Of a stretch of DNA of 64,000 bases, positions 1 to 64,000 are shown piece after piece (within the stretch, counting starts at the first letter, position 1; each line of letters opens with the position of its first letter). The position numbers were made by a program, and so were the translations under genes. The notes below the pieces were generated by a model. That model did not search any database. It saw only the letters and a list, made by a program, of their open reading frames with translations, and was not told where the DNA came from. The DNA comes from Alphaproteobacteria bacterium. GTDB lineage: Bacteria; Pseudomonadota; Alphaproteobacteria; GCA-2731375. The DNA is taken from NCBI GenBank assembly GCA_021776235.1, contig JAJFGG010000019.1, positions 1 to 64,000 of the forward strand, written 5' to 3'.

Positions 1-75
1 GCGCTGCGCAAAACGCCTACCCGAATGACCTCCACGCGCCATCAAACGGATCTATGTTCTGTGAACGTGGTCTAG
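1..75 (-). mobile_element. Partial family-A palindromic MITE-like element
   Basis: This is nearly identical to the reverse complement of 12051-12125, with about two differences in 75 bases. It holds one 34-bp terminal repeat at 42-75, ending CGTGGTCTAG, and part of the adjacent hairpin, including the arm at 21-41. The rest lies outside the window. No coding potential is seen. It ends in CTAG, as the other copies do. Confidence 0.85.
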
Positions 76-172
76 TGCGTATTTATTCCGGGTGTATTCA
101 GCCTGTCCGATATGGAGCAATTGAACCAATTATATACGTCGTGGCAGCGACGCCGACAAATTGACGATTACT

Positions 173-727
173 CTAACGCTGATCCAGCGATGCCAACACG
201 AATGCGAGCCGCGCGGCCTCGTCCTTGATCTCGCCGGGCATCCAGAGAAGCTTGCCATCCGGGACCAGCCGGTGCGCCAAACCTTCGAACAATGCCTGAT
301 ACTTTAGCTGGAGCCAGGGATTGTCCGTCCGGATGCCGTCAGCTTCGAGCTCGATTGCGCCCCATGGCAGAACGATAACCGTATCATAATATTCCAGGTC
401 CGCTTGGACACGAGAATACAGTTGATGGCTTTGCTCCATTTCGTTCCAGAAACCATAATGGAGCCAAAAAGCCAGGTAATCCAGGGGACAACGATCCTGG
501 ACGAAGCCGCCACTGGCGGCCTTGGCGTCCCCGATGGCATTGCCATACAATTCCGTCAGCAAGGTTCGATGTTGTGCGGGCGACAGCCGATGCAAATCCA
601 GCCCTGCCTCCCGGCGCTTCCGAAAGCTCTCTTCAAGATAAGGCAGTCCGAGCCGCTCGGCCAAGGCCATCGCCAACGTCGTCTTTCCGATGCCGGCACT
701 GCCGGAAATTGCAAGCCGGGCGTGCAT
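173..727 (-). CDS. P-loop ATP-binding protein (AAA/nucleoside-kinase-like)
   Basis: A 184-residue protein with a Walker A motif (GSAGIGKTT, residues 9-17) directly after the first beta strand. A basic stretch (SFRKRREAG) and a later DRCPLDYLAFW segment follow, and the latter resembles the DR-containing site of small nucleoside or nicotinamide-riboside kinase-like P-loop proteins. The frame is open further upstream to 811, but the ATG at 727 places the P-loop in its usual position near the N terminus, so I chose it. It stands alone between a partial palindromic element and the GST gene. The substrate cannot be deduced. The likely role is a small-molecule kinase or ATP-dependent switch in the cytoplasm. 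Confidence 0.72.
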   Translation of the reverse strand: MHARLAISGSAGIGKTTLAMALAERLGLPYLEESFRKRREAGLDLHRLSPAQHRTLLTELYGNAIGDAKAASGGFVQDRCPLDYLAFWLHYGFWNEMEQSHQLYSRVQADLEYYDTVIVLPWGAIELEADGIRTDNPWLQLKYQALFEGLAHRLVPDGKLLWMPGEIKDEAARLAFVLASLDQR

Positions 728-1003
728 TGACCGCTCCCGCAGATTAATTTTTGAAATTGTCCCAAGCTGTGATGATAGGTGGGGCACAGGAGTTGTCAAA
801 TTCCGACCCATCGATCAGCGCCAGCGGCGCAGATCGCAGGATGCTATATTTGAGCAGAACACCAAAGGCGGCAGGCGCCTTTCGGTTCCAGATACCTGGC
901 CGCCCAACGTCACGGATGGCACTGTTGCGGAACTTGCTTTAAACTAGCCTAGTGGGGCTTCATTGCTGCCTTCCCGGCAGGGCAGAGGGGGGAAATTTGC
1001 CGC

Positions 1004-1693
1004 ATGGCGATTGTGTTTTATGATCTGGCGGGCCGGGACGGGCGCAATTTCAGCCCCTATTGCTGGCGCACCCGTATGGCCTTGGCCCACAAGGGCCTGG
1101 ACTATGAACACCGGGGCACGGCATTCACCGCCATTGCGGCGGTCGCCGGAACGGATGCGACGACCGTACCGATTATCGAGGATGACGGCCGTGCGATCGG
1201 GGATTCATCCAGTATCGCGGACTATCTGGAAACGCAGTATCCGGACCGGCCAAGCCTGTTTGGCGGCGAGACGGGCCGCGCCCTGTGCAAATTCGTACAT
1301 AGCTGGACCAACACGGTGGTGCACGCCGGCGTGGCGCGTTTGGTGGTGAACGATATCTATGATCACGTCTGCAAAGAGGATCGGGACTATTTCCGCGCCA
1401 GCCGCGAGAAGATCTTTGGCCGGACATTGGCGGCGGTGCAGGCCGGCCGCGAGGATCGGTTGGCCGGCTTCCGCGCCGATCTTAATCCCTTGCGCCTGAC
1501 CGTGCGCGCCCAGGCCTTCCTGGGCGGCGAACGGGCGAGCTATGCCGATTACATCGTTTTTGGCGCTTTTCAATGGGCCCGCAGCATCAGCGATTTTCGG
1601 ATACTGGCCGACGACGATCCCGTTTTCGCCTGGTTCCTCCGCTGTGGCGAGCTGTTCGATGGCCTGGGCCGCAAGGCACCGGGATATTACTGA
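1004..1693 (+). CDS. Glutathione S-transferase, LigE-like
   Basis: A 229-residue GST. The N-terminal thioredoxin fold (residues 1-85) contains NFSPYCWRTRMAL, in which Ser17 is a candidate glutathione-activating residue. The helical C-terminal domain contains AGREDRL and a closing LFDGLGR motif. These blocks and the spacing match the beta-etherase LigE type of GST, which cleaves aryl-ether bonds of lignin-derived dimers in sphingomonads. An etherase activity here is inference only, because many LigE-like GSTs have other substrates. The start at 1004 follows a purine-rich GAGGGGGGAAA stretch. The amidohydrolase gene starts 26 bases after its stop, so the two may be co-transcribed. Confidence 0.85.
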   Translation: MAIVFYDLAGRDGRNFSPYCWRTRMALAHKGLDYEHRGTAFTAIAAVAGTDATTVPIIEDDGRAIGDSSSIADYLETQYPDRPSLFGGETGRALCKFVHSWTNTVVHAGVARLVVNDIYDHVCKEDRDYFRASREKIFGRTLAAVQAGREDRLAGFRADLNPLRLTVRAQAFLGGERASYADYIVFGAFQWARSISDFRILADDDPVFAWFLRCGELFDGLGRKAPGYY

Positions 1694-1719
1694 AGCTATC
1701 TGATAAAGGAATTGCCGAG

Positions 1720-2964
1720 ATGACCGACCAGACGAGCCAATTGTATACCGGCGGCCTGCTTTATGACGGCGGCGACGAGATCGTCGCGGGCCATGGCATT
1801 TTGGTCCGGAACGGCACGGTGGCGGAGGTGGCGCCGGCGGGCGAATTTGCCGGCTTCGAAGGCGAGACCGTTGACACCTCCGAGGGCACATTGATGCCCG
1901 GTCTGTTTGACTGCCATGTCCACCTGTGCCTTGGCGCCGAGGGAGACCCCGGCACCGCCGCTGACAAACTGCTGCCGGGACAGGTAACCATGAAGGCGCT
2001 GCACCGAGCCCAAACCACCCTGGCCGGCGGCATCACCGCCCTGCGTGATTGCGGCGGCAAGGATTTTCTGGAATTTGCGGTCCGCGATGCCTGCAATTCC
2101 GGCCAGCAAATGGGGCCGACAATCCGCGCCTCGGGCCAGGTAATCTGCATGACCGGTGGCCATGGCAGCCGCTCGGGCCGCATTGCCGATGGAATTGACG
2201 AAGTGGTCCGCGCCGTGCGCGAACAAATTCATGCCGGCAGCGATCTGATCAAGATTATGGCCACCGGCGGCGTCATGACCCCGGGCGTGAACCCGGAGGA
2301 TGCCCATTATACGCCCGAGGAGATGGCCGCCGGCATTGCCGAGGGTCGGCGTTTCCACCGTCGATCCGCTTCGCACGCCCAGGGCCGGGACGGAATTCTG
2401 AACGCGGTGCGCGGCGGCATTACCTCGATCGAACACGGCATCTTCATGGATGAGACCTGTGTCCGGGAGATGCTGGCGCAGGGCACCTATCTAGTGCCGA
2501 CCGTTGCCGCGCTGCGTAATATTCTCGACAATGCCGGTAACGGCATTCCTGATTATGTGGTGGAAAAGGCAGAACGGATTTCAGAGAACCACAAACGCTC
2601 GCTGCAGATGTACTATACGGCGGGCGGCAATATCGCCATGGGGACCGATGCCGGCACGCCTTTCAATAAACACGGCGCCAACGCCATGGAGCTGGAATTC
2701 ATGGCCGATTTGGGCGTCAAGCCCATCGACGCCCTGCGTTTCGGGACAGCCAATAGCGCCGATCTGATGGGCCTGTCCGATCAGGGCCGGGTAGCGGTTG
2801 GCATGGCGGCGGATTTCCTGGTGGTGGACGGCAATCCCGGCGACGACATTACCATGGCCTCACGGCCGGAAAACCATCGCCTCGTGGTCAAGGGCGGTAT
2901 TCCGGTGGCCGGCCAAACAGCCCAGATGGCCGGCCACAACTTCCAACGCATGGCGGCATTCTAG
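1720..2964 (+). CDS. Metal-dependent amidohydrolase (imidazolonepropionase/prolidase-like)
   Basis: A 414-residue amidohydrolase-superfamily protein. It shows the HxH metal motif (H66, H68 in DCHVHL) after a small beta-sandwich segment, a candidate carboxylated lysine in IKIMATGG (near K178), H219 in SHAQG, H239 in SIEHG, and the catalytic aspartate in MGTDAGTP. The C-terminal RVAVGMAADFLVVDGNP segment is the usual end of the composite beta-sandwich domain. The start at 1720 was preferred over upstream in-frame codons because it removes an extension that overlaps the GST gene. The substrate is probably a cyclic amide or dipeptide. The stop codon TAG lies in a CTAG tetramer. Confidence 0.85.
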   Translation: MTDQTSQLYTGGLLYDGGDEIVAGHGILVRNGTVAEVAPAGEFAGFEGETVDTSEGTLMPGLFDCHVHLCLGAEGDPGTAADKLLPGQVTMKALHRAQTTLAGGITALRDCGGKDFLEFAVRDACNSGQQMGPTIRASGQVICMTGGHGSRSGRIADGIDEVVRAVREQIHAGSDLIKIMATGGVMTPGVNPEDAHYTPEEMAAGIAEGRRFHRRSASHAQGRDGILNAVRGGITSIEHGIFMDETCVREMLAQGTYLVPTVAALRNILDNAGNGIPDYVVEKAERISENHKRSLQMYYTAGGNIAMGTDAGTPFNKHGANAMELEFMADLGVKPIDALRFGTANSADLMGLSDQGRVAVGMAADFLVVDGNPGDDITMASRPENHRLVVKGGIPVAGQTAQMAGHNFQRMAAF

Positions 2965-3071
2965 AACGCGTCGCGCTAGAACGTGTCGCGGCTCTCGATT
3001 TTCGGGCCAGGCAGGCCTGCGGACGGGCGCCCATCGAAAACTGTACCAACGCGCGGATAAACGCCCATCCG

Positions 3072-3335
3072 CTAGGTAAGAAGTTCGGTGGCGGCCGTCA
3101 TCCGCCTTGGCGATCGTGCATCGGAACATATTGCGCCTTGGGTCACGATCCTGTGTAAAGCGCAATCCCGTTGCGAAACCGCTGAGATGACATGATCGGA
3201 TGTGCCTTTTCCCGTGGTCATGTAGGAGATAAACGTGGCGACGGTGCTAACCATGGACACTGCTGGCGGCACGGCGGCAACAGCGGCGCAGTTATTTATG
3301 GCAACCGCGCACAAAACCAAAATTATTACCCTCAT
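3072..3335 (-). CDS. Small predicted lipoprotein, paralogue 1
   Basis: An 87-residue protein that begins with a hydrophobic signal sequence (VIILVLCAVAINNCAAVAA) ending in a lipobox-like cysteine. The mature part has TTGKGTSDHV, a DCALHR motif and a second late cysteine. The protein is clearly related to the neighbour at 3794-4060, and the DNA is also similar, so this is a local duplication. I chose the ATG at 3335, not the one two codons upstream, because GGAG lies seven bases before it and the paralogue aligns there. The C terminus has diverged and lacks the end seen in the paralogue. The function is unknown; an envelope location is inferred. Confidence 0.6.
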   Translation of the reverse strand: MRVIILVLCAVAINNCAAVAAVPPAVSMVSTVATFISYMTTGKGTSDHVISAVSQRDCALHRIVTQGAICSDARSPRRMTAATELLT

Positions 3336-3793
3336 TCGCATACTCCGCTTACTGCGTTTTGTATTATCCGCCCGATTTCACTACCGTCTGGTTAATTTAC
3401 CGATGTTTCTTCAACGTATTGATATTGTTGATATTTTCCGTTTCATTCTGGGAATTTGTGGCGGATCTTTGGCCAAAGCGTGCGCTTGGCGGATATTGCC
3501 AAGCCGGCAGGGTCCGACCGTCCATGGACGATATTGTCGGCCCGCGATTGAGAATGGCTGACTATCGAATGGAGTTATTCTCGGACGAAGTGGTTCCAGA
3601 CACTCGAAACCATGGCATGGCACAAATTCATGCCGACAGAACCATCAGCCGGAAGCGCAAGCCAGCCAGGCCGGAACGTGGTCTAGTTTCTTGCCCTGAT
3701 TAGCCAAGGACGGCTGCAGATCAACACGCAAAATGGTGTCATTGCCGAATGAATATCGTGACCCTGATGGCGATGTCCGGCGCCGCGGCGTAC
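3336..3793. other. Intergenic region between the lipoprotein paralogues
   Basis: About 460 bases with no convincing gene. Several short open frames are present but have no recognisable protein features. At 3674-3686 lies a 13-base match to the outer end of the family-A terminal repeat (GAACGTGGTCTAG) without the rest of the element, probably a relic. Confidence 0.45.
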
Positions 3794-4060
3794 TTACTCC
3801 GCGTCAGTTTGCCTGACATACAACATGACCACTTGATCACGTTCCTCGGAACATACCCGCCCCTGGGTCAAAGCCCTGTGCAACGCGCAATCCTGCGCCG
3901 CAATTGCCGACAGGACATGATCGGATGTGCCTTTTCCCGTGGCGACATAAGAAACAACCGTGGCGCCGGTGCTAAGATATGAGACGACCGGCGGTATCGC
4001 GGCGACAGCGGCACAATTGCTTAAGGCAACTGCGCACAAGACCAAAATGAGAGCCCTCAT
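3794..4060 (-). CDS. Small predicted lipoprotein, paralogue 2
   Basis: An 88-residue predicted lipoprotein starting MRALILVLCAVALSNC, with the lipobox-like LSNC at residues 13-16. It shares with the 3072-3335 protein the blocks TGKGTSDHV, DCALHR and a later cysteine. This copy keeps a longer, charged C terminus (VVMLYVRQTDAE). GGAG followed by AGGT lies directly upstream of the ATG. Both copies are on the minus strand, with this one upstream. The function is unknown. The paired cysteines of the mature domain may form a disulphide in the periplasm. Confidence 0.65.
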   Translation of the reverse strand: MRALILVLCAVALSNCAAVAAIPPVVSYLSTGATVVSYVATGKGTSDHVLSAIAAQDCALHRALTQGRVCSEERDQVVMLYVRQTDAE

Positions 4061-4364
4061 TTACCTGCTCCGTTTACGCGGTTTCACATCTTTACTGCGG
4101 CTTACCGGAGAAAACTTCAGGCGATGGCGGCAACGCAAGCCGACATTGCCGTGGTTTTCCTCACGATCTGTCCGCCCAAGGTGTACCGGCGCTTCCCCTA
4201 GGGGCAACGCTACTCTAATGTGTCCGGCAAACCCGGGCCAGCTTATTGTGCGCCGCTGCCTGCGCCTGGCCGTGGATGCGGTCAGGCTCACCTGGGTCAT
4301 TTCGCCATTGCCCAGTTGTTTGCTAGAGCATTGATACGCGGATCTTGGGAAGGGAATTGAGGCC
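4061..4364. other. Intergenic region upstream of the SDR gene
   Basis: About 300 bases without a supported gene, separating the divergent lipoprotein and SDR genes. It contains CTAGAGCATT (4323-4332), equal to the outer ten bases of the family-B element repeat, and CTGGGTCATTT (4292-4302), equal to an inner part of the same repeat, but in the wrong relative order. This may be a scrambled remnant of an element. Confidence 0.35.
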
Positions 4365-5129
4365 ATGACGGACGAACTCCCGAAGCCGCTGGCAGGTAAG
4401 ATCGCCCTGGTCAGCGGCGCGGCGCAGAATATCGGCCGGGCCGTCGCCCATGGCCTTGCGGCCGATGGCGCCATGGTGCTGGTCAATGGGCGGAGCAACG
4501 CGGACGCCCTGGAAGCGGTGGCGGCGGAAATAAACGATGCGGGTGGCCATGCCATGGCTCATCTGGCGGATGTCTCCGATGAAAATGCGGTGCGCGGGAT
4601 GACCGCGCGTCTGGCCGATGAGGCCGGCGGCATCGATATCGTGGTCAGCAACGCCGGTCTGCGCCGCCAAACGCCGATCATGGAGATGAGCTATGCGGAA
4701 TGGCGGGAAATTCTTTCCGTGGCACTTGATGGAGCCTTTCTGCTGGCACGTTACGCGACCCCTCATATGAAGGCGCGCGGCGGCGGTGCATTTATCGGCA
4801 TGAGCGGCGTATCAAACCATGTGGGCAGCTTGCAAAGGGCCCATGTCAACGCGTCGAAAGCCGGGCTGGAAGGTCTGGTGCGGGGTCTGGCGGTGGAGTT
4901 GGCCGCGGATAACATCACAGTCAACGCCATTGCGCCCGGCGCCATAGATACGGTGCGCGGCGCCGCCGCGGGTGCGCTACCGCCCGGCATGGCCAAAAAA
5001 ATCCCCCTGGGGCGGCGTGGCACGGTGGACGAGATCGCTGCAATGGTTCGTCATCTGGCCGGCCCGCAAGGCGGTTACATTACCGGCCAGTGCATTCACA
5101 TCAACGGCGGCATCTATCTGGGTCATTAG
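4365..5129 (+). CDS. SDR-family protein lacking the catalytic Ser and Tyr
   Basis: A 254-residue classical SDR fold with a cofactor motif GAAQNIG (residues 18-24), a NNAG-type motif as SNAG (95-98) and the PGAIDT segment after strand beta-6. At the active site the YxxxK motif reads VNASK (V161-K165), so tyrosine is valine. The position 13 residues upstream, normally the catalytic serine, is Gly148 in MSGVS. Lys165 is retained. The blocks otherwise align with FabG-like 3-oxoacyl-ACP reductases. Ordinary dehydrogenase chemistry is therefore doubtful, and a binding role or altered chemistry is possible. GGAAGGGAA lies upstream of the ATG. Confidence 0.85.
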   Translation: MTDELPKPLAGKIALVSGAAQNIGRAVAHGLAADGAMVLVNGRSNADALEAVAAEINDAGGHAMAHLADVSDENAVRGMTARLADEAGGIDIVVSNAGLRRQTPIMEMSYAEWREILSVALDGAFLLARYATPHMKARGGGAFIGMSGVSNHVGSLQRAHVNASKAGLEGLVRGLAVELAADNITVNAIAPGAIDTVRGAAAGALPPGMAKKIPLGRRGTVDEIAAMVRHLAGPQGGYITGQCIHINGGIYLGH

Positions 5130-5178
5130 ATCAAACGGCCCACGAATTAATCTGCAGCGCGCCGCTTTTGAAAACCGG

Positions 5179-6090
5179 CTAGCAGCCGGAATTATCCAGG
5201 CCCGTCGGCAGCTTGGTTTTACAGAGGCGCGCGCCATCCAGAACGGCGTTGGTCAGATTGGCGCCGCTTAGATCGGCCGTGCCCAGATTTGCCCCGGACA
5301 AATTGGCACCCGTAAGATCAGCCTCAACCATGGTCGACCAGGTCAGATTGGTGCCCTCGAAATTGGCGCCGCGCAGATTGGCGCCGGTCATATCGGCCGT
5401 GGGCAGGTCCGCCTGGCCCAGATTGGCGCCCCGCAGATTGGCGCCGCGCAAATTCGCCTCGCTGAGATGGGCGCCGGTGAGGTTGGCGCCGGCCAGATTG
5501 GCACCCGCCAAATTGGTCCTGGTCAAACTGGTACGGATCAAAGTGGCGCCGGCCAGATTGGCACCGCTTAAATCAACCGAATGGAAATTCGCCTCGGTTA
5601 GATCGGCAGCGCTCAGATCAACCTTTTGCGCGATCGCCTGCAACAGATTGGCGCGCCACAAACTAGCCCCGGGGAAAGCGCCGCCGCTCATATTGGCGCC
5701 GCTAAGATCCGCCAATTTCAAAGGCACATCGGCCCCATTGGCGCCGCGCAGGTCGCTCCGGGCCAGGTTGGCGCCGGTGAAGTCGGCGCCCTGCATCCGC
5801 GCCCCGCGCAAATCGGCCCACCACAAGCTGGCGCCAAGAAAATTGGCGCCGCGCAAATCGGCGCGCTGCAAATCGCTCCACCACAAATTGGCGCCGCTCA
5901 GATTTGCGTTCTGCAAATCCGCACCGGCCAACTTGGTCCACCACAGGCTGGCATTGCTCAATTCGCAGCCCGGGCAGCCATTGTTGTCCTTGACCATCCG
6001 GACGCGGGGTTCGTCATAGCCAAACAGCCAGGCCGAGAAGGCGGCAAGCACAACGAATACGGCCAGAAGAATTATGAGAATCTTGCGCAT
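5179..6090 (-). CDS. Membrane-anchored pentapeptide-repeat protein
   Basis: A 303-residue protein with an N-terminal membrane segment (residues about 4-24, ILIILLAVFVVLAAFSAWLF), a short linker with a CPGC pair (39-42), then about 50 A(D/N)LxG-type pentapeptide repeats to the C terminus. The repeats predict a right-handed quadrilateral beta-helix, probably in the periplasm. Tryptophan pairs recur at 50-51, 70-71 and 90-91, exactly one 20-residue coil apart, so they would stack on one face. The final residues include two further cysteines. No partner is evident, since the gene stands alone between the SDR gene and the amidase. The function is unknown. Confidence 0.85.
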   Translation of the reverse strand: MRKILIILLAVFVVLAAFSAWLFGYDEPRVRMVKDNNGCPGCELSNASLWWTKLAGADLQNANLSGANLWWSDLQRADLRGANFLGASLWWADLRGARMQGADFTGANLARSDLRGANGADVPLKLADLSGANMSGGAFPGASLWRANLLQAIAQKVDLSAADLTEANFHSVDLSGANLAGATLIRTSLTRTNLAGANLAGANLTGAHLSEANLRGANLRGANLGQADLPTADMTGANLRGANFEGTNLTWSTMVEADLTGANLSGANLGTADLSGANLTNAVLDGARLCKTKLPTGLDNSGC

Positions 6091-6168
6091 TTAGACCGAG
6101 GGAGGAACAGGGGCGGGTGCGATGACGTGGAGTCATACCAGGATTTACCCGCCAGAGAAGCGTTCAAA

Positions 6169-7614
6169 TCAATTATCTGCCATTAGATCGTCAATGCTGC
6201 CGCGCAGGCGTGGGTGCGTTTGGCTCATCTGGCTTGCTGATTCAAAGGCGCGAGAGGCACGCAAGACCAGATGGTCGGCAAAGCGGGGACCAACGATCTG
6301 CAGGCCAACGGGCAAGCCGTCGTCGGACATCCCGCAGAGAATGGAAGCGGCCGGCTGGCCGGTCAGATTGAAGGGTACCGTAAACGGAGCCGCATGGCGC
6401 CAGCGGTCGAATTCCGCGGAATGATAGCGGGTTTCGACCGACGGCGGCAGGGTCGGTTGGGTCGGCGTCAACAGCAGATCATAGGTGCGGTGAAAGGCCG
6501 CGAACTGCGCGCCCAGGCGGCTTCGTTCCGCTTCACCTTGCAGATATACATCAATGTCAACATCCAGACCGGCCTCCGCCAGGGCGCGAAAATCCGGTTC
6601 CAGAAGCGCCCGTTTCTCTTCGCTCATGGCCCGTATCCGGGTCGCGAAGCCGGCCAGCCAATAAGCTTCAAACCGCGGCCTCAGAGGTGCGATGACATTG
6701 TCGACGGTTTCAACCACGGCGCCAAGGTCAGCGAACAAACGCACGGCGGAATCGGTCGCGGCAAGTATTTCCGGGGCCGCCTCGGCGCCACCCAGGGTGG
6801 GTGCATAGGCCAATCGCAGACCCCGTACGCCATCGTCCAGGCCGATGCGGTAGTCCCGCCCATCGGGTGGCAGGGCCCGCCAATCCCTGTCGTCAGGCTG
6901 CGCTATTATATTCATGAACAAAGCCGCGTCCGCCACCGTCCGGGCAATGGGGCCGCCCGACGAGAGGGTCGAAAAAGGCCGGTCGTTCGGCGCATGAGGT
7001 ATCCGGCCGTAGGTCGGTTTGATGCCGTACAAACCGCAATAGTTTGCCGGGATCCGGATCGAACCGCCGCCATCCGTGCCATAGGCGATGGCGCCAACGC
7101 CCGCCGCCAGGGAGGCCGCCGCGCCCCCCGAAGAGCCGCCTGGGGTAAGTGCCGGATTCCAGGGATTGCGGGTTATCCCCGCCAGGGGGCTGTCCGTCAT
7201 GCCTTTCCAGCCAAATTCGGGCGTCGTGGTCTTACCCAGGATAACGGCGCCGGCTTCGCGCAGCCGGGCGACCGCCGGTGCATCCTCCTCCCACGGGCCG
7301 TTCGAGCCGTCCGTGGATTCTTCGGTGCGCGAACCGCTCAGGGTTGGCCACCCCTTGGTCGCCACGATATCCTTGATGCTCAACGGGATACCGTCCAGGG
7401 GACCCAGCGGCCGTCCTTCCGCCCATCGCCTGGCCGAGGCGCCGGCGGCTTCCCGGGCACCGGCCTCATCGATTAGTTGAAAAGCATTCAAGGCCGGCTC
7501 GGTGGCCCTGATCCGGGCCAGCGCCGCGTCCGTAGCGGCTTCAGGTGTCAGGCGTCCTTGTGCAAAGGCCTGAGACAACTCGGCTACGGTTGGAAACTCG
7601 AACCCGTCTGCCAT
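6169..7614 (-). CDS. Amidase (amidase-signature family)
   Basis: A 481-residue amidase-signature enzyme with the Ser-cisSer-Lys triad: Lys81 (PLSIKDI), the cis-serine in GGSSGG (near S161) and nucleophile Ser185 (DGGGSIRIPA). Its length and the surrounding glycine-rich signature fit amidases related to GatA. No GatB or GatC gene is near, so a free-standing amidase is more likely than a tRNA amidotransferase subunit. The ATG at 7614 lies five bases after the stop of the upstream indolepyruvate oxidoreductase gene, implying an operon. An aryl-acetamide or indoleacetamide-type substrate would suit that neighbour, but that is inference. Confidence 0.88.
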   Translation of the reverse strand: MADGFEFPTVAELSQAFAQGRLTPEAATDAALARIRATEPALNAFQLIDEAGAREAAGASARRWAEGRPLGPLDGIPLSIKDIVATKGWPTLSGSRTEESTDGSNGPWEEDAPAVARLREAGAVILGKTTTPEFGWKGMTDSPLAGITRNPWNPALTPGGSSGGAAASLAAGVGAIAYGTDGGGSIRIPANYCGLYGIKPTYGRIPHAPNDRPFSTLSSGGPIARTVADAALFMNIIAQPDDRDWRALPPDGRDYRIGLDDGVRGLRLAYAPTLGGAEAAPEILAATDSAVRLFADLGAVVETVDNVIAPLRPRFEAYWLAGFATRIRAMSEEKRALLEPDFRALAEAGLDVDIDVYLQGEAERSRLGAQFAAFHRTYDLLLTPTQPTLPPSVETRYHSAEFDRWRHAAPFTVPFNLTGQPAASILCGMSDDGLPVGLQIVGPRFADHLVLRASRAFESASQMSQTHPRLRGSIDDLMADN

Positions 7615-7619
7615 GCGAT

Positions 7620-10600
7620 TTACTCCGCCGCTGCAGGCATGGTGCTGCCCGGATTGCGCCATTCCGACAACAGGGAGTCCTGCAAGGCCCCTGCCTCCGC
7701 CAGATGCCGCGCCTTGACGTGACCATAGCCGCTGATCAGCTCGGGCACTTGCGCCAGACGGATGGCCAAAGCGATATTGCCGGCATTCAGGCCGCCCAGG
7801 AGCTCACCCATCAGGGCTTGATATTCCGCGATCAGGCGGCGTTCCGTCCGGCGCTCCTCGGTCCGTCCGAAGACATCCAACGGTCCGCCGCGCAGGAACT
7901 TCAGGCGCGCCAGCCAGGTCATTGCAGCGCCCATCCAAGGGCCAAAGTCGCGCTTCATGGGCAGGCCGGTATCCGGGTCGATTTTGCTCAGGACCGGCGG
8001 CGCCAGATGGAACGCCAGGGTGAAGTCACCCTGGAATTGCTGTTCCAAAGCCGCCTTGAAACGGCCATCACTATACAGCCGCGCCACTTCGTATTCGTCC
8101 TTGTAGGCCATCAGCTTGTACAGATTGCGGGCCACGGCCTTTGCCAGGGCCTGGCTGTCTGGCGCGATCTGTGTTTCCCGTGCTGCCACTTCGGCAACCA
8201 GATCACCGTAGCGCCGGGCCAGCCGTTTGCCCTGATAGGCGGTCAGATCCTCTTTGCGCCTTGCGATCAGGCTCGGCAAATCGTCCGCCAGGAGATCCCG
8301 GTTGGACTCCGGACCGCCGTCCGGGTTGGCGGCAGCGCTGACCGCGTCCAGATCGACCGCGGCGCGGCGGCCCCACAGGAAGGCTGCCTTGTTCATCTCG
8401 ACGGCGACGCCATTCATCTCGATGGTCTGCTCGATCGCCTCGGCTGAAACCGGTATCAGGCCCTGTTGATAGGCATGCCCCAGCATGAACAGATTGGCGC
8501 CGATTGCATCACCCAACAGGGTGGTGGCCAGACGGGTGGCGTCCAAGAAGGTGGCCTTGCCGGGCCCGGCTTCGGCCCGGATGCGCATCTCCACATCGTC
8601 CGCCGGGAACTCCAGGCTCGGGTCCATGGCGAATTGACCGGTGATGGATTGATTGCTGTTGACCAGGACATGGCTACGGCCCGCATCAATCGTGGTCAAT
8701 GCCAGTTCGCTGGCGGTGACCAGACTGTCACAACCCATGATCAGATCGGCGGCGCCGCTGGACAGGCGGGCCGATTGAATATCGTCCTGAGACGCCGCCA
8801 GACGTACATGCGAGGTAACCGCGCCGCCTTTTTGCGCCATACCGAATTGATCGATAGTGGAAAAGGCCTTGCCTTCCATGTGCGCGGCCATGGTCAGCAG
8901 GGCCGAGATGGTCACGACGCCAGTACCGCCGATGCCGGTGATCAGAATACCGTAGGATTGCCCGCCGGTCAGTGCCGGCCGGGCCGGTTCAGGCAGCAGG
9001 CGCAGGTTTTCGGGTGCCTGTGTCAGGGCCGCAGCGTTGCGTGGAATGCCGCCGACAACCGAGACGAAACTGGGGCAAAAACCTTCCGCGCAGGAATAAT
9101 CCTTGTTGCACGAGGATTGATCTATCCGCCGCTTGCGGCCAAATTCCGTCTGCAGGGGCAGCACGGACATGCAGTTGGAGGTGGCGCTGCAATCGCCGCA
9201 GCCTTCACAGGCCAGGTGGTTGATGAACAGGCGCCGGGCCGGATCCTCCATCTCGCCGCGCTTGCGCCGGCGCCGCTTTTCGGCGGCGCAGGTCTGGTCG
9301 TAAATCAGCACCGAGACCCCTTCGACCTCGCGCAACTGCCGCTGTACCCGGGCCAGCGAGCGCCGATGCTCGAACGTCGTGCCGGGGGCAAAATCGGCAT
9401 CGCCCGGATACTTGTCCGGCTGATCGCTGACCACGACAATCGTCCGCACCCCTTCGGCATAGACCTGTTGCGAAATCAGCATAGGGCTCAACTCGCCGTC
9501 GATGGGTTGGCCGCCGGTCATGGCGACCGCATCGTTGAACAGGATTTTATAGGTAATGTTGACCTTGGCGGCGACGCAGGCGCGGACCGCCATCAATCCG
9601 GAATGAAAAAAAGTGCCGTCGCCAAGGTTCTGGAAAACATGCCCAGCCTTGGAAAATGGAAAATGGCCGATCCAATTGGCGCCTTCGCCGCCCATCTGGG
9701 TGATGGCATCGGTGTCACGGTCCATATAGCTGGCCATGAAGTGGCAACCGACGCCGCTTTGCCCGCGGCTGCCTTCCGGTACCCTGGTAGAGGTATTATG
9801 GGGGCAGCCGGAGCAGAAATAGGGTATGCGCGTCACCGCCATTTCCTGGCGCTGCGCGGCACGCCCCGCCTTGGCATCCAGAAATGCCAGGCGCGCGGTG
9901 ATCCGTTCGCTGCTGTGGAAATGTCCGATCCGTCCGGCCAGGGCGCGGGCGATCTCCTCGGCGCCGAACTCGCCACAGCCAGGCAGCATCTCGTTGCCTT
10001 CGTCATCATTGCGTCCGACCACCCGGGGCCGGCGCGCATCGGGCAGGTCGTAGAGGACATCGCGGACCTTGCTCTCCAGAAAGCGGCGTTTCTCCTCCAC
10101 CACCACGATTTCTTCCAGTCCGTCGGCGAACTGGCGCACGGCCTCGCCGTCGAAGGGAAAAGGCATGCCCATCTTCAACATCACGATGCCCAGGTCCGCC
10201 GCCTGCGCCACCGTAATGCCCAGTTCCATCAAGGCCTGACGAACGTCTACCGCCGCCTTGCCGCTGGAAATGATGCCAATACGGGGACGGGAGCTTTCCA
10301 ATACCACCTGGTTCAAGTTATTGGCCCTGGCGAACGCCAGGGCAGCGGGCAGCTTGAATTGCCGTAGCCGGGTTTCCTGAAAAGTCCAGCGGTCGCCGGC
10401 GCGAATATTGACGCCGTCGTCGGGGAACGGGAATTCCGGCAAAACGATTTGCAAACGATGCGGATCGCCATCAACGGACGCAGCCGCATCGACGGTATCC
10501 GCGGTAACCTTGAAACCGGTCCAGGCGCCGCTAAACCGGGACATGGCCCAGCCATAGAGACTGTAATCAACGATTTCCTGCACCGTGCCGGGATACAGCA

Positions 10601-11108
10601 TGGGCATTTGCAAATCGGCGAACATGGTTTCCGAAGCCGCCGGGACATCGGTGGATTTCATGGCATGATCATCGCCCACCACGGCCAGCACGCCACCTTG
10701 GGCGGCAGTGCCGATCATGTTGGCGTGGCGAAAAGCATCGATGGAACGATCCAGGCCTGGCCCCTTGCCGTACCACATGGCGAAGACACCGTCGTGAGTG
10801 CTATCACCAAACATGGAAGATTGCTGGGTGCCCAGACAGGCCGTGGCGGCCAGATCTTCATTAATTCCGGGTACAAAATGAATTGCCCGATCCGCCAAAT
10901 ACCGGTTGGCGCGCCACAATTCCTTGTCGACATTATGCATGGGCGAGCCGCGATAGCCGGAGATAAAACTGGCGGTATTCAAGCCGGCTGCCTGATCCCG
11001 CAGATATTGCAACATGGCGGCACGCACAAACGCTTGACTGCCGGTCAAATAGACCCGGCCTTGCTCACTTTGATATTTATCGTCAAGAGACACCGCAGTT
11101 AGCGTCAT
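7620..11108 (-). CDS. Indolepyruvate ferredoxin oxidoreductase, fused long form
   Basis: A 1162-residue single-chain 2-oxoacid:ferredoxin oxidoreductase. The order is an N-terminal pyrimidine-binding region (GSQAFVRA, SGYRGSP), a TPP-binding domain with CSGCPHNTS and GGEGANW, a cysteine cluster (CEGCGDC and later CNKDYSC), then a C-terminal gamma-type domain starting ITGIGGTGVVT. It converts aryl pyruvates such as indolepyruvate, made by transamination of aromatic amino acids, to aryl-acetyl-CoA with reduced ferredoxin as by-product. The iron-sulphur segment is shorter than a full two-cluster ferredoxin domain. The downstream amidase is five bases away. The protein is cytoplasmic and probably oxygen-sensitive. 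Confidence 0.92.
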   Translation of the reverse strand: MTLTAVSLDDKYQSEQGRVYLTGSQAFVRAAMLQYLRDQAAGLNTASFISGYRGSPMHNVDKELWRANRYLADRAIHFVPGINEDLAATACLGTQQSSMFGDSTHDGVFAMWYGKGPGLDRSIDAFRHANMIGTAAQGGVLAVVGDDHAMKSTDVPAASETMFADLQMPMLYPGTVQEIVDYSLYGWAMSRFSGAWTGFKVTADTVDAAASVDGDPHRLQIVLPEFPFPDDGVNIRAGDRWTFQETRLRQFKLPAALAFARANNLNQVVLESSRPRIGIISSGKAAVDVRQALMELGITVAQAADLGIVMLKMGMPFPFDGEAVRQFADGLEEIVVVEEKRRFLESKVRDVLYDLPDARRPRVVGRNDDEGNEMLPGCGEFGAEEIARALAGRIGHFHSSERITARLAFLDAKAGRAAQRQEMAVTRIPYFCSGCPHNTSTRVPEGSRGQSGVGCHFMASYMDRDTDAITQMGGEGANWIGHFPFSKAGHVFQNLGDGTFFHSGLMAVRACVAAKVNITYKILFNDAVAMTGGQPIDGELSPMLISQQVYAEGVRTIVVVSDQPDKYPGDADFAPGTTFEHRRSLARVQRQLREVEGVSVLIYDQTCAAEKRRRRKRGEMEDPARRLFINHLACEGCGDCSATSNCMSVLPLQTEFGRKRRIDQSSCNKDYSCAEGFCPSFVSVVGGIPRNAAALTQAPENLRLLPEPARPALTGGQSYGILITGIGGTGVVTISALLTMAAHMEGKAFSTIDQFGMAQKGGAVTSHVRLAASQDDIQSARLSSGAADLIMGCDSLVTASELALTTIDAGRSHVLVNSNQSITGQFAMDPSLEFPADDVEMRIRAEAGPGKATFLDATRLATTLLGDAIGANLFMLGHAYQQGLIPVSAEAIEQTIEMNGVAVEMNKAAFLWGRRAAVDLDAVSAAANPDGGPESNRDLLADDLPSLIARRKEDLTAYQGKRLARRYGDLVAEVAARETQIAPDSQALAKAVARNLYKLMAYKDEYEVARLYSDGRFKAALEQQFQGDFTLAFHLAPPVLSKIDPDTGLPMKRDFGPWMGAAMTWLARLKFLRGGPLDVFGRTEERRTERRLIAEYQALMGELLGGLNAGNIALAIRLAQVPELISGYGHVKARHLAEAGALQDSLLSEWRNPGSTMPAAAE

Positions 11109-11371
11109 GGCTCGTCCTCGCTGTGTCGTACGATCCGGACGCGGGTGCCAGGATGATCCATCTAAACGGCCAGACTGGCAAGCGCGAGGTACTCAAAATT
11201 TCATATCAGCAAAGTTTTCGCACCTGTCATCATACAATTCCTGGCCTGAAATCCACACAAATTCTGCTGAACACTGGGTTTGCCTGGGCTGCCGGGCCGT
11301 TTCTGCAATTGCCTGAAACGACCGGAAGTACCAATGACCGTCGACATTTTTTTCATCCCCCGCGCCAGCGC

Positions 11372-11881
11372 CTACCCGCTCTCTTTGCCCATTATCAATT
11401 TGAGGCCGGCAATAATCTGTCTGGCAACCTCTGGACCCTGGCCTTTGATCTTATCCGCCACCACGGTCTGCATGGCCTGCAGATGGGCGGCAATGGCCAT
11501 TTGTTCGGTCGAGCCAACCCGGTCAACCGTGGGGATGTATTCACATAGCATGCGGCCAATTTCGGTAACCAGATTATAGCCGAAAGTGCCCGCCTCACCC
11601 CGAATTTCATGCACTTTCACGACCAGCAGGTTCAGATCGTATTCCGAAGTGTCCTGCATCTGCCGGAACAAGGATTTTAGGGCATGTATGTCGGCTTCGA
11701 AACGGGCCTCGAAATGGGGCTTGTCTTTCTCCAGTACGATTTGCGCCAGTGGCACGGGATTCTTCTTGCTGCTTATATCGGCGCCAACCTTGGTCTGGAT
11801 TTTGTTCGGCGCGGCGATGATCTCATGCTTGTCTGGCCGGCCAGCCGTTCGTGCGGCACTTTTGCTGCGACTTTTACTCAT
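11372..11881 (-). CDS. Hpt-domain phosphotransfer protein
   Basis: A 169-residue protein with a lysine/serine-rich N terminus (1-45), followed by a helical domain with VHEIRGEAGTFGY. His91 in this block fits the phospho-accepting histidine of a histidine phosphotransfer (Hpt) domain. No kinase or response regulator is adjacent. The nearest sensor kinase in the window is at 46956-48227, which has no receiver or Hpt domain itself. A role as shuttle in a phosphorelay is likely, but the partners are unknown. AGGAAAATAGAG precedes the ATG. Confidence 0.7.
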   Translation of the reverse strand: MSKSRSKSAARTAGRPDKHEIIAAPNKIQTKVGADISSKKNPVPLAQIVLEKDKPHFEARFEADIHALKSLFRQMQDTSEYDLNLLVVKVHEIRGEAGTFGYNLVTEIGRMLCEYIPTVDRVGSTEQMAIAAHLQAMQTVVADKIKGQGPEVARQIIAGLKLIMGKESG

Positions 11882-12050
11882 AAAAAATCTCTATTTTCCT
11901 ACCCATCGACGCGCCGCCGGTGCTGCCGAATGTTACCTACGGGCCGGTAAACACAGGGTTAAGAGAGGTTTTGAATTTTGCCGCCCGATTCGGCGGATTT
12001 GATCGTTTTATCAGTATGCCTCAAGCGGCGCGTGCGAGCTCCGGAACAGT

Positions 12051-12316
12051 CTAGACCACGTTCATAGAACATAGATCCGTTTGATGGCGTGTGGAGGTCA
12101 TTCGGGTAGGCGTTTTGCGCAGCGCGTAGTGGGAACTACGGGCAAGCAGAACAACGCATCCGAATGACCTCCACGCGCCACCGAAGGCCGCGCGTCCCAG
12201 CGCCGTGGCGTCGTTGAAGGTTTTGCCCGTAGTCCCACCACGCGCGGCAACCTTCGCCTAGCCACGAAGCTGGGAAGTGCGGTCAAACGGGTCTATGTTC
12301 TATGAACGTGGTCTAG
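12051..12316. mobile_element. Complete family-A palindromic element (266 bp)
   Basis: Non-coding element with 34-bp terminal inverted repeats (12051-12084 and 12283-12316, one mismatch), both bounded by CTAG. Inside are two hairpins. Hairpin 1 is 12085-12180, with 21-nt arms (12085-12105, 12160-12180) and a small apical GTAGT/ACTAC stem. Hairpin 2 is 12188-12282, whose 21-nt arms pair at about 17 positions. The linker is CCGAAGG. No open frame fits a transposase, so mobilisation in trans is inferred. The CTAG target recalls the IS630 family, known to insert at TA within CTAG. The right end supplies or preserves the TAG stop of the CoA-transferase gene. Confidence 0.9.
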
Positions 12317-13515
12317 CTCTCAAGCACATGGCCGGCCGCGAACAATGCTTCAATTTCGGCCTCCGGCAGGCCGGCATCAGCCAGAACCTGTCGGCTATGC
12401 TGGCCGATCCCAGGCGGGTCGGCGCGGACCGAAAAGCTGCGGCCGTCCATTTCCACGGGCAGGCGCGGGGTCTTGACCTGGCCGCCGCCGGGCAAATTCA
12501 TCGAGCGCAACTGATCATCCGCATTCAGATGCGGGTCATCCAGTAAATCCTCGGGCTTGTTGACCGGACCAAATGCAAGCTGTGCCTTATCGCACATGGC
12601 CAGCAGCACATCCGTTGCAATGCCCCTGCACATCTCGGCAATGGCGCCAACCAGCCAATCCCGTTGCTCAACCCGGCCGCCGTTGGATTGCAGACGTTCA
12701 TCCGCCAGCAGGTCGGGCCGTTCAAATACTTCGCAAAACCGTAGCCATTGGGTATCGGTCACAACGCCAATGAAAATCGGCTTGCCCTCGGCGCTTTCAA
12801 ACGTGTCGTAAACGCCCCAGGCCCGGTTCGGCACGGACATGGGCACCAATGGCTGGCCATTCATGCCATATTGCACCATATGCTGGCCCACGGCGAAAAC
12901 CGCTGTTTCAAACAATGCGGCCTTGACCAGTTGCCCTGTGCCCCGCGCGCCTGCCGCCTCCCGCTCGCGCAAGGCGGACAGTACGCCGATCACGCCGGCC
13001 ATGCCGCCCATGATGTCGATCACCGAAGCGCCCGCCCGTAGCGGCCGCCCGGGTGGTCCGGTCATATAGGCCAGGCCGCTCATCATTTGCACGATCTCGT
13101 CCAAGGCCCGGCGTTCTTCGTAGGGCCCCGACAGGAAGCCTTTCAATTGCAGATAGATCAAACCGGGATTCAGGGCCCGTAGCGCCTCATAGCCCAGGCC
13201 CAGCCGGTCCATGGTGCCCAGCGCGAAATTTTCCAACAAGACATCCGATCGCCGTACCAGAGCCTCGACCGCGGGCCGGGTGCCGGGCGCCTTCAGATCA
13301 ATGGCCAGGCTTTCCTTGTTGCGGCAGAACAATGGAAAAAAGCTGATCCCGACGCCTTGCAAATGCCGTGTCCGGTCGCCGTCGGGAACCGGTTCGATCT
13401 TGGTCACCTGCGCACCCAGGTCGGCCAGGATCATGCCCGCCGAAGGGCCCATAACCGCGTGGCTGAATTCCAGTACCTTGATCCCCGCCAGCGGCAAGTC
13501 TACCCGATCTACCAT
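12313..13515 (-). CDS. Family III CoA-transferase (CaiB/BaiF)
   Basis: A 400-residue family III CoA-transferase. The N-terminal block LAGIKVLEFSHAVMGPSAG and the ADLGAQVTKIEP segment are typical, and Asp167 in SVIDIMGG corresponds to the catalytic aspartate that forms the acyl-anhydride intermediate. It moves CoA between carboxylic acids in the cytoplasm; the substrate is unknown. I chose the ATG at 13515, since GAGG is six bases upstream, over the GTG two codons earlier. The TAG stop falls in the CTAG at the end of the palindromic element, so the insertion left the protein end intact. The monooxygenase gene upstream may be in the same operon. Confidence 0.9.
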   Translation of the reverse strand: MVDRVDLPLAGIKVLEFSHAVMGPSAGMILADLGAQVTKIEPVPDGDRTRHLQGVGISFFPLFCRNKESLAIDLKAPGTRPAVEALVRRSDVLLENFALGTMDRLGLGYEALRALNPGLIYLQLKGFLSGPYEERRALDEIVQMMSGLAYMTGPPGRPLRAGASVIDIMGGMAGVIGVLSALREREAAGARGTGQLVKAALFETAVFAVGQHMVQYGMNGQPLVPMSVPNRAWGVYDTFESAEGKPIFIGVVTDTQWLRFCEVFERPDLLADERLQSNGGRVEQRDWLVGAIAEMCRGIATDVLLAMCDKAQLAFGPVNKPEDLLDDPHLNADDQLRSMNLPGGGQVKTPRLPVEMDGRSFSVRADPPGIGQHSRQVLADAGLPEAEIEALFAAGHVLES

Positions 13516-13560
13516 ACCCACCCTCGTACCAAATCAACGCTGCCAAGACGCAGCCTTCCC

Positions 13561-15165
13561 TCAGGTCAACCGCAGGCCTTCATACGCCGCCGCGGCGACG
13601 TTGTCGCATTTTTCCACATAGACCGGGAAGCCGCCGATATAAGGCATGAAAACCCGCGGCCTGCCAGGAATGCTGCCACCCAGATACCATGAACTGCAGG
13701 TGGACCGTAACGAACCCGCCGCCGCATCGTTGACAGTTTGAACCCAGGCATCTTCGTCCGCCACCTCGGCTTCGATCACGGTCAGGCCCTCTTTCCCCAT
13801 ATAGTCCATGCAATCGATGATCCAATCGACCTGTTGTTCGATGGCCTGGATCATCGAGGCCAGAACCGAGGGGCTGCCCGGACCGGTGATCATGAACAGA
13901 TTGGGAAATCCGGCAGTAAACAGGCCCAGATAGGTGCGCGGCCCAGCCTCCCATTTCTCGCGCAATGGCAGACCGCCACGGCCGCGAATGTCAATCCTGG
14001 TGAACGAGCCGATCATAGCATCAAAGCCGGTGGCGAAGACGGCCGCGTCAAATTCGTACAGTTTGCCTGCGACCGTAAGGCCGGTTGCCGTAAACGCCTC
14101 GATGGGTGTTTCGCTGACATCGACAAGTGTCACGTTCGGTCGGTTGTAGGTTTCGTAATAGCCGCTATCCACGCAAAGCCGCTTACAGCCGATAATGGTC
14201 TTTGGCGCCAATAGCTCGGCAACCTCGGCATCCGTTACCTTCTCACGGATTTTTTCCCGCACAAATGCGGCGGCGGTTTCGTTCGCTGCCTCGTCAAGCA
14301 ACAAATCATCAAATGCGCCGAGAAAGGTCAAGCCGCCCCGGTTCCAGAATTCCTCATATATCTCCCGCCGTTTCGCATCCGATACGGATAGGGCGGAAAA
14401 CTCGTTGAAGGGAAAATCGACACCCGTCGGACGCGCCTTGGCCCTGGCGCGAAGACCGGCATAATCCGCCTTGACGGCCCGCACCGCAGCCGGGTCATGC
14501 GGTGCGTTCCAGGCGGGAACGCCAAAATTCGGTGTGCGCTGAAAGACCGTTAAATGCGCCGCTTGTTCGGCAATGACCGGAATGGATTGCATCGCCGAAG
14601 AGCCGGTACCGATGATACCGACCCGCTTGCCGGCAAAATCGACCCCTTCGTGTGGCCATTCGCCCGTGTGATAGACCGCGCCGCGGTATTCCTCGAGACC
14701 GGCGAAATCCGGCTTGTTGGTGGTGGACAGGCAACCAACGGCCATCAGGCAAAATTTGGCCGTGACCTGCTGGCTGCCGCCGCCGGATTCGATATCGATG
14801 TTCCAGCGCGCTGTACTTTCATCGAATACGGCAGCGGTGACCCGCGAACCCAGCTGGATATCGCGGCGCAGATCGAAACGGTCGGCCACATGCTCGGCAT
14901 AACGCAGAATTTCCGGCTGCGTCGCATATTTCTCCTGCCACTCCCAGTCCTGCTGCAATTCTTCGGAGAATTGATAGGAATACTGCATGCTCTCGATGTC
15001 ACAGCGGGCGCCGGGATAGCGATTCCAATACCAGGTACCGCCGATGCCATCGCCGGCCTCGAAGACCCGCACCTTGTAGCCCTCGCTGCGCAGGCGGTGC
15101 AGCATATAAAGTCCGGCAAAGCCTGCGCCAACGACGACCGCATCAAAATCCTGTTCTGATTTCAC
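13561..15165 (-). CDS. FAD-dependent Baeyer-Villiger-type monooxygenase
   Basis: A 534-residue flavoprotein with an N-terminal FAD motif GAGFAG (13-18), the GGTWYWNRYPGARCD block typical of cyclohexanone-monooxygenase-like enzymes, the fingerprint YRGAVYHTGEWP (FxGxxxHxxxWP class) and a second nucleotide motif GTGSSA for NADPH. The length fits type I Baeyer-Villiger monooxygenases, which insert oxygen next to a ketone. The start is GTG at 15165 with GAGG eight bases upstream. The CoA-transferase gene follows 45 bases after the stop, and both point the same way. The substrate is unknown; an alicyclic ketone is plausible by family. Confidence 0.9.
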   Translation of the reverse strand: MKSEQDFDAVVVGAGFAGLYMLHRLRSEGYKVRVFEAGDGIGGTWYWNRYPGARCDIESMQYSYQFSEELQQDWEWQEKYATQPEILRYAEHVADRFDLRRDIQLGSRVTAAVFDESTARWNIDIESGGGSQQVTAKFCLMAVGCLSTTNKPDFAGLEEYRGAVYHTGEWPHEGVDFAGKRVGIIGTGSSAMQSIPVIAEQAAHLTVFQRTPNFGVPAWNAPHDPAAVRAVKADYAGLRARAKARPTGVDFPFNEFSALSVSDAKRREIYEEFWNRGGLTFLGAFDDLLLDEAANETAAAFVREKIREKVTDAEVAELLAPKTIIGCKRLCVDSGYYETYNRPNVTLVDVSETPIEAFTATGLTVAGKLYEFDAAVFATGFDAMIGSFTRIDIRGRGGLPLREKWEAGPRTYLGLFTAGFPNLFMITGPGSPSVLASMIQAIEQQVDWIIDCMDYMGKEGLTVIEAEVADEDAWVQTVNDAAAGSLRSTCSSWYLGGSIPGRPRVFMPYIGGFPVYVEKCDNVAAAAYEGLRLT

Positions 15166-15353
15166 GATGGTTTCCTCTTTCCCTCAAAGCTTTGCGCTAT
15201 CTAGTTGCGCATTTTAGACCATTTTCGAGAATGACTGAACCACGCGCCCCGACAGCGCCGGATTAATCCCCGTTCACGGAAAAATAATGCTTGGCGTCGT
15301 GCAGCGCGCGGGTGTTTCATGCTGTGGTCGAAACGCCTGGGGGAGACGACGCC

Positions 15354-17282
15354 ATGAATGTTATGCGCAAGACCGGGATCGCCACAAACCACCCGTTGGA
15401 TCCGTTGACCGCGGATGAAATAGAAAACGCCGTGTCCGTGGTGAAAAGGGCGCCCTTTTGCAACGACAGGGTCAAATTCGAAACCGTGGAACTGGCCTAT
15501 CCGCCCAAATCCTCGGTACGGGCCTGGTCGCCTGGCGAGAGACTGCCCCGACAGGCCTTTGTCTGCGCCTATGACACCAGCAACGGCGAGGTCCATGAAT
15601 GCGATGTCGATCTGGACAACGGTGTTCTGGCCGCCCACGAAATCGTGCCTGGCGCCCGTCCGGCGGTGATGATCGACGAAATCGTCGCGTGCGCCGAGAA
15701 TGTCGCGGCCCATCCTGACTTCATCGCGGCCATGGCCCGGCGTGGCGTTACCGATCTCTCTAATATCCAGGTCGATCCGTTTTCCTCTGGCAACTTCGGT
15801 TTCGAGGACGAGCAGGACCTTCGCATCGTCCATTGCTGGGTCTACTACCGCACAGGCGAGTATGACAATGGCTATGCCCATCCCGTCGAGGGCCTGAACG
15901 TGATTTACGATTTGAACCGGGAAGCGGTGGTGCAAGTGCTCGACCGCACCGTGACCGACCTTCCTATGGCAGAGCAAAATTACGCGGTCCGCTTCGACGA
16001 GGTTGCGGCGGGGCTGCGTGACGACCTGCGCGCCATCGAGATCAGCCAGCCTGATGGCCCCAGCTTTGCCGTCGACGGCAATCAGGTGGAATGGCTCAAC
16101 TGGCGTTTCCATGTTGAGTTCAACGCCCGCGAAGGCCTGGTGCTGAACGATATACGCTTCGATGATGGTACGGGCCCGCGCTCCGTTCTTTACCGCGCCG
16201 CGGTTGCTGAAATGGTCGTGCCTTACGGTGATCCCAGCTATGGCCATTACCGGAAAAACGCCTTCGATGTGGGTGAATACGGTCTTGGCCGGCTTGCCAA
16301 TCCGCTGAAATTGGGCTGCGATTGCCGGGGATATATTCATTACTTCGATGGTGTGGTGGTCGATACGGCCGGCGCGCCGGTGGTCATCGAAAACGCCATC
16401 TGCATGCATGAAGAGGACGACGGCATGCTGTGGAAACATACTGACTATATGACCATGGATGTGGAAGTACGCCGCTCGCGCCGTCTTGTGGTGTCCTCCA
16501 TCGCCACCGTGGGCAACTACGAATACGGTTTCTATTGGAACCTCTATCTCGACGGCACCATCGAATTGGAGGTCAAGCTGACCGGGATCATGAACACGGC
16601 CGGCCTGAATGACGTATCCGGGGACAAATACGGTACCCAGGTCGCAAAAGGCGTGGTGGCGCAAAATCACTTGCATCTGTTTTGCGCCCGCCTCGATAGC
16701 GCCATTGACGGTGATGAAAATTCCCTGGTCGAAGTCAACGTGGTGCAGGACCCCATGGGCGAAGGCAACCCCTGGGGCAACGCCTTCAGGGCCGAGGAAA
16801 CGGTTCTAAAAACCGAAGATGCGGCCCGGCGTTGCCGCAACCCCGATAGCGAACGCTATTGGAAACTGGTGAACCCGAACAGACTTAACGCCATGGGCAA
16901 GCCCACGGCCTATAAGCTTGAGGCTTCCAGCATGGTGCGACCGTTTCACCACCAGGAAACCTTATTGGCAAAGCGGGCAGCGTTCCTCGACCACCATGTC
17001 TGGGCCACGCCCTATGATCCGGAGCAACGATATCCCGCCGGCCGTTATGTCAACCAAAGCCAGGGCGACGACGGCATCGCGGCCTGGACCGCTGCCGGCC
17101 GGGCCATTGAGAACACCGGCATCGTGCTCTGGCATACCTTCGGTATCCTGCATTTGCCACGGCTGGAAGACTTCCCCGTGCAGCCGGCAGTGAAATGCGG
17201 TTTCTCGCTCATGGCAAACGGTTTCTTCGACCGGAACCCGACCCTGAATATGCCGCCATCGGTAGACGGCGGGCCGGCCTGA
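15354..17282 (+). CDS. Copper-containing primary amine oxidase
   Basis: A 642-residue copper amine oxidase. Tyr389 in VGNYEYGF is the precursor of the topaquinone cofactor, Asp305 in NAFDVGEYG is the expected catalytic base, and H439 and H441 in NHLHLF are copper ligands, with a third likely in the LWHTFG segment. Length and spacing resemble the Arthrobacter globiformis enzyme. The reaction turns a primary amine into an aldehyde, ammonia and hydrogen peroxide. No signal peptide is visible, so it is probably cytoplasmic. The ATG at 15354 has GGGGGAG upstream. A long open frame on the opposite strand is a shadow. Confidence 0.93.
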   Translation: MNVMRKTGIATNHPLDPLTADEIENAVSVVKRAPFCNDRVKFETVELAYPPKSSVRAWSPGERLPRQAFVCAYDTSNGEVHECDVDLDNGVLAAHEIVPGARPAVMIDEIVACAENVAAHPDFIAAMARRGVTDLSNIQVDPFSSGNFGFEDEQDLRIVHCWVYYRTGEYDNGYAHPVEGLNVIYDLNREAVVQVLDRTVTDLPMAEQNYAVRFDEVAAGLRDDLRAIEISQPDGPSFAVDGNQVEWLNWRFHVEFNAREGLVLNDIRFDDGTGPRSVLYRAAVAEMVVPYGDPSYGHYRKNAFDVGEYGLGRLANPLKLGCDCRGYIHYFDGVVVDTAGAPVVIENAICMHEEDDGMLWKHTDYMTMDVEVRRSRRLVVSSIATVGNYEYGFYWNLYLDGTIELEVKLTGIMNTAGLNDVSGDKYGTQVAKGVVAQNHLHLFCARLDSAIDGDENSLVEVNVVQDPMGEGNPWGNAFRAEETVLKTEDAARRCRNPDSERYWKLVNPNRLNAMGKPTAYKLEASSMVRPFHHQETLLAKRAAFLDHHVWATPYDPEQRYPAGRYVNQSQGDDGIAAWTAAGRAIENTGIVLWHTFGILHLPRLEDFPVQPAVKCGFSLMANGFFDRNPTLNMPPSVDGGPA

Positions 17283-17369
17283 GCGCGCTTGGACCCTGCG
17301 GAACCGGGGCGCTGTCAACGATCTGGGACATCCCGTGGCCGCTTCCCCGACCTGCTCTGAATAATTGGT

Positions 17370-18845
17370 TCAGTTGCCCTGGCCATCTGTATCGACGTAG
17401 GGGTCCTCGACCCTTGGCCAGTAGGGCGCTTCAAGCTTTGTGAACGCAATGGCAGCGAAATCCATGTTCAAGGTCCCGGGAGAGCTGGCATAGATCACTT
17501 CGGTGGCGATTGGCGCAAAGCCCGCATAGAAATGTTGCGAGGATTTGGCAACGATCAATTTCAGCGCCGAAAGATCCATACCGAACTGGGCGAAAGCGTC
17601 GGGGTGAAAGGTCTGCCCGCGAATGGAATTGAGCACCAGGTTCACATTCCCCTCGCCCCGCAACCAGACGGCATCGCCAATATTTGCCGTGACGCGGCCA
17701 AAGGGTTGAGATGCGTTTTCGATTATCCCTTCAACCTTGACATTGAGATCAATGGGCGCGCCGGATTCGCGGCAGCATTTGCCGCCAATACGCAGGTTCA
17801 ATTGCGCGCCAACCCCCGCTTCCTGGCAATGCCGTATCGCCATGGGGTCCCAGTAAAGGCCGCTGACGTTGTCCGTCAGGCCGGTATCGAGAATTTCCTG
17901 CAATAAAAAGGTGGAATCGGACGGCGCTCCGCCGCCCGCGTTGTCCGACACATCGGCAATCACCACGGGGCCGGCCAGGGCCGCCGCGCGCTGCAATGCC
18001 TCTTTGTAGGGAACAATTTCTGGCGCGGTCCGATGCCGCATTTCCCAGATTTCCTGCCCCAGCCGCCGGGCCAAGACGCCGGCCTTGGCCTCGTCCCCAT
18101 CCGAGATCACCAGCATTCTGGCGGTTGCGCAGGGCACGTCGCCCCAGGGGAAACCGTGCGCAAACGAGATGGAAAGAATACCGTTGCTGCCTTCAAGTTC
18201 CTGCATGCGGGCGACGAAGCTCTTCATGGGCTCGATGGGTGTGCGCCAGGTGCTGACCATGCGGCAGTCGTGCACGGCCATCACCGGGTTGGTCTTACCC
18301 AAGGCCTTGTCACGGCACAGATCGTACAGTTCCTGGGCCCGCTCGTGGGGATCGATATGGGGGTATTCCTTGAAAGTGATCAGCCCATCCGCCGCCGCGC
18401 ACATTTCCGGCGTGATACTGCAATGCAGGTCAAGCTCGCCGCCAATGACCGTTTGTGGTCCGGCGATCTGCCGGCAACGGCGCAGTAAGTCGCCCTCGCA
18501 ATCGTCGTAGCCGTCCGCGACCATAGCGCCGTGCAGAGCGATCAAAAGCATATCAACCGGCAGGGCAGCCTTTAGGTCCCGCAACAATTCATCGCGGTAT
18601 GCTTCGTACACCCTGCGTACGGTGGGCCCTGCCGGCTGTGCGAAGGCGGCAATGCTTTCCACCACTTCGCCGCCGTCGCTTTCCGCCCGTTCCCGCCAGA
18701 CATGCAGCGGCGCGGAATGGAGGTTCGGTGGGTGCCGGGTCGCATCACCGCGAAACAGCATGGTCTCCTGGTAATTCGCCATCCCGGTTGGGATCGGCGA
18801 AAAGGTATTGGTTTCCGTGCCAAGACAGGCAATGAAGACCTTCAT
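17370..18845 (-). CDS. M81-family metallopeptidase (MlrC-like)
   Basis: A 491-residue protein starting MKVFIACLGTETNTFSP, the signature of the M81/MlrC family. GGELDLHCSIT carries the expected zinc ligands, and the KEYPHIDPHERA and VIADVSDNAGGGAPSD blocks follow. The named member MlrC completes degradation of microcystin peptides, but most bacterial relatives probably act on other short peptides or amides. The ATG at 18845 is preceded by GGAGG at seven bases; the TTG two codons earlier was rejected. It faces the amine oxidase convergently and lies downstream of an FAD oxidoreductase gene, possibly in one operon. Confidence 0.87.
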   Translation of the reverse strand: MKVFIACLGTETNTFSPIPTGMANYQETMLFRGDATRHPPNLHSAPLHVWRERAESDGGEVVESIAAFAQPAGPTVRRVYEAYRDELLRDLKAALPVDMLLIALHGAMVADGYDDCEGDLLRRCRQIAGPQTVIGGELDLHCSITPEMCAAADGLITFKEYPHIDPHERAQELYDLCRDKALGKTNPVMAVHDCRMVSTWRTPIEPMKSFVARMQELEGSNGILSISFAHGFPWGDVPCATARMLVISDGDEAKAGVLARRLGQEIWEMRHRTAPEIVPYKEALQRAAALAGPVVIADVSDNAGGGAPSDSTFLLQEILDTGLTDNVSGLYWDPMAIRHCQEAGVGAQLNLRIGGKCCRESGAPIDLNVKVEGIIENASQPFGRVTANIGDAVWLRGEGNVNLVLNSIRGQTFHPDAFAQFGMDLSALKLIVAKSSQHFYAGFAPIATEVIYASSPGTLNMDFAAIAFTKLEAPYWPRVEDPYVDTDGQGN

Positions 18846-18877
18846 GGGCAATCCTCCCCTATCACCGCAAGGTGGTG

Positions 18878-20041
18878 TTAACCCGCGGCACCCGGGCCAA
18901 ACCGCGCCGGCGACAGGTCAGCCGCGATGACGCCGAATTCTTTCAGATCGGCCGGAACGTCACCGCCCGCGGCCAAGGCCGCGGCCACACGCCCCATGGA
19001 CGGTGCGGTTTGAATGCCGTAACCACCCTGCCCGGCCAGCCAAAAAAAGCCGGCGACCTTTGGGTCAAAACCCACGACTGGCGTTTTATCGCCAACGAAC
19101 GAACGCAATCCCGCCCAGCTGCGGATAATGCGGCGAATTTCCAATGTAGTCGCCGCTTGCAGGCGATCGACGGCAATGGCGATATCCAGCTCATCCGGTT
19201 GTACGTCGCAGGGCGCCATTGGCATTTCATCGGCCGGCGAACCCATTATCGCGCCGCTTTCCGAGCGGGCGTAAAATTCCTCGTCCGCATCGATAAAGGC
19301 GGGCCAGGCCGCGAAAGGTATATCGCCGGGCCCATCGAATAGAATGGCGGTGCGGCGTTTCGGCACCAGCCCGACACGATCCGCCCCGGCCAGGTCGGCG
19401 ATTTCATCGCACCAGGCGCCGGCCGCGTTGATCACGACCTTGGCGAAAATATCTTCGCCCCCGGTGCGAACGCGACAGGTGCCGCCTTCATGGGTCAGAG
19501 CGGTAACCCTGGCATCCTGGCGCAGCTGGGCGCCGCGCCCCCGGGCGCCGCGCAAAAAGCCCTGGTGCAGGGCGTTGACATCGATATCCATGGCTTCCGG
19601 CTCCAACACCCCGGCCGCGACATAGCCTTCGCGCAGCACCGGCACCAGTTCCCGGACCTCCCTACCGGTCAGGCGCTGCATAGTATCAAGATGCTCCGCG
19701 CCGGCGTCATAGGCCGCATCAAGGGCGGCCATCTGGTCATCACGGCCAACGAACAGGGCGCCGCGCGGAGTCAGGATCGGTGTCTCGGCAAAGCCATCGG
19801 GCGGATCGATCAGAAATCTGCGCCCGCCGGTTGTGAGGGCGCGGATCGGTGCGTTGCCATAGGCCTCTGTAAATAGCGCGGCCGAGCGCCCGGTGGTGTG
19901 ATAGCCAGGCTGGGATTCCATTTCCAGCATCAACACGCTGCCTTCCGCGGACAGGAAATAGGCCGCCGATGCACCGGCCATGCCGGCGCCGATAACAACA
20001 AAATCAAATATCTGGCTATGGGGTATCTTATCAGACGCCAT
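18878..20041 (-). CDS. FAD-dependent oxidoreductase (D-amino-acid oxidase family)
   Basis: A 387-residue DAO-family flavoprotein. GAGMAGASAAYFLS is the ADP-binding motif, TTGRSAALF the conserved second FAD block, and the C-terminal GQGGYGIQTAPSMG closes the FAD site. Such enzymes oxidise amines of amino acids or N-methyl compounds. An in-frame extension reaches 20143, but the ATG at 20041 puts the FAD motif at the usual distance from the start. It is upstream of the M81 peptidase with a 32-base gap, suggesting combined breakdown of peptides or amino acid derivatives. It is divergent from the disrupted hydrolase. Confidence 0.85.
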   Translation of the reverse strand: MASDKIPHSQIFDFVVIGAGMAGASAAYFLSAEGSVLMLEMESQPGYHTTGRSAALFTEAYGNAPIRALTTGGRRFLIDPPDGFAETPILTPRGALFVGRDDQMAALDAAYDAGAEHLDTMQRLTGREVRELVPVLREGYVAAGVLEPEAMDIDVNALHQGFLRGARGRGAQLRQDARVTALTHEGGTCRVRTGGEDIFAKVVINAAGAWCDEIADLAGADRVGLVPKRRTAILFDGPGDIPFAAWPAFIDADEEFYARSESGAIMGSPADEMPMAPCDVQPDELDIAIAVDRLQAATTLEIRRIIRSWAGLRSFVGDKTPVVGFDPKVAGFFWLAGQGGYGIQTAPSMGRVAAALAAGGDVPADLKEFGVIAADLSPARFGPGAAG

Positions 20042-20184
20042 GGGATTGTTGATCTCCGCCGCTCCCAGACCCCTTGTCAGGCAGCCGGTTCCACCATAAA
20101 TTTTCGCATGGAAAATGCAAGAAACGCGCCCGGCCCCGGCCATCGGTTTCAGCGCTCATTGAAATTTTGCAGCGGGTACGCGTC

Positions 20185-21252
20185 ATGCGCCTGATTACGG
20201 CACTCGACAAATTTCGCGAAAATGTCTCGGCCGAAACGGTTCTGGTGCGCAGGCGACGGTGGAAAATGATCGACACGGGAGGCGCGGGCCCGGTGCTGCT
20301 GATGCTGCCCGGCACATTGGGCAATGCGGATATTTTCTTCAAACAAATCGGGACGCTGGGCGGGCATCTGCGGATTATCGCCCTGGCCTATGCATTGATT
20401 GACGATGTGGACCTGCTGGCCGGCGATATCAATCGCCTGCTGCAAAGACTGGCCATCCCGCGCGCCAGCATACTAGAGCATTTCCGGGCTATTCTGGGTC
20501 ATTTGACCGTCCACCAAGGCCCCGTGGGTAGGCGTGGTTTGCCGGTCGATGTGGGACATCGTCCGAAAACCGCAACGCCGCCACGGGGCCTTGGTGGACG
20601 GCCTTCGGTGGCGACCCTAAGCCATTCGGATGCGTTGCGCCGCTAGCCCGATGTACCACATCGCGCTACGCGACGCGCCTACCCGAATGGCTTAAGGTCG
20701 CCATCAAATGACCCACAATAGCCCGGAAGTGCTCTAGGCTCGTCGTTCGGTGGTTTTATGGCCCAGGTATTCGCCGAGCGTTATCCGGCCCGGGTCGACA
20801 CGCTGTTCATCAGCAACTCGCTGACGGATGTCAGTCTGATCGCTCCGGCCTTTCCGCCCGCCGACGAACTGGCGAAGATGCCGCCCGGGGCCTTGCGGGC
20901 GCAAATCTCGGGCCAGATGGCCAACTGGGACGCACCGGAAAAAATCTTTGTCGAACTCAGGCAGCTTCTCTTGCGGGAGTTGGCCCGTAATCTGCCGCCG
21001 AGAGCGCCGAAACTACGTCTGGCAGCCCTTTTGCGGCGCCGCGTGCCGCCACTCCCAGCCGTGCCGGACAGTCGGATCGTCATCATTGATTGTCACGACG
21101 ATCCGCTGATCCCGCCCGCCGTTCGCGATGATGTCCGGGCGCGGCACCCCGCCGCCGAACAGCACAGCTTGCTCTCGGGCGGGCACTTCCCTTATCTCAC
21201 GCGAAGTGCTGCCTATAACGACATTCTGACCAAGCGGCTGTTGGCAAATTAG
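20185..21252 (+). pseudogene. Maspardin-like alpha/beta hydrolase, split by a palindromic element
   Basis: The 5' part (20185 to 20475) encodes LLMLPGTLGNADIFFKQI and ends RASIL. The 3' part resumes after the element as GSSFGGFMAQVFAERYP, holding the nucleophile elbow GSSFG, and continues to a late GGHFPYLT with the likely catalytic histidine. Joining ATACTA with GGCTCG restores one uninterrupted reading frame. The spacing and the sequence order resemble maspardin (SPG21) and related hydrolases. The net insertion is 261 bases, so the frame is kept, but the element brings a TAG at 20644-20646. The 3' half could start at the ATG at 20758, but without its core strands it should be inactive. Confidence 0.88.
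20473..20737. mobile_element. Complete family-B palindromic element (265 bp)
   Basis: Terminal inverted repeats of 34 bp (20473-20506, 20704-20737; two mismatches) are bounded by CTAG on both sides, and one CTAG equals the host target in the hydrolase gene. Hairpin 1 is 20507-20601, with perfect 21-bp arms (20507-20527, 20581-20601) and an apical CGATGT/ACATCG stem. The linker is CCTTCGG (20602-20608). Hairpin 2 is 20609-20703, with 21-nt arms with one mismatch and the same apical stem. Every base is thus accounted for as repeat, hairpin or linker. No transposase is encoded. Confidence 0.93.
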
Positions 21253-21261
21253 AAGACCGGC

Positions 21262-21816
21262 CTATTCCCGTTCCTTTTCGAAGGAACTCTCTTCCTTTGG
21301 AAGCTCATGGAGAAAAATTTCCTCGCAAATCCGACCCGTGAATTTTTCGGATAGGTCTTCTCCTGGGTTTGACGTGATTGCAAGGCCAAGTAGGCCGCCG
21401 CCTGCGTTCCCAACTTCGATATAGTATTCAGCCAACTTGGCTCCCTCCGGCAATTTTACAAGCCTGACGGAGCCCGCCATATTGGTAACGTCACCAACCA
21501 GCATGACGGTAACTGGATTAGCTTCCTTGAAGTTATCGATGCGAACGGCAAGGTCGATATCAGTGCTGCCCTTTGCGCATTGATCAAGACCTGCGGTCAA
21601 CGCTATCTGCACTTGAGCGGCCAGGTCAGGGGGCGCAGTGGGCGCGGCTATTTTGACGGTGATATTGCGCACATTCAGCGTTTTGACATCGATGCCGGGA
21701 ACGGGTTTTAAGGCTGTTACAGCCGGCACACAGGCGCCGAGCGTTAATGCGGCCAACGCCGTCATGGCCGCGAATTTGGCTTTTTTCGGTTTCGTAATGA
21801 AAGTTGAAGTTGCCAC
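21262..21816 (-). CDS. Predicted lipoprotein of unknown function
   Basis: A 184-residue protein with a basic N terminus (TKPKKAKF), a hydrophobic segment and the lipobox LTLGAC, giving a predicted lipid-modified Cys29. The mature domain contains TLNVRNITVKI and a DIDLAVRIDNF segment followed by hydrophobic VTVMLVGDVTNM and LLGLAIT stretches. The pattern resembles small outer-membrane lipoproteins of the DUF4136/DUF4410 kind, but I cannot assign a family. It is transcribed divergently from the secreted protein at 21924, with about 100 AT-rich bases between. It ends nine bases from the end of the disrupted hydrolase. Confidence 0.68.
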   Translation of the reverse strand: MATSTFITKPKKAKFAAMTALAALTLGACVPAVTALKPVPGIDVKTLNVRNITVKIAAPTAPPDLAAQVQIALTAGLDQCAKGSTDIDLAVRIDNFKEANPVTVMLVGDVTNMAGSVRLVKLPEGAKLAEYYIEVGNAGGGLLGLAITSNPGEDLSEKFTGRICEEIFLHELPKEESSFEKERE

Positions 21817-21923
21817 AGTTTTTTACTCGCCGGTTAGGGTACATTTACAAACTTGGAAGCTACAAGTATAGTATCGCATTAGCTAGTGTTTTTACGCGAA
21901 TTTATGCTTATGAGCGCAAGATA

Positions 21924-22916
21924 ATGAGTGTGGTTTTGTTTAGATTATCATTTTGCGTATTAATTTTCCTGGCGACTCTCCCATCATTTGCACCCAAGGC
22001 TGACCAGGCCAAGGCTCTAGATGATGGCACCAGCAAATCTGCTGGCATGCCGGCAGCGCAGGGAATAACGCCCGGTATGTCGGCGATCGGCTACCAAATA
22101 GAGGGCTTGGATCAATTTCAGGGCACGGCTTCGTCGATAACGGTTGCCTGTAGCGACGTGCAATATGGCTTCGATCATTCCAACTTGGTAGCGCAGCGCA
22201 CCATAGAGTCACTAAGACGCGCCGGCGTATCCGACAATTCGAACCTTACGCTCAGCTTCAAAAATGTCCGGATCGTACTTCATTGCCATGTCTCTGGATT
22301 TATCGAGAATTTTTGTATTGCCGAGAGCGAAATATCACTTGTCCTGAAGTATCCAAGCATAAAACAGGATGAAATTTCGCGGCAATACTCAAGCGACGCT
22401 TTAAGTCGGAGTCCGCCCGAACTCCGATGCTTGGAGGGGCCGAATGTGATCGAAGACGCCTTCATGGGTGCACTGGATGCGTTGCTCATAGATTTGAATC
22501 GTGACGTCAAGACCGTAAACTTCTTACGGGCCGATCCCTCCAAAAAAAGATCAGATGTTTCTAAAACCCCAATGGCGGCGCAATTGCCCAAATTTGCGGC
22601 ACCGGCTGATGTAAATGTCTTTCAAGGGCAATGGGAAAGTGCCGCAGTTCAATGTGGCATGGACGATTCAGGCTACAGTCGTCATATCCGGATCATGCTA
22701 AGCGTCGACGAAAATATCGTCAGAGGACACCTGCGACAATATAGCTTCTCTGACTCGAACGTGAGCGATGAGTTTTCATCTCCCGTTCCAGGTAATCTGG
22801 TTCTTCAGAAACAACTGGATCACGTAGACGGAGAGCTTTTTCTGAAATTCGATCGGGTCGCCACGACGGTGACCGGGTCTTTTGACGGTTGCGCGTTGTA
22901 CCTTTCGCGAAGATAG
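21924..22916 (+). CDS. Predicted secreted protein of unknown function
   Basis: A 330-residue protein beginning with a hydrophobic signal-like segment (VVLFRLSFCVLIFLATLPSF). The exported part has several cysteines (about eight in all) and no domain I recognise. The C-terminal third, from VFQGQWESAAVQCGMDD to FDGCALYLSRR, looks like a small beta-rich domain closed by cysteines. The codon use is AT-richer than the neighbours, with frequent ATA, TCA and AAA, which suggests transfer. An upstream in-frame start at 21804 would overlap the divergent lipoprotein gene and was rejected. The TAG stop coincides with the end of a truncated palindromic element. Confidence 0.6.
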   Translation: MSVVLFRLSFCVLIFLATLPSFAPKADQAKALDDGTSKSAGMPAAQGITPGMSAIGYQIEGLDQFQGTASSITVACSDVQYGFDHSNLVAQRTIESLRRAGVSDNSNLTLSFKNVRIVLHCHVSGFIENFCIAESEISLVLKYPSIKQDEISRQYSSDALSRSPPELRCLEGPNVIEDAFMGALDALLIDLNRDVKTVNFLRADPSKKRSDVSKTPMAAQLPKFAAPADVNVFQGQWESAAVQCGMDDSGYSRHIRIMLSVDENIVRGHLRQYSFSDSNVSDEFSSPVPGNLVLQKQLDHVDGELFLKFDRVATTVTGSFDGCALYLSRR

Positions 22917-23020
22917 GGCCTTTCCGAGCTATTCTGGGTCATTTGACCGTCTACCAAGGCCCCGTGGGCAGGCGCGGTTTGCAGGTCGATGTGGGACATC
23001 GTCCAGGAACCGCAACGCCG
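22913..23020 (+). mobile_element. Truncated family-B palindromic element
   Basis: These 108 bases align without gaps to 20473-20580 with about a dozen substitutions. They cover the left terminal repeat and hairpin 1 up to the base before its 3' arm, where similarity stops. The first tetramer reads ATAG in place of CTAG, and its TAG is the stop codon of the upstream gene. The right half of the element is missing. Confidence 0.85.
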
Positions 23021-23025
23021 TTCAG

Positions 23026-23049
23026 TGAGGCGCAGCAGAATTCGCCTCA
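23026..23049 (-). terminator. Stem-loop at the end of the bcr operon
   Basis: TGAGGCG (23026-23032) and CGCCTCA (23043-23049) form a perfect 7-bp stem that overlaps the ferredoxin stop codon. No T-tract follows on the minus strand, so it may protect the 3' end or act as a weak terminator. Confidence 0.35.
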
Positions 23050-23295
23050 GTTGCCCAGCGCTTCGAACTTGTCCATCAGTTCGTCTTCGCTTTCAACGAA
23101 GTCCGGGTTCTGTTCAATGCAGTTGACCACCGGACAGACCAGGCGACATTGCGGTTCGTCTTCATGGCCGATGCATTCGGTGCATTTGAAGGCGTCGATG
23201 GTATAGAAGGGATCACCGGCGGTAATGGCCTCGTTCGGGCACACGGGCTCGCAGGCATCGCAGGCGGTACAGGTTTCGTTGATCAATAGGGCCAT
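23047..23295 (-). CDS. 2[4Fe-4S] ferredoxin, YfhL/Alvin type
   Basis: An 82-residue ferredoxin. Cluster one has C9, C12, C15 and C19 (CxxCxxCxxxCP). Cluster two has C38, C41, C50 and C54, with eight residues between its second and third cysteines. That insertion and the C-terminal extension define the low-potential YfhL/Alvin group. It is the last gene of the bcr cluster, 24 bases after bcrD. In related organisms this ferredoxin carries electrons from 2-oxoglutarate:ferredoxin oxidoreductase to benzoyl-CoA reductase, and korAB lies just beyond bcrC here. An AAAGGAG ribosome site precedes the ATG. Confidence 0.93.
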   Translation of the reverse strand: MALLINETCTACDACEPVCPNEAITAGDPFYTIDAFKCTECIGHEDEPQCRLVCPVVNCIEQNPDFVESEDELMDKFEALGN

Positions 23296-23319
23296 GATCG
23301 GCTCCTTTCTCGAATAGGT

Positions 23320-24165
23320 TCAGGATGCTTTCGGCAGCGCGTCCAAATCGGCCAGTTTCTGATGGCGGAAGGCGCCCCAAAGAGCAGCGCCAATGGCGCC
23401 GGCGTGGATGGAGTCCGGATGGCTTTGCAGATCCAGGTCCATTTTTTGCGCCGCCATGCGTTCCGCCATGGTCGCGACCAGGCCGCTGTCATTGGCCAGA
23501 CCGCCCGTAACCAGGACCACGCCGTCGGCAACACGGGTTGACTTCAGCAGCTTGACCAGCCGGTCCGCCATAGAGGTGTGGATGCCTTTCAGAATGTTCT
23601 GGGTCGAAATGCCCCGGCTGACCATGTTGATCACATCCGTCTCCGCCAACACGGCGCAGATCGAACTGACGGCCTCCGGATCGTCGGCCTGTTGCGACAG
23701 TTCGCCGACTTCGTCCAGGGCGACGCCCAGATAACGGGCGATGTTCTCCAGAAACTGACCAGAGCCGGAGGCGCATTGGCTGGTCATCTTGTAGGTCAGA
23801 ACCTTGCCACGCTCGTCCACCCGAATAGCCCGGCCATGCAGCGCGCCCACATCCATGGCGGCCCGTGTTTCGGGCTGCAGATATATGGCGCCACGGGCAT
23901 GGGTGGTCATGGAATAAAAGTGTCCGGTGCGGAATTCAATATTCTCGCCTTCACCGGTGGTTGCCACATAGTCGATGTCGTCTTCCGTCAGACCCGCCTC
24001 GGCCAGCATTTCGTCATAACATTGACGCGCCAGTTCCATGGGCTCGCGGCGGCGAATGCGTTCCACCCGCTTGCACAGCCATTCGGGGTTCTCGCCGCCC
24101 TGGCTCTGAAACAGCGCTGCCTTTACGGCGCCGCTGCCAACGTCGATACCTGCCGTGATATGCAT
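23320..24165 (-). CDS. bcrD: Benzoyl-CoA reductase subunit D (ATPase/activase)
   Basis: A 281-residue ASKHA-fold ATPase. GIDVGSGAVKAA (7-18) is the phosphate-binding loop, C131 (SQCASGSGQF) and C170 (SSICAV) are the cysteines that hold the [4Fe-4S] cluster between two subunits, and VTGGLANDSG closes the nucleotide site. The length matches BcrD/BadG. With BcrA it hydrolyses ATP to drive electrons from ferredoxin to the BcrBC catalytic part, which reduces benzoyl-CoA to a cyclohexadiene-carbonyl-CoA. The start lies one base after the bcrA stop, so the two are translationally coupled. Confidence 0.93.
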   Translation of the reverse strand: MHITAGIDVGSGAVKAALFQSQGGENPEWLCKRVERIRRREPMELARQCYDEMLAEAGLTEDDIDYVATTGEGENIEFRTGHFYSMTTHARGAIYLQPETRAAMDVGALHGRAIRVDERGKVLTYKMTSQCASGSGQFLENIARYLGVALDEVGELSQQADDPEAVSSICAVLAETDVINMVSRGISTQNILKGIHTSMADRLVKLLKSTRVADGVVLVTGGLANDSGLVATMAERMAAQKMDLDLQSHPDSIHAGAIGAALWGAFRHQKLADLDALPKAS

Positions 24166-24166
24166 C

Positions 24167-25504
24167 TCAATGCTCCCCTGTTGACGTTTCAGGACTATCC
24201 ACCGCCCGGCGCGCGAAGGTAGCCGCGCCCAGAGCGCCCGTATAGATGGAGTCCGGGTCGATATTGATGGTCAGATCGCCATAGTTTTCCTTGATCAACT
24301 GCCGCAATGCCTTCACCGCCGCGCCGTTATTGGCGACGCCGCCCGTGAAGGTGAACTGATCGCGAATGCCGCCAGAGCGGGACAGGATCGACATGGCGCG
24401 CAGGATGATGGCCCGATGCAGGCCGGCCAGAATATCCTCCCGCGCCTCACCCAATGACAGACGGTCCCGCAATTCGGCGCCCGCGAATACGGTGCAGGTG
24501 GAGTTGATACGGACATTGCGGGTCGACTTCAGGGCCAAAGGCCCCAGTTCGTGCAGGCCCAAATTCATCTCGTCGGCGATATAGCCAAGATAGCGGCCGC
24601 AACCGGCGGCGCAACGGTCGTTCATTTGAAAATTCTCCACGATGCCGGCGGGATCCACCTGGATTGCCTTGGTATCCTGGCCACCAATATCCAGCACCGT
24701 CGAGGTGTCGGGATACATCACATGGGCGCCCAGGCCGTGGCAGAGAATTTCCGACCGAATGTGCTCTTTGGAAAAGGGCAGCCGGGCCCGGCCATAACCG
24801 GTGCCGATGACGTAGGTTTCCTCCAGGGCCACATCCAGAGCCGCCTTTACCGGCGCCCGCACCGCATCGGATGCCGCCGACAGATCCGCGAAGGCAACAA
24901 AAGTGCGGTCCAGGGCCCGCATCAGCTTGTCCGACAGGCTTTCTTCCGAAATGCGGTTCTCCACATCGATGATGGAGCGGTCATAGACATTCAAAACATA
25001 GTCAAACGACAGCTTGCTTGCCCCGGCGACCTCCTCGCCCACTGCCAGATAGCGTGAACCGGCAACATCGCGGAAAAAATCAGACTTGCGATTGGCGCCG
25101 GCCGCGAACTGTTCCGGCGCCTCGTCGTTCAGGCGGCGAAAGATTTCGGCCAGGGCTTCGTGCAGCGCGTCTGTGTCGGCGCCGAAACGATCTGGAGAAG
25201 CGTTGGCGGTGCAGGTTTGTTCCAGGTCCGCCAACTGCTCCAGGAACTGTACCAGGCGGAAATCCCGCACCAACTGGTCCAGGAAGTCGTCCAGGCGGCC
25301 GTCCAGGGCAGCCACCCCGTCCAGGCTCTGGCGGAACAAATGAAAGCGGGCGTTCAACAGCGCTTCCTGTTTGGCAACCTCGGCCGCCACGTCATAGTTG
25401 GAGCGGGAATTGGTGATGCCCCGGCCCAGAACCTGCAGTTCCTCGTTCATGACCACAGCCTTGGTGGTAGTAGAGCCCAGGTCGATGCCAATAAAACATT
25501 GCAT
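24167..25504 (-). CDS. bcrA: Benzoyl-CoA reductase subunit A (ATPase)
   Basis: A 445-residue ASKHA ATPase starting [18 protein letters not shown]. Residues about 50-165 are an extra helical insertion absent from BcrD, and this insertion is the hallmark of Thauera/Rhodopseudomonas-type BcrA/BadF as opposed to the Azoarcus-type enzyme. Cluster cysteines are C298 ([10 protein letters not shown]) and C337 (NSTCTVF); [11 protein letters not shown] and [10 protein letters not shown] bind nucleotide. It pairs with BcrD as the activase module of the heterotetramer. It is 12 bases downstream of bcrB, with GAGGATC before the ATG. Confidence 0.94.
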
Positions 25505-25516
25505 GGATTGATCCTC

Positions 25517-26806
25517 CTAGGCGGCCTGGTTGGCGCCCTTCTGTTGCAGCATCTGGAAATAGCTCTCCAAACGGTTTTTCACGTTGGCGGCGGAGAAATA
25601 GCGTGGATCGACCAGATCGGTTTCAATGAAGGCGCCCGGTTTGCCGGTGCGTTTTTCGATCTCGCGCAGCATCAACAATTGCCCGGCGGAAAAGCTGTTG
25701 CAGCTTTTCACCGAATTGATCACCAGGCCGTCGGCCTGATAGTCGTCAATGTAGCTGCACAACATCTTGATCCGCGCCGGCAGGCTCAGATTTGTGTAAC
25801 AGCCCAGGCAATAGTCGGCCAGGGATTCGATGGGATTGTCTGGGTCATGGCGGAAACCGAAGTCATAAACGCCGCCAACCTTGGTGTAGGAGGAAGCGAC
25901 GACCACAGCCCCTTCGTCGTAGAACATCTTCCAGAATTCGCGGAAGTTGGTGTAATTCGGCGTGCCTTCGACCACCAAGCGGAAGCGTTCCTTGCCGAAA
26001 TCGCCTTCCGGCGTGACGGGTCCCTGGCCGTTCGCAAGGCGCTGTTGGATTTCGCCGCGCAGGGTGCGGTAATATTCCGTTGCCGCCTCGGTGCCACGAA
26101 AAGCGGTGAAGATTGGCCCGATGTAATAGACGCCGCCGAAAAAGGCATCGATGGGCGAGGGCCTGTTTTTGGCCGATTGCAGGATCCAAACCAGATCGTC
26201 CTCGGCCTTTGCCGATTCCCGCATATATTGCCGCAGGCGGTCGATGTCGAATTTGATACCGCTGACCCGCTCCAGGGTCGGGATAACGTCTTCCTTCAAC
26301 TGCTTGACAACATAGTCGCGCATGTTCGGCGTGATTTTGCCATCGGCCTGGTAGGGCACGTGCAACATGATGGTTTCGCAGTCGTATTTTTCCCGCACCA
26401 GTTCGAACCATTTCATGAAGGTGAAACAGCCGGTGTAGGAGAGAAGCAGAACATCCGGGTCCGGCAGCTTGTCTCCCGTGGGGCCGATATTGCCCTGCAG
26501 CATCATGCCCAGGTCGGATTTGACATAGGTGCAGACGTCCTCGGACTGGCCGTGGCGCTCGGCCTCCATGATCAGGCGGCCCGATTTTTTCCGCATGCCG
26601 TTTTGCAGGGCGTTGATCTCTGGGAAATTACGGGTGATGTCAAAGCACATCAGCAATTCATTCAGGTTGCCCGGCACGAAAGTCGATGAGACTTTTCGGC
26701 CCTCTTCATTGGCGGTGGAGAGAGATTTGAAATTGGCGTCGATCATCTCCTTCTGCTTCAGCATGGAAGGTTCTTTGATCACTTCTTGGGGGGCGGCTTT
26801 GCTCAT
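25517..26806 (-). CDS. bcrB: Benzoyl-CoA reductase subunit B
   Basis: A 429-residue member of the BcrB/HgdB family, which provides cluster ligands and the substrate site of class I benzoyl-CoA reductase with BcrC. Family-typical cysteines occur in SYTGCFTFMKWF, YCLGCYTNLS, MLCSYIDDY and SVKSCNSFS. Two adjacent ATGs overlap the bcrC stop as ATGATGA. I prefer the inner one at 26806 because GGAG stands six bases before it and only three before the other. A much longer in-frame extension up to 26968 lies inside bcrC and is not used. The length is close to the 438 residues known for Thauera BcrB. Confidence 0.93.
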   Translation of the reverse strand: MSKAAPQEVIKEPSMLKQKEMIDANFKSLSTANEEGRKVSSTFVPGNLNELLMCFDITRNFPEINALQNGMRKKSGRLIMEAERHGQSEDVCTYVKSDLGMMLQGNIGPTGDKLPDPDVLLLSYTGCFTFMKWFELVREKYDCETIMLHVPYQADGKITPNMRDYVVKQLKEDVIPTLERVSGIKFDIDRLRQYMRESAKAEDDLVWILQSAKNRPSPIDAFFGGVYYIGPIFTAFRGTEAATEYYRTLRGEIQQRLANGQGPVTPEGDFGKERFRLVVEGTPNYTNFREFWKMFYDEGAVVVASSYTKVGGVYDFGFRHDPDNPIESLADYCLGCYTNLSLPARIKMLCSYIDDYQADGLVINSVKSCNSFSAGQLLMLREIEKRTGKPGAFIETDLVDPRYFSAANVKNRLESYFQMLQQKGANQAA

Positions 26807-27969
26807 CATGCACTCCAAAGCTTGATTGAATCGGCGAAGGTGCCCGCCTGCTCGCGGATCGCCTGAAGTTGACCGGTGTTTTCGGCGTATTTGAAGGCCG
26901 TGAAGGGAATATCGTCGCGGTTCAGGGCCTCTTGCAGCATGGGACGGTCCAATAGGGCCGGGTCGCAAAAACTGGGCGCGGCGAAGATCACCCCTTCGGC
27001 CCCGCTGTTACGCACCTGCTCGATCAGGAATTTGCCTTTGTCCGCCTTGTCCGGTTCGAACTTGGCCGAGGTGGCGGCGGAATGGTGCAGGAACGCCTTC
27101 GACAGGTTTTCCATGGGCTCGCCAGTGGTGGGTACGTCATCCAACAGCCACCGGGTAACCAGCAGAAAATCGTCGTCAACCACATAGCAGCCGGCCATTT
27201 CCAGGGACTTGATAAGACCCAGAGGCGGCTGTTCGCAGAACACGCCGTTGATCACGACCCGGCAATTGTCGCGTCGCGGCCGTTCTTCCCTGCCGGCGGC
27301 GGCGACATAGTCGCGCAGCAGTTGGCTATGCTCTTCCACCGGCAGAACCATGCCGGCACGCAACAGCAAATAGATCTCGGATGTCGGGGCCTGCCAGGGT
27401 TGACCGGCACGGAACTGATAAAGGTCCGCGAGCGCTTTGCGGTTGTCGTTATAGAGCGCAATGGATCGGCGCAGATCGTCATCGGTGATCGGACGTCCAG
27501 CCAATTCGCCCAGATCGTCGCGCAAGGATTGCAGTTCATGGATATAGAAGGTGCCGGCGATATTGTCGTCGTAGGTTTGCGGCACGTCGAAGTAACGCAC
27601 GTACTTATCCTTGAACAGCAGTTGCCACATGCCGGACAGATTTCGGATGACATCGCAGATACTGGGGAACAGCATGCCGTCCAGGCTGTCGAGGCGGCCG
27701 GTCAGGCCCAGTTCTATGGTGGAGCGGGGGATGCGGCAAATATAGCTTTGATAGTAGGCATCGCCGTGGATCACCTCCAACTGATCGCCGCCGCCTAAAA
27801 TTCCCACTGGCAGCATGCCGGCGGCATGGATGATTTCGCGTGGCACATAGATCGGCAAATAGCCGATCGCCTTGCGCCCCGGTTCAGCCGCCTTCCACTC
27901 CTTGACGACATTGAAATGCAGGTCGTCGTACAGAGCCTGGCAGCGGTCGACAATTTCTTGCACGGTCAT
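26806..27969 (-). CDS. bcrC: Benzoyl-CoA reductase subunit C
   Basis: A 387-residue BcrC/BadD-like subunit. PIYVPREIIHAAGMLPVGI and QSYICRIPRS are strongly characteristic, with further conserved cysteines in PSICDVIRN, NGVFCEQPP and SFCDPAL. With BcrB it binds benzoyl-CoA and [4Fe-4S] clusters and carries out the Birch-like ring reduction. It is the first gene of bcrC-bcrB-bcrA-bcrD-fdx, the gene order known from denitrifying and phototrophic benzoate degraders. The start is 237 bases from divergent korA. Its own stop overlaps bcrB, giving strict coupling of the catalytic subunits. Confidence 0.94.
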   Translation of the reverse strand: MTVQEIVDRCQALYDDLHFNVVKEWKAAEPGRKAIGYLPIYVPREIIHAAGMLPVGILGGGDQLEVIHGDAYYQSYICRIPRSTIELGLTGRLDSLDGMLFPSICDVIRNLSGMWQLLFKDKYVRYFDVPQTYDDNIAGTFYIHELQSLRDDLGELAGRPITDDDLRRSIALYNDNRKALADLYQFRAGQPWQAPTSEIYLLLRAGMVLPVEEHSQLLRDYVAAAGREERPRRDNCRVVINGVFCEQPPLGLIKSLEMAGCYVVDDDFLLVTRWLLDDVPTTGEPMENLSKAFLHHSAATSAKFEPDKADKGKFLIEQVRNSGAEGVIFAAPSFCDPALLDRPMLQEALNRDDIPFTAFKYAENTGQLQAIREQAGTFADSIKLWSA

Positions 27970-28112
27970 CTTGGTTTATCTCCCGAATGGTAGCCATGAC
28001 CTCGTCGCCTTCCCCTGACTTTGTCTTTCCCCCAGTTTTCAACAAGTTCGCAACCGGTTCGCGATTGCTTTGGATTTGCTTGCCGCCGCTGCCAAAAAAC
28101 ACCCCAAAGGCA

Positions 28113-28182
28113 TTGACGTAATCCACTTGTTCAAGCTAATATCGTATTTAAGTACCATAATACGGTTTTGGCCGTCAAGTGG
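28113..28182. promoter_or_regulatory. Bidirectional bcr/kor promoter with nested operator dyads
   Basis: For korA a TTGACG (28113-28118), 18-base spacer and TAATAT (28137-28142) form a good sigma-70-type promoter. On the other strand TTGACG (reverse of 28173-28178), 18 bases and TACTTA (reverse of 28149-28154) could serve bcrC, with a weak -10. CGTATT-N10-AATACG (28143-28164) sits at both predicted starts, and CCACTTG/CAAGTGG (28123-28129, 28176-28182) flanks it almost concentrically. This layout fits a repressor controlling both operons. The Rrf2 protein at 31914 is the obvious candidate, by analogy with BadM. The remainder of 27970-28206 shows nothing clear. Confidence 0.5.
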
Positions 28183-28206
28183 CAAAAATGCAGGAAAGGA
28201 CATTCG

Positions 28207-29973
28207 ATGACCCAGGCAGAGACGCAAAAGCGTGCTTCGGTGCCAGATGCAACGACGGCGTTGGCAAGTCCAACCATCGCCTTCGCCATGCTGGGCAGCG
28301 GCGGTTCCGGCGTCATGACGGCAGCGGAAATTCTGCTGCGGGCCGCCGCGCGGGCCGGCTATTTCGGCTTGATGACGAAATCCTTCGGGCCGCAAATCCG
28401 CGGCGGCGAGGCCGCCGCCTTCGTTACGCTATCGACCCAACCGGTGGAAACCCAGGCCGATCAGGTCGATTTGCTGTTTGCCATCGATTGGAAAAACGCC
28501 GGACGATTTGCCGGCGAACTGCAATTGAGCACGGATACATTGGTCATTTCAGGCGAAGCAGGGGCCGAGCTGCCCGACATCGCGACAGCGCCGCGGCCCC
28601 GCCTGGAAGAGATCAACCTAAAGGCTCTGACCCGATCCCACAAAGGCACCCGGCCAAACATGGTTGCCCTGGGCGCGGTGGCCGGCGCCATCGGTTTGCC
28701 GCGGGACGCAATCGCGGACTTGGTTCAGGAACGCCTGAGCAAGAAGGGCGAGGCGGCCATGGCCCAGGGCCTGACCGCCGTCGACTTGGGATTTGACGAG
28801 GCGGCAAATTTCGCCCTGGCCCAACTGGCGCCGGCACCGGAGGATACGCCGCGCTGGATCATTTCCGGAAATCAGGCCGCGGGTTACGGCGCCATACGAG
28901 GTGGCGTCCGCTTTGCCGCGGCCTATCCCATCACGCCGGCGACGGAAATCCTGGAATGGCTGGCCCCGCGCCTACAAAAGATCGGCGGCTTGCTGGTGCA
29001 GGCGGAGGACGAGTTGGCCTCTATCAACATGATCATCGGCGGCTCGTTCGGCGGCGCGGCGGTTTTGACCGCGACTTCGGGGCCGGGCCTGGCGCTGATG
29101 AGCGAATCAATTGGCCTTGCCGTGGCGGCGGAAATACCGCTGTTGGTGATCGATGTCATGCGCGGCGGGCCGTCCACGGGCATCCCGACAAAATCGGAAC
29201 AGTCGGATCTGAATATCGCCGTGTATGGCCTGCACGGTGACGCACCGCACGTGGTAACGGCGCCAAATTCAATTTCCGACTGCCTGTTCACGGCGCAATG
29301 GTCAACCCATCTGGCCGAATCCATGCAAGTGCCGGCCATCATGCTGTCTGATCAATCTTTCGGACAGGCCCTGGGTATCGTGGAAAAGCCGGCGGAGCTG
29401 GCCTTCGCCACCCGCCGGGCCGTGGCCGAGGCGCCGGGGCAGGATTATCAACGCTATGCCCTGACCGCCACAGGGGTTTCGCCCATGGCCCTGCCCGGCA
29501 CGCCGGGCGGGCAATACACCGCCGACGGCTTGGAGCACAGCGAGACCGGCACGCCTTCGTCTGGCGTAGCCGATCATAACCGGCAGTTGGAAAAACGCCT
29601 GCGCAAAGTTGTGGATTTCGAATACGGCGATCACTGGGCCCAGATTGAAGGCGACGGAACCGCGGCCATTGTCACCTGGGGCTCGGCCACCGGGCCGGTG
29701 CGCCAGGCCATGCGCCGCGTTGACCCCGAGGGTAGGCGCCTGCGTCTGATCTCTCTGCGCCTGATCAGCCCGGCCCAACCCGCACGCCTGGCCCGGGCTT
29801 TGGCGGGCTGCAGCCAGATCCTGGTCGTCGAGCAAAGCCAGATGGCGCAGTTCTTTGGCTATCTGAAGGCGCAATTCGAGCTACCGCCAATGGCCGATCT
29901 GTACGCCCGGCCGGGGCCTCAACCGTTTCGGGCGGCAGAGATCGCCGCCAAGCTAGAGGAGTGGCTGTCATGA
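28207..29973 (+). CDS. korA: 2-oxoglutarate:ferredoxin oxidoreductase, fused gamma-alpha subunit
   Basis: A 588-residue protein. Residues about 18-190 form the gamma domain (AMLGSGGSGVMTAAE, FGPQIRGGEAA), followed by the alpha pyrimidine-binding domain (GNQAAGYGAIRGG, YPITPATEI, ATSGPGLALM, GPSTGIPTKSEQ) and a C-terminal transketolase-like domain. The gamma-alpha fusion is common for KorA. With KorB it oxidises 2-oxoglutarate to succinyl-CoA and reduces ferredoxin, the electron donor for benzoyl-CoA reductase in Thauera-type pathways. AAGGA stands six bases before the ATG at 28207; the earlier in-frame ATG at 28168 lies in promoter DNA. Other 2-oxoacids are possible substrates. Confidence 0.9.
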   Translation: MTQAETQKRASVPDATTALASPTIAFAMLGSGGSGVMTAAEILLRAAARAGYFGLMTKSFGPQIRGGEAAAFVTLSTQPVETQADQVDLLFAIDWKNAGRFAGELQLSTDTLVISGEAGAELPDIATAPRPRLEEINLKALTRSHKGTRPNMVALGAVAGAIGLPRDAIADLVQERLSKKGEAAMAQGLTAVDLGFDEAANFALAQLAPAPEDTPRWIISGNQAAGYGAIRGGVRFAAAYPITPATEILEWLAPRLQKIGGLLVQAEDELASINMIIGGSFGGAAVLTATSGPGLALMSESIGLAVAAEIPLLVIDVMRGGPSTGIPTKSEQSDLNIAVYGLHGDAPHVVTAPNSISDCLFTAQWSTHLAESMQVPAIMLSDQSFGQALGIVEKPAELAFATRRAVAEAPGQDYQRYALTATGVSPMALPGTPGGQYTADGLEHSETGTPSSGVADHNRQLEKRLRKVVDFEYGDHWAQIEGDGTAAIVTWGSATGPVRQAMRRVDPEGRRLRLISLRLISPAQPARLARALAGCSQILVVEQSQMAQFFGYLKAQFELPPMADLYARPGPQPFRAAEIAAKLEEWLS

Positions 29974-30827
29974 CCGCTGAAACCGCCCGCCGACTGACCG
30001 CGCGGGATTACAAATCCGCTTTGAAGCCGGTCTGGTGTCCGGGCTGCGGTGATTTCTCCATCCTCTCGGCGATCACCATGGCCATGGCCGAGATCGCCCG
30101 GCCGCCGGAAGAAGTCGCGGTCATTTCCGGCATCGGCTGTTCCTCGCGGGTGCCGGCCTATACCAATTGTTATGGCTTTCATGGCGTCCATGGCCGGGCC
30201 CTGCCCTTGGCCACCGGCCTGAAGTTGAGCCGGCCCGATCTGCTGGTGATCGCGGCGGGGGGCGATGGGGACGGTTACTCCATTGGCGGCAACCATTTCC
30301 TGCACGCCTGCCGGCGCAACGTGGATTTGACCTATATTGTCATGGACAATCAGGTCTATGGCATGACCAAGGGCCAGCCCTCACCGACCACGCCGCCCGA
30401 GTGGGATAGCGCCATGGTGCCGGGTGGTACCGGCTTGCGCCCCTTCCATCCCCTGGTCATTGCCCTGGCGGCGGGCGCCAATTTTGTCGCCCGCGCCTTC
30501 TCTGGCGATCCCAGCGGCACGGCGCAGATCCTTGTCGACGCGATCCGGCATCCGGGCTTTTCTCTGATCGAGATTCTCAGCCCCTGCGTCACCTTCCGCC
30601 CCGAGGAGCGGGAATGGGCGAAACAGGTGCACCCGGCTGCGGTTGAGGAAACCGGCGACCGGGCCCAGGCGGCGCGCCGGGTCTTGACCGATGATGGCTT
30701 CAATACCGGCATCCTGTATTGCGGCGACCGCGCGCCCTATCAACCTGCTTTCGCTGCAAGCGGAATGGAACCCGCAGGGGGAGGAGCGGCGGGAAATGCC
30801 GATTTTGATATGGAGTTCCGGCCATGA
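29970..30827 (+). CDS. korB: 2-oxoglutarate:ferredoxin oxidoreductase beta subunit
   Basis: A 285-residue TPP-binding beta subunit. C23 and C26 (WCPGCGDF) and a third cysteine in GIGCSSRVPAY are cluster ligands; GGDGDGYSIGGNH and VMDNQVYGMTKGQ form the TPP/magnesium site. The ATG overlaps the korA stop as ATGA, with GGAG eight bases before it. An in-frame GTG three codons upstream is too close to that site. It completes the electron-supplying enzyme for the ferredoxin of the divergent bcr operon. The last about 35 residues, after the ERAQAARRVL-like helix, are variable. Confidence 0.92.
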   Translation: MTAETARRLTARDYKSALKPVWCPGCGDFSILSAITMAMAEIARPPEEVAVISGIGCSSRVPAYTNCYGFHGVHGRALPLATGLKLSRPDLLVIAAGGDGDGYSIGGNHFLHACRRNVDLTYIVMDNQVYGMTKGQPSPTTPPEWDSAMVPGGTGLRPFHPLVIALAAGANFVARAFSGDPSGTAQILVDAIRHPGFSLIEILSPCVTFRPEEREWAKQVHPAAVEETGDRAQAARRVLTDDGFNTGILYCGDRAPYQPAFAASGMEPAGGGAAGNADFDMEFRP

Positions 30828-31375
30828 GTGGTCCCGAAGGCCCCAAACGCGGCGATCAAGGGCCCCTGGCGATCGCCGCCACCGATCGCGAAACCTTGCT
30901 GGCGCATGCCTATGCCATCGAACAGGAAGCGGCCGAGCGCTACGAGGCCCTGGCCGAACAGATGTATGACTGTGGCAATGAAGAGGTCGCCGGCCTGTTC
31001 GCCAAGTTGGCGGAGATCGAAGCCAAGCATGCCGCCGAATTGAGCCTCGAACATGGCGCTGCTAACAAGCCCATGGCACTGGCGGATTTCATGTGGGAGG
31101 GTCTGCAATCGCCCGAGGTTATACCGTTTGAGGAGATGCATTACCTGATGCAGCCCCATCAGGCCCTGACCCTGGCGCTGGCCGCGGAACGCCGCGCGCT
31201 GCTGTTCTATGAGGCGGTGGCGGGGCAAGCAGCGAATGAAGACATGCGAACCTTGGCCGCCGAGTTCGCCGCCGAGGAGGCCGAACATGTCCGGCTGGTC
31301 CTGGAATGGCAGCAACGGTACCCCGAACCCGAACCGGATTGGGATGACGACATGGATCCGCCCATGTCCCTATAG
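30824..31375 (+). CDS. Ferritin-like di-iron protein (rubrerythrin-like)
   Basis: A 183-residue four-helix protein with two ligand sets. E33 and E66xxH69 lie in the first helix pair, and E122 and E152xxH155 in the second, as expected for a di-iron site of the rubrerythrin/ferritin-like superfamily. No rubredoxin domain follows; the C terminus is acidic and proline-rich. The ATG overlaps the korB stop (ATGA), so it is translationally coupled to an oxygen-sensitive oxidoreductase. Peroxide or oxygen removal, or iron supply for clusters, is the likely role. This is inference from fold and context. Confidence 0.78.
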   Translation: MSGPEGPKRGDQGPLAIAATDRETLLAHAYAIEQEAAERYEALAEQMYDCGNEEVAGLFAKLAEIEAKHAAELSLEHGAANKPMALADFMWEGLQSPEVIPFEEMHYLMQPHQALTLALAAERRALLFYEAVAGQAANEDMRTLAAEFAAEEAEHVRLVLEWQQRYPEPEPDWDDDMDPPMSL

Positions 31376-31390
31376 GGTCTTTCTAAAGAA

Positions 31391-31411
31391 GGGCGCATTT
31401 GGGCTGCGCCC
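31391..31411 (+). promoter_or_regulatory. Intercistronic stem-loop before the GNAT gene
   Basis: GGGCGCA (31391-31397) and TGCGCCC (31405-31411) form a perfect 7-bp stem with a 7-base loop. It lies 15 bases after the ferritin-like stop and directly before the GGAGGAG ribosome site of the GNAT gene. It could reduce expression of the two downstream genes or stabilise the kor mRNA end. No T-tract follows, so it is not a typical terminator. Confidence 0.5.
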
Positions 31412-31422
31412 GGAGGAGTTTG

Positions 31423-31908
31423 ATGAGCAAATCCGCCATTACCATCCGCGACGCCCGGATCGGAGATATCCGTACGGTTACCCGGCTGGATGAAATCCAT
31501 ACCGGCCTGGCCAAGCCCGAATACTGGCAGGAAATATTCACGGCATATGTTACCGAGGACCATTTCGGGCGCTACTTCCTGATTGCCGAGGATCGCGGCG
31601 GGATGGTTGGCTTCATCGTCGGCGAAATCCGCACCTGGGAATTCGGTTCGCCGCCCTGCGGCTGGGTGTTTGCCGTCAACGTTTCCCCTGATAGCCGCGA
31701 AGGGGGTATCGGCAGTGCGATGCTGGCCGCCATATGCGAACGCTTTCGTGACTGCGGCGTCGGTACGGTACGCACCATGATCTCGCGTAACGATCCTCTT
31801 AATTTGGCCTTTTTCCGCAGTCAGGGCATGACGGCGGGACCCTATATCGAATTGGAAAAGAATCTTGACCCAGGGCCGACTGACAGCCTGAACAAAGCCG
31901 AAGCCTGA
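31423..31908 (+). CDS. GNAT-family N-acetyltransferase
   Basis: A 161-residue GNAT protein. IRDARIGDIRTVTRL starts the fold, VFAVNVSPDSREGGIGSAML is the acetyl-CoA-binding motif A (RxxGIG with E in place of the first G/Q residue), and NDPLNLAFFRSQGM is the conserved late helix. The start follows a strong GGAGGAG. It lies between the ferritin-like gene and the Rrf2 gene, five bases from the latter. In Rhodopseudomonas palustris protein acetylation controls benzoate-CoA ligase activity, so an acetyltransferase in a benzoyl-CoA cluster is suggestive. The target here is unknown. Confidence 0.83.
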   Translation: MSKSAITIRDARIGDIRTVTRLDEIHTGLAKPEYWQEIFTAYVTEDHFGRYFLIAEDRGGMVGFIVGEIRTWEFGSPPCGWVFAVNVSPDSREGGIGSAMLAAICERFRDCGVGTVRTMISRNDPLNLAFFRSQGMTAGPYIELEKNLDPGPTDSLNKAEA

Positions 31909-31913
31909 ATTCC

Positions 31914-32384
31914 ATGCGCCTGCAAAAATCAACGCTCCTGGCTCTGTATGCGGTCTTGGAACTGGCCGCCGAGCCGGGCCGCCAGATGTCCACCGCCGAG
32001 ATCGCCGAGCGCTACGGCATCTCGGTGCATCACCTGGCCAAGGTCATGCGGCAACTGGTACGGGCCGGCCTGATCCAATCCGTGCGTGGCGTCGGCGGCG
32101 GCTATCGCTTCAGCGGCAATGTCAAACGGGTCACGTTGTGGGACATCATCGAAATGTTCGAGCCCAGGGCCGAAGCCCAGGCCCTCGATGATGCCGAACC
32201 GGGCCATGCCACGCCGGTCAGCCGGGCTCTGGATAGCGTGCGGGCCGAAATCGACGATCTGGCCCGCGCCACCATGCAATCCATTACCCTGAAGTCCCTG
32301 CTAAAATTCGCCCCCGCCGAGCGTACCGAAGCCTTGGCCGCTGTGGCCCGCACCCTAGCCGACAGCGGCATGCCGCAAGACTAA
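31914..32384 (+). CDS. Rrf2-family transcriptional regulator (BadM-like)
   Basis: A 156-residue Rrf2 regulator. The N-terminal winged helix is visible as STAEIAERYGISVHHLAKVMRQLVRAGLIQSVRG, followed by the wing GGYRFSG and a dimerisation helix. I see no cysteines, so iron-sulphur sensing as in IscR is unlikely and an effector or protein partner is more probable. BadM of R. palustris, also Rrf2, represses the benzoyl-CoA reductase genes; position at the end of the kor operon suggests the same job here. The candidate operator is the dyad at 28143-28164. No strong ribosome site is seen, so coupling to the GNAT gene is likely. Confidence 0.88.
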   Translation: MRLQKSTLLALYAVLELAAEPGRQMSTAEIAERYGISVHHLAKVMRQLVRAGLIQSVRGVGGGYRFSGNVKRVTLWDIIEMFEPRAEAQALDDAEPGHATPVSRALDSVRAEIDDLARATMQSITLKSLLKFAPAERTEALAAVARTLADSGMPQD

Positions 32385-32412
32385 TACGACCTTGCGACAT
32401 TGCATTAAATGA

Positions 32413-33225
32413 CTATCTGCCCTTGAAGTTGGGTTTGCGTTTTTCCATGAAGGCGGTGCGGCCTTCGGTGAAATCTTCGCTGTCGAAGCAGGCGGTGATC
32501 ATCTGGTCCAGGCGGTCCATGTTGCGCATTTCCGGATCTTTCAGAACCTCCCCTACGGTGGCCTTGGCGGCGCGGATGGTCAGGGGCGCGTTTTCGGCGA
32601 TCATGCCGGTGTACTCCGCCACCATGGCCTCCAGCTGATCCCGGGGCACAACCCGGTTGATCAGTCCCATGGCCAGGGCTTCCTGGGCGTTGAAACGCCG
32701 CGCGGTGAAGAAAATTTCCTTGGCCATGGACGGACCGACCAGGCTGGTCAGGGTCTTCAGGCCGGCATAGTTGTAACCCAGACCTAGACGGGCGGCGGGC
32801 ACACCGAATTGGCTGTCGTCCGAGGCGATACGAATATCGGCCGCCAGGGCCACCGCAACGCCGCCGCCTATGCAGTAACCCTGGATCATCGCCAGCAGGG
32901 GCTTTTGGAACTTCGTCATGGCCTGATGGGCGGACGCAGTGGCGGCCTTATAGCGCTCTTCGGACGCGGCGGAATTGCGGTTTTCGGCGAACTCCGAAAT
33001 ATCGGCGCCCGATACAAAAGCCTTGTCCCCGGCGCCCGCCATTACCGCGACCCGAATGTCATCATCGGCGGCGAAATCTTCCATCACCTCCCCCACGGCC
33101 TCCCACATGGCCAGAGACACGGCGTTGCGCCGGGCCGGACTGTTGAAGATCAGCCAGCCAACGCCGTCTTCCTTGCGGGCAATCATCTTGTCGGTCTTTA
33201 GCTGCATGGCGTCGGCATCTTTCAT
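32413..33225 (-). CDS. Crotonase-fold protein lacking both catalytic glutamates
   Basis: A 270-residue enoyl-CoA hydratase/isomerase-family protein with the oxyanion-hole segments FVSGADISEF and GYCIGGGVAVALAADI. The two positions that carry glutamate in true hydratases are alanine here (A124 in GGGVA and A144 in GVPAARLGLG, exactly 20 residues apart, as for the E107/E127 pair in the crotonase at 34366). Water addition is therefore unlikely; thioester hydrolysis, isomerisation or C-C cleavage are alternatives. It is convergent with the Rrf2 gene. Start choice is uncertain: 33225 is the first ATG, and 33207 (MQLKTDKM) is equally plausible. Confidence 0.85.
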   Translation of the reverse strand: MKDADAMQLKTDKMIARKEDGVGWLIFNSPARRNAVSLAMWEAVGEVMEDFAADDDIRVAVMAGAGDKAFVSGADISEFAENRNSAASEERYKAATASAHQAMTKFQKPLLAMIQGYCIGGGVAVALAADIRIASDDSQFGVPAARLGLGYNYAGLKTLTSLVGPSMAKEIFFTARRFNAQEALAMGLINRVVPRDQLEAMVAEYTGMIAENAPLTIRAAKATVGEVLKDPEMRNMDRLDQMITACFDSEDFTEGRTAFMEKRKPNFKGR

Positions 33226-33363
33226 GTTTTGCAATCAGGGATGCTATTTGTAGCCCAAGGCGCAGAGAGACGCCAATCACGTGGCAACCGTTGGGCATTT
33301 GCATACGCTGCCGAGTGGGGCATCATGAGGGCCGGACATTGCCATGACACCGGGAGAGACAAT

Positions 33364-34344
33364 ATGCGGGCGCTGATTTGCCGGGCCTGGGGCGACATTG
33401 AGACGCTGGAATTGGGCGAAATGGCGGCGCCGGAACCGGGGCCAGGGGAAATTCTGCTGGATGTGGTGGCCAGCTCGGCGAATTTCGCCGACAGCATCAT
33501 GGTTGCCGGCAATTATCAGACCAAGCCGGATTTTCCCTTTTCCCCCGGTCTGGAGGCGGCCGGCCGGGTCGCCAAGCTGGGCGCTGGGGTGGAGGGTTTT
33601 CGGCCCGGCGACCGCGTCATGGCGACCCTGGCCCATGGTGGCTTTGCCGAACAGGCCGTTGCGGTGGCCGCGGAAGCCTGGCCCCTGTTCGAGGGCATGA
33701 GCTTCGCGGACGGCGCCGCCTTTACGGTGGCCTATTTGTCCGCCCACCTGGCGATCCGCTGGCAGGGCCGGCTGGAAGCGGGCGAAACCATGCTGGTTTT
33801 AGGCGCGGCGGGGGGCTCCGGCCTGGCGGCGGTGGAAATCGGCAAGGCCATGGGCGCCCGCGTGATCGCCGGGGCCAGCAGTGATGAAAGATTGCTGGCG
33901 GTCCGCAAACATGGCGCCGACGACGTCGTGAACTACGCCACCGAGACCCTGAAAGACCGGGTAATGGCCCTGACCGACGGGCGGGGCGCCGATGTCTGCT
34001 TTGATCCCGTGGGCGGCAAGCTGTTCGATGGCGCGCTTTCGTCCCTGGGCTGGGGCGGCCGCTTTATCCACTTCGGCTTTGTCGGCGGGGTGCCCCAGGT
34101 GCCGGCCAACCGGCTGCTGGTCAAGCATCGTTCAGCCCTGGGGTCGTCGTATCGCTATTTCCGCTGGCATCGGCCCGACCTGGTGCAACGCTCCATGGCC
34201 GAACTGGGCGAATTTTACGGCCAGGGCCATTTACACCCCATCATCAGCCACCGCCTGCCCCTGGAACAGGGGGTGGAAGCCTTGCGCTTGCTGACCGAAC
34301 GGCGCGCCTTTGGCAAGGTGGTGTTGGACATCGCACCGGCATAG
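33364..34344 (+). CDS. NADPH:quinone oxidoreductase-like MDR enzyme
   Basis: A 326-residue zinc-free medium-chain dehydrogenase/reductase. The GroES-like N-terminal half has ANFADSIMVAGNYQTKPDFP and FSPGLEAAG, and the Rossmann half has LGAAGGSGLAAVEIGKAMG. It probably reduces quinones or activated enones with NADPH. The ATG at 33364 has GGGAG seven bases upstream; a longer in-frame extension to 33229 would cross the divergent promoter region. The crotonase at 34366 follows 21 bases later, indicating an operon acting on acyl-CoA or enoyl compounds. It lacks the zinc ligands expected for the Had dehydrogenase of benzoyl-CoA degradation. Confidence 0.88.
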   Translation: MRALICRAWGDIETLELGEMAAPEPGPGEILLDVVASSANFADSIMVAGNYQTKPDFPFSPGLEAAGRVAKLGAGVEGFRPGDRVMATLAHGGFAEQAVAVAAEAWPLFEGMSFADGAAFTVAYLSAHLAIRWQGRLEAGETMLVLGAAGGSGLAAVEIGKAMGARVIAGASSDERLLAVRKHGADDVVNYATETLKDRVMALTDGRGADVCFDPVGGKLFDGALSSLGWGGRFIHFGFVGGVPQVPANRLLVKHRSALGSSYRYFRWHRPDLVQRSMAELGEFYGQGHLHPIISHRLPLEQGVEALRLLTERRAFGKVVLDIAPA

Positions 34345-34365
34345 AACTGAACCAGGAGACGAAAA

Positions 34366-35121
34366 GTGACGCTGCACGTCAAGGAACATAGCCCGCATAT
34401 CGCCATCGTGGTGATGGACAATCAGGCCAAGCGCAATGCGCTCAGCCGTGACGATCTGCGCGAACTGGGCGAGGTTTGGTTGCGCCTGCAGGACGCCCCC
34501 TATCGCTGCCTGATCCTGACCGGTGCCGGCGAGAAATCCTTTTGCGCCGGCGCGGATCTATCGGGCGATCTGTCCGCCGGGCCCGAGTTGTCCGCGATAA
34601 TTTATCAGGGCCTGTTGAAATACGGCGCCTATCGCAAGCCCGTCATCGCCGCCGTGAACGGCGATTGCGCCGGGGGTGGCGTTGAACTGCTGCTCTCAAC
34701 CGATATTCGCGCCGCGGCGCCCGAGGCCCGCTTCGGCCTGCCGGAAGTGCGCTGGGGCGTCTATCCTTTTGGCGGCGCGGCGCTGCGCCTGCGGCAGCAA
34801 ATTGGCCATGTCCAGGCAATGGAGCTGCTATTGACCGGCCAGTTGATCAGCGCGGACGAAGCCGCACGCATAGGCCTGGTGAACCGGGTTCTGCCCCGGG
34901 ACGAACTGATGCCCTGGGCCCTGCGCACGGCCGAGGCCATCGCCGGCAACAGCCCCATGGCGGTGCAGGCGGTCAAGCAGCAGATCAGCGCCACCGACGA
35001 CGCCCTGAACCGGCCCCGCGAGGCAATGGAACAGGACCTGGGCGACCGGGTCCGCGCCAGCCCGGATTTCGCCGAAGGCGTCGCCGCCTTCCAGGAAAAA
35101 CGCCCGGCCAGATACACGTGA
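34366..35121 (+). CDS. Enoyl-CoA hydratase/isomerase family protein
   Basis: A 251-residue crotonase. FCAGADLSGD forms one oxyanion-hole side and DCAGGGVELLL the other; both expected catalytic glutamates are present (E107 and E127 in GLPEVRWG). Hydration of an enoyl-CoA is therefore likely. It starts with GTG at 34366, with AGGAG seven bases upstream. It is coupled with the quinone-oxidoreductase-like gene. A role in processing the ring-reduced product of benzoyl-CoA (a dienoyl-CoA hydratase) is possible by location, about 7 kb from bcrC, but cannot be told from sequence alone. Confidence 0.88.
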   Translation: MTLHVKEHSPHIAIVVMDNQAKRNALSRDDLRELGEVWLRLQDAPYRCLILTGAGEKSFCAGADLSGDLSAGPELSAIIYQGLLKYGAYRKPVIAAVNGDCAGGGVELLLSTDIRAAAPEARFGLPEVRWGVYPFGGAALRLRQQIGHVQAMELLLTGQLISADEAARIGLVNRVLPRDELMPWALRTAEAIAGNSPMAVQAVKQQISATDDALNRPREAMEQDLGDRVRASPDFAEGVAAFQEKRPARYT

Positions 35122-35181
35122 TCTGCACCTGTATTAGGCTATATTTGGGTCCGGCAAACAGCGGAGCAATAGCGCAACGCC

Positions 35182-35694
35182 ATGAAAAAAACAGCCGCGA
35201 CAGACGACTATTGGGCGGCCTTCGTTGCAGCCAATGGCGATGTGGACGGCAATCATACCTATGAGGCCGCGGTATTTGGCGATTCGACCGTCATGGCCAA
35301 CGAACTTCTGGCACTGGTCCTATCGGGGGGAAAGCGTGCCACGGCGTCTTTGCTGCGCGATTATGCGCCCGGCAAAGAGCCTCTGCCCCAGCCGGGCGAT
35401 TTTGTCGTGGTGGTGGATGGCGGCGGCCGGCCACGCTGCATCTGGCGCACCACCGAGGTCGTAGTGAAGCCTCTGATCGATGGTGACGACGCTTTTGCCT
35501 GGGACGAAGGCGAGGGCGACCGAAGCCGCACCTGGTGGCTGTCCGCCCACCGGGCGTATTTTTCAGCCCAGGCGCGGCGCGAGGGCTTTGCCATGAGTGA
35601 CAGCATCGAAACCGTGTTCGAACGCTTTGAAATCGTCTGGCCGCCCGATATTGCGGATTTAATACCAACCACCATTTCCCGACCGCTGAAGTAA
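35182..35694 (+). CDS. ASCH-domain protein
   Basis: A 170-residue protein with an ASCH (PUA-like beta-barrel) domain. The features are GDSTVMANELLALVLSGGKRATASL near the start, PGDFVVVVDGGGRPRCIWRTTEV in the middle and a closing RTWWLSAHRAYF. ASCH proteins bind RNA or hydrolyse acetylated nucleosides, as in the small YqfB amidohydrolase, but this protein is longer, like the YhfF subgroup. It sits upstream of the cupin gene by 20 bases. No functional link to neighbours is visible. Confidence 0.8.
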   Translation: MKKTAATDDYWAAFVAANGDVDGNHTYEAAVFGDSTVMANELLALVLSGGKRATASLLRDYAPGKEPLPQPGDFVVVVDGGGRPRCIWRTTEVVVKPLIDGDDAFAWDEGEGDRSRTWWLSAHRAYFSAQARREGFAMSDSIETVFERFEIVWPPDIADLIPTTISRPLK

Positions 35695-35713
35695 ACAGCA
35701 ATAGGAGTGTCTC

Positions 35714-36247
35714 ATGGGGCGTACGATCCGGCGCGTGGTAACGGGCCACGATGAAAATGGCATGGCGACGGTCATCATGGATGGCACGGCCAAGTGCATA
35801 TTACAGCGGCCCAACCGGCCTGGCGTAACCCTGACAAACCTTTGGCAGGTGGAGCGAACGCCGGCGCCCATGGAAAGCCATGCCGACCCGGTCGAGGGAC
35901 CGTTAATCCTGCAGCCCCCTAAAAATGGCTCGGTGTTTCGTATCGTGCAGTTCGACCCGGAAGACCCCGACCAGCTGGCGACACTTGACGGCAAGGCCGC
36001 ATTCGCCGAGATGGGGGCGGGCGCCAACGTCGTCGAGGGCGCACGCCACCCGTTCATGCATCGCACTGACAGTATCGACTATGCCGTGATCCTGACCGGA
36101 GAAATCTACATGTTGATGGATGAAGACGAATATCTCCTGAAAGCCGGAGATACGGTGGTTCAACAGGGCACAAACCACGCGTGGTCAAATCGTGGAACGG
36201 AATCCTGCCAAATTGCCTTTGTTCTGGTCGACGCCGTGAAGACATAG
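35714..36247 (+). CDS. Cupin-domain protein
   Basis: A 177-residue protein with a single cupin barrel in its C-terminal half. The first motif is degenerate around HPFMHRTDSIDYAVILTGEIYM, and the second reads LLKAGDTVVQQGTNHAW, with a conserved histidine. The N-terminal half (residues 1-90) carries a VTGHDENGMA block seen in alphaproteobacterial cupins annotated as transcriptional or dioxygenase-like. It could bind a metal and small carboxylate. It is downstream of the ASCH gene, with AGGAG in the gap. Confidence 0.8.
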   Translation: MGRTIRRVVTGHDENGMATVIMDGTAKCILQRPNRPGVTLTNLWQVERTPAPMESHADPVEGPLILQPPKNGSVFRIVQFDPEDPDQLATLDGKAAFAEMGAGANVVEGARHPFMHRTDSIDYAVILTGEIYMLMDEDEYLLKAGDTVVQQGTNHAWSNRGTESCQIAFVLVDAVKT

Positions 36248-36399
36248 GCGCCGTTAGGTCCAGCGAAGAAAGCAGCGCTTCATTCCGTACAATTTCCTGC
36301 GTGGATAAAGCGCTGCCGTGCCGTTAAACTCGCCGCGCGCCGTAAGGCGACGAACGACGAATGGCGGCGATCCTTTTCTACGCGAAAGAAGGCAAGACA

Positions 36400-36882
36400 A
36401 TGAGTGAATGCCCCTGCGGTTCCGCGAAGCCGTTTGATGGATGTTGCGGCCCGTATATTGACGGTGCCCCGGCGCCCACCGCCGGAGCCACCATGCGCTC
36501 GCGCTATAGCGCCCACGTGCTGGGAAACACCGACTATCTCGTCGCCACCCTGTCGAAAGATCAGCGCGCCGACTATGACAAGGAAGAGGCGGAACAATCC
36601 TTCGCCGACACCAAATGGCTCGGCCTGGAAATACGTAAGACCGACATGGGCGGCGAGACGGACGAGTCGGGAAGGGTCGAATTCGTCGCCCGCTACCGTA
36701 ACGGCATGCAACAGGTCGCCCACCACGAATTGTCGTTCTTCACCCGCGAGGAAGGCCGCTGGGTCTTCTCCGGCTGTGAGATGAACCCGAAGGCGCCGAC
36801 GGTCAGGGTCCAAAAGGTCGGACGCAACGACCCCTGTACCTGCGGCTCGGGAAAGAAATACAAGAAATGCTGCGGCGCGTAA
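36400..36882 (+). CDS. YchJ-family SEC-C metal-binding protein
   Basis: A 160-residue YchJ-like protein (UPF0225). It has two zinc-binding motifs, one at the N terminus ([15 protein letters not shown]) and a full SEC-C motif at the C terminus ([18 protein letters not shown]). Between them is an NTF2-like alpha/beta domain with [19 protein letters not shown] motifs bind zinc and mediate contacts with SecB or ribosomes in SecA, but the role of YchJ is not established. The ATG at 36400 with AAGG upstream was chosen because it puts the first zinc motif at residue 4, as in relatives. Confidence 0.88.
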
Positions 36883-36915
36883 TGGACGGCCCACCAATGG
36901 TATGATTGGACGGGT

Positions 36916-37959
36916 TTACCTTGTCGGGTCGCCGGCGACCTGGATCATGGTCTTGCCGAAATTGCCGCCTTCCAGCATGGCGCGGAAGGCGTCCGGGGTA
37001 TTTTCCAGGCCGGGTCGTATGTCTTCCAGATAGGTCACCTTGCCGTCCTTCAACCAGTCGGCCATTTGCGCCAAAAAGTGATCTTGATGATCGGCGACGA
37101 AATTGCGGACCGCCAGGGGAAAGACACCGCAATTCTGTTTCTCGAACACCGCATGGCCCGTCTCCATCCAGGTCTCTGCCGGGTCGCGGCCGTCTTTATT
37201 GCCATATTGCGAAATCAGGCCACAGCGGGTAATGCGGGAATTCCTGTTCAGATGCTGCAGCACCGCTTCGAAGGTCTTGCCGCCGACGTTTTCGTAGTAA
37301 ATATCGATGCCGTCAGGGCAGGCCGCCGCCAGAGCGCTGGTCAGATCGTCACCAAGGTGCGAGACGCAAGCGTCGAACCCCAGTTCGTCGGTGACAAAGG
37401 CGCATTTCTCTTTGCGGCCCGCAACCCCGACGACGCGACAGCCCAGGATTTTCGCCACTTGACCCACCACCTGGCCGACACCGCCGGAAGCGGCGGAAAC
37501 CACGACGGTTTCACCGGCCTTGGGTTGGCATTGCACGACCAGGCCGGAATAGGCCGTCAGTCCCAGCATGCCGAGGACGCCGACGGCGGTGGAAACAGGC
37601 GCCAACGTTGGATCCAGTTTTCGCGGGAACATATAGGTGAAAACGGAAATTCCCTCGCCGGTCAGGTCATGGCTTTGCCAGCCGTTGGTGTTGAACAGGA
37701 AATCGCCTTCGGCATAGGCGGGCATATTGCTTTTTAACACCTGGCTGACGGTGCGGCCGTGGCAAACGTCGCCGGGTTTTTCCAGACCCTGGCGTCGCCG
37801 GCCCCATTGATAGGGGTCGAGGGATAGATAAATGGTCCGGCTGAGCAATTGCCCCGCGCCGGGATCAGGTAGGGGGCCGTCGCGCCATTCGAAATCGTCG
37901 GCCAGCGGCAGTCCCTCCGGCGGCGTGCGGGCCAACAGCCATTGTTGTCGCATGGTCAT
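36916..37959 (-). CDS. NADP-dependent MDR oxidoreductase (CurA/leukotriene-reductase type)
   Basis: A 347-residue zinc-free MDR enzyme. QQWLLARTPPEGLP is the usual N terminus of this group, SLDPYQWGRRR the substrate-side loop, and SAASGGVGQVVGQVAKILG the NADP-binding motif. Relatives reduce the C=C bond of enones such as curcumin or 15-keto-prostaglandins. A protective role against reactive enones is plausible given the nearby nitroreductase. The ATG at 37959 has GGAG six bases upstream. It is convergent with the SEC-C gene and lies about 80 bases downstream of the marR-like gene. Confidence 0.9.
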   Translation of the reverse strand: MTMRQQWLLARTPPEGLPLADDFEWRDGPLPDPGAGQLLSRTIYLSLDPYQWGRRRQGLEKPGDVCHGRTVSQVLKSNMPAYAEGDFLFNTNGWQSHDLTGEGISVFTYMFPRKLDPTLAPVSTAVGVLGMLGLTAYSGLVVQCQPKAGETVVVSAASGGVGQVVGQVAKILGCRVVGVAGRKEKCAFVTDELGFDACVSHLGDDLTSALAAACPDGIDIYYENVGGKTFEAVLQHLNRNSRITRCGLISQYGNKDGRDPAETWMETGHAVFEKQNCGVFPLAVRNFVADHQDHFLAQMADWLKDGKVTYLEDIRPGLENTPDAFRAMLEGGNFGKTMIQVAGDPTR

Positions 37960-38037
37960 CCCTTGCTCCTTTTTCTATTATTCCCAGCGTCAGGCTGATT
38001 TGTCATGCCAAAGCCCTCCGGGAGGGCTGTATTGCGT

Positions 38038-38487
38038 TCACGATCGGTGGCTGTCCAGGTAGATGCGGATTTTTTCCAGAACCGGCAAGGTGGAATGCAT
38101 CTCCTTGTCAGTGATTTCCCCTGATAGATCGACAAGATACGGTCCGACGCTTGCCACGCAGCGCAGCCGCATTTCCCGCCCGGCCCCGGTAATGGTGACC
38201 AGCTTGCCCCGCCCATCCCGTGGATTAGCCTGGATTTCGACCAGGCCGCGTTTCTCCAGGCGTTGCAGCGTATTGGTCATCGCGCCCTTGGTCACCTGGA
38301 AGGCGCTGGCGAGGCGGGCCGGAGACCAGGCGCCGCCCAGGCGCACCAAATGGCTCAGCACGGTGAATTGAGACACCTTGAGGCCATCGGGCAAAGCGCG
38401 CTCCAAGCGGTTGCGGGCCAGTTGCTCGATGATGCCTATTTCCATGAACAGGCGAAATGCGAGCGGGACTTCGGCCGGTTCCGCCAT
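38038..38487 (-). CDS. MarR-family transcriptional regulator
   Basis: A 149-residue MarR regulator with the winged helix at about 40-110: KVSQFTVLSHLVRLGG, then LASAFQVTKGAMTNTLQRLEKRGL as recognition helices, and NPRDGRGKLVTIT as the wing. The ATG overlaps the nitroreductase stop as TGATG, with AAGGA six bases before it. The two palindromes upstream of the operon (39676-39708) fit MarR dimers, so autorepression with release by an aromatic or reactive ligand is the likely scheme. Confidence 0.9.
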   Translation of the reverse strand: MAEPAEVPLAFRLFMEIGIIEQLARNRLERALPDGLKVSQFTVLSHLVRLGGAWSPARLASAFQVTKGAMTNTLQRLEKRGLVEIQANPRDGRGKLVTITGAGREMRLRCVASVGPYLVDLSGEITDKEMHSTLPVLEKIRIYLDSHRS

Positions 38488-39641
38488 CAACTTTCCTTTA
38501 CGCCTATTCTCGTCATCAACGGCCAACGCGGGGCAGGGCCAACAGCCTCGGCGTAACCCAGGCGCGCCAGCATTTGCACCCTCTCGCCGGGCCGCTTCGT
38601 CAACCTGGCATGGATCGTTTCATAGTACGGTTGCATGGCGGCATACTCCTGCAAAGCCTGGCTCATGGGTTGCATGGCGAGGCCGTCGGCGGTGGCCTGA
38701 AGCGCCACGCGCAGATAGGCGCGGCCGGCCACGATCTGCGCCGTACGGTTGTTGCCGGAGGTCTTGATCCAGACAAAACCCATGGCCGTCATGGCGCCTT
38801 CCTCGATCATGTCGAGGCCAATCTGGTAGGATCGCGAAGACGGATCGGCAAGGCTTTCCCGGCTCAACACACCGGCCAGTTTCAAGGTTTCCAGGAATGC
38901 GCCACCCAAGGCGATGCCATCGGGATTGGCCTCGATCTCGCTGCGTCCAATGCGCATCAGATCGATGCTCTCCTGATAGGCCTCCGCCGTCCGGATCTCG
39001 GCCCACATGGCGTCCCTGGTCAGGGCCCGCAGATCCTGCAAAAGCGCCCCGCCATTGACCGCGCCTATCTGGATATTCTTCGCTGCTCCGGATTGCAAGC
39101 GCCGCACAATGTCATCATCGATGGGCCGTTTCGTGTCATAGGGATTCCGGTTGGTATGGCGTTTCAGGGCCTGGGCAAACAGCGGATCGCCCGCCAGGCC
39201 TTTTTGCGGTTGCAACGACAGGCGGGCAATAGGCTTTCGGTCCAGGCGGTTGTCCGGTTCCCCATCGGGAAAGTAGCTGATATGGGCACGATAGCCCTGC
39301 GCCGCCGCGGCAATCGAGAATAGTTCCAGAAAGCATCCCAGCCCGATCACGATCTGCCGGCTGAAGGGATCGGTTACCGGCAGCAACCGGTCGAGATCGC
39401 AGGTCAACACCGCCTCGGTGTCGCCCTTTAGGTCGATGACCCAGGGCTGCCGGTTATGTGGGTTCGGCGCCAGAATGGCATACGATAGCGCCCGGCGCAT
39501 GGGATCGGGGTAAAGCGATCCCGCCTGTTCCCATGGCACGAGAGCATCTTTCGGAGTGCGGGTGGCAAGAAACGCGGCACCGCCCGCGGCAATGATGACG
39601 CCGGCCGAGCCCGCGATCCGCAAAAACCTGCGCCTGTTCAT
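38487..39641 (-). CDS. Tat-exported nitroreductase-family protein (Acg-like)
   Basis: A 384-residue protein with a twin-arginine signal (NRRRFLRIAG, then a hydrophobic stretch to about 27), so a folded, probably FMN-binding protein would be exported to the periplasm. Two nitroreductase-like halves are visible: SYAILAPNPHNRQPW in the first and RAYLRVALQATADGLAMQPMSQAL in the second. This doubled layout resembles the Acg group, in which FMN may be sequestered. It is transcribed with the MarR gene. Reduction of nitro compounds is not certain for this subgroup. Confidence 0.87.
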   Translation of the reverse strand: MNRRRFLRIAGSAGVIIAAGGAAFLATRTPKDALVPWEQAGSLYPDPMRRALSYAILAPNPHNRQPWVIDLKGDTEAVLTCDLDRLLPVTDPFSRQIVIGLGCFLELFSIAAAAQGYRAHISYFPDGEPDNRLDRKPIARLSLQPQKGLAGDPLFAQALKRHTNRNPYDTKRPIDDDIVRRLQSGAAKNIQIGAVNGGALLQDLRALTRDAMWAEIRTAEAYQESIDLMRIGRSEIEANPDGIALGGAFLETLKLAGVLSRESLADPSSRSYQIGLDMIEEGAMTAMGFVWIKTSGNNRTAQIVAGRAYLRVALQATADGLAMQPMSQALQEYAAMQPYYETIHARLTKRPGERVQMLARLGYAEAVGPAPRWPLMTRIGVKES

Positions 39642-39675
39642 GTCCGGTAACCTCCATTGAAAGCAGCAGATATAG

Positions 39676-39708
39676 TTTAACGTTCAATATATATGATTTA
39701 ACGTTAAA
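39676..39708. promoter_or_regulatory. Double palindromic operator of the nitroreductase-marR operon
   Basis: TTTAACGTTCAA (39676-39687, one mismatch from palindrome) and TTTAACGTTAAA (39697-39708, perfect palindrome) have centres 21 bp apart, so both lie on the same face of the helix. They also form a larger inverted repeat, AGTTTAACGTT/AACGTTAAACT. The region is AT-rich in a GC-rich surround and lies 35-67 bases upstream of the nitroreductase start. It is the likely binding site of the MarR protein. Confidence 0.75.
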
Positions 39709-39765
39709 CTATTCAAGGAAGAATATTCAGCATTGCCGAATACGGACCCGAAACCGCTCTAACGG

Positions 39766-41127
39766 CTAAAAGCCCAAGGCTTGAAACAGCATGCCGAAGG
39801 CCACGCCGAACAGCATCAGCATGGCCAACCGGGAAAGCGCGCGAAGCGACCACAGACGCCGTCCCAGGCCCAGGCAGAATCCGAACCATGACCCTTGGAA
39901 GGATGGGTTCAGGAATATGACAAAGGCGGCGAAAGCGGGGACCGCTGCCAGCGCGAAGCCGATTTCGTAGGACCCGGTGGCGGCCAGAATCAGCCCGTAG
40001 ATCGCCGGGTAAATCATCATCGCGATCGAAGTAAAGGAGAGTACGCCACCAGTGACACCGCCGACCTGCCCTTCCGGCGCGAGGCGCGCGGTTTCCGCCA
40101 GCAGAATGCCGTGCCAGCTTAACGCGGTGATGTTGAACAGAACGGCCACCGCGATAATCCCGTTCAGGCCCCAGGTGAAATCAAACAACGTCATCAACAA
40201 GGCGGCAATGCCACCAAAAAGTCCGATCCCGGCAAGGATCCAGCGGGTCGGGATTATGCTGCCGCCAAGCACGCCCCATAAAATCCGCGCCCAGATTGCG
40301 GTAAACGAAGAAATGGCGAAAGCCGACCCGGCCTCGATCTCGGAATAATTCAGTCCGTCGATCAAATAGAGAATGAAGAAGCCTGAAAACAATGCCTGCA
40401 GGCCGCCAAAGGCAAAGGCCGCGAAAGAAATATCGCGCAGGGCCGGGTTCCGCAGCACCATGGCCAGCGTCGCCCGCATATCGCCAAAACCGATTTTTTG
40501 GCTGGGATCGCGGTCGCGGTCGAAATAGGTGCGCAGCGGTTGTAGCGAAAGCGCCACCACAAAGACGATCAGGGCCGTCATCAAGGCGGCGCCATAAGGG
40601 CCGAGGCGGATAGTCGTCCCGATGCTGGCGCTATAGATGACCAGGCCGAGGAGAAAGGGGATCAACAGCCCGCCGATCAGGCTGCCAACCGGGACACCGG
40701 TTTGCTTGACGGAAAAAATCACCGATACCAGGCGCGGTGGACAAACGCGGGCCAGGATGTGCGAGCTTGCCGGGGTCGAGACCGCCGCTGCACCCAGCAG
40801 AACGGCGCCAAGAGGATAGAGCCAAAGCGTGCCCGACGCGACGACCACCAAACTGCCGCCCATCATCAATAAAGTGATCTGGCTGATGCGTAGCGGACCA
40901 TAGCGCAGAATGAAACTGCCGCAGCCGAGTGCGGCGGTTATCGCCATGACGTTCTGCAAAAACAGATAAAGACCGAGCCAGGCCGGAGAAATGCCAAAAT
41001 CCTCGGCCAGGCGGTTGGCCAGGATGGGCATGACAATCTGGCAAACGTAGGAGAACGCCTGTTGCACCAACATGGAAATCGTGGCGATGGCGAGGATTGT
41101 CCGCGCGCTGAATAGCGACAGGTCCAT
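39766..41127 (-). CDS. MFS transporter
   Basis: A 453-residue major facilitator superfamily permease with about twelve hydrophobic segments. The loop after segment two (GCGSFILRYGPLR) is a degenerate form of the MFS loop motif, and a long charged central loop (RTYFDRDRDPSQKIGFGD) separates the two halves. The ATG at 41127 lies just beyond the HlyD gene end, and an in-frame extension overlaps that gene. With the preceding adaptor it forms an EmrAB-like pair, but it lacks the usual 14-segment EmrB length. The substrate could equally be imported. Confidence 0.86.
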   Translation of the reverse strand: MDLSLFSARTILAIATISMLVQQAFSYVCQIVMPILANRLAEDFGISPAWLGLYLFLQNVMAITAALGCGSFILRYGPLRISQITLLMMGGSLVVVASGTLWLYPLGAVLLGAAAVSTPASSHILARVCPPRLVSVIFSVKQTGVPVGSLIGGLLIPFLLGLVIYSASIGTTIRLGPYGAALMTALIVFVVALSLQPLRTYFDRDRDPSQKIGFGDMRATLAMVLRNPALRDISFAAFAFGGLQALFSGFFILYLIDGLNYSEIEAGSAFAISSFTAIWARILWGVLGGSIIPTRWILAGIGLFGGIAALLMTLFDFTWGLNGIIAVAVLFNITALSWHGILLAETARLAPEGQVGGVTGGVLSFTSIAMMIYPAIYGLILAATGSYEIGFALAAVPAFAAFVIFLNPSFQGSWFGFCLGLGRRLWSLRALSRLAMLMLFGVAFGMLFQALGF

Positions 41128-41141
41128 AGCACCAATTCCGC

Positions 41142-42227
41142 CTAGCGAACCTTGATATTTATGCTGGCGCGCATGCCAGGCCAAATGGCCTTTTCCATTT
41201 TTGGCAGGTCGATCAGGACCGGGACGCGCTGGGCCAGGCGCGGATCCGCTGCCTCCTTGCCGCCATCGGTCATCGAGCCCAGGGTCGCGTCACCAATAGC
41301 ACGGACCTTGCCCTGAAAATATTCGAACGGATAGGCGTCGAATTCGATGGTCACCGGTTGTCCGGACACGACCAGACCAATGTCGCTCTCATCAACCTTG
41401 GCCTCGAGCCATAGCGCATTCGGGTCATGCAGTAAGAAGGCACGATCCGCGTCCTCGACATAAACGCCGGCGTTAACGTAGACCTCGTCAACTATGCCGG
41501 CGATCGGGGCACGGATATGCATCTCCATAAGGCGCTGTTTGGCTTGGCGCAGCTGCACGCTGATCTTGTCGATGGCGCGGTCGATCGCCTCGATACGGGT
41601 TCGATACACAGTCTCCTTTTGCAGGGCGCTGGTCAGTTCCTGGAGTTTATTCTGACTGGCTTGGATCTCGGTCTCGAGGGAACGCAAATTGGACGTAATA
41701 TCAAGCAGGCGATCGGTCGCGTCATCAAGTTGGCGATTGGAAATGGCGCGCCGGGAAGCGAGCTTTTTATTACGATCCACACTGGTCTGGGCAATCGTCA
41801 GCCGGTTATGCCAGATCGCACGCTCGCGGCGCTGCAAACTCACCGCCGCGGTGGCCGTGGCGATCTTGTCGTTCATCTCGCGCTGATAATGGGCAAGTTC
41901 GGCCTCGATCTGATCCCTGGCGGCCCGTTCCCTGGCCGCTTCTGCCTCTAGTGTGGCCACATCCAGCCCCGCGACCGCCGTGTCCATAGAGGCAAGCAGC
42001 GCACCCTTTTCCACCCGGTCACCGCGTCGCACATGCACGGTTTTAACCGTCGCATTCACGCTGGAAGACAGTAGCGTGAAATCCACCTCTACCCGGGCGT
42101 TGGGTTCATCCACATGGCGCCACCAGTGCAGACTTTCGACAACGGCGACGCCGATCAACAGCGCGCCAGCCAAAAAGAGCATTGGCCTTATCCACCAACG
42201 ACGCGCTTTGGGCGTGAAATCCGCCAT
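41142..42227 (-). CDS. HlyD/EmrA-family membrane fusion protein
   Basis: A 361-residue periplasmic adaptor. It has an N-terminal membrane anchor (residues about 14-32), a biotinyl-lipoyl-like half (VDFTLLSSSVNATVKTVHVRRGDRVEKG), a long coiled-coil hairpin (about 90-215, rich in alternating charged and Leu/Ala residues), the second lipoyl half (HIRAPIAGIVDEVYVNAGVYV) and a beta-barrel. It would link an inner-membrane transporter to an outer-membrane channel. The MFS gene starts 14 bases after its stop. No TolC gene is present in the window. Confidence 0.9.
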   Translation of the reverse strand: MADFTPKARRWWIRPMLFLAGALLIGVAVVESLHWWRHVDEPNARVEVDFTLLSSSVNATVKTVHVRRGDRVEKGALLASMDTAVAGLDVATLEAEAARERAARDQIEAELAHYQREMNDKIATATAAVSLQRRERAIWHNRLTIAQTSVDRNKKLASRRAISNRQLDDATDRLLDITSNLRSLETEIQASQNKLQELTSALQKETVYRTRIEAIDRAIDKISVQLRQAKQRLMEMHIRAPIAGIVDEVYVNAGVYVEDADRAFLLHDPNALWLEAKVDESDIGLVVSGQPVTIEFDAYPFEYFQGKVRAIGDATLGSMTDGGKEAADPRLAQRVPVLIDLPKMEKAIWPGMRASINIKVR

Positions 42228-42750
42228 GACCAGGGCCTTTCGTCATGGCCACCCCCATCGGGTAGGACGCATGGAAAAAATTCCCCGCCTATGGCGTCAC
42301 AAGCCACCATAGCGCCGAGGAACCGATGATCTGAAAGTATAGCGGGCTATTCGCGGTTACTCTACCGATCTGCCGGATTTCTTGAAAGGGTTAACATCAT
42401 CACGCCGCAGCATCCGTTTGCTGGGCCGTTTTCAACGACGCACATGGATTTTATGGCTGGTCATCGCTAAGCTCCCTCGACAGGGAGGATATCTGGGGCG
42501 CGTGCCGCCTCGACGCCATCATGGATGCCGACGTCGTTTCTGACTGGCCGTTGTTCCGGGCAGATGAGGCGGGCACGATTACTGCCCGCAACACACTGTG
42601 CGCGCGCCGTGCAGATTCCGCGCACGGTGACCACGGCCAGCGTCGCACCAAGCTCACGGTCACGGCCTCGTCGACCGGAACCCGAACCTGGAGATTCGCC
42701 GTTGAAGGACGGTAGCAAAATTTTACCTGCGCCAATCTGGGAGAAACCTC
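42228..42750. other. Intergenic region, no gene supported
   Basis: About 520 bases between divergent operons. Short open frames occur on both strands but show no recognisable protein pattern. The small inverted repeat CCGTGC/GCACGG, with a 9-base loop, near 42608-42628 may be chance. GGGAG seven bases before 42751 is the ribosome site of the aminotransferase gene. Confidence 0.5.
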
Positions 42751-43881
42751 ATGCTTGCTTGCCAACGGCACTTGTTCGACGTGCCGCGCGAGATCGCCTA
42801 TTTTAACTGTGCTGCGTTTTCACCCTACCTGTTATCCGTCGCGGCGGCGGGGCAGGGAGCGGTGGCGCGGCGGGTACACACCTGGAATATCGATTCGACT
42901 GAACTGGCGTCAGGCGCCGATCAGGCCCGGGCCTTGTTCGGCCGTCTGATCAACGCCGACCAGGACGCCATCGCCGTCACGCCCGCGACCAGTTATGGTA
43001 TTGCCGTGGCTGCCGCCAATCTGGAATTGGCGGCCGGGCAGAATATCGTTGTGCTGCAGGACCAGTTTCCGTCCAACTATTATGTCTGGATCGAGAAGGC
43101 GGCGCGGGCCGGCGCGACGGTGCAGGTCGTCCCGCGTCCGGGAAATGGCGACTGGACGCCCGGGGTTCTGGAAGCCATCGGCGAGGCGACGGCGATCGCG
43201 GCGCTGCCAGGCTGTCACTGGATGGACGGAAGCCTGCTGGATCTGGAATCGGTCGGCGTCCGTTGCCGCGAAATGGGCGCCGCATTTGTAATCGACGCCA
43301 CTCAATCGATCGGTGCCGCGCGTTTGAATGTAAAAGATATCCAGCCGGACTTCCTCGCCTGCTCCGCCTACAAATGGTTGTTGTCGCCATATTCACTGGC
43401 ATTTCTTTATGCCGCGCCGCACCGTCGCGGGGGCCGGCCACTTGAATTCCACAACGGCAACCACGATCCCAATCAACAGCACGGCACCTACAGCGCGGCC
43501 CTGCGCCAAACCGCGGCCCGCTATGACATGGGTGAACGTACCAACCTGACTCTTTTGCCCATGGCCTGCGCCGCAATGGAACAATTGCTCGCATGGGGCG
43601 TTGGCGAGATCGAAGACAGCCTGGGCAGCCTGACCGACAAGATCTCTGATGAAGCGTCCCAGCGCGGCTACGCCCACCCGCCGCGTGAACACCGTGCCCG
43701 TCACTTCATCGGCATCACCCCGCCCGGCGGCGTTCCCGCTGATTTAATAGCATTGCTGGCAGCAGACAATGTTTACGCGGCGCCGCGTGGTCCATCGATC
43801 CGCATTAGCCCACATCTGCACAATAACGAAGCGGATATTGCACGATTGTTCGCCGCGTTGGATCGGCATGTACCGCTTTAA
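42751..43881 (+). CDS. Class V aminotransferase-fold PLP enzyme
   Basis: A 376-residue PLP enzyme of the class V group (cysteine-desulfurase/kynureninase-like fold). TPATSYGIAVAA binds the phosphate, VIDATQSIGA holds the PLP-ring aspartate, and SAYKWLLSPYS carries the Schiff-base lysine. No cysteine-containing active loop near the C terminus, as in desulfurases, is evident, so a lyase or epimerase-type reaction on an amino acid is more likely. It is followed 222 bases later by a GMC oxidoreductase on the same strand. The start has GGGAG upstream. Confidence 0.85.
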   Translation: MLACQRHLFDVPREIAYFNCAAFSPYLLSVAAAGQGAVARRVHTWNIDSTELASGADQARALFGRLINADQDAIAVTPATSYGIAVAAANLELAAGQNIVVLQDQFPSNYYVWIEKAARAGATVQVVPRPGNGDWTPGVLEAIGEATAIAALPGCHWMDGSLLDLESVGVRCREMGAAFVIDATQSIGAARLNVKDIQPDFLACSAYKWLLSPYSLAFLYAAPHRRGGRPLEFHNGNHDPNQQHGTYSAALRQTAARYDMGERTNLTLLPMACAAMEQLLAWGVGEIEDSLGSLTDKISDEASQRGYAHPPREHRARHFIGITPPGGVPADLIALLAADNVYAAPRGPSIRISPHLHNNEADIARLFAALDRHVPL

Positions 43882-44103
43882 GCGTCCGACAGCAGCCGTT
43901 CAACTGCCAATAACCCGCAAATGGTGACCAATATCGACCTTTGCGAGATGGACCGGGTCTTTGTTGCCGCCCGGCAGTACGGCATTGCGTCCCACATGGA
44001 GTCTAACCTCGAATCCACCTACGACCGGACATCGACAGGGCCTGGTCAACGATTTAAACTCACTTCTGCGCGGCCACGTCGATCTGAACAGGCGGGTTAG
44101 GGT

Positions 44104-45819
44104 ATGCAAAGCCGAATGCGTGGCGGGTCCCCACCCCGGACATTCGATTTTATCATCGTCGGGGCCGGCTCGGCTGGTTGCGTACTGGCCAATCGCCTGA
44201 CCGAGGATCCCGGCAGCAGCGTACTATTGTTGGAATTTGGCGGCGGCGATGGCAGTCCGTTCATTCAGATGCCCACGGCCCTGTCCATCCCCATGAATTC
44301 GCCGCGCTACAATTGGGGCTTTGCATCGGAAGCCGAACCATACCTCGATGGCCGCCGGATGAATTGCCCCCGGGGCAAGGTGCTGGGCGGCTCTTCTTCC
44401 ATCAACGGCATGGTTTATGCCCGCGGTCACGCCTGCGACTTCGATGAATGGGCCGACCAGGGCGCTGCGGGTTGGGCCTACAGGGATTGTCTGCCCTATT
44501 TCCGTAAGGCCGAAACCTGCGCCTATGGTGGCAATGAATACCGGGGCAGCGACGGCCCGCTGCATACCTGTAATGGCAATGGCATGGCCAATCCGCTGTA
44601 CCAGGCATTTATCAATGCCGGGCGGGACGCCGGCTACCCGCTGACCGCCGACTACAACGGCCACCAGCAGGAAGGCTTTGGCCGCATGGATATGACGGTG
44701 CGGAACGGTGTCCGCTGCAGCGCCGCCAACGCCTATTTAAAACCGTCCCGCGGCCGCCCCAACCTTACCGTGATCGCCAAGGCTTTATGCCGCCGGGTCA
44801 TCATTGAAGGCAAGCGGGCCGTGGGAGTGGAATACGAGGCCGCCGGGTCGCGGCAAACCGCCGCGGCATCGCGTGAGATCGTCGTCTCGGCCGGTGCCGT
44901 TGGGTCGCCGCATCTGTTGCAGCTTTCCGGCATCGGGCCGGCTGCTGTGCTGGCAGCGGCAGGGATCCCCCTGGTCCATGATTTGCCCGGTGTCGGCGCC
45001 AATCTGCAGGATCATCTGGAAGTCTATTTCCAGTTCAAATGCCGCCAACCCATCACCTTGAATGGCCGTCTGGGCCTGTTCAGCAAATTCCTCATCGGTG
45101 CCCGTTGGTATCTGTTCAATACCGGACTGGGTGGCACCAACCATTTCGAGTCTTGCGCCTTTATCCGCTCGCGCGCGGGGCTCAAATGGCCCGATATTCA
45201 ATACCACTTCCTGCCCGCCGCCATGCGCTATGACGGCCGGGCGGCATTCACCGGACACGGCTTTCAGGTTCACGTGGGGCCCAACAAGCCGCAGGCCCGT
45301 GGCCGAGTCGGCGCCACTTCGCCCAATCCCAGGGACAAGCCGGAAATCCGCTTCAACTACCTCGATAATGAGGCGGATCGGGACGGTTTCCGCCAATGTA
45401 TCCGCCTGACGCGGGAAATCATCGGCCAGCCGGCCTTTGATGCCTATCGTGGCGGCGAAATCCAACCAGGTGACGAGATCACCACCGACGACCAGATCGA
45501 TACCTGGGTGCGGGCAAATGCGGAAAGCGCTTACCATCCGTCCTGCACCTGCAAGATCGGCGCCGACGGCGACCCCATGGCCGTTTTGGATCGCGATTGC
45601 CGGGTGCGCGGGTTGGCGGGTTTGCGGGTGGTGGATGCCTCAAGCTTCCCTTCCATCCCGAACGGCAACTTGAACGCGCCGACCATCATGACGGCGGAGA
45701 AGGCAGCCGATCTTATTCGGGGACGGGCGCCGTTGCCGCCCTCGAACGCCGCAGTCCACAACGACCCTGAATGGCGAACACGTCAACGCCCGGGCAATCC
45801 TGTCCGGACCGTAGCTTGA
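44104..45819 (+). CDS. GMC-family FAD oxidoreductase (choline-dehydrogenase-like)
   Basis: A 571-residue glucose-methanol-choline oxidoreductase. [13 protein letters not shown] binds [22 protein letters not shown] is the first GMC signature, [16 protein letters not shown] is the second, and [12 protein letters not shown] contains the catalytic histidine, with the partner Asn in [10 protein letters not shown]. The closest named relative by pattern is BetA, which oxidises choline to betaine aldehyde, but no betB or betI neighbour is here, so another alcohol is likely. The C-terminal about 40 residues beyond the usual end are proline-rich and unusual. An alternative ATG lies four codons in. Confidence 0.9.
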
Positions 45820-45850
45820 GCAATCGCCGCATTCCGTCCGACGACGTCGG

Positions 45851-46585
45851 CTAGGCAATCCCCACCATTTCCGTTCCGCTGTAAAAAATCAACAGGTTAT
45901 CCGTGTCGACCCACTGCTCCATGCCATCCGAACGGATATGCTCGCGGTAGCGCGCCCACCCAGATACGTCCGGAAAGTACAGCTCCGCCATGCCGGCGTA
46001 GGTTTCCGCCTCGGGTTCCAGACTGTGGCTGACGACATAGCGAAAGCCGCCGATGGCAGCCATGGTCTGGCGGACGTTGGGCACATGAACATCCAGCCAG
46101 TGGTCGAAAAGATCGCTGCAGTCGGCGCCCTGCTTCAGGCCTACCAAAAACGTAACCTTGAAGAAACCGCTCCGGGTGCAAGGGAACGGCGGATTGAGGG
46201 TAGGCGGATACAATGGCAAGGGACCGTCCATAACGACGTATTCACGGGTCGCCCAGGGCAAATAAGGCTCTGCCTTCTCTTGGAAGGTATCAGTCGGCGG
46301 CTCGCCGTGGGCCGAATAGGGCCGTGGCAACGCCCGTTCATACCAGAGCTGGGCAACGCCATCCCAATCGTGAGCGCGATCAGCTTTGGGATCAAACAGC
46401 GTTGCAACATAGCGTTCAGCATAAAGCTTTCCGGCTGCGCGGCTTTCCACGCTCCGGGCGATGACGGCCGGCATGTGATTTGCAAACCAATGAGCAATCA
46501 ATTCTTCACGCGTCGTCGCCGGCTTGCGTCTGATCAGATACATCATCTTTGCACCGGGTGTCGCCAAGGGTCTTGCTGCCGTCAT
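45851..46585 (-). CDS. Two-domain EthD-like protein
   Basis: A 244-residue protein built from two ferredoxin-like (dimeric alpha/beta barrel) halves. MMYLIRRKPATTREELIAHWFANHMP begins the first, and FFKVTFLVGLKQ with LFDHWLDVHVPNVRQTM begins the second; the HW...H pattern is the mark of EthD domains. EthD is needed for ethyl tert-butyl ether degradation, and other members are decarboxylase- or dehydratase-like. The ATG at 46585 follows AAGG; a 26-residue upstream extension looks spurious. It is convergent with the GMC gene. Confidence 0.75.
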   Translation of the reverse strand: MTAARPLATPGAKMMYLIRRKPATTREELIAHWFANHMPAVIARSVESRAAGKLYAERYVATLFDPKADRAHDWDGVAQLWYERALPRPYSAHGEPPTDTFQEKAEPYLPWATREYVVMDGPLPLYPPTLNPPFPCTRSGFFKVTFLVGLKQGADCSDLFDHWLDVHVPNVRQTMAAIGGFRYVVSHSLEPEAETYAGMAELYFPDVSGWARYREHIRSDGMEQWVDTDNLLIFYSGTEMVGIA

Positions 46586-46955
46586 CCTGTTACCTTCTCG
46601 TTGTATCCCAATGCATGCCGGTATGGTGCCGCTGTTGGTCGGCCTTTTGCAACCATGTACCACGCCGACAAATTCGTCATCAACGCGCGCTCGAAGGATA
46701 CTGCGCCGGCGGCAATGAAAACGGTGCCCCCTGACCCATTTCGTTCAAAACGCCGCGTTGATCGGCAACAATGCCATTCATCATTGCCATGAGTGGCCGG
46801 GCCACAGGCAACAGACAGTTAACAATTACCTGCGATAATCAGCTCGTTGGTGAAAGCGGAATGGGGCGAAAATTCGGCCCGGCAGCGCCGCAACGCCTAC
46901 AAAATCATAGGGTATCGGCGAATATCGCCGGACCTGGGCGCCCAGGGCGGAACGG
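46586..46955. other. Intergenic region between the EthD and histidine kinase genes
   Basis: About 370 bases between divergent genes. No gene, repeat or clear promoter was recognised. Short open frames here give low-complexity translations. The segment just before 46956 has GGCGGAACGG as a ribosome site for the kinase. Confidence 0.45.
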
Positions 46956-48227
46956 ATGGCTGAATACCAAGGACCAGAAAGTGGCTCGGACACGGAACTT
47001 GAAACACTCCGGAAGTTTCTGTGGGAGAGCAATGTCGCGATCTTCGTCGCACAGGACAAGAAAATTCGCCTCCCCAATCAGGCGACTCTGAGTTTGCATG
47101 GCTATTCAATGGAGGAACTTACCAGTAAACCCTTCACCGCATTCATACATCCGGACGATCAAGGGCTGGTTGAAGAACGCCATCGCAAGCGTTTACGTGG
47201 CGAGGATATCCCATCGACGTATTCGTACCGAATAGTCAACGCAAATGGGGCAACCAGGCACGTTGAGCTCAATGCCGTACCTTCCTCGTGGCAGGGCCGT
47301 CCAGCCGTATTCTGTATCATGACGGACATCACCGATCGCAAAGAATTGGAGATCGCGTCGCAGGACAGGTTTGAAGCGCTCCAGCGGGCTCATAGCCAAC
47401 TTGAGAAACAAGGCGAAGAACTGACCATCTATGCCCAAATGAACGAGCTTGCGTGCAAAAAGGCCGAAGCAGCCGACCAGGCGAAGTCCGAATTCCTGGC
47501 CGCAATGAGTCATGAGCTGCGGACGCCTCTGAACGCGATCATCGGTTTCTCCGAGATAATCAAGCTGGAAATGTTCGGGCCGGTCGGCAGCACGAAGTAT
47601 CGCGATTACATCGCCAGTATCAACGAGTCCGGACAACATTTGCTTGGGCTTATCAACGATATTCTGGATCTGTCGAAGATCGAATCCGGCACGGACGAGC
47701 TCCGCGAAAACATCATCAATATTCCAGAGATCCTGCACTCCGTCTTGAATCTGATCAACCAACGGGCCGAGAACGGCGGCATCAAGCTTGATTTGGAAAT
47801 TCCGGAGCGGCTGCCGGCCCTGCGCGGCGACGAACGTAAGTTAAAGCAGATTCTGATCAACCTGCTCTCGAACGCCGTCAAGTTCACCGACGCCGGCGGC
47901 GAGGTGACACTCAAAGCCTGGAGCCGGGCGGAGACCGGCTATGTATTGCAGATCGTCGATACCGGGGTTGGCATCCCACCTGACGATATTCCCAAGGCGC
48001 TCTCGCGCTTCGGTCAGGTCGACGGCAAACTGGAACGCCTGTACGAGGGCACCGGTCTTGGCCTGCCGCTGGCCAAATCCCTTATCGAACAGCATGGTGG
48101 ATCCTTGGACCTACAGAGCGAAGTCGGCGTCGGCACCACGGTCACGGTGCGGTTTCCAGCCACCCGGATCGTCGCAACAAACGATGCTGCGCAGTCATTT
48201 CGCCCGGAGGACAGGAAAGCCGGCTGA
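46956..48227 (+). CDS. PAS-domain sensor histidine kinase
   Basis: A 423-residue soluble kinase without membrane segments. The N-terminal PAS domain (about 18-130) ends in a PAC-like MTDITDRKELE, followed by a short coiled coil (135-178). The HisKA domain has H186 in SHELRTPLNAIIGFSE, and the HATPase_c domain has NLLSNAVKF (N box), DTGVGIPPDD (G1) and GTGLGLPLAK (G2). A cytoplasmic signal is expected. No response regulator is adjacent, so it is an orphan kinase. A strong terminator follows. Confidence 0.93.
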   Translation: MAEYQGPESGSDTELETLRKFLWESNVAIFVAQDKKIRLPNQATLSLHGYSMEELTSKPFTAFIHPDDQGLVEERHRKRLRGEDIPSTYSYRIVNANGATRHVELNAVPSSWQGRPAVFCIMTDITDRKELEIASQDRFEALQRAHSQLEKQGEELTIYAQMNELACKKAEAADQAKSEFLAAMSHELRTPLNAIIGFSEIIKLEMFGPVGSTKYRDYIASINESGQHLLGLINDILDLSKIESGTDELRENIINIPEILHSVLNLINQRAENGGIKLDLEIPERLPALRGDERKLKQILINLLSNAVKFTDAGGEVTLKAWSRAETGYVLQIVDTGVGIPPDDIPKALSRFGQVDGKLERLYEGTGLGLPLAKSLIEQHGGSLDLQSEVGVGTTVTVRFPATRIVATNDAAQSFRPEDRKAG

Positions 48228-48262
48228 GTTGCTCTAACTCTCTAAAGTCGATCAAATTATCG

Positions 48263-48295
48263 GCCCAAAAATGATTCCGTTTTTGGGCTGTTTGA
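48263..48295 (+). terminator. Rho-independent terminator after the histidine kinase
   Basis: GCCCAAAAA (48263-48271) and TTTTTGGGC (48280-48288) form a perfect 9-bp stem with an 8-base loop, followed by TGTTTGACC. It lies 36 bases after the kinase stop, in an otherwise empty 166-base gap. The A/T-rich half would act in both directions. Confidence 0.75.
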
Positions 48296-48393
48296 CCTAT
48301 CCGACAGCGATACCAATCATCCTTGAAACACCGATCGACCGCACCTCGGCGGCATGGCTCACATCGGTTTGAGATTCTACGCCGCCAATAATT

Positions 48394-49248
48394 TCAAGGG
48401 CCATTGTCAAAAGACCCGCCGACCCCTTCGATCAGGCCGCGCAGGTAACCCGCCGCCACCGCCGCGCAGGTTGGACCGTCCGGTTCATAGCGGAATGGTT
48501 CGGCGGCGATCCAGCCCCCATAGTCATGCCGCTTCAGGGCCGCGATGACAGGCGCGAATTGATCGCTTCCCTGGCCTGCGGCGCGCCGGTCACGGTCGTT
48601 GACCTGAATGTGAGCCATCATCCCGCCCGGCAGCCAATGGTCGATCAGCTCTTCAACAGGATGATCGCCGCCTGAACGGGCGGCCGCGCAATCCACCATG
48701 GTGCGGACATGGGTGCTGCCCACCGCCTCGACGACTGCCACCGCTTCGGCAACCGTAGTCACGAAATTCGCCATGGGCGCCGCCAGGGCCTCGATACAAT
48801 AGATGACGTTGCCCGCCTTGGCATCCGGTGCGATGGCCGCGAAAGCATCGACCGCACGCGCCCGGGCTGCCTCTGCTTCTGCCTGGCCCTCCGGCAAACG
48901 CCGTTGCGCGGGCGAACCATGTACCAATACATCACCGCCAAGTTCGGCACAGATTTCGATATTGGCCCGCATGACATCGACGCTACGCCGCCACACCTCC
49001 CTGTCCTCGCTTGTGATGGACAGGCCCTTGGGTGCCAGCAACAGCCAGTGCAGGCCGGAAATGGCGACGCCGGCGCCTTGCGCAGCATCCCGCAGCATTG
49101 CAATTTGCGCCGCGGTCATCCGGCGCGGATCGTCCACCACGGTAAACGGCGCCAATTCGATGCCGTCGTAACCAAGCCCCGCCGCCAAGGCGCATTGTTC
49201 CGCAAAGGGCATGTTTCCCAGCACTTCATTGCATAACGATAGCTTCAT
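48394..49248 (-). CDS. Sugar phosphate isomerase/epimerase-family TIM barrel
   Basis: A 284-residue xylose-isomerase-like TIM barrel. KLSLCNEVLGN opens the barrel, GYDGIELAPF holds the first conserved glutamate, NVIYCIEALAAP the second, and HIQVNDRDRRAAGQG followed by GGWIAAEPF the metal-binding carboxylates and histidine. Members act as epimerases, isomerases or dehydratases of sugars and keto acids. The ATG at 49248 (MKLSLC) is favoured by the fold start; one at 49260 has GGAG but only two or three bases away. It is divergent from the PHP-like gene and probably belongs to the same catabolic cluster. Confidence 0.83.
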   Translation of the reverse strand: MKLSLCNEVLGNMPFAEQCALAAGLGYDGIELAPFTVVDDPRRMTAAQIAMLRDAAQGAGVAISGLHWLLLAPKGLSITSEDREVWRRSVDVMRANIEICAELGGDVLVHGSPAQRRLPEGQAEAEAARARAVDAFAAIAPDAKAGNVIYCIEALAAPMANFVTTVAEAVAVVEAVGSTHVRTMVDCAAARSGGDHPVEELIDHWLPGGMMAHIQVNDRDRRAAGQGSDQFAPVIAALKRHDYGGWIAAEPFRYEPDGPTCAAVAAGYLRGLIEGVGGSFDNGP

Positions 49249-49346
49249 ACGTTTCACCATTGCTCCATTTGACCCTACCGGCATCGGACGGGTAGGCTTC
49301 ATAAGCATACGGAAACTGATGAAAAAAATCGCGAAAAGGCATCTTT

Positions 49347-50840
49347 GTGAGCATTTCCCATGTCAAACTGTTTGGTGACATTCACAACCACAACGCCATG
49401 GGCTATGGCGTTGGGTCGTTGGAGCGCAGTATCGATGTAGCCCAGGGCCATTTGGATTTCTTCGCCTTCACCGGCCATTCCAGTTGGCATGACATGAAAC
49501 CAATGGAGGGCGGCCGGGAGAATCACTGGCTTAACGGTTTCGAGGTTCTGCGCACCGGCTGGCCCAAGGTCCAGGATCTGATTGCGGCGGCCAACCAGGA
49601 CGGTGAATTCGCCGCCTATCTTGGCTTTGAATGGCATTCGAGCCAATTTGGCGATCAATGCGTGGTATTTCCCGATGATCATCAGCCGCTTGCCTATCCG
49701 GACCATATCAGCCAGCTGCGCCGGTTTTGTGTCGAGAAGAATGCCTTGATGATCCCCCATCATCTCGCCTATCCCCGTGGCGAGCGCGGGGTCAACTGGG
49801 ATGAGTTCGATGAATGCTGCACCCCGGTGGTGGAGATATTTTCCGAGCATGGCAATTCCGAGGAAGACCGCGGCAATCCTACATTCTTCAACCATTCCCT
49901 CGGCGGCCGGCAAACGTCGAATACAGCGCGGGTCGGCCTGGGTAGGGGTTTGAAGTTCGGGTTCGTGGCCTCCTCCGACAGCCACAACGCCTTTCCCGGC
50001 GCCTATGGGGAGGGTCTGCTTGGGGTCTTGGCGGCGGATTTAAATCGCGCCGCAATCATGGAAGCCATCAATCAACGACGAACCTGGGCTCTCACCGGTG
50101 ATCGGATCGAGCTGGATTTCACTGTCGATGGCGCGGTTATGGGATCCAACATTGAGACCGGTCGGTCCATCGAAGTAGCCTTTGATGTCCAGGGCCGAGA
50201 CGAAATGGATGTGGTGGAGTTGATACAGGATGGCCGAATTGTGCACCGCGCCCATGGCAACCCGGATGTATCCTTGGTGGAGGCCGTGGCCAACAAGTTT
50301 CAAATCCGCCTGGAATGGGGCTGGGGCCCCTGGGGCGATCTGACGTTGGAGCGGATTTGCGATTGGCGCTTTGACCTGAAAATTCATGATGGCCGTCTGC
50401 TGCGCGCTTTTCCCTGCCTGCAATCCGGTCCGTTTGTTGAAGAACGCCGTCACCACGTTTTACAAACATCCCAGACGGAACTGTCGATCCAGTCCTACTC
50501 CGCGCGCAAGGGCGCCTATAGGCAAAACCCAAACCAAAGCGTGATTCTGGAGCTGGAAGGCAGCGGGCAAACCGTCCTGGACCTGCACATGACAGCGCCC
50601 ACAGAGCGTCGCAGCAATAGCACCATCAGTGACCTGTTCGTGGATTCTGATAATATGCGCGTCGGCGAATTCCCCCAGGAGAACTATCAATGGCACCGCC
50701 TTGTGCCCGCCGCCGCCAGCCGGGTCACGGACAAGGTTGATCTGGATACCGCGGCGGGGCCATCAAACATTTATCTCAGGGCGCGGCAATACAATGGACA
50801 CACTGCCTGGGCCAGCCCGGTATTCATGAATCACGATTGA
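49347..50840 (+). CDS. PHP-superfamily metal-dependent hydrolase-like protein (DUF3604-like)
   Basis: A 497-residue protein. FGDIHNHNAMGYG (9-21) is the HxH metal motif, FFAFTGHSSWHD adds another histidine, PHHLAYPRG another, and FVASSDSHNAFPG the late Asp-x-His pair; together they define a PHP-type active site. The C-terminal 200 residues are beta-rich with no domain I can name. Relatives are assigned to DUF3604 and have no firm function. The start is GTG at 49347. The enolase-superfamily gene follows after seven bases, so the two are co-expressed. Confidence 0.78.
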   Translation: MSISHVKLFGDIHNHNAMGYGVGSLERSIDVAQGHLDFFAFTGHSSWHDMKPMEGGRENHWLNGFEVLRTGWPKVQDLIAAANQDGEFAAYLGFEWHSSQFGDQCVVFPDDHQPLAYPDHISQLRRFCVEKNALMIPHHLAYPRGERGVNWDEFDECCTPVVEIFSEHGNSEEDRGNPTFFNHSLGGRQTSNTARVGLGRGLKFGFVASSDSHNAFPGAYGEGLLGVLAADLNRAAIMEAINQRRTWALTGDRIELDFTVDGAVMGSNIETGRSIEVAFDVQGRDEMDVVELIQDGRIVHRAHGNPDVSLVEAVANKFQIRLEWGWGPWGDLTLERICDWRFDLKIHDGRLLRAFPCLQSGPFVEERRHHVLQTSQTELSIQSYSARKGAYRQNPNQSVILELEGSGQTVLDLHMTAPTERRSNSTISDLFVDSDNMRVGEFPQENYQWHRLVPAAASRVTDKVDLDTAAGPSNIYLRARQYNGHTAWASPVFMNHD

Positions 50841-50847
50841 GGCCGCT

Positions 50848-51978
50848 ATGAGAATCAAAAGCGTCGATCTGTTTCCTATTGTCATGCCGCTAAAAGCGGT
50901 GCTGACCTTGCCGCGAGGAGCCTCGCGCACCTTGGCGGAAGGCAAACAAAACATCCTGGTCCGCATCACCGACGAGGATGGCGAGACCGGCTGGGGCGAG
51001 GCAGGGCCCAGCCGGCGCTGGTCGGCGGAAACCACCCAGTCCTGTTACACCTCGCTGAAACATTATCTGGCGCCAATCATCACGGGGCGGGACATATTCG
51101 ACATCGCGGGCCTGCACGAGGCCATGAACCAGGAATTGGCTCCAGGCCTTGATCCGGGCCAGCCGGTGGCCAAGGCGGCCATCGACCTTGCCGTGCATGA
51201 TCTGATCTGCTGCAAAATGAAAATTCCACTGCAATCGTGGCTAGGTGCCAAGCGCCGGGACCGGGTCGAGATCGGACGTCTGGTATCGGCACCAACACCG
51301 GAAAAGGCGGCGGAGATCACCCGGGAGGCCAGGGCCGAGGGCTATAAAGGCTTCAAGGTCAAGGTGGGGCACGACGCCGACCTAGATGCGGAGGTTATGA
51401 CGGCGGTGGTAGAGGCTGCCGACGGCGGTTTTGTCTGGCCCGATGCCAATCAGGCCTATTCCCTGCAACAGGCCCAGACCTTCCTGCGCCATATCGAAAA
51501 CCTGGGCGTGACCCTGTTCGAACAACCGGTTTCCATGGCGGATGTTTACGCCACAAAGAAACTGCTTTCCACGACCCATATCACCATCGCCCTGGACGAA
51601 GCGGCAATGGGCCTGCCCTTTGTTATCGATATGATCCGGCGCGATGCCATCGAAGGCCTGGCGATCAAGATTAGCAAGACCGGTGGTATCTATTATGCCC
51701 GGCAGATGTGTGATCTGGCCCTGAACGCCGGTATGGAATTGGTCGGCAGCGGTTTAATGGATGCGCCGATCGGGTTTGCCGCCGCCGTGCACCTTTACGC
51801 CGCCTACGGCATCGCTACGCCGGTGGATTTAAACGGCCCGCAACACATTGCCGAGGATTATCTGGCGACCCCCTTCCCGATGGAGGGGCAGGCCGCCCTG
51901 GTCCCGGATGGACCTGGTTTGGGCATTGAGGTCGACGAGGACAAACTTGCCAAGTTTAAATTGGACTTGGACTTGTAA
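50848..51978 (+). CDS. Mandelate racemase/muconate-lactonizing enzyme family protein
   Basis: A 376-residue enolase-superfamily enzyme. The capping domain includes PRGASRTLAEGKQNILVRI and GWGEAGPS, and the barrel has the KxK base pair (FKVKVG), metal ligands in WPDANQAYS, FEQPV and ALDEAAMG, and a late KISKTGG lysine, as in muconate-lactonizing/dipeptide-epimerase-type members. It abstracts the alpha-proton of a carboxylate. Its place between a PHP-like hydrolase and a carboxylate TTT importer suggests it processes the imported acid. The start has GAGGCCGCT upstream. Confidence 0.9.
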   Translation: MRIKSVDLFPIVMPLKAVLTLPRGASRTLAEGKQNILVRITDEDGETGWGEAGPSRRWSAETTQSCYTSLKHYLAPIITGRDIFDIAGLHEAMNQELAPGLDPGQPVAKAAIDLAVHDLICCKMKIPLQSWLGAKRRDRVEIGRLVSAPTPEKAAEITREARAEGYKGFKVKVGHDADLDAEVMTAVVEAADGGFVWPDANQAYSLQQAQTFLRHIENLGVTLFEQPVSMADVYATKKLLSTTHITIALDEAAMGLPFVIDMIRRDAIEGLAIKISKTGGIYYARQMCDLALNAGMELVGSGLMDAPIGFAAAVHLYAAYGIATPVDLNGPQHIAEDYLATPFPMEGQAALVPDGPGLGIEVDEDKLAKFKLDLDL

Positions 51979-52196
51979 CTTGGAGACACTACGAAAAGGG
52001 GGGAATCCACGACGTTTGGACGGGCTAGGAATCTGTATGCTGGGCAAGGGGGACGTCCGTGCGACAGCTTGCCTATCTGTTCTCTGATGCCGCTGTTCGC
52101 TCCGTTAAGTTTGGCCAGATAAAGCGCGACGAAGCCGGGCAAGGTTTGCAACCCAAACCGGGTCCGGCCAACCCGATAAACCTATGGGAGATTGAC

Positions 52197-53156
52197 ATGA
52201 AAAAACTTGCCCGACATTCAGCCTTGTGGGCTCTTGCTGTAGCTGCGTTCGCCGTTACAGCGCCCCTGGCGACGACAACCGCGTTTGCGGCGGAGTACCC
52301 CGCCAAGCCTGTCACGTTCGTCATTCCTTGGCCGGCGGGCGGCAGCACGGATATTACCGGACGGATGACCGCGAGCTACATGTCGAACCATCTGGGTCAG
52401 GCGATCGCGGTCGTGAACAGGGTCGGCGGCGTCGGTACAATCGCAACCAGATCCGTATTGGACGCACCAAAGGACGGCTACACGGTCCTGGTAACGACGG
52501 TCGGCAATCACGTCCTGCAACCCGCCGTCCGCGACGTCGGCTTCCTGCCCGGCGATTTCATTCCGATCGGGCAGATTTCGGCACGGACGATGCTGGTCGT
52601 CGCCGGCAAACAGCAGCCGTATTCGGATGCCGCATCCCTTATCAGTTATGCCAAGGCCAACCCAGGCAAAGCCACCTTCGCCTCACCGTCCAAGGTTCTG
52701 CCGTGGCGCGCCGTGATGAAGTTCGCCAAAGCCGCCGGCATCAAGCTGAAACATATTCCGGCCAAGGGCGATGCCAAGTCCTTGCCAATGGTTCTTGGCG
52801 GCCATGTGGGCATGGCCTCCCTGGGCGATGTCTCTGCCGGTGTTTCTCATATTAAAGCCGGTACCATGAACGCCATTGGGGTTTTCTCGGCCGAACGTCA
52901 TCACGCTCTGCCGGACACGCCGACCATGAAGGAATTAGGCTTTGACATGGTTTTGGTGCCCTGGACGGGCCTCGCCGTCGCCAAGGGCACACCGCCTGAA
53001 ATCATCAAGAAATTGAGTGATGCCCTGAAGGCCACGACGGAAGATAAGGCGTTCCTGAAGTTCGCCAAGAACAGCGGCACGTCTGTCAATTATCTCGACG
53101 GACCTGCGTTCGGCAAGATCTGGGACCGGGACTGGAATACCTATCGTTCAAAATAG
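52197..53156 (+). CDS. tctC: TTT substrate-binding protein TctC (Bug family)
   Basis: A 319-residue periplasmic binding protein. The signal peptide (KKLARHSALWALAV..., cleavage probably after AFA near residue 31) precedes the mature start AEYPAKPVTFVIPWPAGGSTDI, typical of Bug proteins. NRVGGVGTIATRSV and KDGYTVLVTT are conserved ligand-binding loops. It would deliver a carboxylate to TctAB. The ATG at 52197 follows GGGAG at six bases. A 40-base stem-loop separates it from tctB, which usually gives more binding protein than channel. Confidence 0.92.
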   Translation: MKKLARHSALWALAVAAFAVTAPLATTTAFAAEYPAKPVTFVIPWPAGGSTDITGRMTASYMSNHLGQAIAVVNRVGGVGTIATRSVLDAPKDGYTVLVTTVGNHVLQPAVRDVGFLPGDFIPIGQISARTMLVVAGKQQPYSDAASLISYAKANPGKATFASPSKVLPWRAVMKFAKAAGIKLKHIPAKGDAKSLPMVLGGHVGMASLGDVSAGVSHIKAGTMNAIGVFSAERHHALPDTPTMKELGFDMVLVPWTGLAVAKGTPPEIIKKLSDALKATTEDKAFLKFAKNSGTSVNYLDGPAFGKIWDRDWNTYRSK

Positions 53157-53169
53157 CCAGGCAGAAAGT

Positions 53170-53209
53170 TTCGCGGCCGCGATGGTCCTTCTGCCATCAT
53201 GGCCGCGAA
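53170..53209 (+). promoter_or_regulatory. tctC-tctB intercistronic stem-loop
   Basis: TTCGCGGCCGCGATGG (53170-53185) pairs with CCATCATGGCCGCGAA (53194-53209) at 14 of 16 positions around an 8-base loop. No T-tract follows. It starts 14 bases after the tctC stop and ends 14 bases before the tctB ATG, so it could stop 3' exonucleases and lower downstream expression. Confidence 0.7.
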
Positions 53210-53222
53210 CTTCACTTAGCTC

Positions 53223-53711
53223 ATGAATATGGCCCGCGTAGACATCATCGCCGGCGTGTTGCTGTGCGCATTTGGCATCGTCATCTATTTCGCCGCCCCC
53301 TTGACAGTGGGCGAATACCACGAAGTCGGCCTAACGCCGTGGAGTTTTCCTTCGGCGCTCAGCGCCATCATCGCGGTCCTATCCGCCCTGCTGGGTTGGA
53401 ACGGGTGGCGCAATAGACGTCGCGAAGCCGCCAACCTGGAAGCCGACCCGGAAGCCGATCAAGAAACGGGTGAGGCATCCGCCACGCCCCATATCTTCGC
53501 CGCCATCGTGGTGATGGGCCTGTATATCGTCGGCATGCCATTGTTTGGGTATTTGCTGGCCACGGGCGTCGCCCTGCTGTTGCTGTCGATCATCTACGGT
53601 AATCGGCGCTGGCTTGGCCTGTTTGCCGTCGCAGCCGTCGCACCACCGGCACTGTATTTCTTTTTCCAGGAAGTCATGATCATCCTCTTGCCCGAGGCCT
53701 CCCTGTTTTAA
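53223..53711 (+). CDS. tctB: TTT small membrane subunit TctB
   Basis: A 162-residue membrane protein with four hydrophobic segments: VDIIAGVLLCAFGIVIYFAA, then an AL...IIAVLSALLGW segment, IFAAIVVMGLYIVGMPLFGY and the LFAVAAVAPPALYFFF region. A charged loop with many Glu and Asp (EAANLEADPEADQETGEAS) separates segments two and three. This layout fits the small subunit of the tripartite tricarboxylate transporter. It is between tctC and tctA. No strong ribosome site is seen; the preceding hairpin may matter for translation. Confidence 0.85.
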   Translation: MNMARVDIIAGVLLCAFGIVIYFAAPLTVGEYHEVGLTPWSFPSALSAIIAVLSALLGWNGWRNRRREAANLEADPEADQETGEASATPHIFAAIVVMGLYIVGMPLFGYLLATGVALLLLSIIYGNRRWLGLFAVAAVAPPALYFFFQEVMIILLPEASLF

Positions 53712-53739
53712 CCCTTTACACCGTCAAAGTTGCTGGACA

Positions 53740-55236
53740 ATGGACTTTATCTTCGCTGGTTTCGACCAAATCTTTCATCTGCAGAACATACTGCTGATGG
53801 TGGGTGGTCTGGTCATTGGTATCGTTATTGGCGCCATTCCAGGACTAAATGTGCCTCTGGCCGTGGCCCTGGCCTTACCGTTCACCTACCACATGCCGCC
53901 CTTGGCGGGGCTATCCATGTTGATCGGCATCTACAAGGGCGGAACCCATGGCGGATCCATATCGGCCATCCTGATCAATGTGCCGGGCGCGCCGGCGGCG
54001 GCGGCAACCGCCCTGGACGGCTACGCCCTGGCCCGCCAAGGCAAGGCCGGCAAGGCCTTGAAACTTTCGATTTACGCCTCCGTGTTCGGTGAAATCGTAT
54101 CCGATATCGCGCTGATCCTGTTGGCCGCACAGTTGGCGAAGATCGCAACGACATTTGGCCCGGCGGAATTTTTTGCCCTTGGCCTTTTTGCGCTGACGAT
54201 CATTGGTTTCGTCTCCGGCGACAGTCTGATCAAAGGCGTGATTGCGGGCTGCATGGGTTTATTGTTCGCCACCGTCGGCATGGATCCGCTGGAGAGCATG
54301 CCGCGCATGCATTTTGGCTTCTACGAATTGACCGGCGGGCTGCATTTTATCGCCATGATCATTGGCCTTTTCGCCATCTCCGAGGCCCTGATCCAGATCG
54401 AAAACAGCCTGAAGACGTCGGCCAGCCGCACGGTCATCGAAATATCAAAAAAGGGAGATGACAATCGGGTCACATGGGCCGAATTCAAGATGGTCTTTCC
54501 GACCATGCTGCGATCAGCGCCTTTGGGCGTTTTCATCGGCGCCATACCCGGTATCGGCTCCTCCATCGCCGCCTTTCTGGCCTACGGCATGGCGAAAAAC
54601 ATGTCGAAGCAACCGGAAATGTTCGGCAAGGGCGCCATTGAGGGCGTCGCGGCGGCAGAGTCCGCCAATAATGGCGTTTGCGGCGCCACGTTCATACCTT
54701 TGCTTACCCTGGGGATTCCGGGCGATGTCATTACCGCCATCATGCTCGGTGCCTTTATGGTACATGGTCTGATACCTGGCCCGACGCTGTTTACGGAACA
54801 GGGCAGCTTCGTCTCCGCCTTCATGATCGGCATGCTGATTACCTCGTGCCTGCATTTGTTCGTAGCGCTGATCGGACTGCGCGGCTTTATCCAGGCCATA
54901 AAGCTCAAGCGTTCCTTGCTGTTCCCCATCGTCATCGTACTTTGCATCACCGGGACTTTCGTTGCCGGAGGCGGCCAGTTCCCCATTTATGTCATGCTGG
55001 GCATGGGCATACTGGGCTACCTGATGATCAAATTCGGCTTCCCCATTCCGCCTTTGCTGATTGGGTTTATCCTGAGCCCAATGATCGAAGACGGCCTGCG
55101 CCAGGCGCTATTGATCTCGGATGGTAATCTGGACATTTTCTATGGCCGGCCCATCGCCATGGGCTTCCTGGTGATGACGGCGGCGCTAGTGGTCTGGATT
55201 ACCTGGAAACAACTTCGCGGTCAGTCCAACTCATGA
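53740..55236 (+). CDS. tctA: TTT large permease subunit TctA
   Basis: A 498-residue permease with about eleven or twelve hydrophobic segments. GAIPGLNVPLAVALALPFTY and the repeated GAIPGIGSSIAAFLAYGMAK are the two internal-duplication signatures of TctA, and YKGGTHGGSISAILINVPG is the conserved loop. It carries the substrate across the inner membrane with a cation gradient, taken from TctC. The gene starts 28 bases after tctB. Its TGA stop lies inside the first copy of an 18-bp tandem repeat. Confidence 0.93.
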   Translation: MDFIFAGFDQIFHLQNILLMVGGLVIGIVIGAIPGLNVPLAVALALPFTYHMPPLAGLSMLIGIYKGGTHGGSISAILINVPGAPAAAATALDGYALARQGKAGKALKLSIYASVFGEIVSDIALILLAAQLAKIATTFGPAEFFALGLFALTIIGFVSGDSLIKGVIAGCMGLLFATVGMDPLESMPRMHFGFYELTGGLHFIAMIIGLFAISEALIQIENSLKTSASRTVIEISKKGDDNRVTWAEFKMVFPTMLRSAPLGVFIGAIPGIGSSIAAFLAYGMAKNMSKQPEMFGKGAIEGVAAAESANNGVCGATFIPLLTLGIPGDVITAIMLGAFMVHGLIPGPTLFTEQGSFVSAFMIGMLITSCLHLFVALIGLRGFIQAIKLKRSLLFPIVIVLCITGTFVAGGGQFPIYVMLGMGILGYLMIKFGFPIPPLLIGFILSPMIEDGLRQALLISDGNLDIFYGRPIAMGFLVMTAALVVWITWKQLRGQSNS

Positions 55237-55306
55237 AGAGGGGCCAACTCATGAAGAGAGGCCAATTCATGAAGAGAGGCCAATTCATGAAGAGGGGCCA
55301 ATTCAT
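55228..55306 (+). repeat. 18-bp tandem repeat at the tctA 3' end
   Basis: Four copies of an 18-bp unit (AACTCATGAAGAGGGGCC with variants AATT and GAGAGG) run 55228-55245, 55246-55263, 55264-55281 and 55282-55299, with a partial seven-base fifth. The first unit includes the last tctA codons and stop. Each unit contains TCATGA. It lies between two convergent genes; no hairpin terminator is seen. Confidence 0.92.
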
Positions 55307-55313
55307 TTGGCTA

Positions 55314-56903
55314 TCAGCCTGCCTCGTCCAGGGCCGGGAACAGTTCCGCCAGGCGGTTGCGTTGTAGTTTTTCCGTTGAGGTCACGGGCAGGTCCTTCGC
55401 CGCCACGAAGACGAAGCGGTGGGGCACCTTATAGACAGCCAGGGATTGCCGGCAATACCGCCGCAACGCCTCTTCGCTGACCGATGCGTCTAGCCGCAAT
55501 ACCACCACGGCGCCGATGGCCTGATCCAGGCGGCGATCGGCCAGGCCGGTGACAAAGACGGAAGCGACCGCCGCGTGGCCGCGCAGCGCCGCCTCGATCT
55601 CCGCCGGCGCGATATTGATGCCGCCGCTTTTGATCAACTCCTTGCGCCGGCCTTGAAATTGCAGCCAACCTTTAGCGTCAAGCAGTCCCAGATCGCCGGT
55701 CAACAGAAAGCCATCCTCTGTCATGCTCGCGGCCGTGGTGGCCGGGTCGTTCAGATAGCCCGGCATGATATGGCCGCGCAGGGCAATCTCGCCGACCTGA
55801 CCGGGCGCCAGAGGCTGCCCGGATTCGAGATCCAGCACCCGCAGCTCGACCCCCGGCAAAGGTTCGCCGCTGGCGATCAGGCGCTGCGCCACGGGTGCGT
55901 CGGCATCGGTCACGGCCGAGTTGCCATAGGCTTCCGTCAGGCCATAGACGTTGCAGATATTCCTGGCCCCCAGATCGACAATCAATTGCATCTGCTCTGG
56001 TGTGCCAATGGCCGCACCCGTGCGCAGACTGGATAGATCATGGCGCGTCCGGTCGGGATGTTCGGCCAGGGCCAGGGCCATGTTCGGTGTGCCGTAAAAC
56101 ACGCTACATTGTTCCGCCTCGATCAGGCGCAGGGCCTCGCCGGCGTCAAAGTGGTGCTGCAGGACCATGCTGCCGCCATGGCTCAGCATCGCGAAGAGGG
56201 CATTGACGCAGCCAAAAGACCAGAACAGCGAGACGGCGAACCACAGCCGGTCATCCGGACAGAGGTGCATCCGTTCGCCGATCTCCCACATATTATCGAT
56301 CAGGCCCCAATGCTGCAGCGGCACCCCCTTGGGACGGGCGGTGGAGCCGGAGGTATAGAGAATGCAGGCAATGTCCTCCGGGACGGCGGAGGCCCAAATA
56401 TGCTCTCGTTCTGAAACCGAAACAGACCGCCCCAGGCGTGTCAAATCAGCGAACGGCGTGGCCTCCGCCGGCAGCCTCTCCCCCAGCACGATCAGGCGGC
56501 TCAGGGTCGGCAGGCCAATCGCCCGCATCTCGTCGAGCTCGGCCAGCACGTCGCGGCAGCGGAAACGATCCGCCAGAATCAGGGTGGTGACTTCCGCATG
56601 GTTCAGTTGATAGGCCTGTTCCGAGGGGGTCAGCCAGGTATTCAGGGCCACCGCCGTTGCCCCCAGGCCCAGGATGGCGAAATAGCTGGACAGCCACTCC
56701 GCCCGATTGCCCATCAGGATCGCCACCCGCTCGCCGGGCCGCACCCCCAGGGCCCAAAGGCCCGCGGCGCCAATCTGCGCTTCCTGGCGCAACTGGCCGT
56801 AGGTCCATCGGCGCGCGCCGTCGACCACAGCCTCCCGGTTCGGTTGCCGCCGCGCCATTTCGTCCAGCAGGGCGGGGGCGGTCCTGGCTTGCGGTTTTTT
56901 CAT
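55314..56903 (-). CDS. AMP-dependent acyl-CoA synthetase/ligase
   Basis: A 529-residue adenylate-forming enzyme. YTSGSTARPKGVPLQH is the ATP-binding A3 motif (an Ala replaces the common Gly in SGSTG), NVYGLTEAYGN and LLTGDLGLLD are A5 and A7, FQGRRKELIKSGGINIAPAEIE is A8, and the A10 lysine is in PVTSTEKLQRNRL. It activates a carboxylic acid as acyl-CoA; the length fits fatty-acyl or aryl acids. It lies 28 bases downstream of a second synthetase gene. A benzoate- or dicarboxylate-type substrate is possible but cannot be read from the sequence. Confidence 0.9.
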   Translation of the reverse strand: MKKPQARTAPALLDEMARRQPNREAVVDGARRWTYGQLRQEAQIGAAGLWALGVRPGERVAILMGNRAEWLSSYFAILGLGATAVALNTWLTPSEQAYQLNHAEVTTLILADRFRCRDVLAELDEMRAIGLPTLSRLIVLGERLPAEATPFADLTRLGRSVSVSEREHIWASAVPEDIACILYTSGSTARPKGVPLQHWGLIDNMWEIGERMHLCPDDRLWFAVSLFWSFGCVNALFAMLSHGGSMVLQHHFDAGEALRLIEAEQCSVFYGTPNMALALAEHPDRTRHDLSSLRTGAAIGTPEQMQLIVDLGARNICNVYGLTEAYGNSAVTDADAPVAQRLIASGEPLPGVELRVLDLESGQPLAPGQVGEIALRGHIMPGYLNDPATTAASMTEDGFLLTGDLGLLDAKGWLQFQGRRKELIKSGGINIAPAEIEAALRGHAAVASVFVTGLADRRLDQAIGAVVVLRLDASVSEEALRRYCRQSLAVYKVPHRFVFVAAKDLPVTSTEKLQRNRLAELFPALDEAG

Positions 56904-56931
56904 GGCTTACGCCACTTGATGCTGATCGGAT

Positions 56932-58569
56932 TCAACGCCGCACTTTATAGCCCGCGGCATCCCGGTCCCAGGCGGCGGCGCTAAGGCCCCGGTCGCGCAG
57001 TTTGTTCTTCTGAATTTTGGCCGTCGGGGTGGTGGGGATTTCGCTGACATATTCGATATAACGGGGCACGGCAAAGTAGGGCATGCGTGGCGTACAGAAA
57101 TCCAATAGATCTTCCGGTACCGGCCGTTCCGCACCCTCCGCAAGGATGATGCAAACCAGCACTTCGTCTTCACCGCCTTCTTCCGCCTTGACCGCCACGG
57201 CGGCCACCTCGGCGATGGCGGGGTGATCGAGCAGCACGGCCTCCACCTCGAACGAGGAAATATTCTCGCCCCTGCGGCGGATGGTGTCCTTGATACGGTC
57301 AATGTACCAGACGTAACCACGTTCATCCATGCGCCCGGCATCACCCGTGTGGAACCAGAAATTGCGCCAGGTCTCCACCGTGCGTTCGGGCATGGCGTTA
57401 TAGCCCTGCATGAAGCAGAAGGATTCCCTGGGCCGCACCAGTATTTCCCCCACTTCGCCCATGGGCACCTCTTCGTCGGTCTCGGGGTCGGCAATAATGA
57501 CCTGGAAAAACTCGTCCCAGACCCGGCCGGAGCAACCGGCCTCGTCGGGCGCGTCCAGTGGGCGGCAGACCGGCAGGTTGCATTCGGTCATGCCGAAAAT
57601 TTCGTTGAATTTGGGAATGGCGAAGCGGGTGCGCAGATTTTCCAGGGTTTCGTCCGTCACCGGCACGGCGCAGACCATACGCAGATTGTTGTCCGTATCC
57701 GTGGCTTTGGCTGGCTGGCGCAGAACGAAATCGGTCATCACCCCCAGCAGGTTGGCCAGGGTCGCCTTGTGCCTGCGGATATCGTCGATCCAGGTGGTGG
57801 CGCGGAACTGTTTCACCAGCACGGCGCTGCTGCCGGTGATCAAGGTGGCATAGGTCTGCATCAGAATGCCCTGGGCATGAAACAACGGCATGGGGATGTA
57901 GTAATGATCCGCGGTGGTCATGCCCATATGGGTCTGCATGCACAGGCCGAACAAATACAAATGGCCGTGCGGCATCAAGGCGCCCTTGGAAGGCCCCGTG
58001 GTACCCGAAGTGAACATGATCATGCCAATGTCGCGGTAGCTGACGGCCAACTGGATCTCATCCGCCGCGCCCGCCATGATTTCATCAAAACAGCGCACCT
58101 CGATACGCTTGAAAGCCGGCAAATTGCCGGGGTCGTACGCATCACCGGGCACATAGACGGTCCGCATATCGGGTACGCTATCCTCGATATCCGCCAGCCA
58201 GGGCAGATAGTCCGGCTCAAACACCCCGACGCGGGCCTTGGTATTGCTTAGGACATGGGTCAGAAAAGTGCCCTTCAGGGCGGTGTTGATGCCCACATGC
58301 ACGGCGCCGATACGGCTCAAGCCAAACCATGTCCACATATATTCCAGGCGGTTGTTCAGCATCACCGCCACATTGTCGCCAAAACCCAGACCGATCCCGG
58401 CAAAACCGTTGCCGGCCCGGTTGGACAGTGCGTGGGCCTGGGCGTAGCTGTGCATGGGACCATCCTCGAACCGGATAAAGGGCTCATCGCCCCTGGTCCG
58501 AGCCTGATCGGCCAAAACCCTGCCCACCACCCAGCCGGATTTGTCTACCGTTACCCTGTCAGCCGACAT
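56932..58569 (-). CDS. AMP-dependent acyl-CoA synthetase/ligase (CaiC-like)
   Basis: A 545-residue adenylate-forming ligase. MFTSGTTGPSKGALMPH is the A3 motif, EIFGMTECN A5, WFHTGDAGRMDERGY A7, RIKDTIRRRGENISSFEVE A8, and the A10 lysine is in PTTPTAKIQKNKL. RRRGENISS is typical of the CaiC/crotonobetaine-CoA-ligase branch. The ATG at 58569 was chosen because GGGAG stands nine bases before it, while the ATG seven codons earlier has no ribosome site. With the second ligase it forms a two-gene operon next to the TTT genes, perhaps activating imported acids. Confidence 0.9.
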   Translation of the reverse strand: MSADRVTVDKSGWVVGRVLADQARTRGDEPFIRFEDGPMHSYAQAHALSNRAGNGFAGIGLGFGDNVAVMLNNRLEYMWTWFGLSRIGAVHVGINTALKGTFLTHVLSNTKARVGVFEPDYLPWLADIEDSVPDMRTVYVPGDAYDPGNLPAFKRIEVRCFDEIMAGAADEIQLAVSYRDIGMIMFTSGTTGPSKGALMPHGHLYLFGLCMQTHMGMTTADHYYIPMPLFHAQGILMQTYATLITGSSAVLVKQFRATTWIDDIRRHKATLANLLGVMTDFVLRQPAKATDTDNNLRMVCAVPVTDETLENLRTRFAIPKFNEIFGMTECNLPVCRPLDAPDEAGCSGRVWDEFFQVIIADPETDEEVPMGEVGEILVRPRESFCFMQGYNAMPERTVETWRNFWFHTGDAGRMDERGYVWYIDRIKDTIRRRGENISSFEVEAVLLDHPAIAEVAAVAVKAEEGGEDEVLVCIILAEGAERPVPEDLLDFCTPRMPYFAVPRYIEYVSEIPTTPTAKIQKNKLRDRGLSAAAWDRDAAGYKVRR

Positions 58570-58689
58570 TTCACGCCACTCCCATTCCATACCGAAGCCT
58601 GCAATTTGATAGCCTTCCCCACCGGCAAAGGCAAATCACCGGGCCGCAACCAATCGCACAGCGGCGGGTAATCGCCGAAAACGGTAAAA

Positions 58690-58711
58690 CCCCCGGGCCT
58701 GAGGCCGGGGG
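58690..58711 (-). terminator. Rho-independent terminator on the minus strand
   Basis: CCCCCGG and CCGGGGG form a 7-bp stem with an 8-base loop. On the minus strand it is followed by TTTTACCGTTTT, so it ends transcription of the small gene at 58763-58999 before the synthetase operon. A second, smaller hairpin lies around 58722-58740. Confidence 0.65.
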
Positions 58712-58762
58712 CTTGATAAATCCGGCGGGAAACCGCCCGCGGTTATAGGTAATGAAGCAATT

Positions 58763-58999
58763 CTAGGGTGCAGATGGTTTTTCCTTCTGCGGCGCTTCCT
58801 CTTCTTCCAATCTCTCGGCTTCCATTGCCGCCATCCCGATCAAATGCGCCAGAAATTGATGATCACGCAGCCGGGCTTGGGCGCCAAGCCGGGTCAATTC
58901 GGCACTCAGGGAGTCCCCGTCGATCGGTATCGCTGATTCCGGCTCCTCGGTCGCATCCCACGCCTCATCAGCCGGCCGGCCGCGAATAACCATTGTTGC
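58763..58999 (-). CDS. Small acidic hypothetical protein
   Basis: A 78-residue protein whose start I set at the ATG at 58999. It has an acidic middle (DEAWDATEEPESAIPIDGDS), a helix-prone segment (LGAQARLRDHQFLAHLIGMAAMEAERLEEEE) and a charged tail. No domain is recognised. A terminator-like hairpin with T-rich end lies about 50 bases downstream on the same strand, which supports a real transcript. The frame stays open upstream to 59455, but that part is cysteine-rich and looks non-coding; an overlapping frame competes at 58906-59310. Function unknown. Confidence 0.45.
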   Translation of the reverse strand, partial: ATMVIRGRPADEAWDATEEPESAIPIDGDSLSAELTRLGAQARLRDHQFLAHLIGMAAMEAERLEEEEAPQKEKPSAP

Positions 59000-59445
59000 A
59001 CCACCATATTTGCCGCTCGCACACACGGGCCGAACGAAGTCAATTTCGTCAGCCAAGCCGATCGGACAGTTACCGTTTCCCCGATATGAGCACAAATGGG
59101 ACAAAATTTCCATTGTCCAGACATAGGATTGCCGCTCTTTTCCAAATACCCGGTGCGGTCGAGTGACGCACCGCGGATGAAATTGGCCCGCCCACCATGG
59201 AACAGGGCATCCATTACGGCCGCTAGACCGGTCACTTTCCCATTGATAGCCGCAATATAATATTGCATGGCGCAACTGCCTGCACGCGGCTTGTCCTGGA
59301 CCATGGACATCGCATCGGAGCAGTATCCCGGCGGGCCGGGCGGGCGCCAAGCATATTGTTAAGGCGGTACAGAACCTGTTAGGTTCCGGCCCCACGAGCA
59401 CTTTGCCCATGCCATAGCACGCAGCAAATACAGGGAAATAACGCC
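59000..59445. other. Region with competing short frames, no clear gene
   Basis: About 450 bases upstream of ilvD. The minus strand is open in two frames, giving cysteine-rich translations without family features. One (58906-59310) reads MQYYIAAINGKVTGLAAVMD near its start and could be a small gene or a decayed one. No promoter for ilvD could be named confidently. Confidence 0.35.
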
Positions 59446-61299
59446 ATGCCCGCATATCGTTCGCACCGCACCACCCAGGGCGTGCGATCCACGGCGGCCC
59501 GCGCCCTTTGGCGGGCCACCGGGACCCAGGAAAAGGATATGGACAAGCCGATCATCGCGATCGCCAATTCCTTTACCCAGTTCGTGCCGGGGCATGTGCA
59601 TTTGCAGGATCTGGGTCAGATGGTGGCCCGCGAGATCGAGAAGGCCGGCGCCAACGCCAAGGAATTCAACACCATCGCGGTGGACGACGGCATCGCCATG
59701 GGCCATGACGGCATGCTGTACAGCTTGCCCAGCCGGGAACTGATCGCCGATGCGGTGGAATACATGGTCCAGGCCCATTGCGCCGACGCCCTGGTCTGCA
59801 TATCCAACTGTGACAAGATCACACCGGGCATGTTGATGGCCGCCCTGCGCCTGAACATCCCTACCATCTTTGTCTCCGGGGGGCCCATGGAGGCCGGCAA
59901 GGCGGGCGCGACACGCGGTTCGGAACTGGATCTCGTGGATGCCCTGGTGGCCAGCAGCGATCCAAATGTCTCGCCCGAGGCGCTGCTGGAAATGGAGCGG
60001 AACGCCTGTCCCACCTGCGGCTCGTGCTCGGGCATGTTCACCGCCAATTCCATGAACTGCCTGGCCGAGGCCCTTGGCCTGGCCCTGCCGGGCAACGGCT
60101 CCATGCTGGCGACCCACGCCCGGCGCAAGGAGATCTTCCTGCAGGCGGGCCGGCAAATCGTTGAAATGACCCGGCGCTATTACGAATTGGACGAAGTCGC
60201 GGTCCTGCCCCGCAGCATCGCCAGCGTAAAGGCATTCGAGAACGCCATGGCCGTGGACATCGCCATGGGCGGCTCGACCAACACCGTGCTGCACCTGCTT
60301 GCCATCGCCTTCGAGGGTGAGGTGGATTTCGATATGTCGAACATGGATGCCCTGTCCCGCAAAGTGCCCAATATCTGCAAGGTCTCGCCATCCGTGCCCC
60401 ATTATCATATGGAGGATGTGCATCGCGCGGGCGGTATTCTGGGCATCATGGGCGAGCTGGCCCGCGGCGGCCTGCTGAACACCGAAGTGCCGAACGTGTC
60501 CGGCGATACCCTGGCCGAGACACTGGCGACCTGGGATGTGCGCCAGACCCACAGCGACGAGGTCAGGAAATTCTACATGGCCGCGCCCGGGCGCATCCGC
60601 TCCATCGCCGCCTTTGGTCAGGACAGCTATTATCCGGATTTGGATCTGGACCGGGCCGATGGCTGCATCCGGGACATTGAACACGCCTATTCCAAGGACG
60701 GCGGCCTGGCCGTATTGAAAGGCGATCTGGCCGTAGACGGCTGCATCGTGAAGACCGCCGGCGTCGATGCCTCCATTCTGAAGTTCAAGGGCCCGGCGGT
60801 GGTCTACGATAGCCAGGACGCCGCCGCCGTCGGCATCCAGGGCGGCGAGGTAAAGGCCGGCGACGTGGTGGTCATCCGCTATGAAGGCCCCCGCGGCGGC
60901 CCGGGCATGCAGGAAATGCTGGTGCCCACGTCCATGCTCAAGGCGGCCGGCCTGGGCCAGGCATGCGCCCTGATCACCGACGGCCGCTTTTCCGGCGCCA
61001 CCTCGGGCCTGTCATTGGGCCATATTTCCCCGGAAGCGGCGGAAGGCGGGCCCATTGCGCTGGTCGAAAACGGCGATGAGGTGGAGATCGATATCCCCGA
61101 ACGCCGCCTGCAACTGAACGTCGACCCCCAGGAGATGGAACGGCGGCATCAGGCCATGTCGGCCCGCGAAGATGGCGGCTGGAAGGCCTTGGGCCGCGAC
61201 CGGCAGGTCTCCCGCGCCCTGCGCGCCTACGCCGCCCTGGCCCGAAGCGCGGCCTATGGCGCCGTGCGCGATCCCGGCCTGGTCGACGGGCAATCGTAA
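59446..61299 (+). CDS. ilvD: Dihydroxy-acid dehydratase
   Basis: A 617-residue IlvD, nearly the length of the 616-residue Escherichia coli enzyme. It dehydrates 2,3-dihydroxy-isovalerate and 2,3-dihydroxy-3-methylvalerate in valine, leucine and isoleucine synthesis. Cluster cysteines are visible in [13 protein letters not shown] and [21 protein letters not shown], the magnesium-binding [12 protein letters not shown] precedes them, and [20 protein letters not shown] closes the active site. The start at 59446 gives the standard [12 protein letters not shown] opening. mmsA follows 22 bases later, so a gene for branched-chain catabolism sits beside one for synthesis. Confidence 0.96.
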
Positions 61300-61321
61300 C
61301 TTTGATAGGAGGCGCAAAGCC

Positions 61322-62818
<1,497 letters not shown>

Positions 62819-62835
62819 ACGGGACCACCCGCGGA

Positions 62836-63972
62836 GTGGACGGAAATTCACCCCTGGAACGCTACCGGGCCCTGCGCCGGCAGGGCGAACTGGATGCGGA
62901 CCCGGCCCAGGAACTGGCCGCGGAAAAGCTGCAGATGCTGCATCACCGCCTGGCCCAGTACGATCCCCAACAGGGCCAGGGCTGGCGGCAGTTCCTGTTT
63001 GGCGGCTCGCGCAGGGAGCCGGCCCCCGAGGGGTTGTACATCTATGGCGACGTGGGCCGGGGCAAATCCATGCTGATGGATCTGTTCTTCGATGGCGCGC
63101 CCATTGCCCGCAAGCGGCGGGTGCATTTCCACGAATTCATGGGCGAAGTGCACGGCCGGATCAATAAATTCCGCAAGACGCCGGCTGATGAAAGAGACGG
63201 CGATGACCCCCTGCCGGCCATTGCCGCCGATATCGCCGAGGCCACCTGGTTGCTGTGCTTCGACGAGTTTGAGGTCCGGGACATCGCCGATGCCATGATA
63301 CTGGGCCGTCTGTTCGGCCAGATGTTCGAACTGGGCGTGGTGGTGATCGCAACCTCGAACCGGGCGCCGGACGAATTATACAAGAACGGCTTGAACCGGC
63401 AGCTCTTCCTGCCCTTCATCGAAACCTTGAAGCAACGCCTGGATGTTCTTTGCCTGGAAGGACCGCTGGATCACAGGCTGGCGCGGATGAAGGGCATGCC
63501 GGTCTATCACACGCCCCTGGACGGGGCGGCCGCGGCGAATTTGGATGCGGCCTTTCTACGCCTGACCGATCAGGCCGTGGGCGAAGGGGCGGAAATCCAG
63601 GTCAATGGCCGCGTACTGGCAGTGCCGCAACAGGCCAAGGGCGTGGCCCGGTTCCACTTCTCTGAATTGTGCGAAGCCGCCCTCGGCGCCCACGATTATC
63701 TGGCCCTGACACGGCATTATCACACCATAGTATTGGCGGGTATTCCCGTACTGGGGCCGGAAAAGCGCAACGAAGCCCGGCGCTTCGTGATCCTGATCGA
63801 TGTGCTTTACGACAATGGCATCAAACTGATCGCCAGCGGCGAAACCACCGTGGACCGGATTTATCCCGCCGGCGACGGCGGTTTTGAATTTCAGCGCACG
63901 GTATCGCGGCTTGTCGAAATGCAATCCGCGGCCTACTTCGACGCCCCCCACCGCGCCCGGCGCCAGGATTGA
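62836..63972 (+). CDS. zapE: Cell division ATPase ZapE (AFG1 family)
   Basis: A 378-residue AFG1/ZapE ATPase. YIYGDVGRGKSMLMDLFF is the Walker A region, LLCFDEFEVRDIADAMIL Walker B, and VIATSNRAPDELYKNGLNR sensor 1 with the arginine-rich end. HFHEFMGEVH is a family-specific block. ZapE acts at the Z-ring in late division and under low oxygen in E. coli; the mitochondrial homologue AFG1 helps quality control. The start is GTG at 62836; GCGGA just upstream is a weak ribosome site. The last 28 bases of the window after the stop hold nothing recognisable. Confidence 0.93.
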   Translation: MDGNSPLERYRALRRQGELDADPAQELAAEKLQMLHHRLAQYDPQQGQGWRQFLFGGSRREPAPEGLYIYGDVGRGKSMLMDLFFDGAPIARKRRVHFHEFMGEVHGRINKFRKTPADERDGDDPLPAIAADIAEATWLLCFDEFEVRDIADAMILGRLFGQMFELGVVVIATSNRAPDELYKNGLNRQLFLPFIETLKQRLDVLCLEGPLDHRLARMKGMPVYHTPLDGAAAANLDAAFLRLTDQAVGEGAEIQVNGRVLAVPQQAKGVARFHFSELCEAALGAHDYLALTRHYHTIVLAGIPVLGPEKRNEARRFVILIDVLYDNGIKLIASGETTVDRIYPAGDGGFEFQRTVSRLVEMQSAAYFDAPHRARRQD

Positions 63973-64000
63973 CCGGCGCGGGCCGAGCCAGACAGAGATC

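Follow-up and report, generated by a model that had tools for sequence, protein, structure and literature searches.

A probable IS630-type MITE with a T-shaped fold interrupts a hydrolase gene in an alphaproteobacterial genome

We analyzed a 64,000-nt stretch of an alphaproteobacterial genome (the window) and found that one of its hydrolase genes is split by a short palindromic unit that is very probably a non-autonomous MITE of the IS630/Tc1-mariner type, and whose T-shaped fold, formed in DNA, may in addition, with less certainty, aid the element itself. The sequence shows that a unit of 259 bp, bounded by terminal inverted repeats of 30 bp, entered the TA of a CTAG in the intact gene, the TA being duplicated. 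Binding of the 30-bp ends by an IS630-family transposase acting in trans, followed by cut-and-paste transfer, would have moved it there. Less certainly, the pairing may have been kept since the DNA folds on itself, either as a cruciform or as a single strand in replication or transposition, and this fold might help the element, for instance by bringing both ends together. Taken on its own, the insertion in the window is an ordinary gene disruption; it marks the exact start and end of the element (Table 1).

Table 1. Features of the window, with positions, strand and the observations on which each is based
Feature	Position	Strand	Basis
T-shaped element (probable IS630-type MITE), 259 bp, 5'-GAGC...GCTC-3'	20476..20734		Fold, copy alignment, boundaries over copies
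Left TA of the target duplication (target CTAG; C20473 is a target base)	20474..20475		Copy boundaries and targets
Right TA of the target duplication (G20737 is a target base)	20735..20736		Copy boundaries and targets
30-bp terminal inverted repeat at the left end, forming one side of the outer stem	20476..20505		Complementarity, folds, 22/28 to the L098 IS630 end
Right terminal inverted repeat, 30 bp	20705..20734		Complementarity, folds
Arm 1, 95-nt hairpin, reverse orientation in R1 (97.9 bits)	20507..20601	-	Fold, R1
Linker between the arms, 6 nt	20602..20607		Fold
Arm 2, 97-nt hairpin, forward in R1 (20609-20703, 104.1 bits)	20608..20704	+	Fold, R1
Hydrolase 5' part, ending in the Leu codon CTA ahead of the nucleophile elbow	20185..20475	+	Joined frame, orthologue L032, Pfam Abhydrolase
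Hydrolase 3' part, from the Gly of GSSFGGF	20737..21252	+	Joined frame, orthologue, Pfam
In-frame TAG within the element, closing the interrupted frame	20644..20646	+	Reading of the joined frame
Second complete T element, GACC...GGTC subfamily, in a CTAG	12054..12313		Sequence matches, fold
Third copy, truncated: left end and most of arm 1	22914..23020	+	Sequence matches, R1 model
GACC-type copy fragment at the contig end	1..75		Sequence matches

To reconstruct the interrupted gene, window positions 20185-20472, a single CTAG and positions 20738-21252 were joined, yielding 807 nt with one open frame of 268 aa in which RASIL is followed directly by GSSFGGF, just as the initial annotation had proposed for an excision leaving one CTAG. 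Its statement that the insert keeps the frame also held: the net insert is 261 bp, so that the reading frame continues into the element and is closed by the TAG at 20644. The joined protein matched Abhydrolase_1 (8.7e-11) and Abhydrolase_6 (1.7e-10) in Pfam, whereas the 5' half taken separately had no family match and the 3' half a weaker one; its best PDB matches were esterases (~9e-8). Pfam gave only these generic families, and the earlier designation of the protein as maspardin-like found no confirmation.

An intact orthologue (L032) was retrieved from G015, a genome of another family, with 42% identity over 257 aa, and adjoins the same FAD oxidoreductase as the window hydrolase. It spans the join ungapped (SILGSSLGGF), as had been predicted of an uninterrupted relative, but the single CTAG also predicted there was not borne out: its DNA at the insertion site reads CTGG, with a synonymous Leu codon, versus CTAG in the window lineage. 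In G006, which belongs to the same genus as the source genome, the locus is syntenic but the hydrolase (L033:1447-1641) lacks its middle ~0.7 kb, insertion site included; the ends of this internal deletion lie near a short direct repeat (CCTTTCCGCCCGCCG), and it is an independent loss of the same gene. No empty site for the window copy was found within the genus, G006 lacking the region and the other members searched giving no match; the hydrolase gene is thus dispensable in the group. The location of the insert at the elbow is simply where a rare CTAG happened to lie.

The proposed order of an intact gene followed by an insertion was supported both by this syntenic, uninterrupted orthologue and by exact empty sites of other copies. 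For the latter, we joined the flanks of seven other copies and searched them in sister genomes, obtaining an unbroken match at four loci where the source genome gave two pieces. At the L004 locus, G010 and G006 aligned ungapped over 140 nt with a single TA, and at the L011 locus a single TA was present in G003, G004 and G007; the empty sites at L023 and L059 are less clean than these, and for the copy in the window's hydrolase the 42% orthologue with CTGG is the sole source of an empty site.

The boundaries of the element were defined from its complementarity and from the sites occupied by its copies. The 34-nt arms at 20473-20506 and 20704-20737 are 94% complementary, and the predicted folding energy of the entire insert is -192.6 kcal/mol; 200 shuffles gave -98.2 +/- 5.5, none reaching so low a value (z = -17.3). 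No transposase-size ORF was found inside the 259 bp. A TA was present on both sides in 53 of 58 complete copies drawn from more than 10 genomes, a proportion that is somewhat biased since copy boundaries came partly from a TA-based finder; the bases outside the TA are free of this bias. The targets of these 53 copies were CTAG (33), CTAA (11), TTAA (6), TTAG (2) and ATAT (1), with 52 of the 53 fitting YTAR, compared with a background, over 453 kb of the source genome, of 2.1% CTAG and 10% YTAR among TA sites. Because copies occur in CTAA, TTAA, TTAG and ATAT sites, which can be reconciled only with G...C ends and duplication of the TA, we placed the element at 20476-20734. Of the two forms of duplication first suggested, TA with G/C termini therefore stands, and the four-base CTAG is ruled out, CTAG being the preferred target. 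A few copies had seemed to lack the TA on the right side alone, but this asymmetry disappeared after the copies had been oriented.

We then compared these ends with those of IS630 copies. Of 11 members of the genus that were searched, the source genome G000 among them, 9 carried genes of the IS630 family (PF13358), and the genus has a complete IS630 copy of 1048 bp with GAGC ends at a CTAG (L083). The end of the window subfamily matched the end beside a decayed IS630 gene of the same genus (L098) at 22/28 nt, with 0/2000 shuffles as good, and the L039-type end matched the L083 end at 20/28. GAGC-ended IS630 copies at TA were also found in G240, G021 and G118. The draft assembly of G000 yielded no cognate transposase, its sole PF13358 hit having different ends, and no significant match to an IS630 end was obtained for the GACC, GTGTCC, CCAAG and L046/L047 classes of terminal repeat. 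Among characterized elements, ISY100, a relative of IS630, uses cut-and-paste transposition with TA as its target (PMC2170065), and IS630 itself favours the TA in CTAG, going by the title of reference 29 in that article.

Folding each copy separately gave the same layout in most of them, with an outer stem of 30 bp, arm 1 at 32-126, a 6-nt linker and arm 2 at 133-229, and this layout recurred in subfamilies with unrelated ends; in shorter forms, of 157 and 180 bp, all or part of one arm has been lost. Arm 2 is related to arm 1 in inverted orientation; as two head-to-head hairpins, they give the top strand the order A-B-B'-C-C'-A' and hence a T shape. Using R1, a covariance model of one arm whose E-values are rough, we detected 143 arms in the source genome, including 47 adjacent pairs that all run minus then plus (head-to-head), with a linker of 7-9 nt by R1 coordinates in 45 of them. 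Of 289 genomes of the class, 31 had R1 arms; elsewhere in the phylum R1 gave hits in 15 genomes, where some single hits may be chance. Inspection showed T geometry together with terminal repeats in ~20 families of the class and, beyond the class, in four genomes (G358, G418, G450 and G472). Overall it comprises a 30-bp stem, two ~95-nt arms and a 6-11-nt linker, for a total of 253-271 bp, with ends of the classes GAGC, GACC, GTGTCC, CCAAG (by TATA-like sites), GCCC...TTTCTCAC, GTACCC and GTGTG. No TA-flanked palindromes were found in 200 kb of G012 or in 100 kb each of G023 and G026, the two element-size indels in ~0.6 Mb of G006 were not T elements, and a plasmid collection gave no match to the element. 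As a set of bacterial mobile elements, T elements are widespread and apparently undescribed, and wholly different sequences among them take the same shape; our search of the open-access literature found no published description of such an element.

In order to assess how the pairing is kept, we compared 26 arms of 13 elements and found double changes in 28 of 30 pairs, with a covariation score of 0.605 versus 0.181 for shuffled and at most 0.175 for slid alignments. Mispairs were divided almost equally between G-T and A-C, both in the arms (30 and 35) and in the outer stem (43 and 44). Selection at the RNA level would favour G-U, so this near-equality argues that pairing is kept in DNA. The arms might nonetheless act as RNA, with transcribed stems that affect adjacent messages by protection, cleavage or termination, a role proposed for Correia/NEMIS; the very stable predicted fold, the intergenic position of most copies and the action of other bacterial MITEs on messages (PMC2229807) would all suit such a role. 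We consider it improbable, since it predicts that G-U is tolerated and A-C rejected, and no Rfam family reached its gathering score. Weak Rfam matches to microRNA and viral families lay far below their gathering scores and were judged to be chance hairpins. A weightier alternative, which is possible but which we doubt, holds that the T shape is functionless, inherited from one ancestral palindrome whose arms stay paired through template-switch correction of quasi-palindromes; it opposes only the role proposed for the fold, not the IS630-type insertion. Such correction would also yield the dominance of double Watson-Crick changes and the equality of G-T and A-C, and some copies (L116, L300) are near-perfect palindromes end to end. 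It should, however, also erase the unpaired stretch of each arm (alignment columns 22-30 and 71-78), yet this stretch stays at the same place in the consensus fold across families, and the lengths of arms and linker are constant in unrelated sequences. Moreover, private changes of single copies within G000 are mostly uncorrected, with 30 broken singles versus 6 compensated pairs; as these changes mostly break pairs, copies decay after insertion, paired changes building up in lineages that are still moving. Selection for DNA folding and template-switch correction are both possible, and the conserved unpaired stretch favours selection.

Two further alternatives concern the insertion itself. The mover could be another TA-targeting enzyme, such as an IS427-like transposase of the IS5 family, whose relatives likewise use YTAR/TA targets, and PF13358 was missing from 11 of the 22 other genomes with T elements. 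This we regard as a shade less probable even than a role as RNA, given that the duplication is TA and not 4 bp, that GAGC-ended IS630 copies lie at CTAG in the genus and that GAGC-ended ones exist in other families as well. That the 265 bp belong to the native gene, or come from an artefact of assembly, is so unlikely that it hardly needs weighing: the contigs do belong to a draft assembly and nothing else was found in its favour, whereas the orthologue is uninterrupted, the many copies have unrelated flanks, and the empty sites of other copies are seen in separately assembled sister genomes.

The source genome contains ~25 near-full-length copies of the window subfamily, counting those cut by contig ends, as well as a second subfamily with GACC ends. 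Besides the hydrolase insert, ~23 sites in this genome matched the element either for most of its extent or as far as the end of a contig. We examined 26 complete copies of this genome, using open frames across the join as a rough criterion, and a clear interruption of a recognisable gene was seen for the window copy alone, the rest looking intergenic. Copies lie at many contig ends (window 1-75; C38, C1, C172 and C44 of G000) and contigs of these draft assemblies often end in T elements, so the element probably breaks assembly. Several other observations were made along the way. The ORF at 21804-22916 takes its stop TAG from the left TA-G of the truncated copy at 22914-23020. A T element with a third end type (GTGTCC) lies at L061:1826-2088, ~60 bp from a GACC-type copy. 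At L152:18886-19139 (G000:C140:178886-179139), a 254-bp TA-flanked palindrome with different ends, CCAAGGTGCGGTGATAGAGACC, resembles the T elements of G208 and G092 yet folds as one hairpin, and at L145:17398-17621 another palindromic repeat, not a T element, is missing from the syntenic place in G006. The window also contains a run of 15-nt repeats at 5224-5936, which probably encodes pentapeptide-type repeats, and four units of an 18-bp tandem repeat at 55223-55306.

Beyond the window, it is quite possible, if still short of probable, that T-shaped MITEs are an old, widespread class of Pseudomonadota elements that join one conserved core of two DNA arms to terminal repeats belonging to various IS630-type elements, and that the folded DNA works in mobility, for example through extrusion of an end-pairing cruciform or through the folded single strand being captured when replication forks pass. 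A single geometry is found across sequences so divergent that ordinary similarity searches miss most members. It offers a testable case for DNA folding in the movement of bacterial transposons, and a structural signature with which unannotated mobile elements and broken genes could be found in many proteobacterial genomes.

Judged by its sequence, the T element has the characters of an IS630-type MITE; its closest known counterpart is RUP. RUP of Streptococcus pneumoniae, a MITE proposed to be moved by IS630-Spn1, is likewise a short, non-autonomous, multi-copy unit with TA targets and ends like those of a resident IS630, but it is 107 bp long, has another host and other ends, and is not reported in that source to have a two-arm T shape (PMC2229807). 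IS630 of Shigella sonnei and ISY100 share the TA duplication, with IS630 favouring the TA of CTAG by the title of reference 29 in the source (PMC2170065); unlike the T element they are autonomous, carry a transposase gene and lack internal arms. Correia/NEMIS of Neisseria likewise folds stably and is a small MITE whose terminal repeats lie at TA, but measures 107 or 155 bp and is proposed to be an RNase III target as RNA, the T geometry not being reported for it (PMC2229807). CIR of Caulobacter and other alphaproteobacteria comes close in its two long inverted repeats, equivalent to two arms joined by a linker, and is described as having a GANTC site in an arm loop, unclear mobility and no end-to-end stem (PMC2229807). 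T elements, with their 30-bp ends and TA duplication, are set apart from CIR by this description. At the arm tips of the window copy no GANTC was seen, and the 30-bp outer stem is present. The terminal repeats of adeno-associated virus have the same A-B-B'-C-C'-A' order and a T-shaped fold; the topology is alike and no relationship is claimed, these repeats being a viral replication origin and not a transposon of this kind. In geometry, T elements are unlike the MITEs that the reviewed literature describes.
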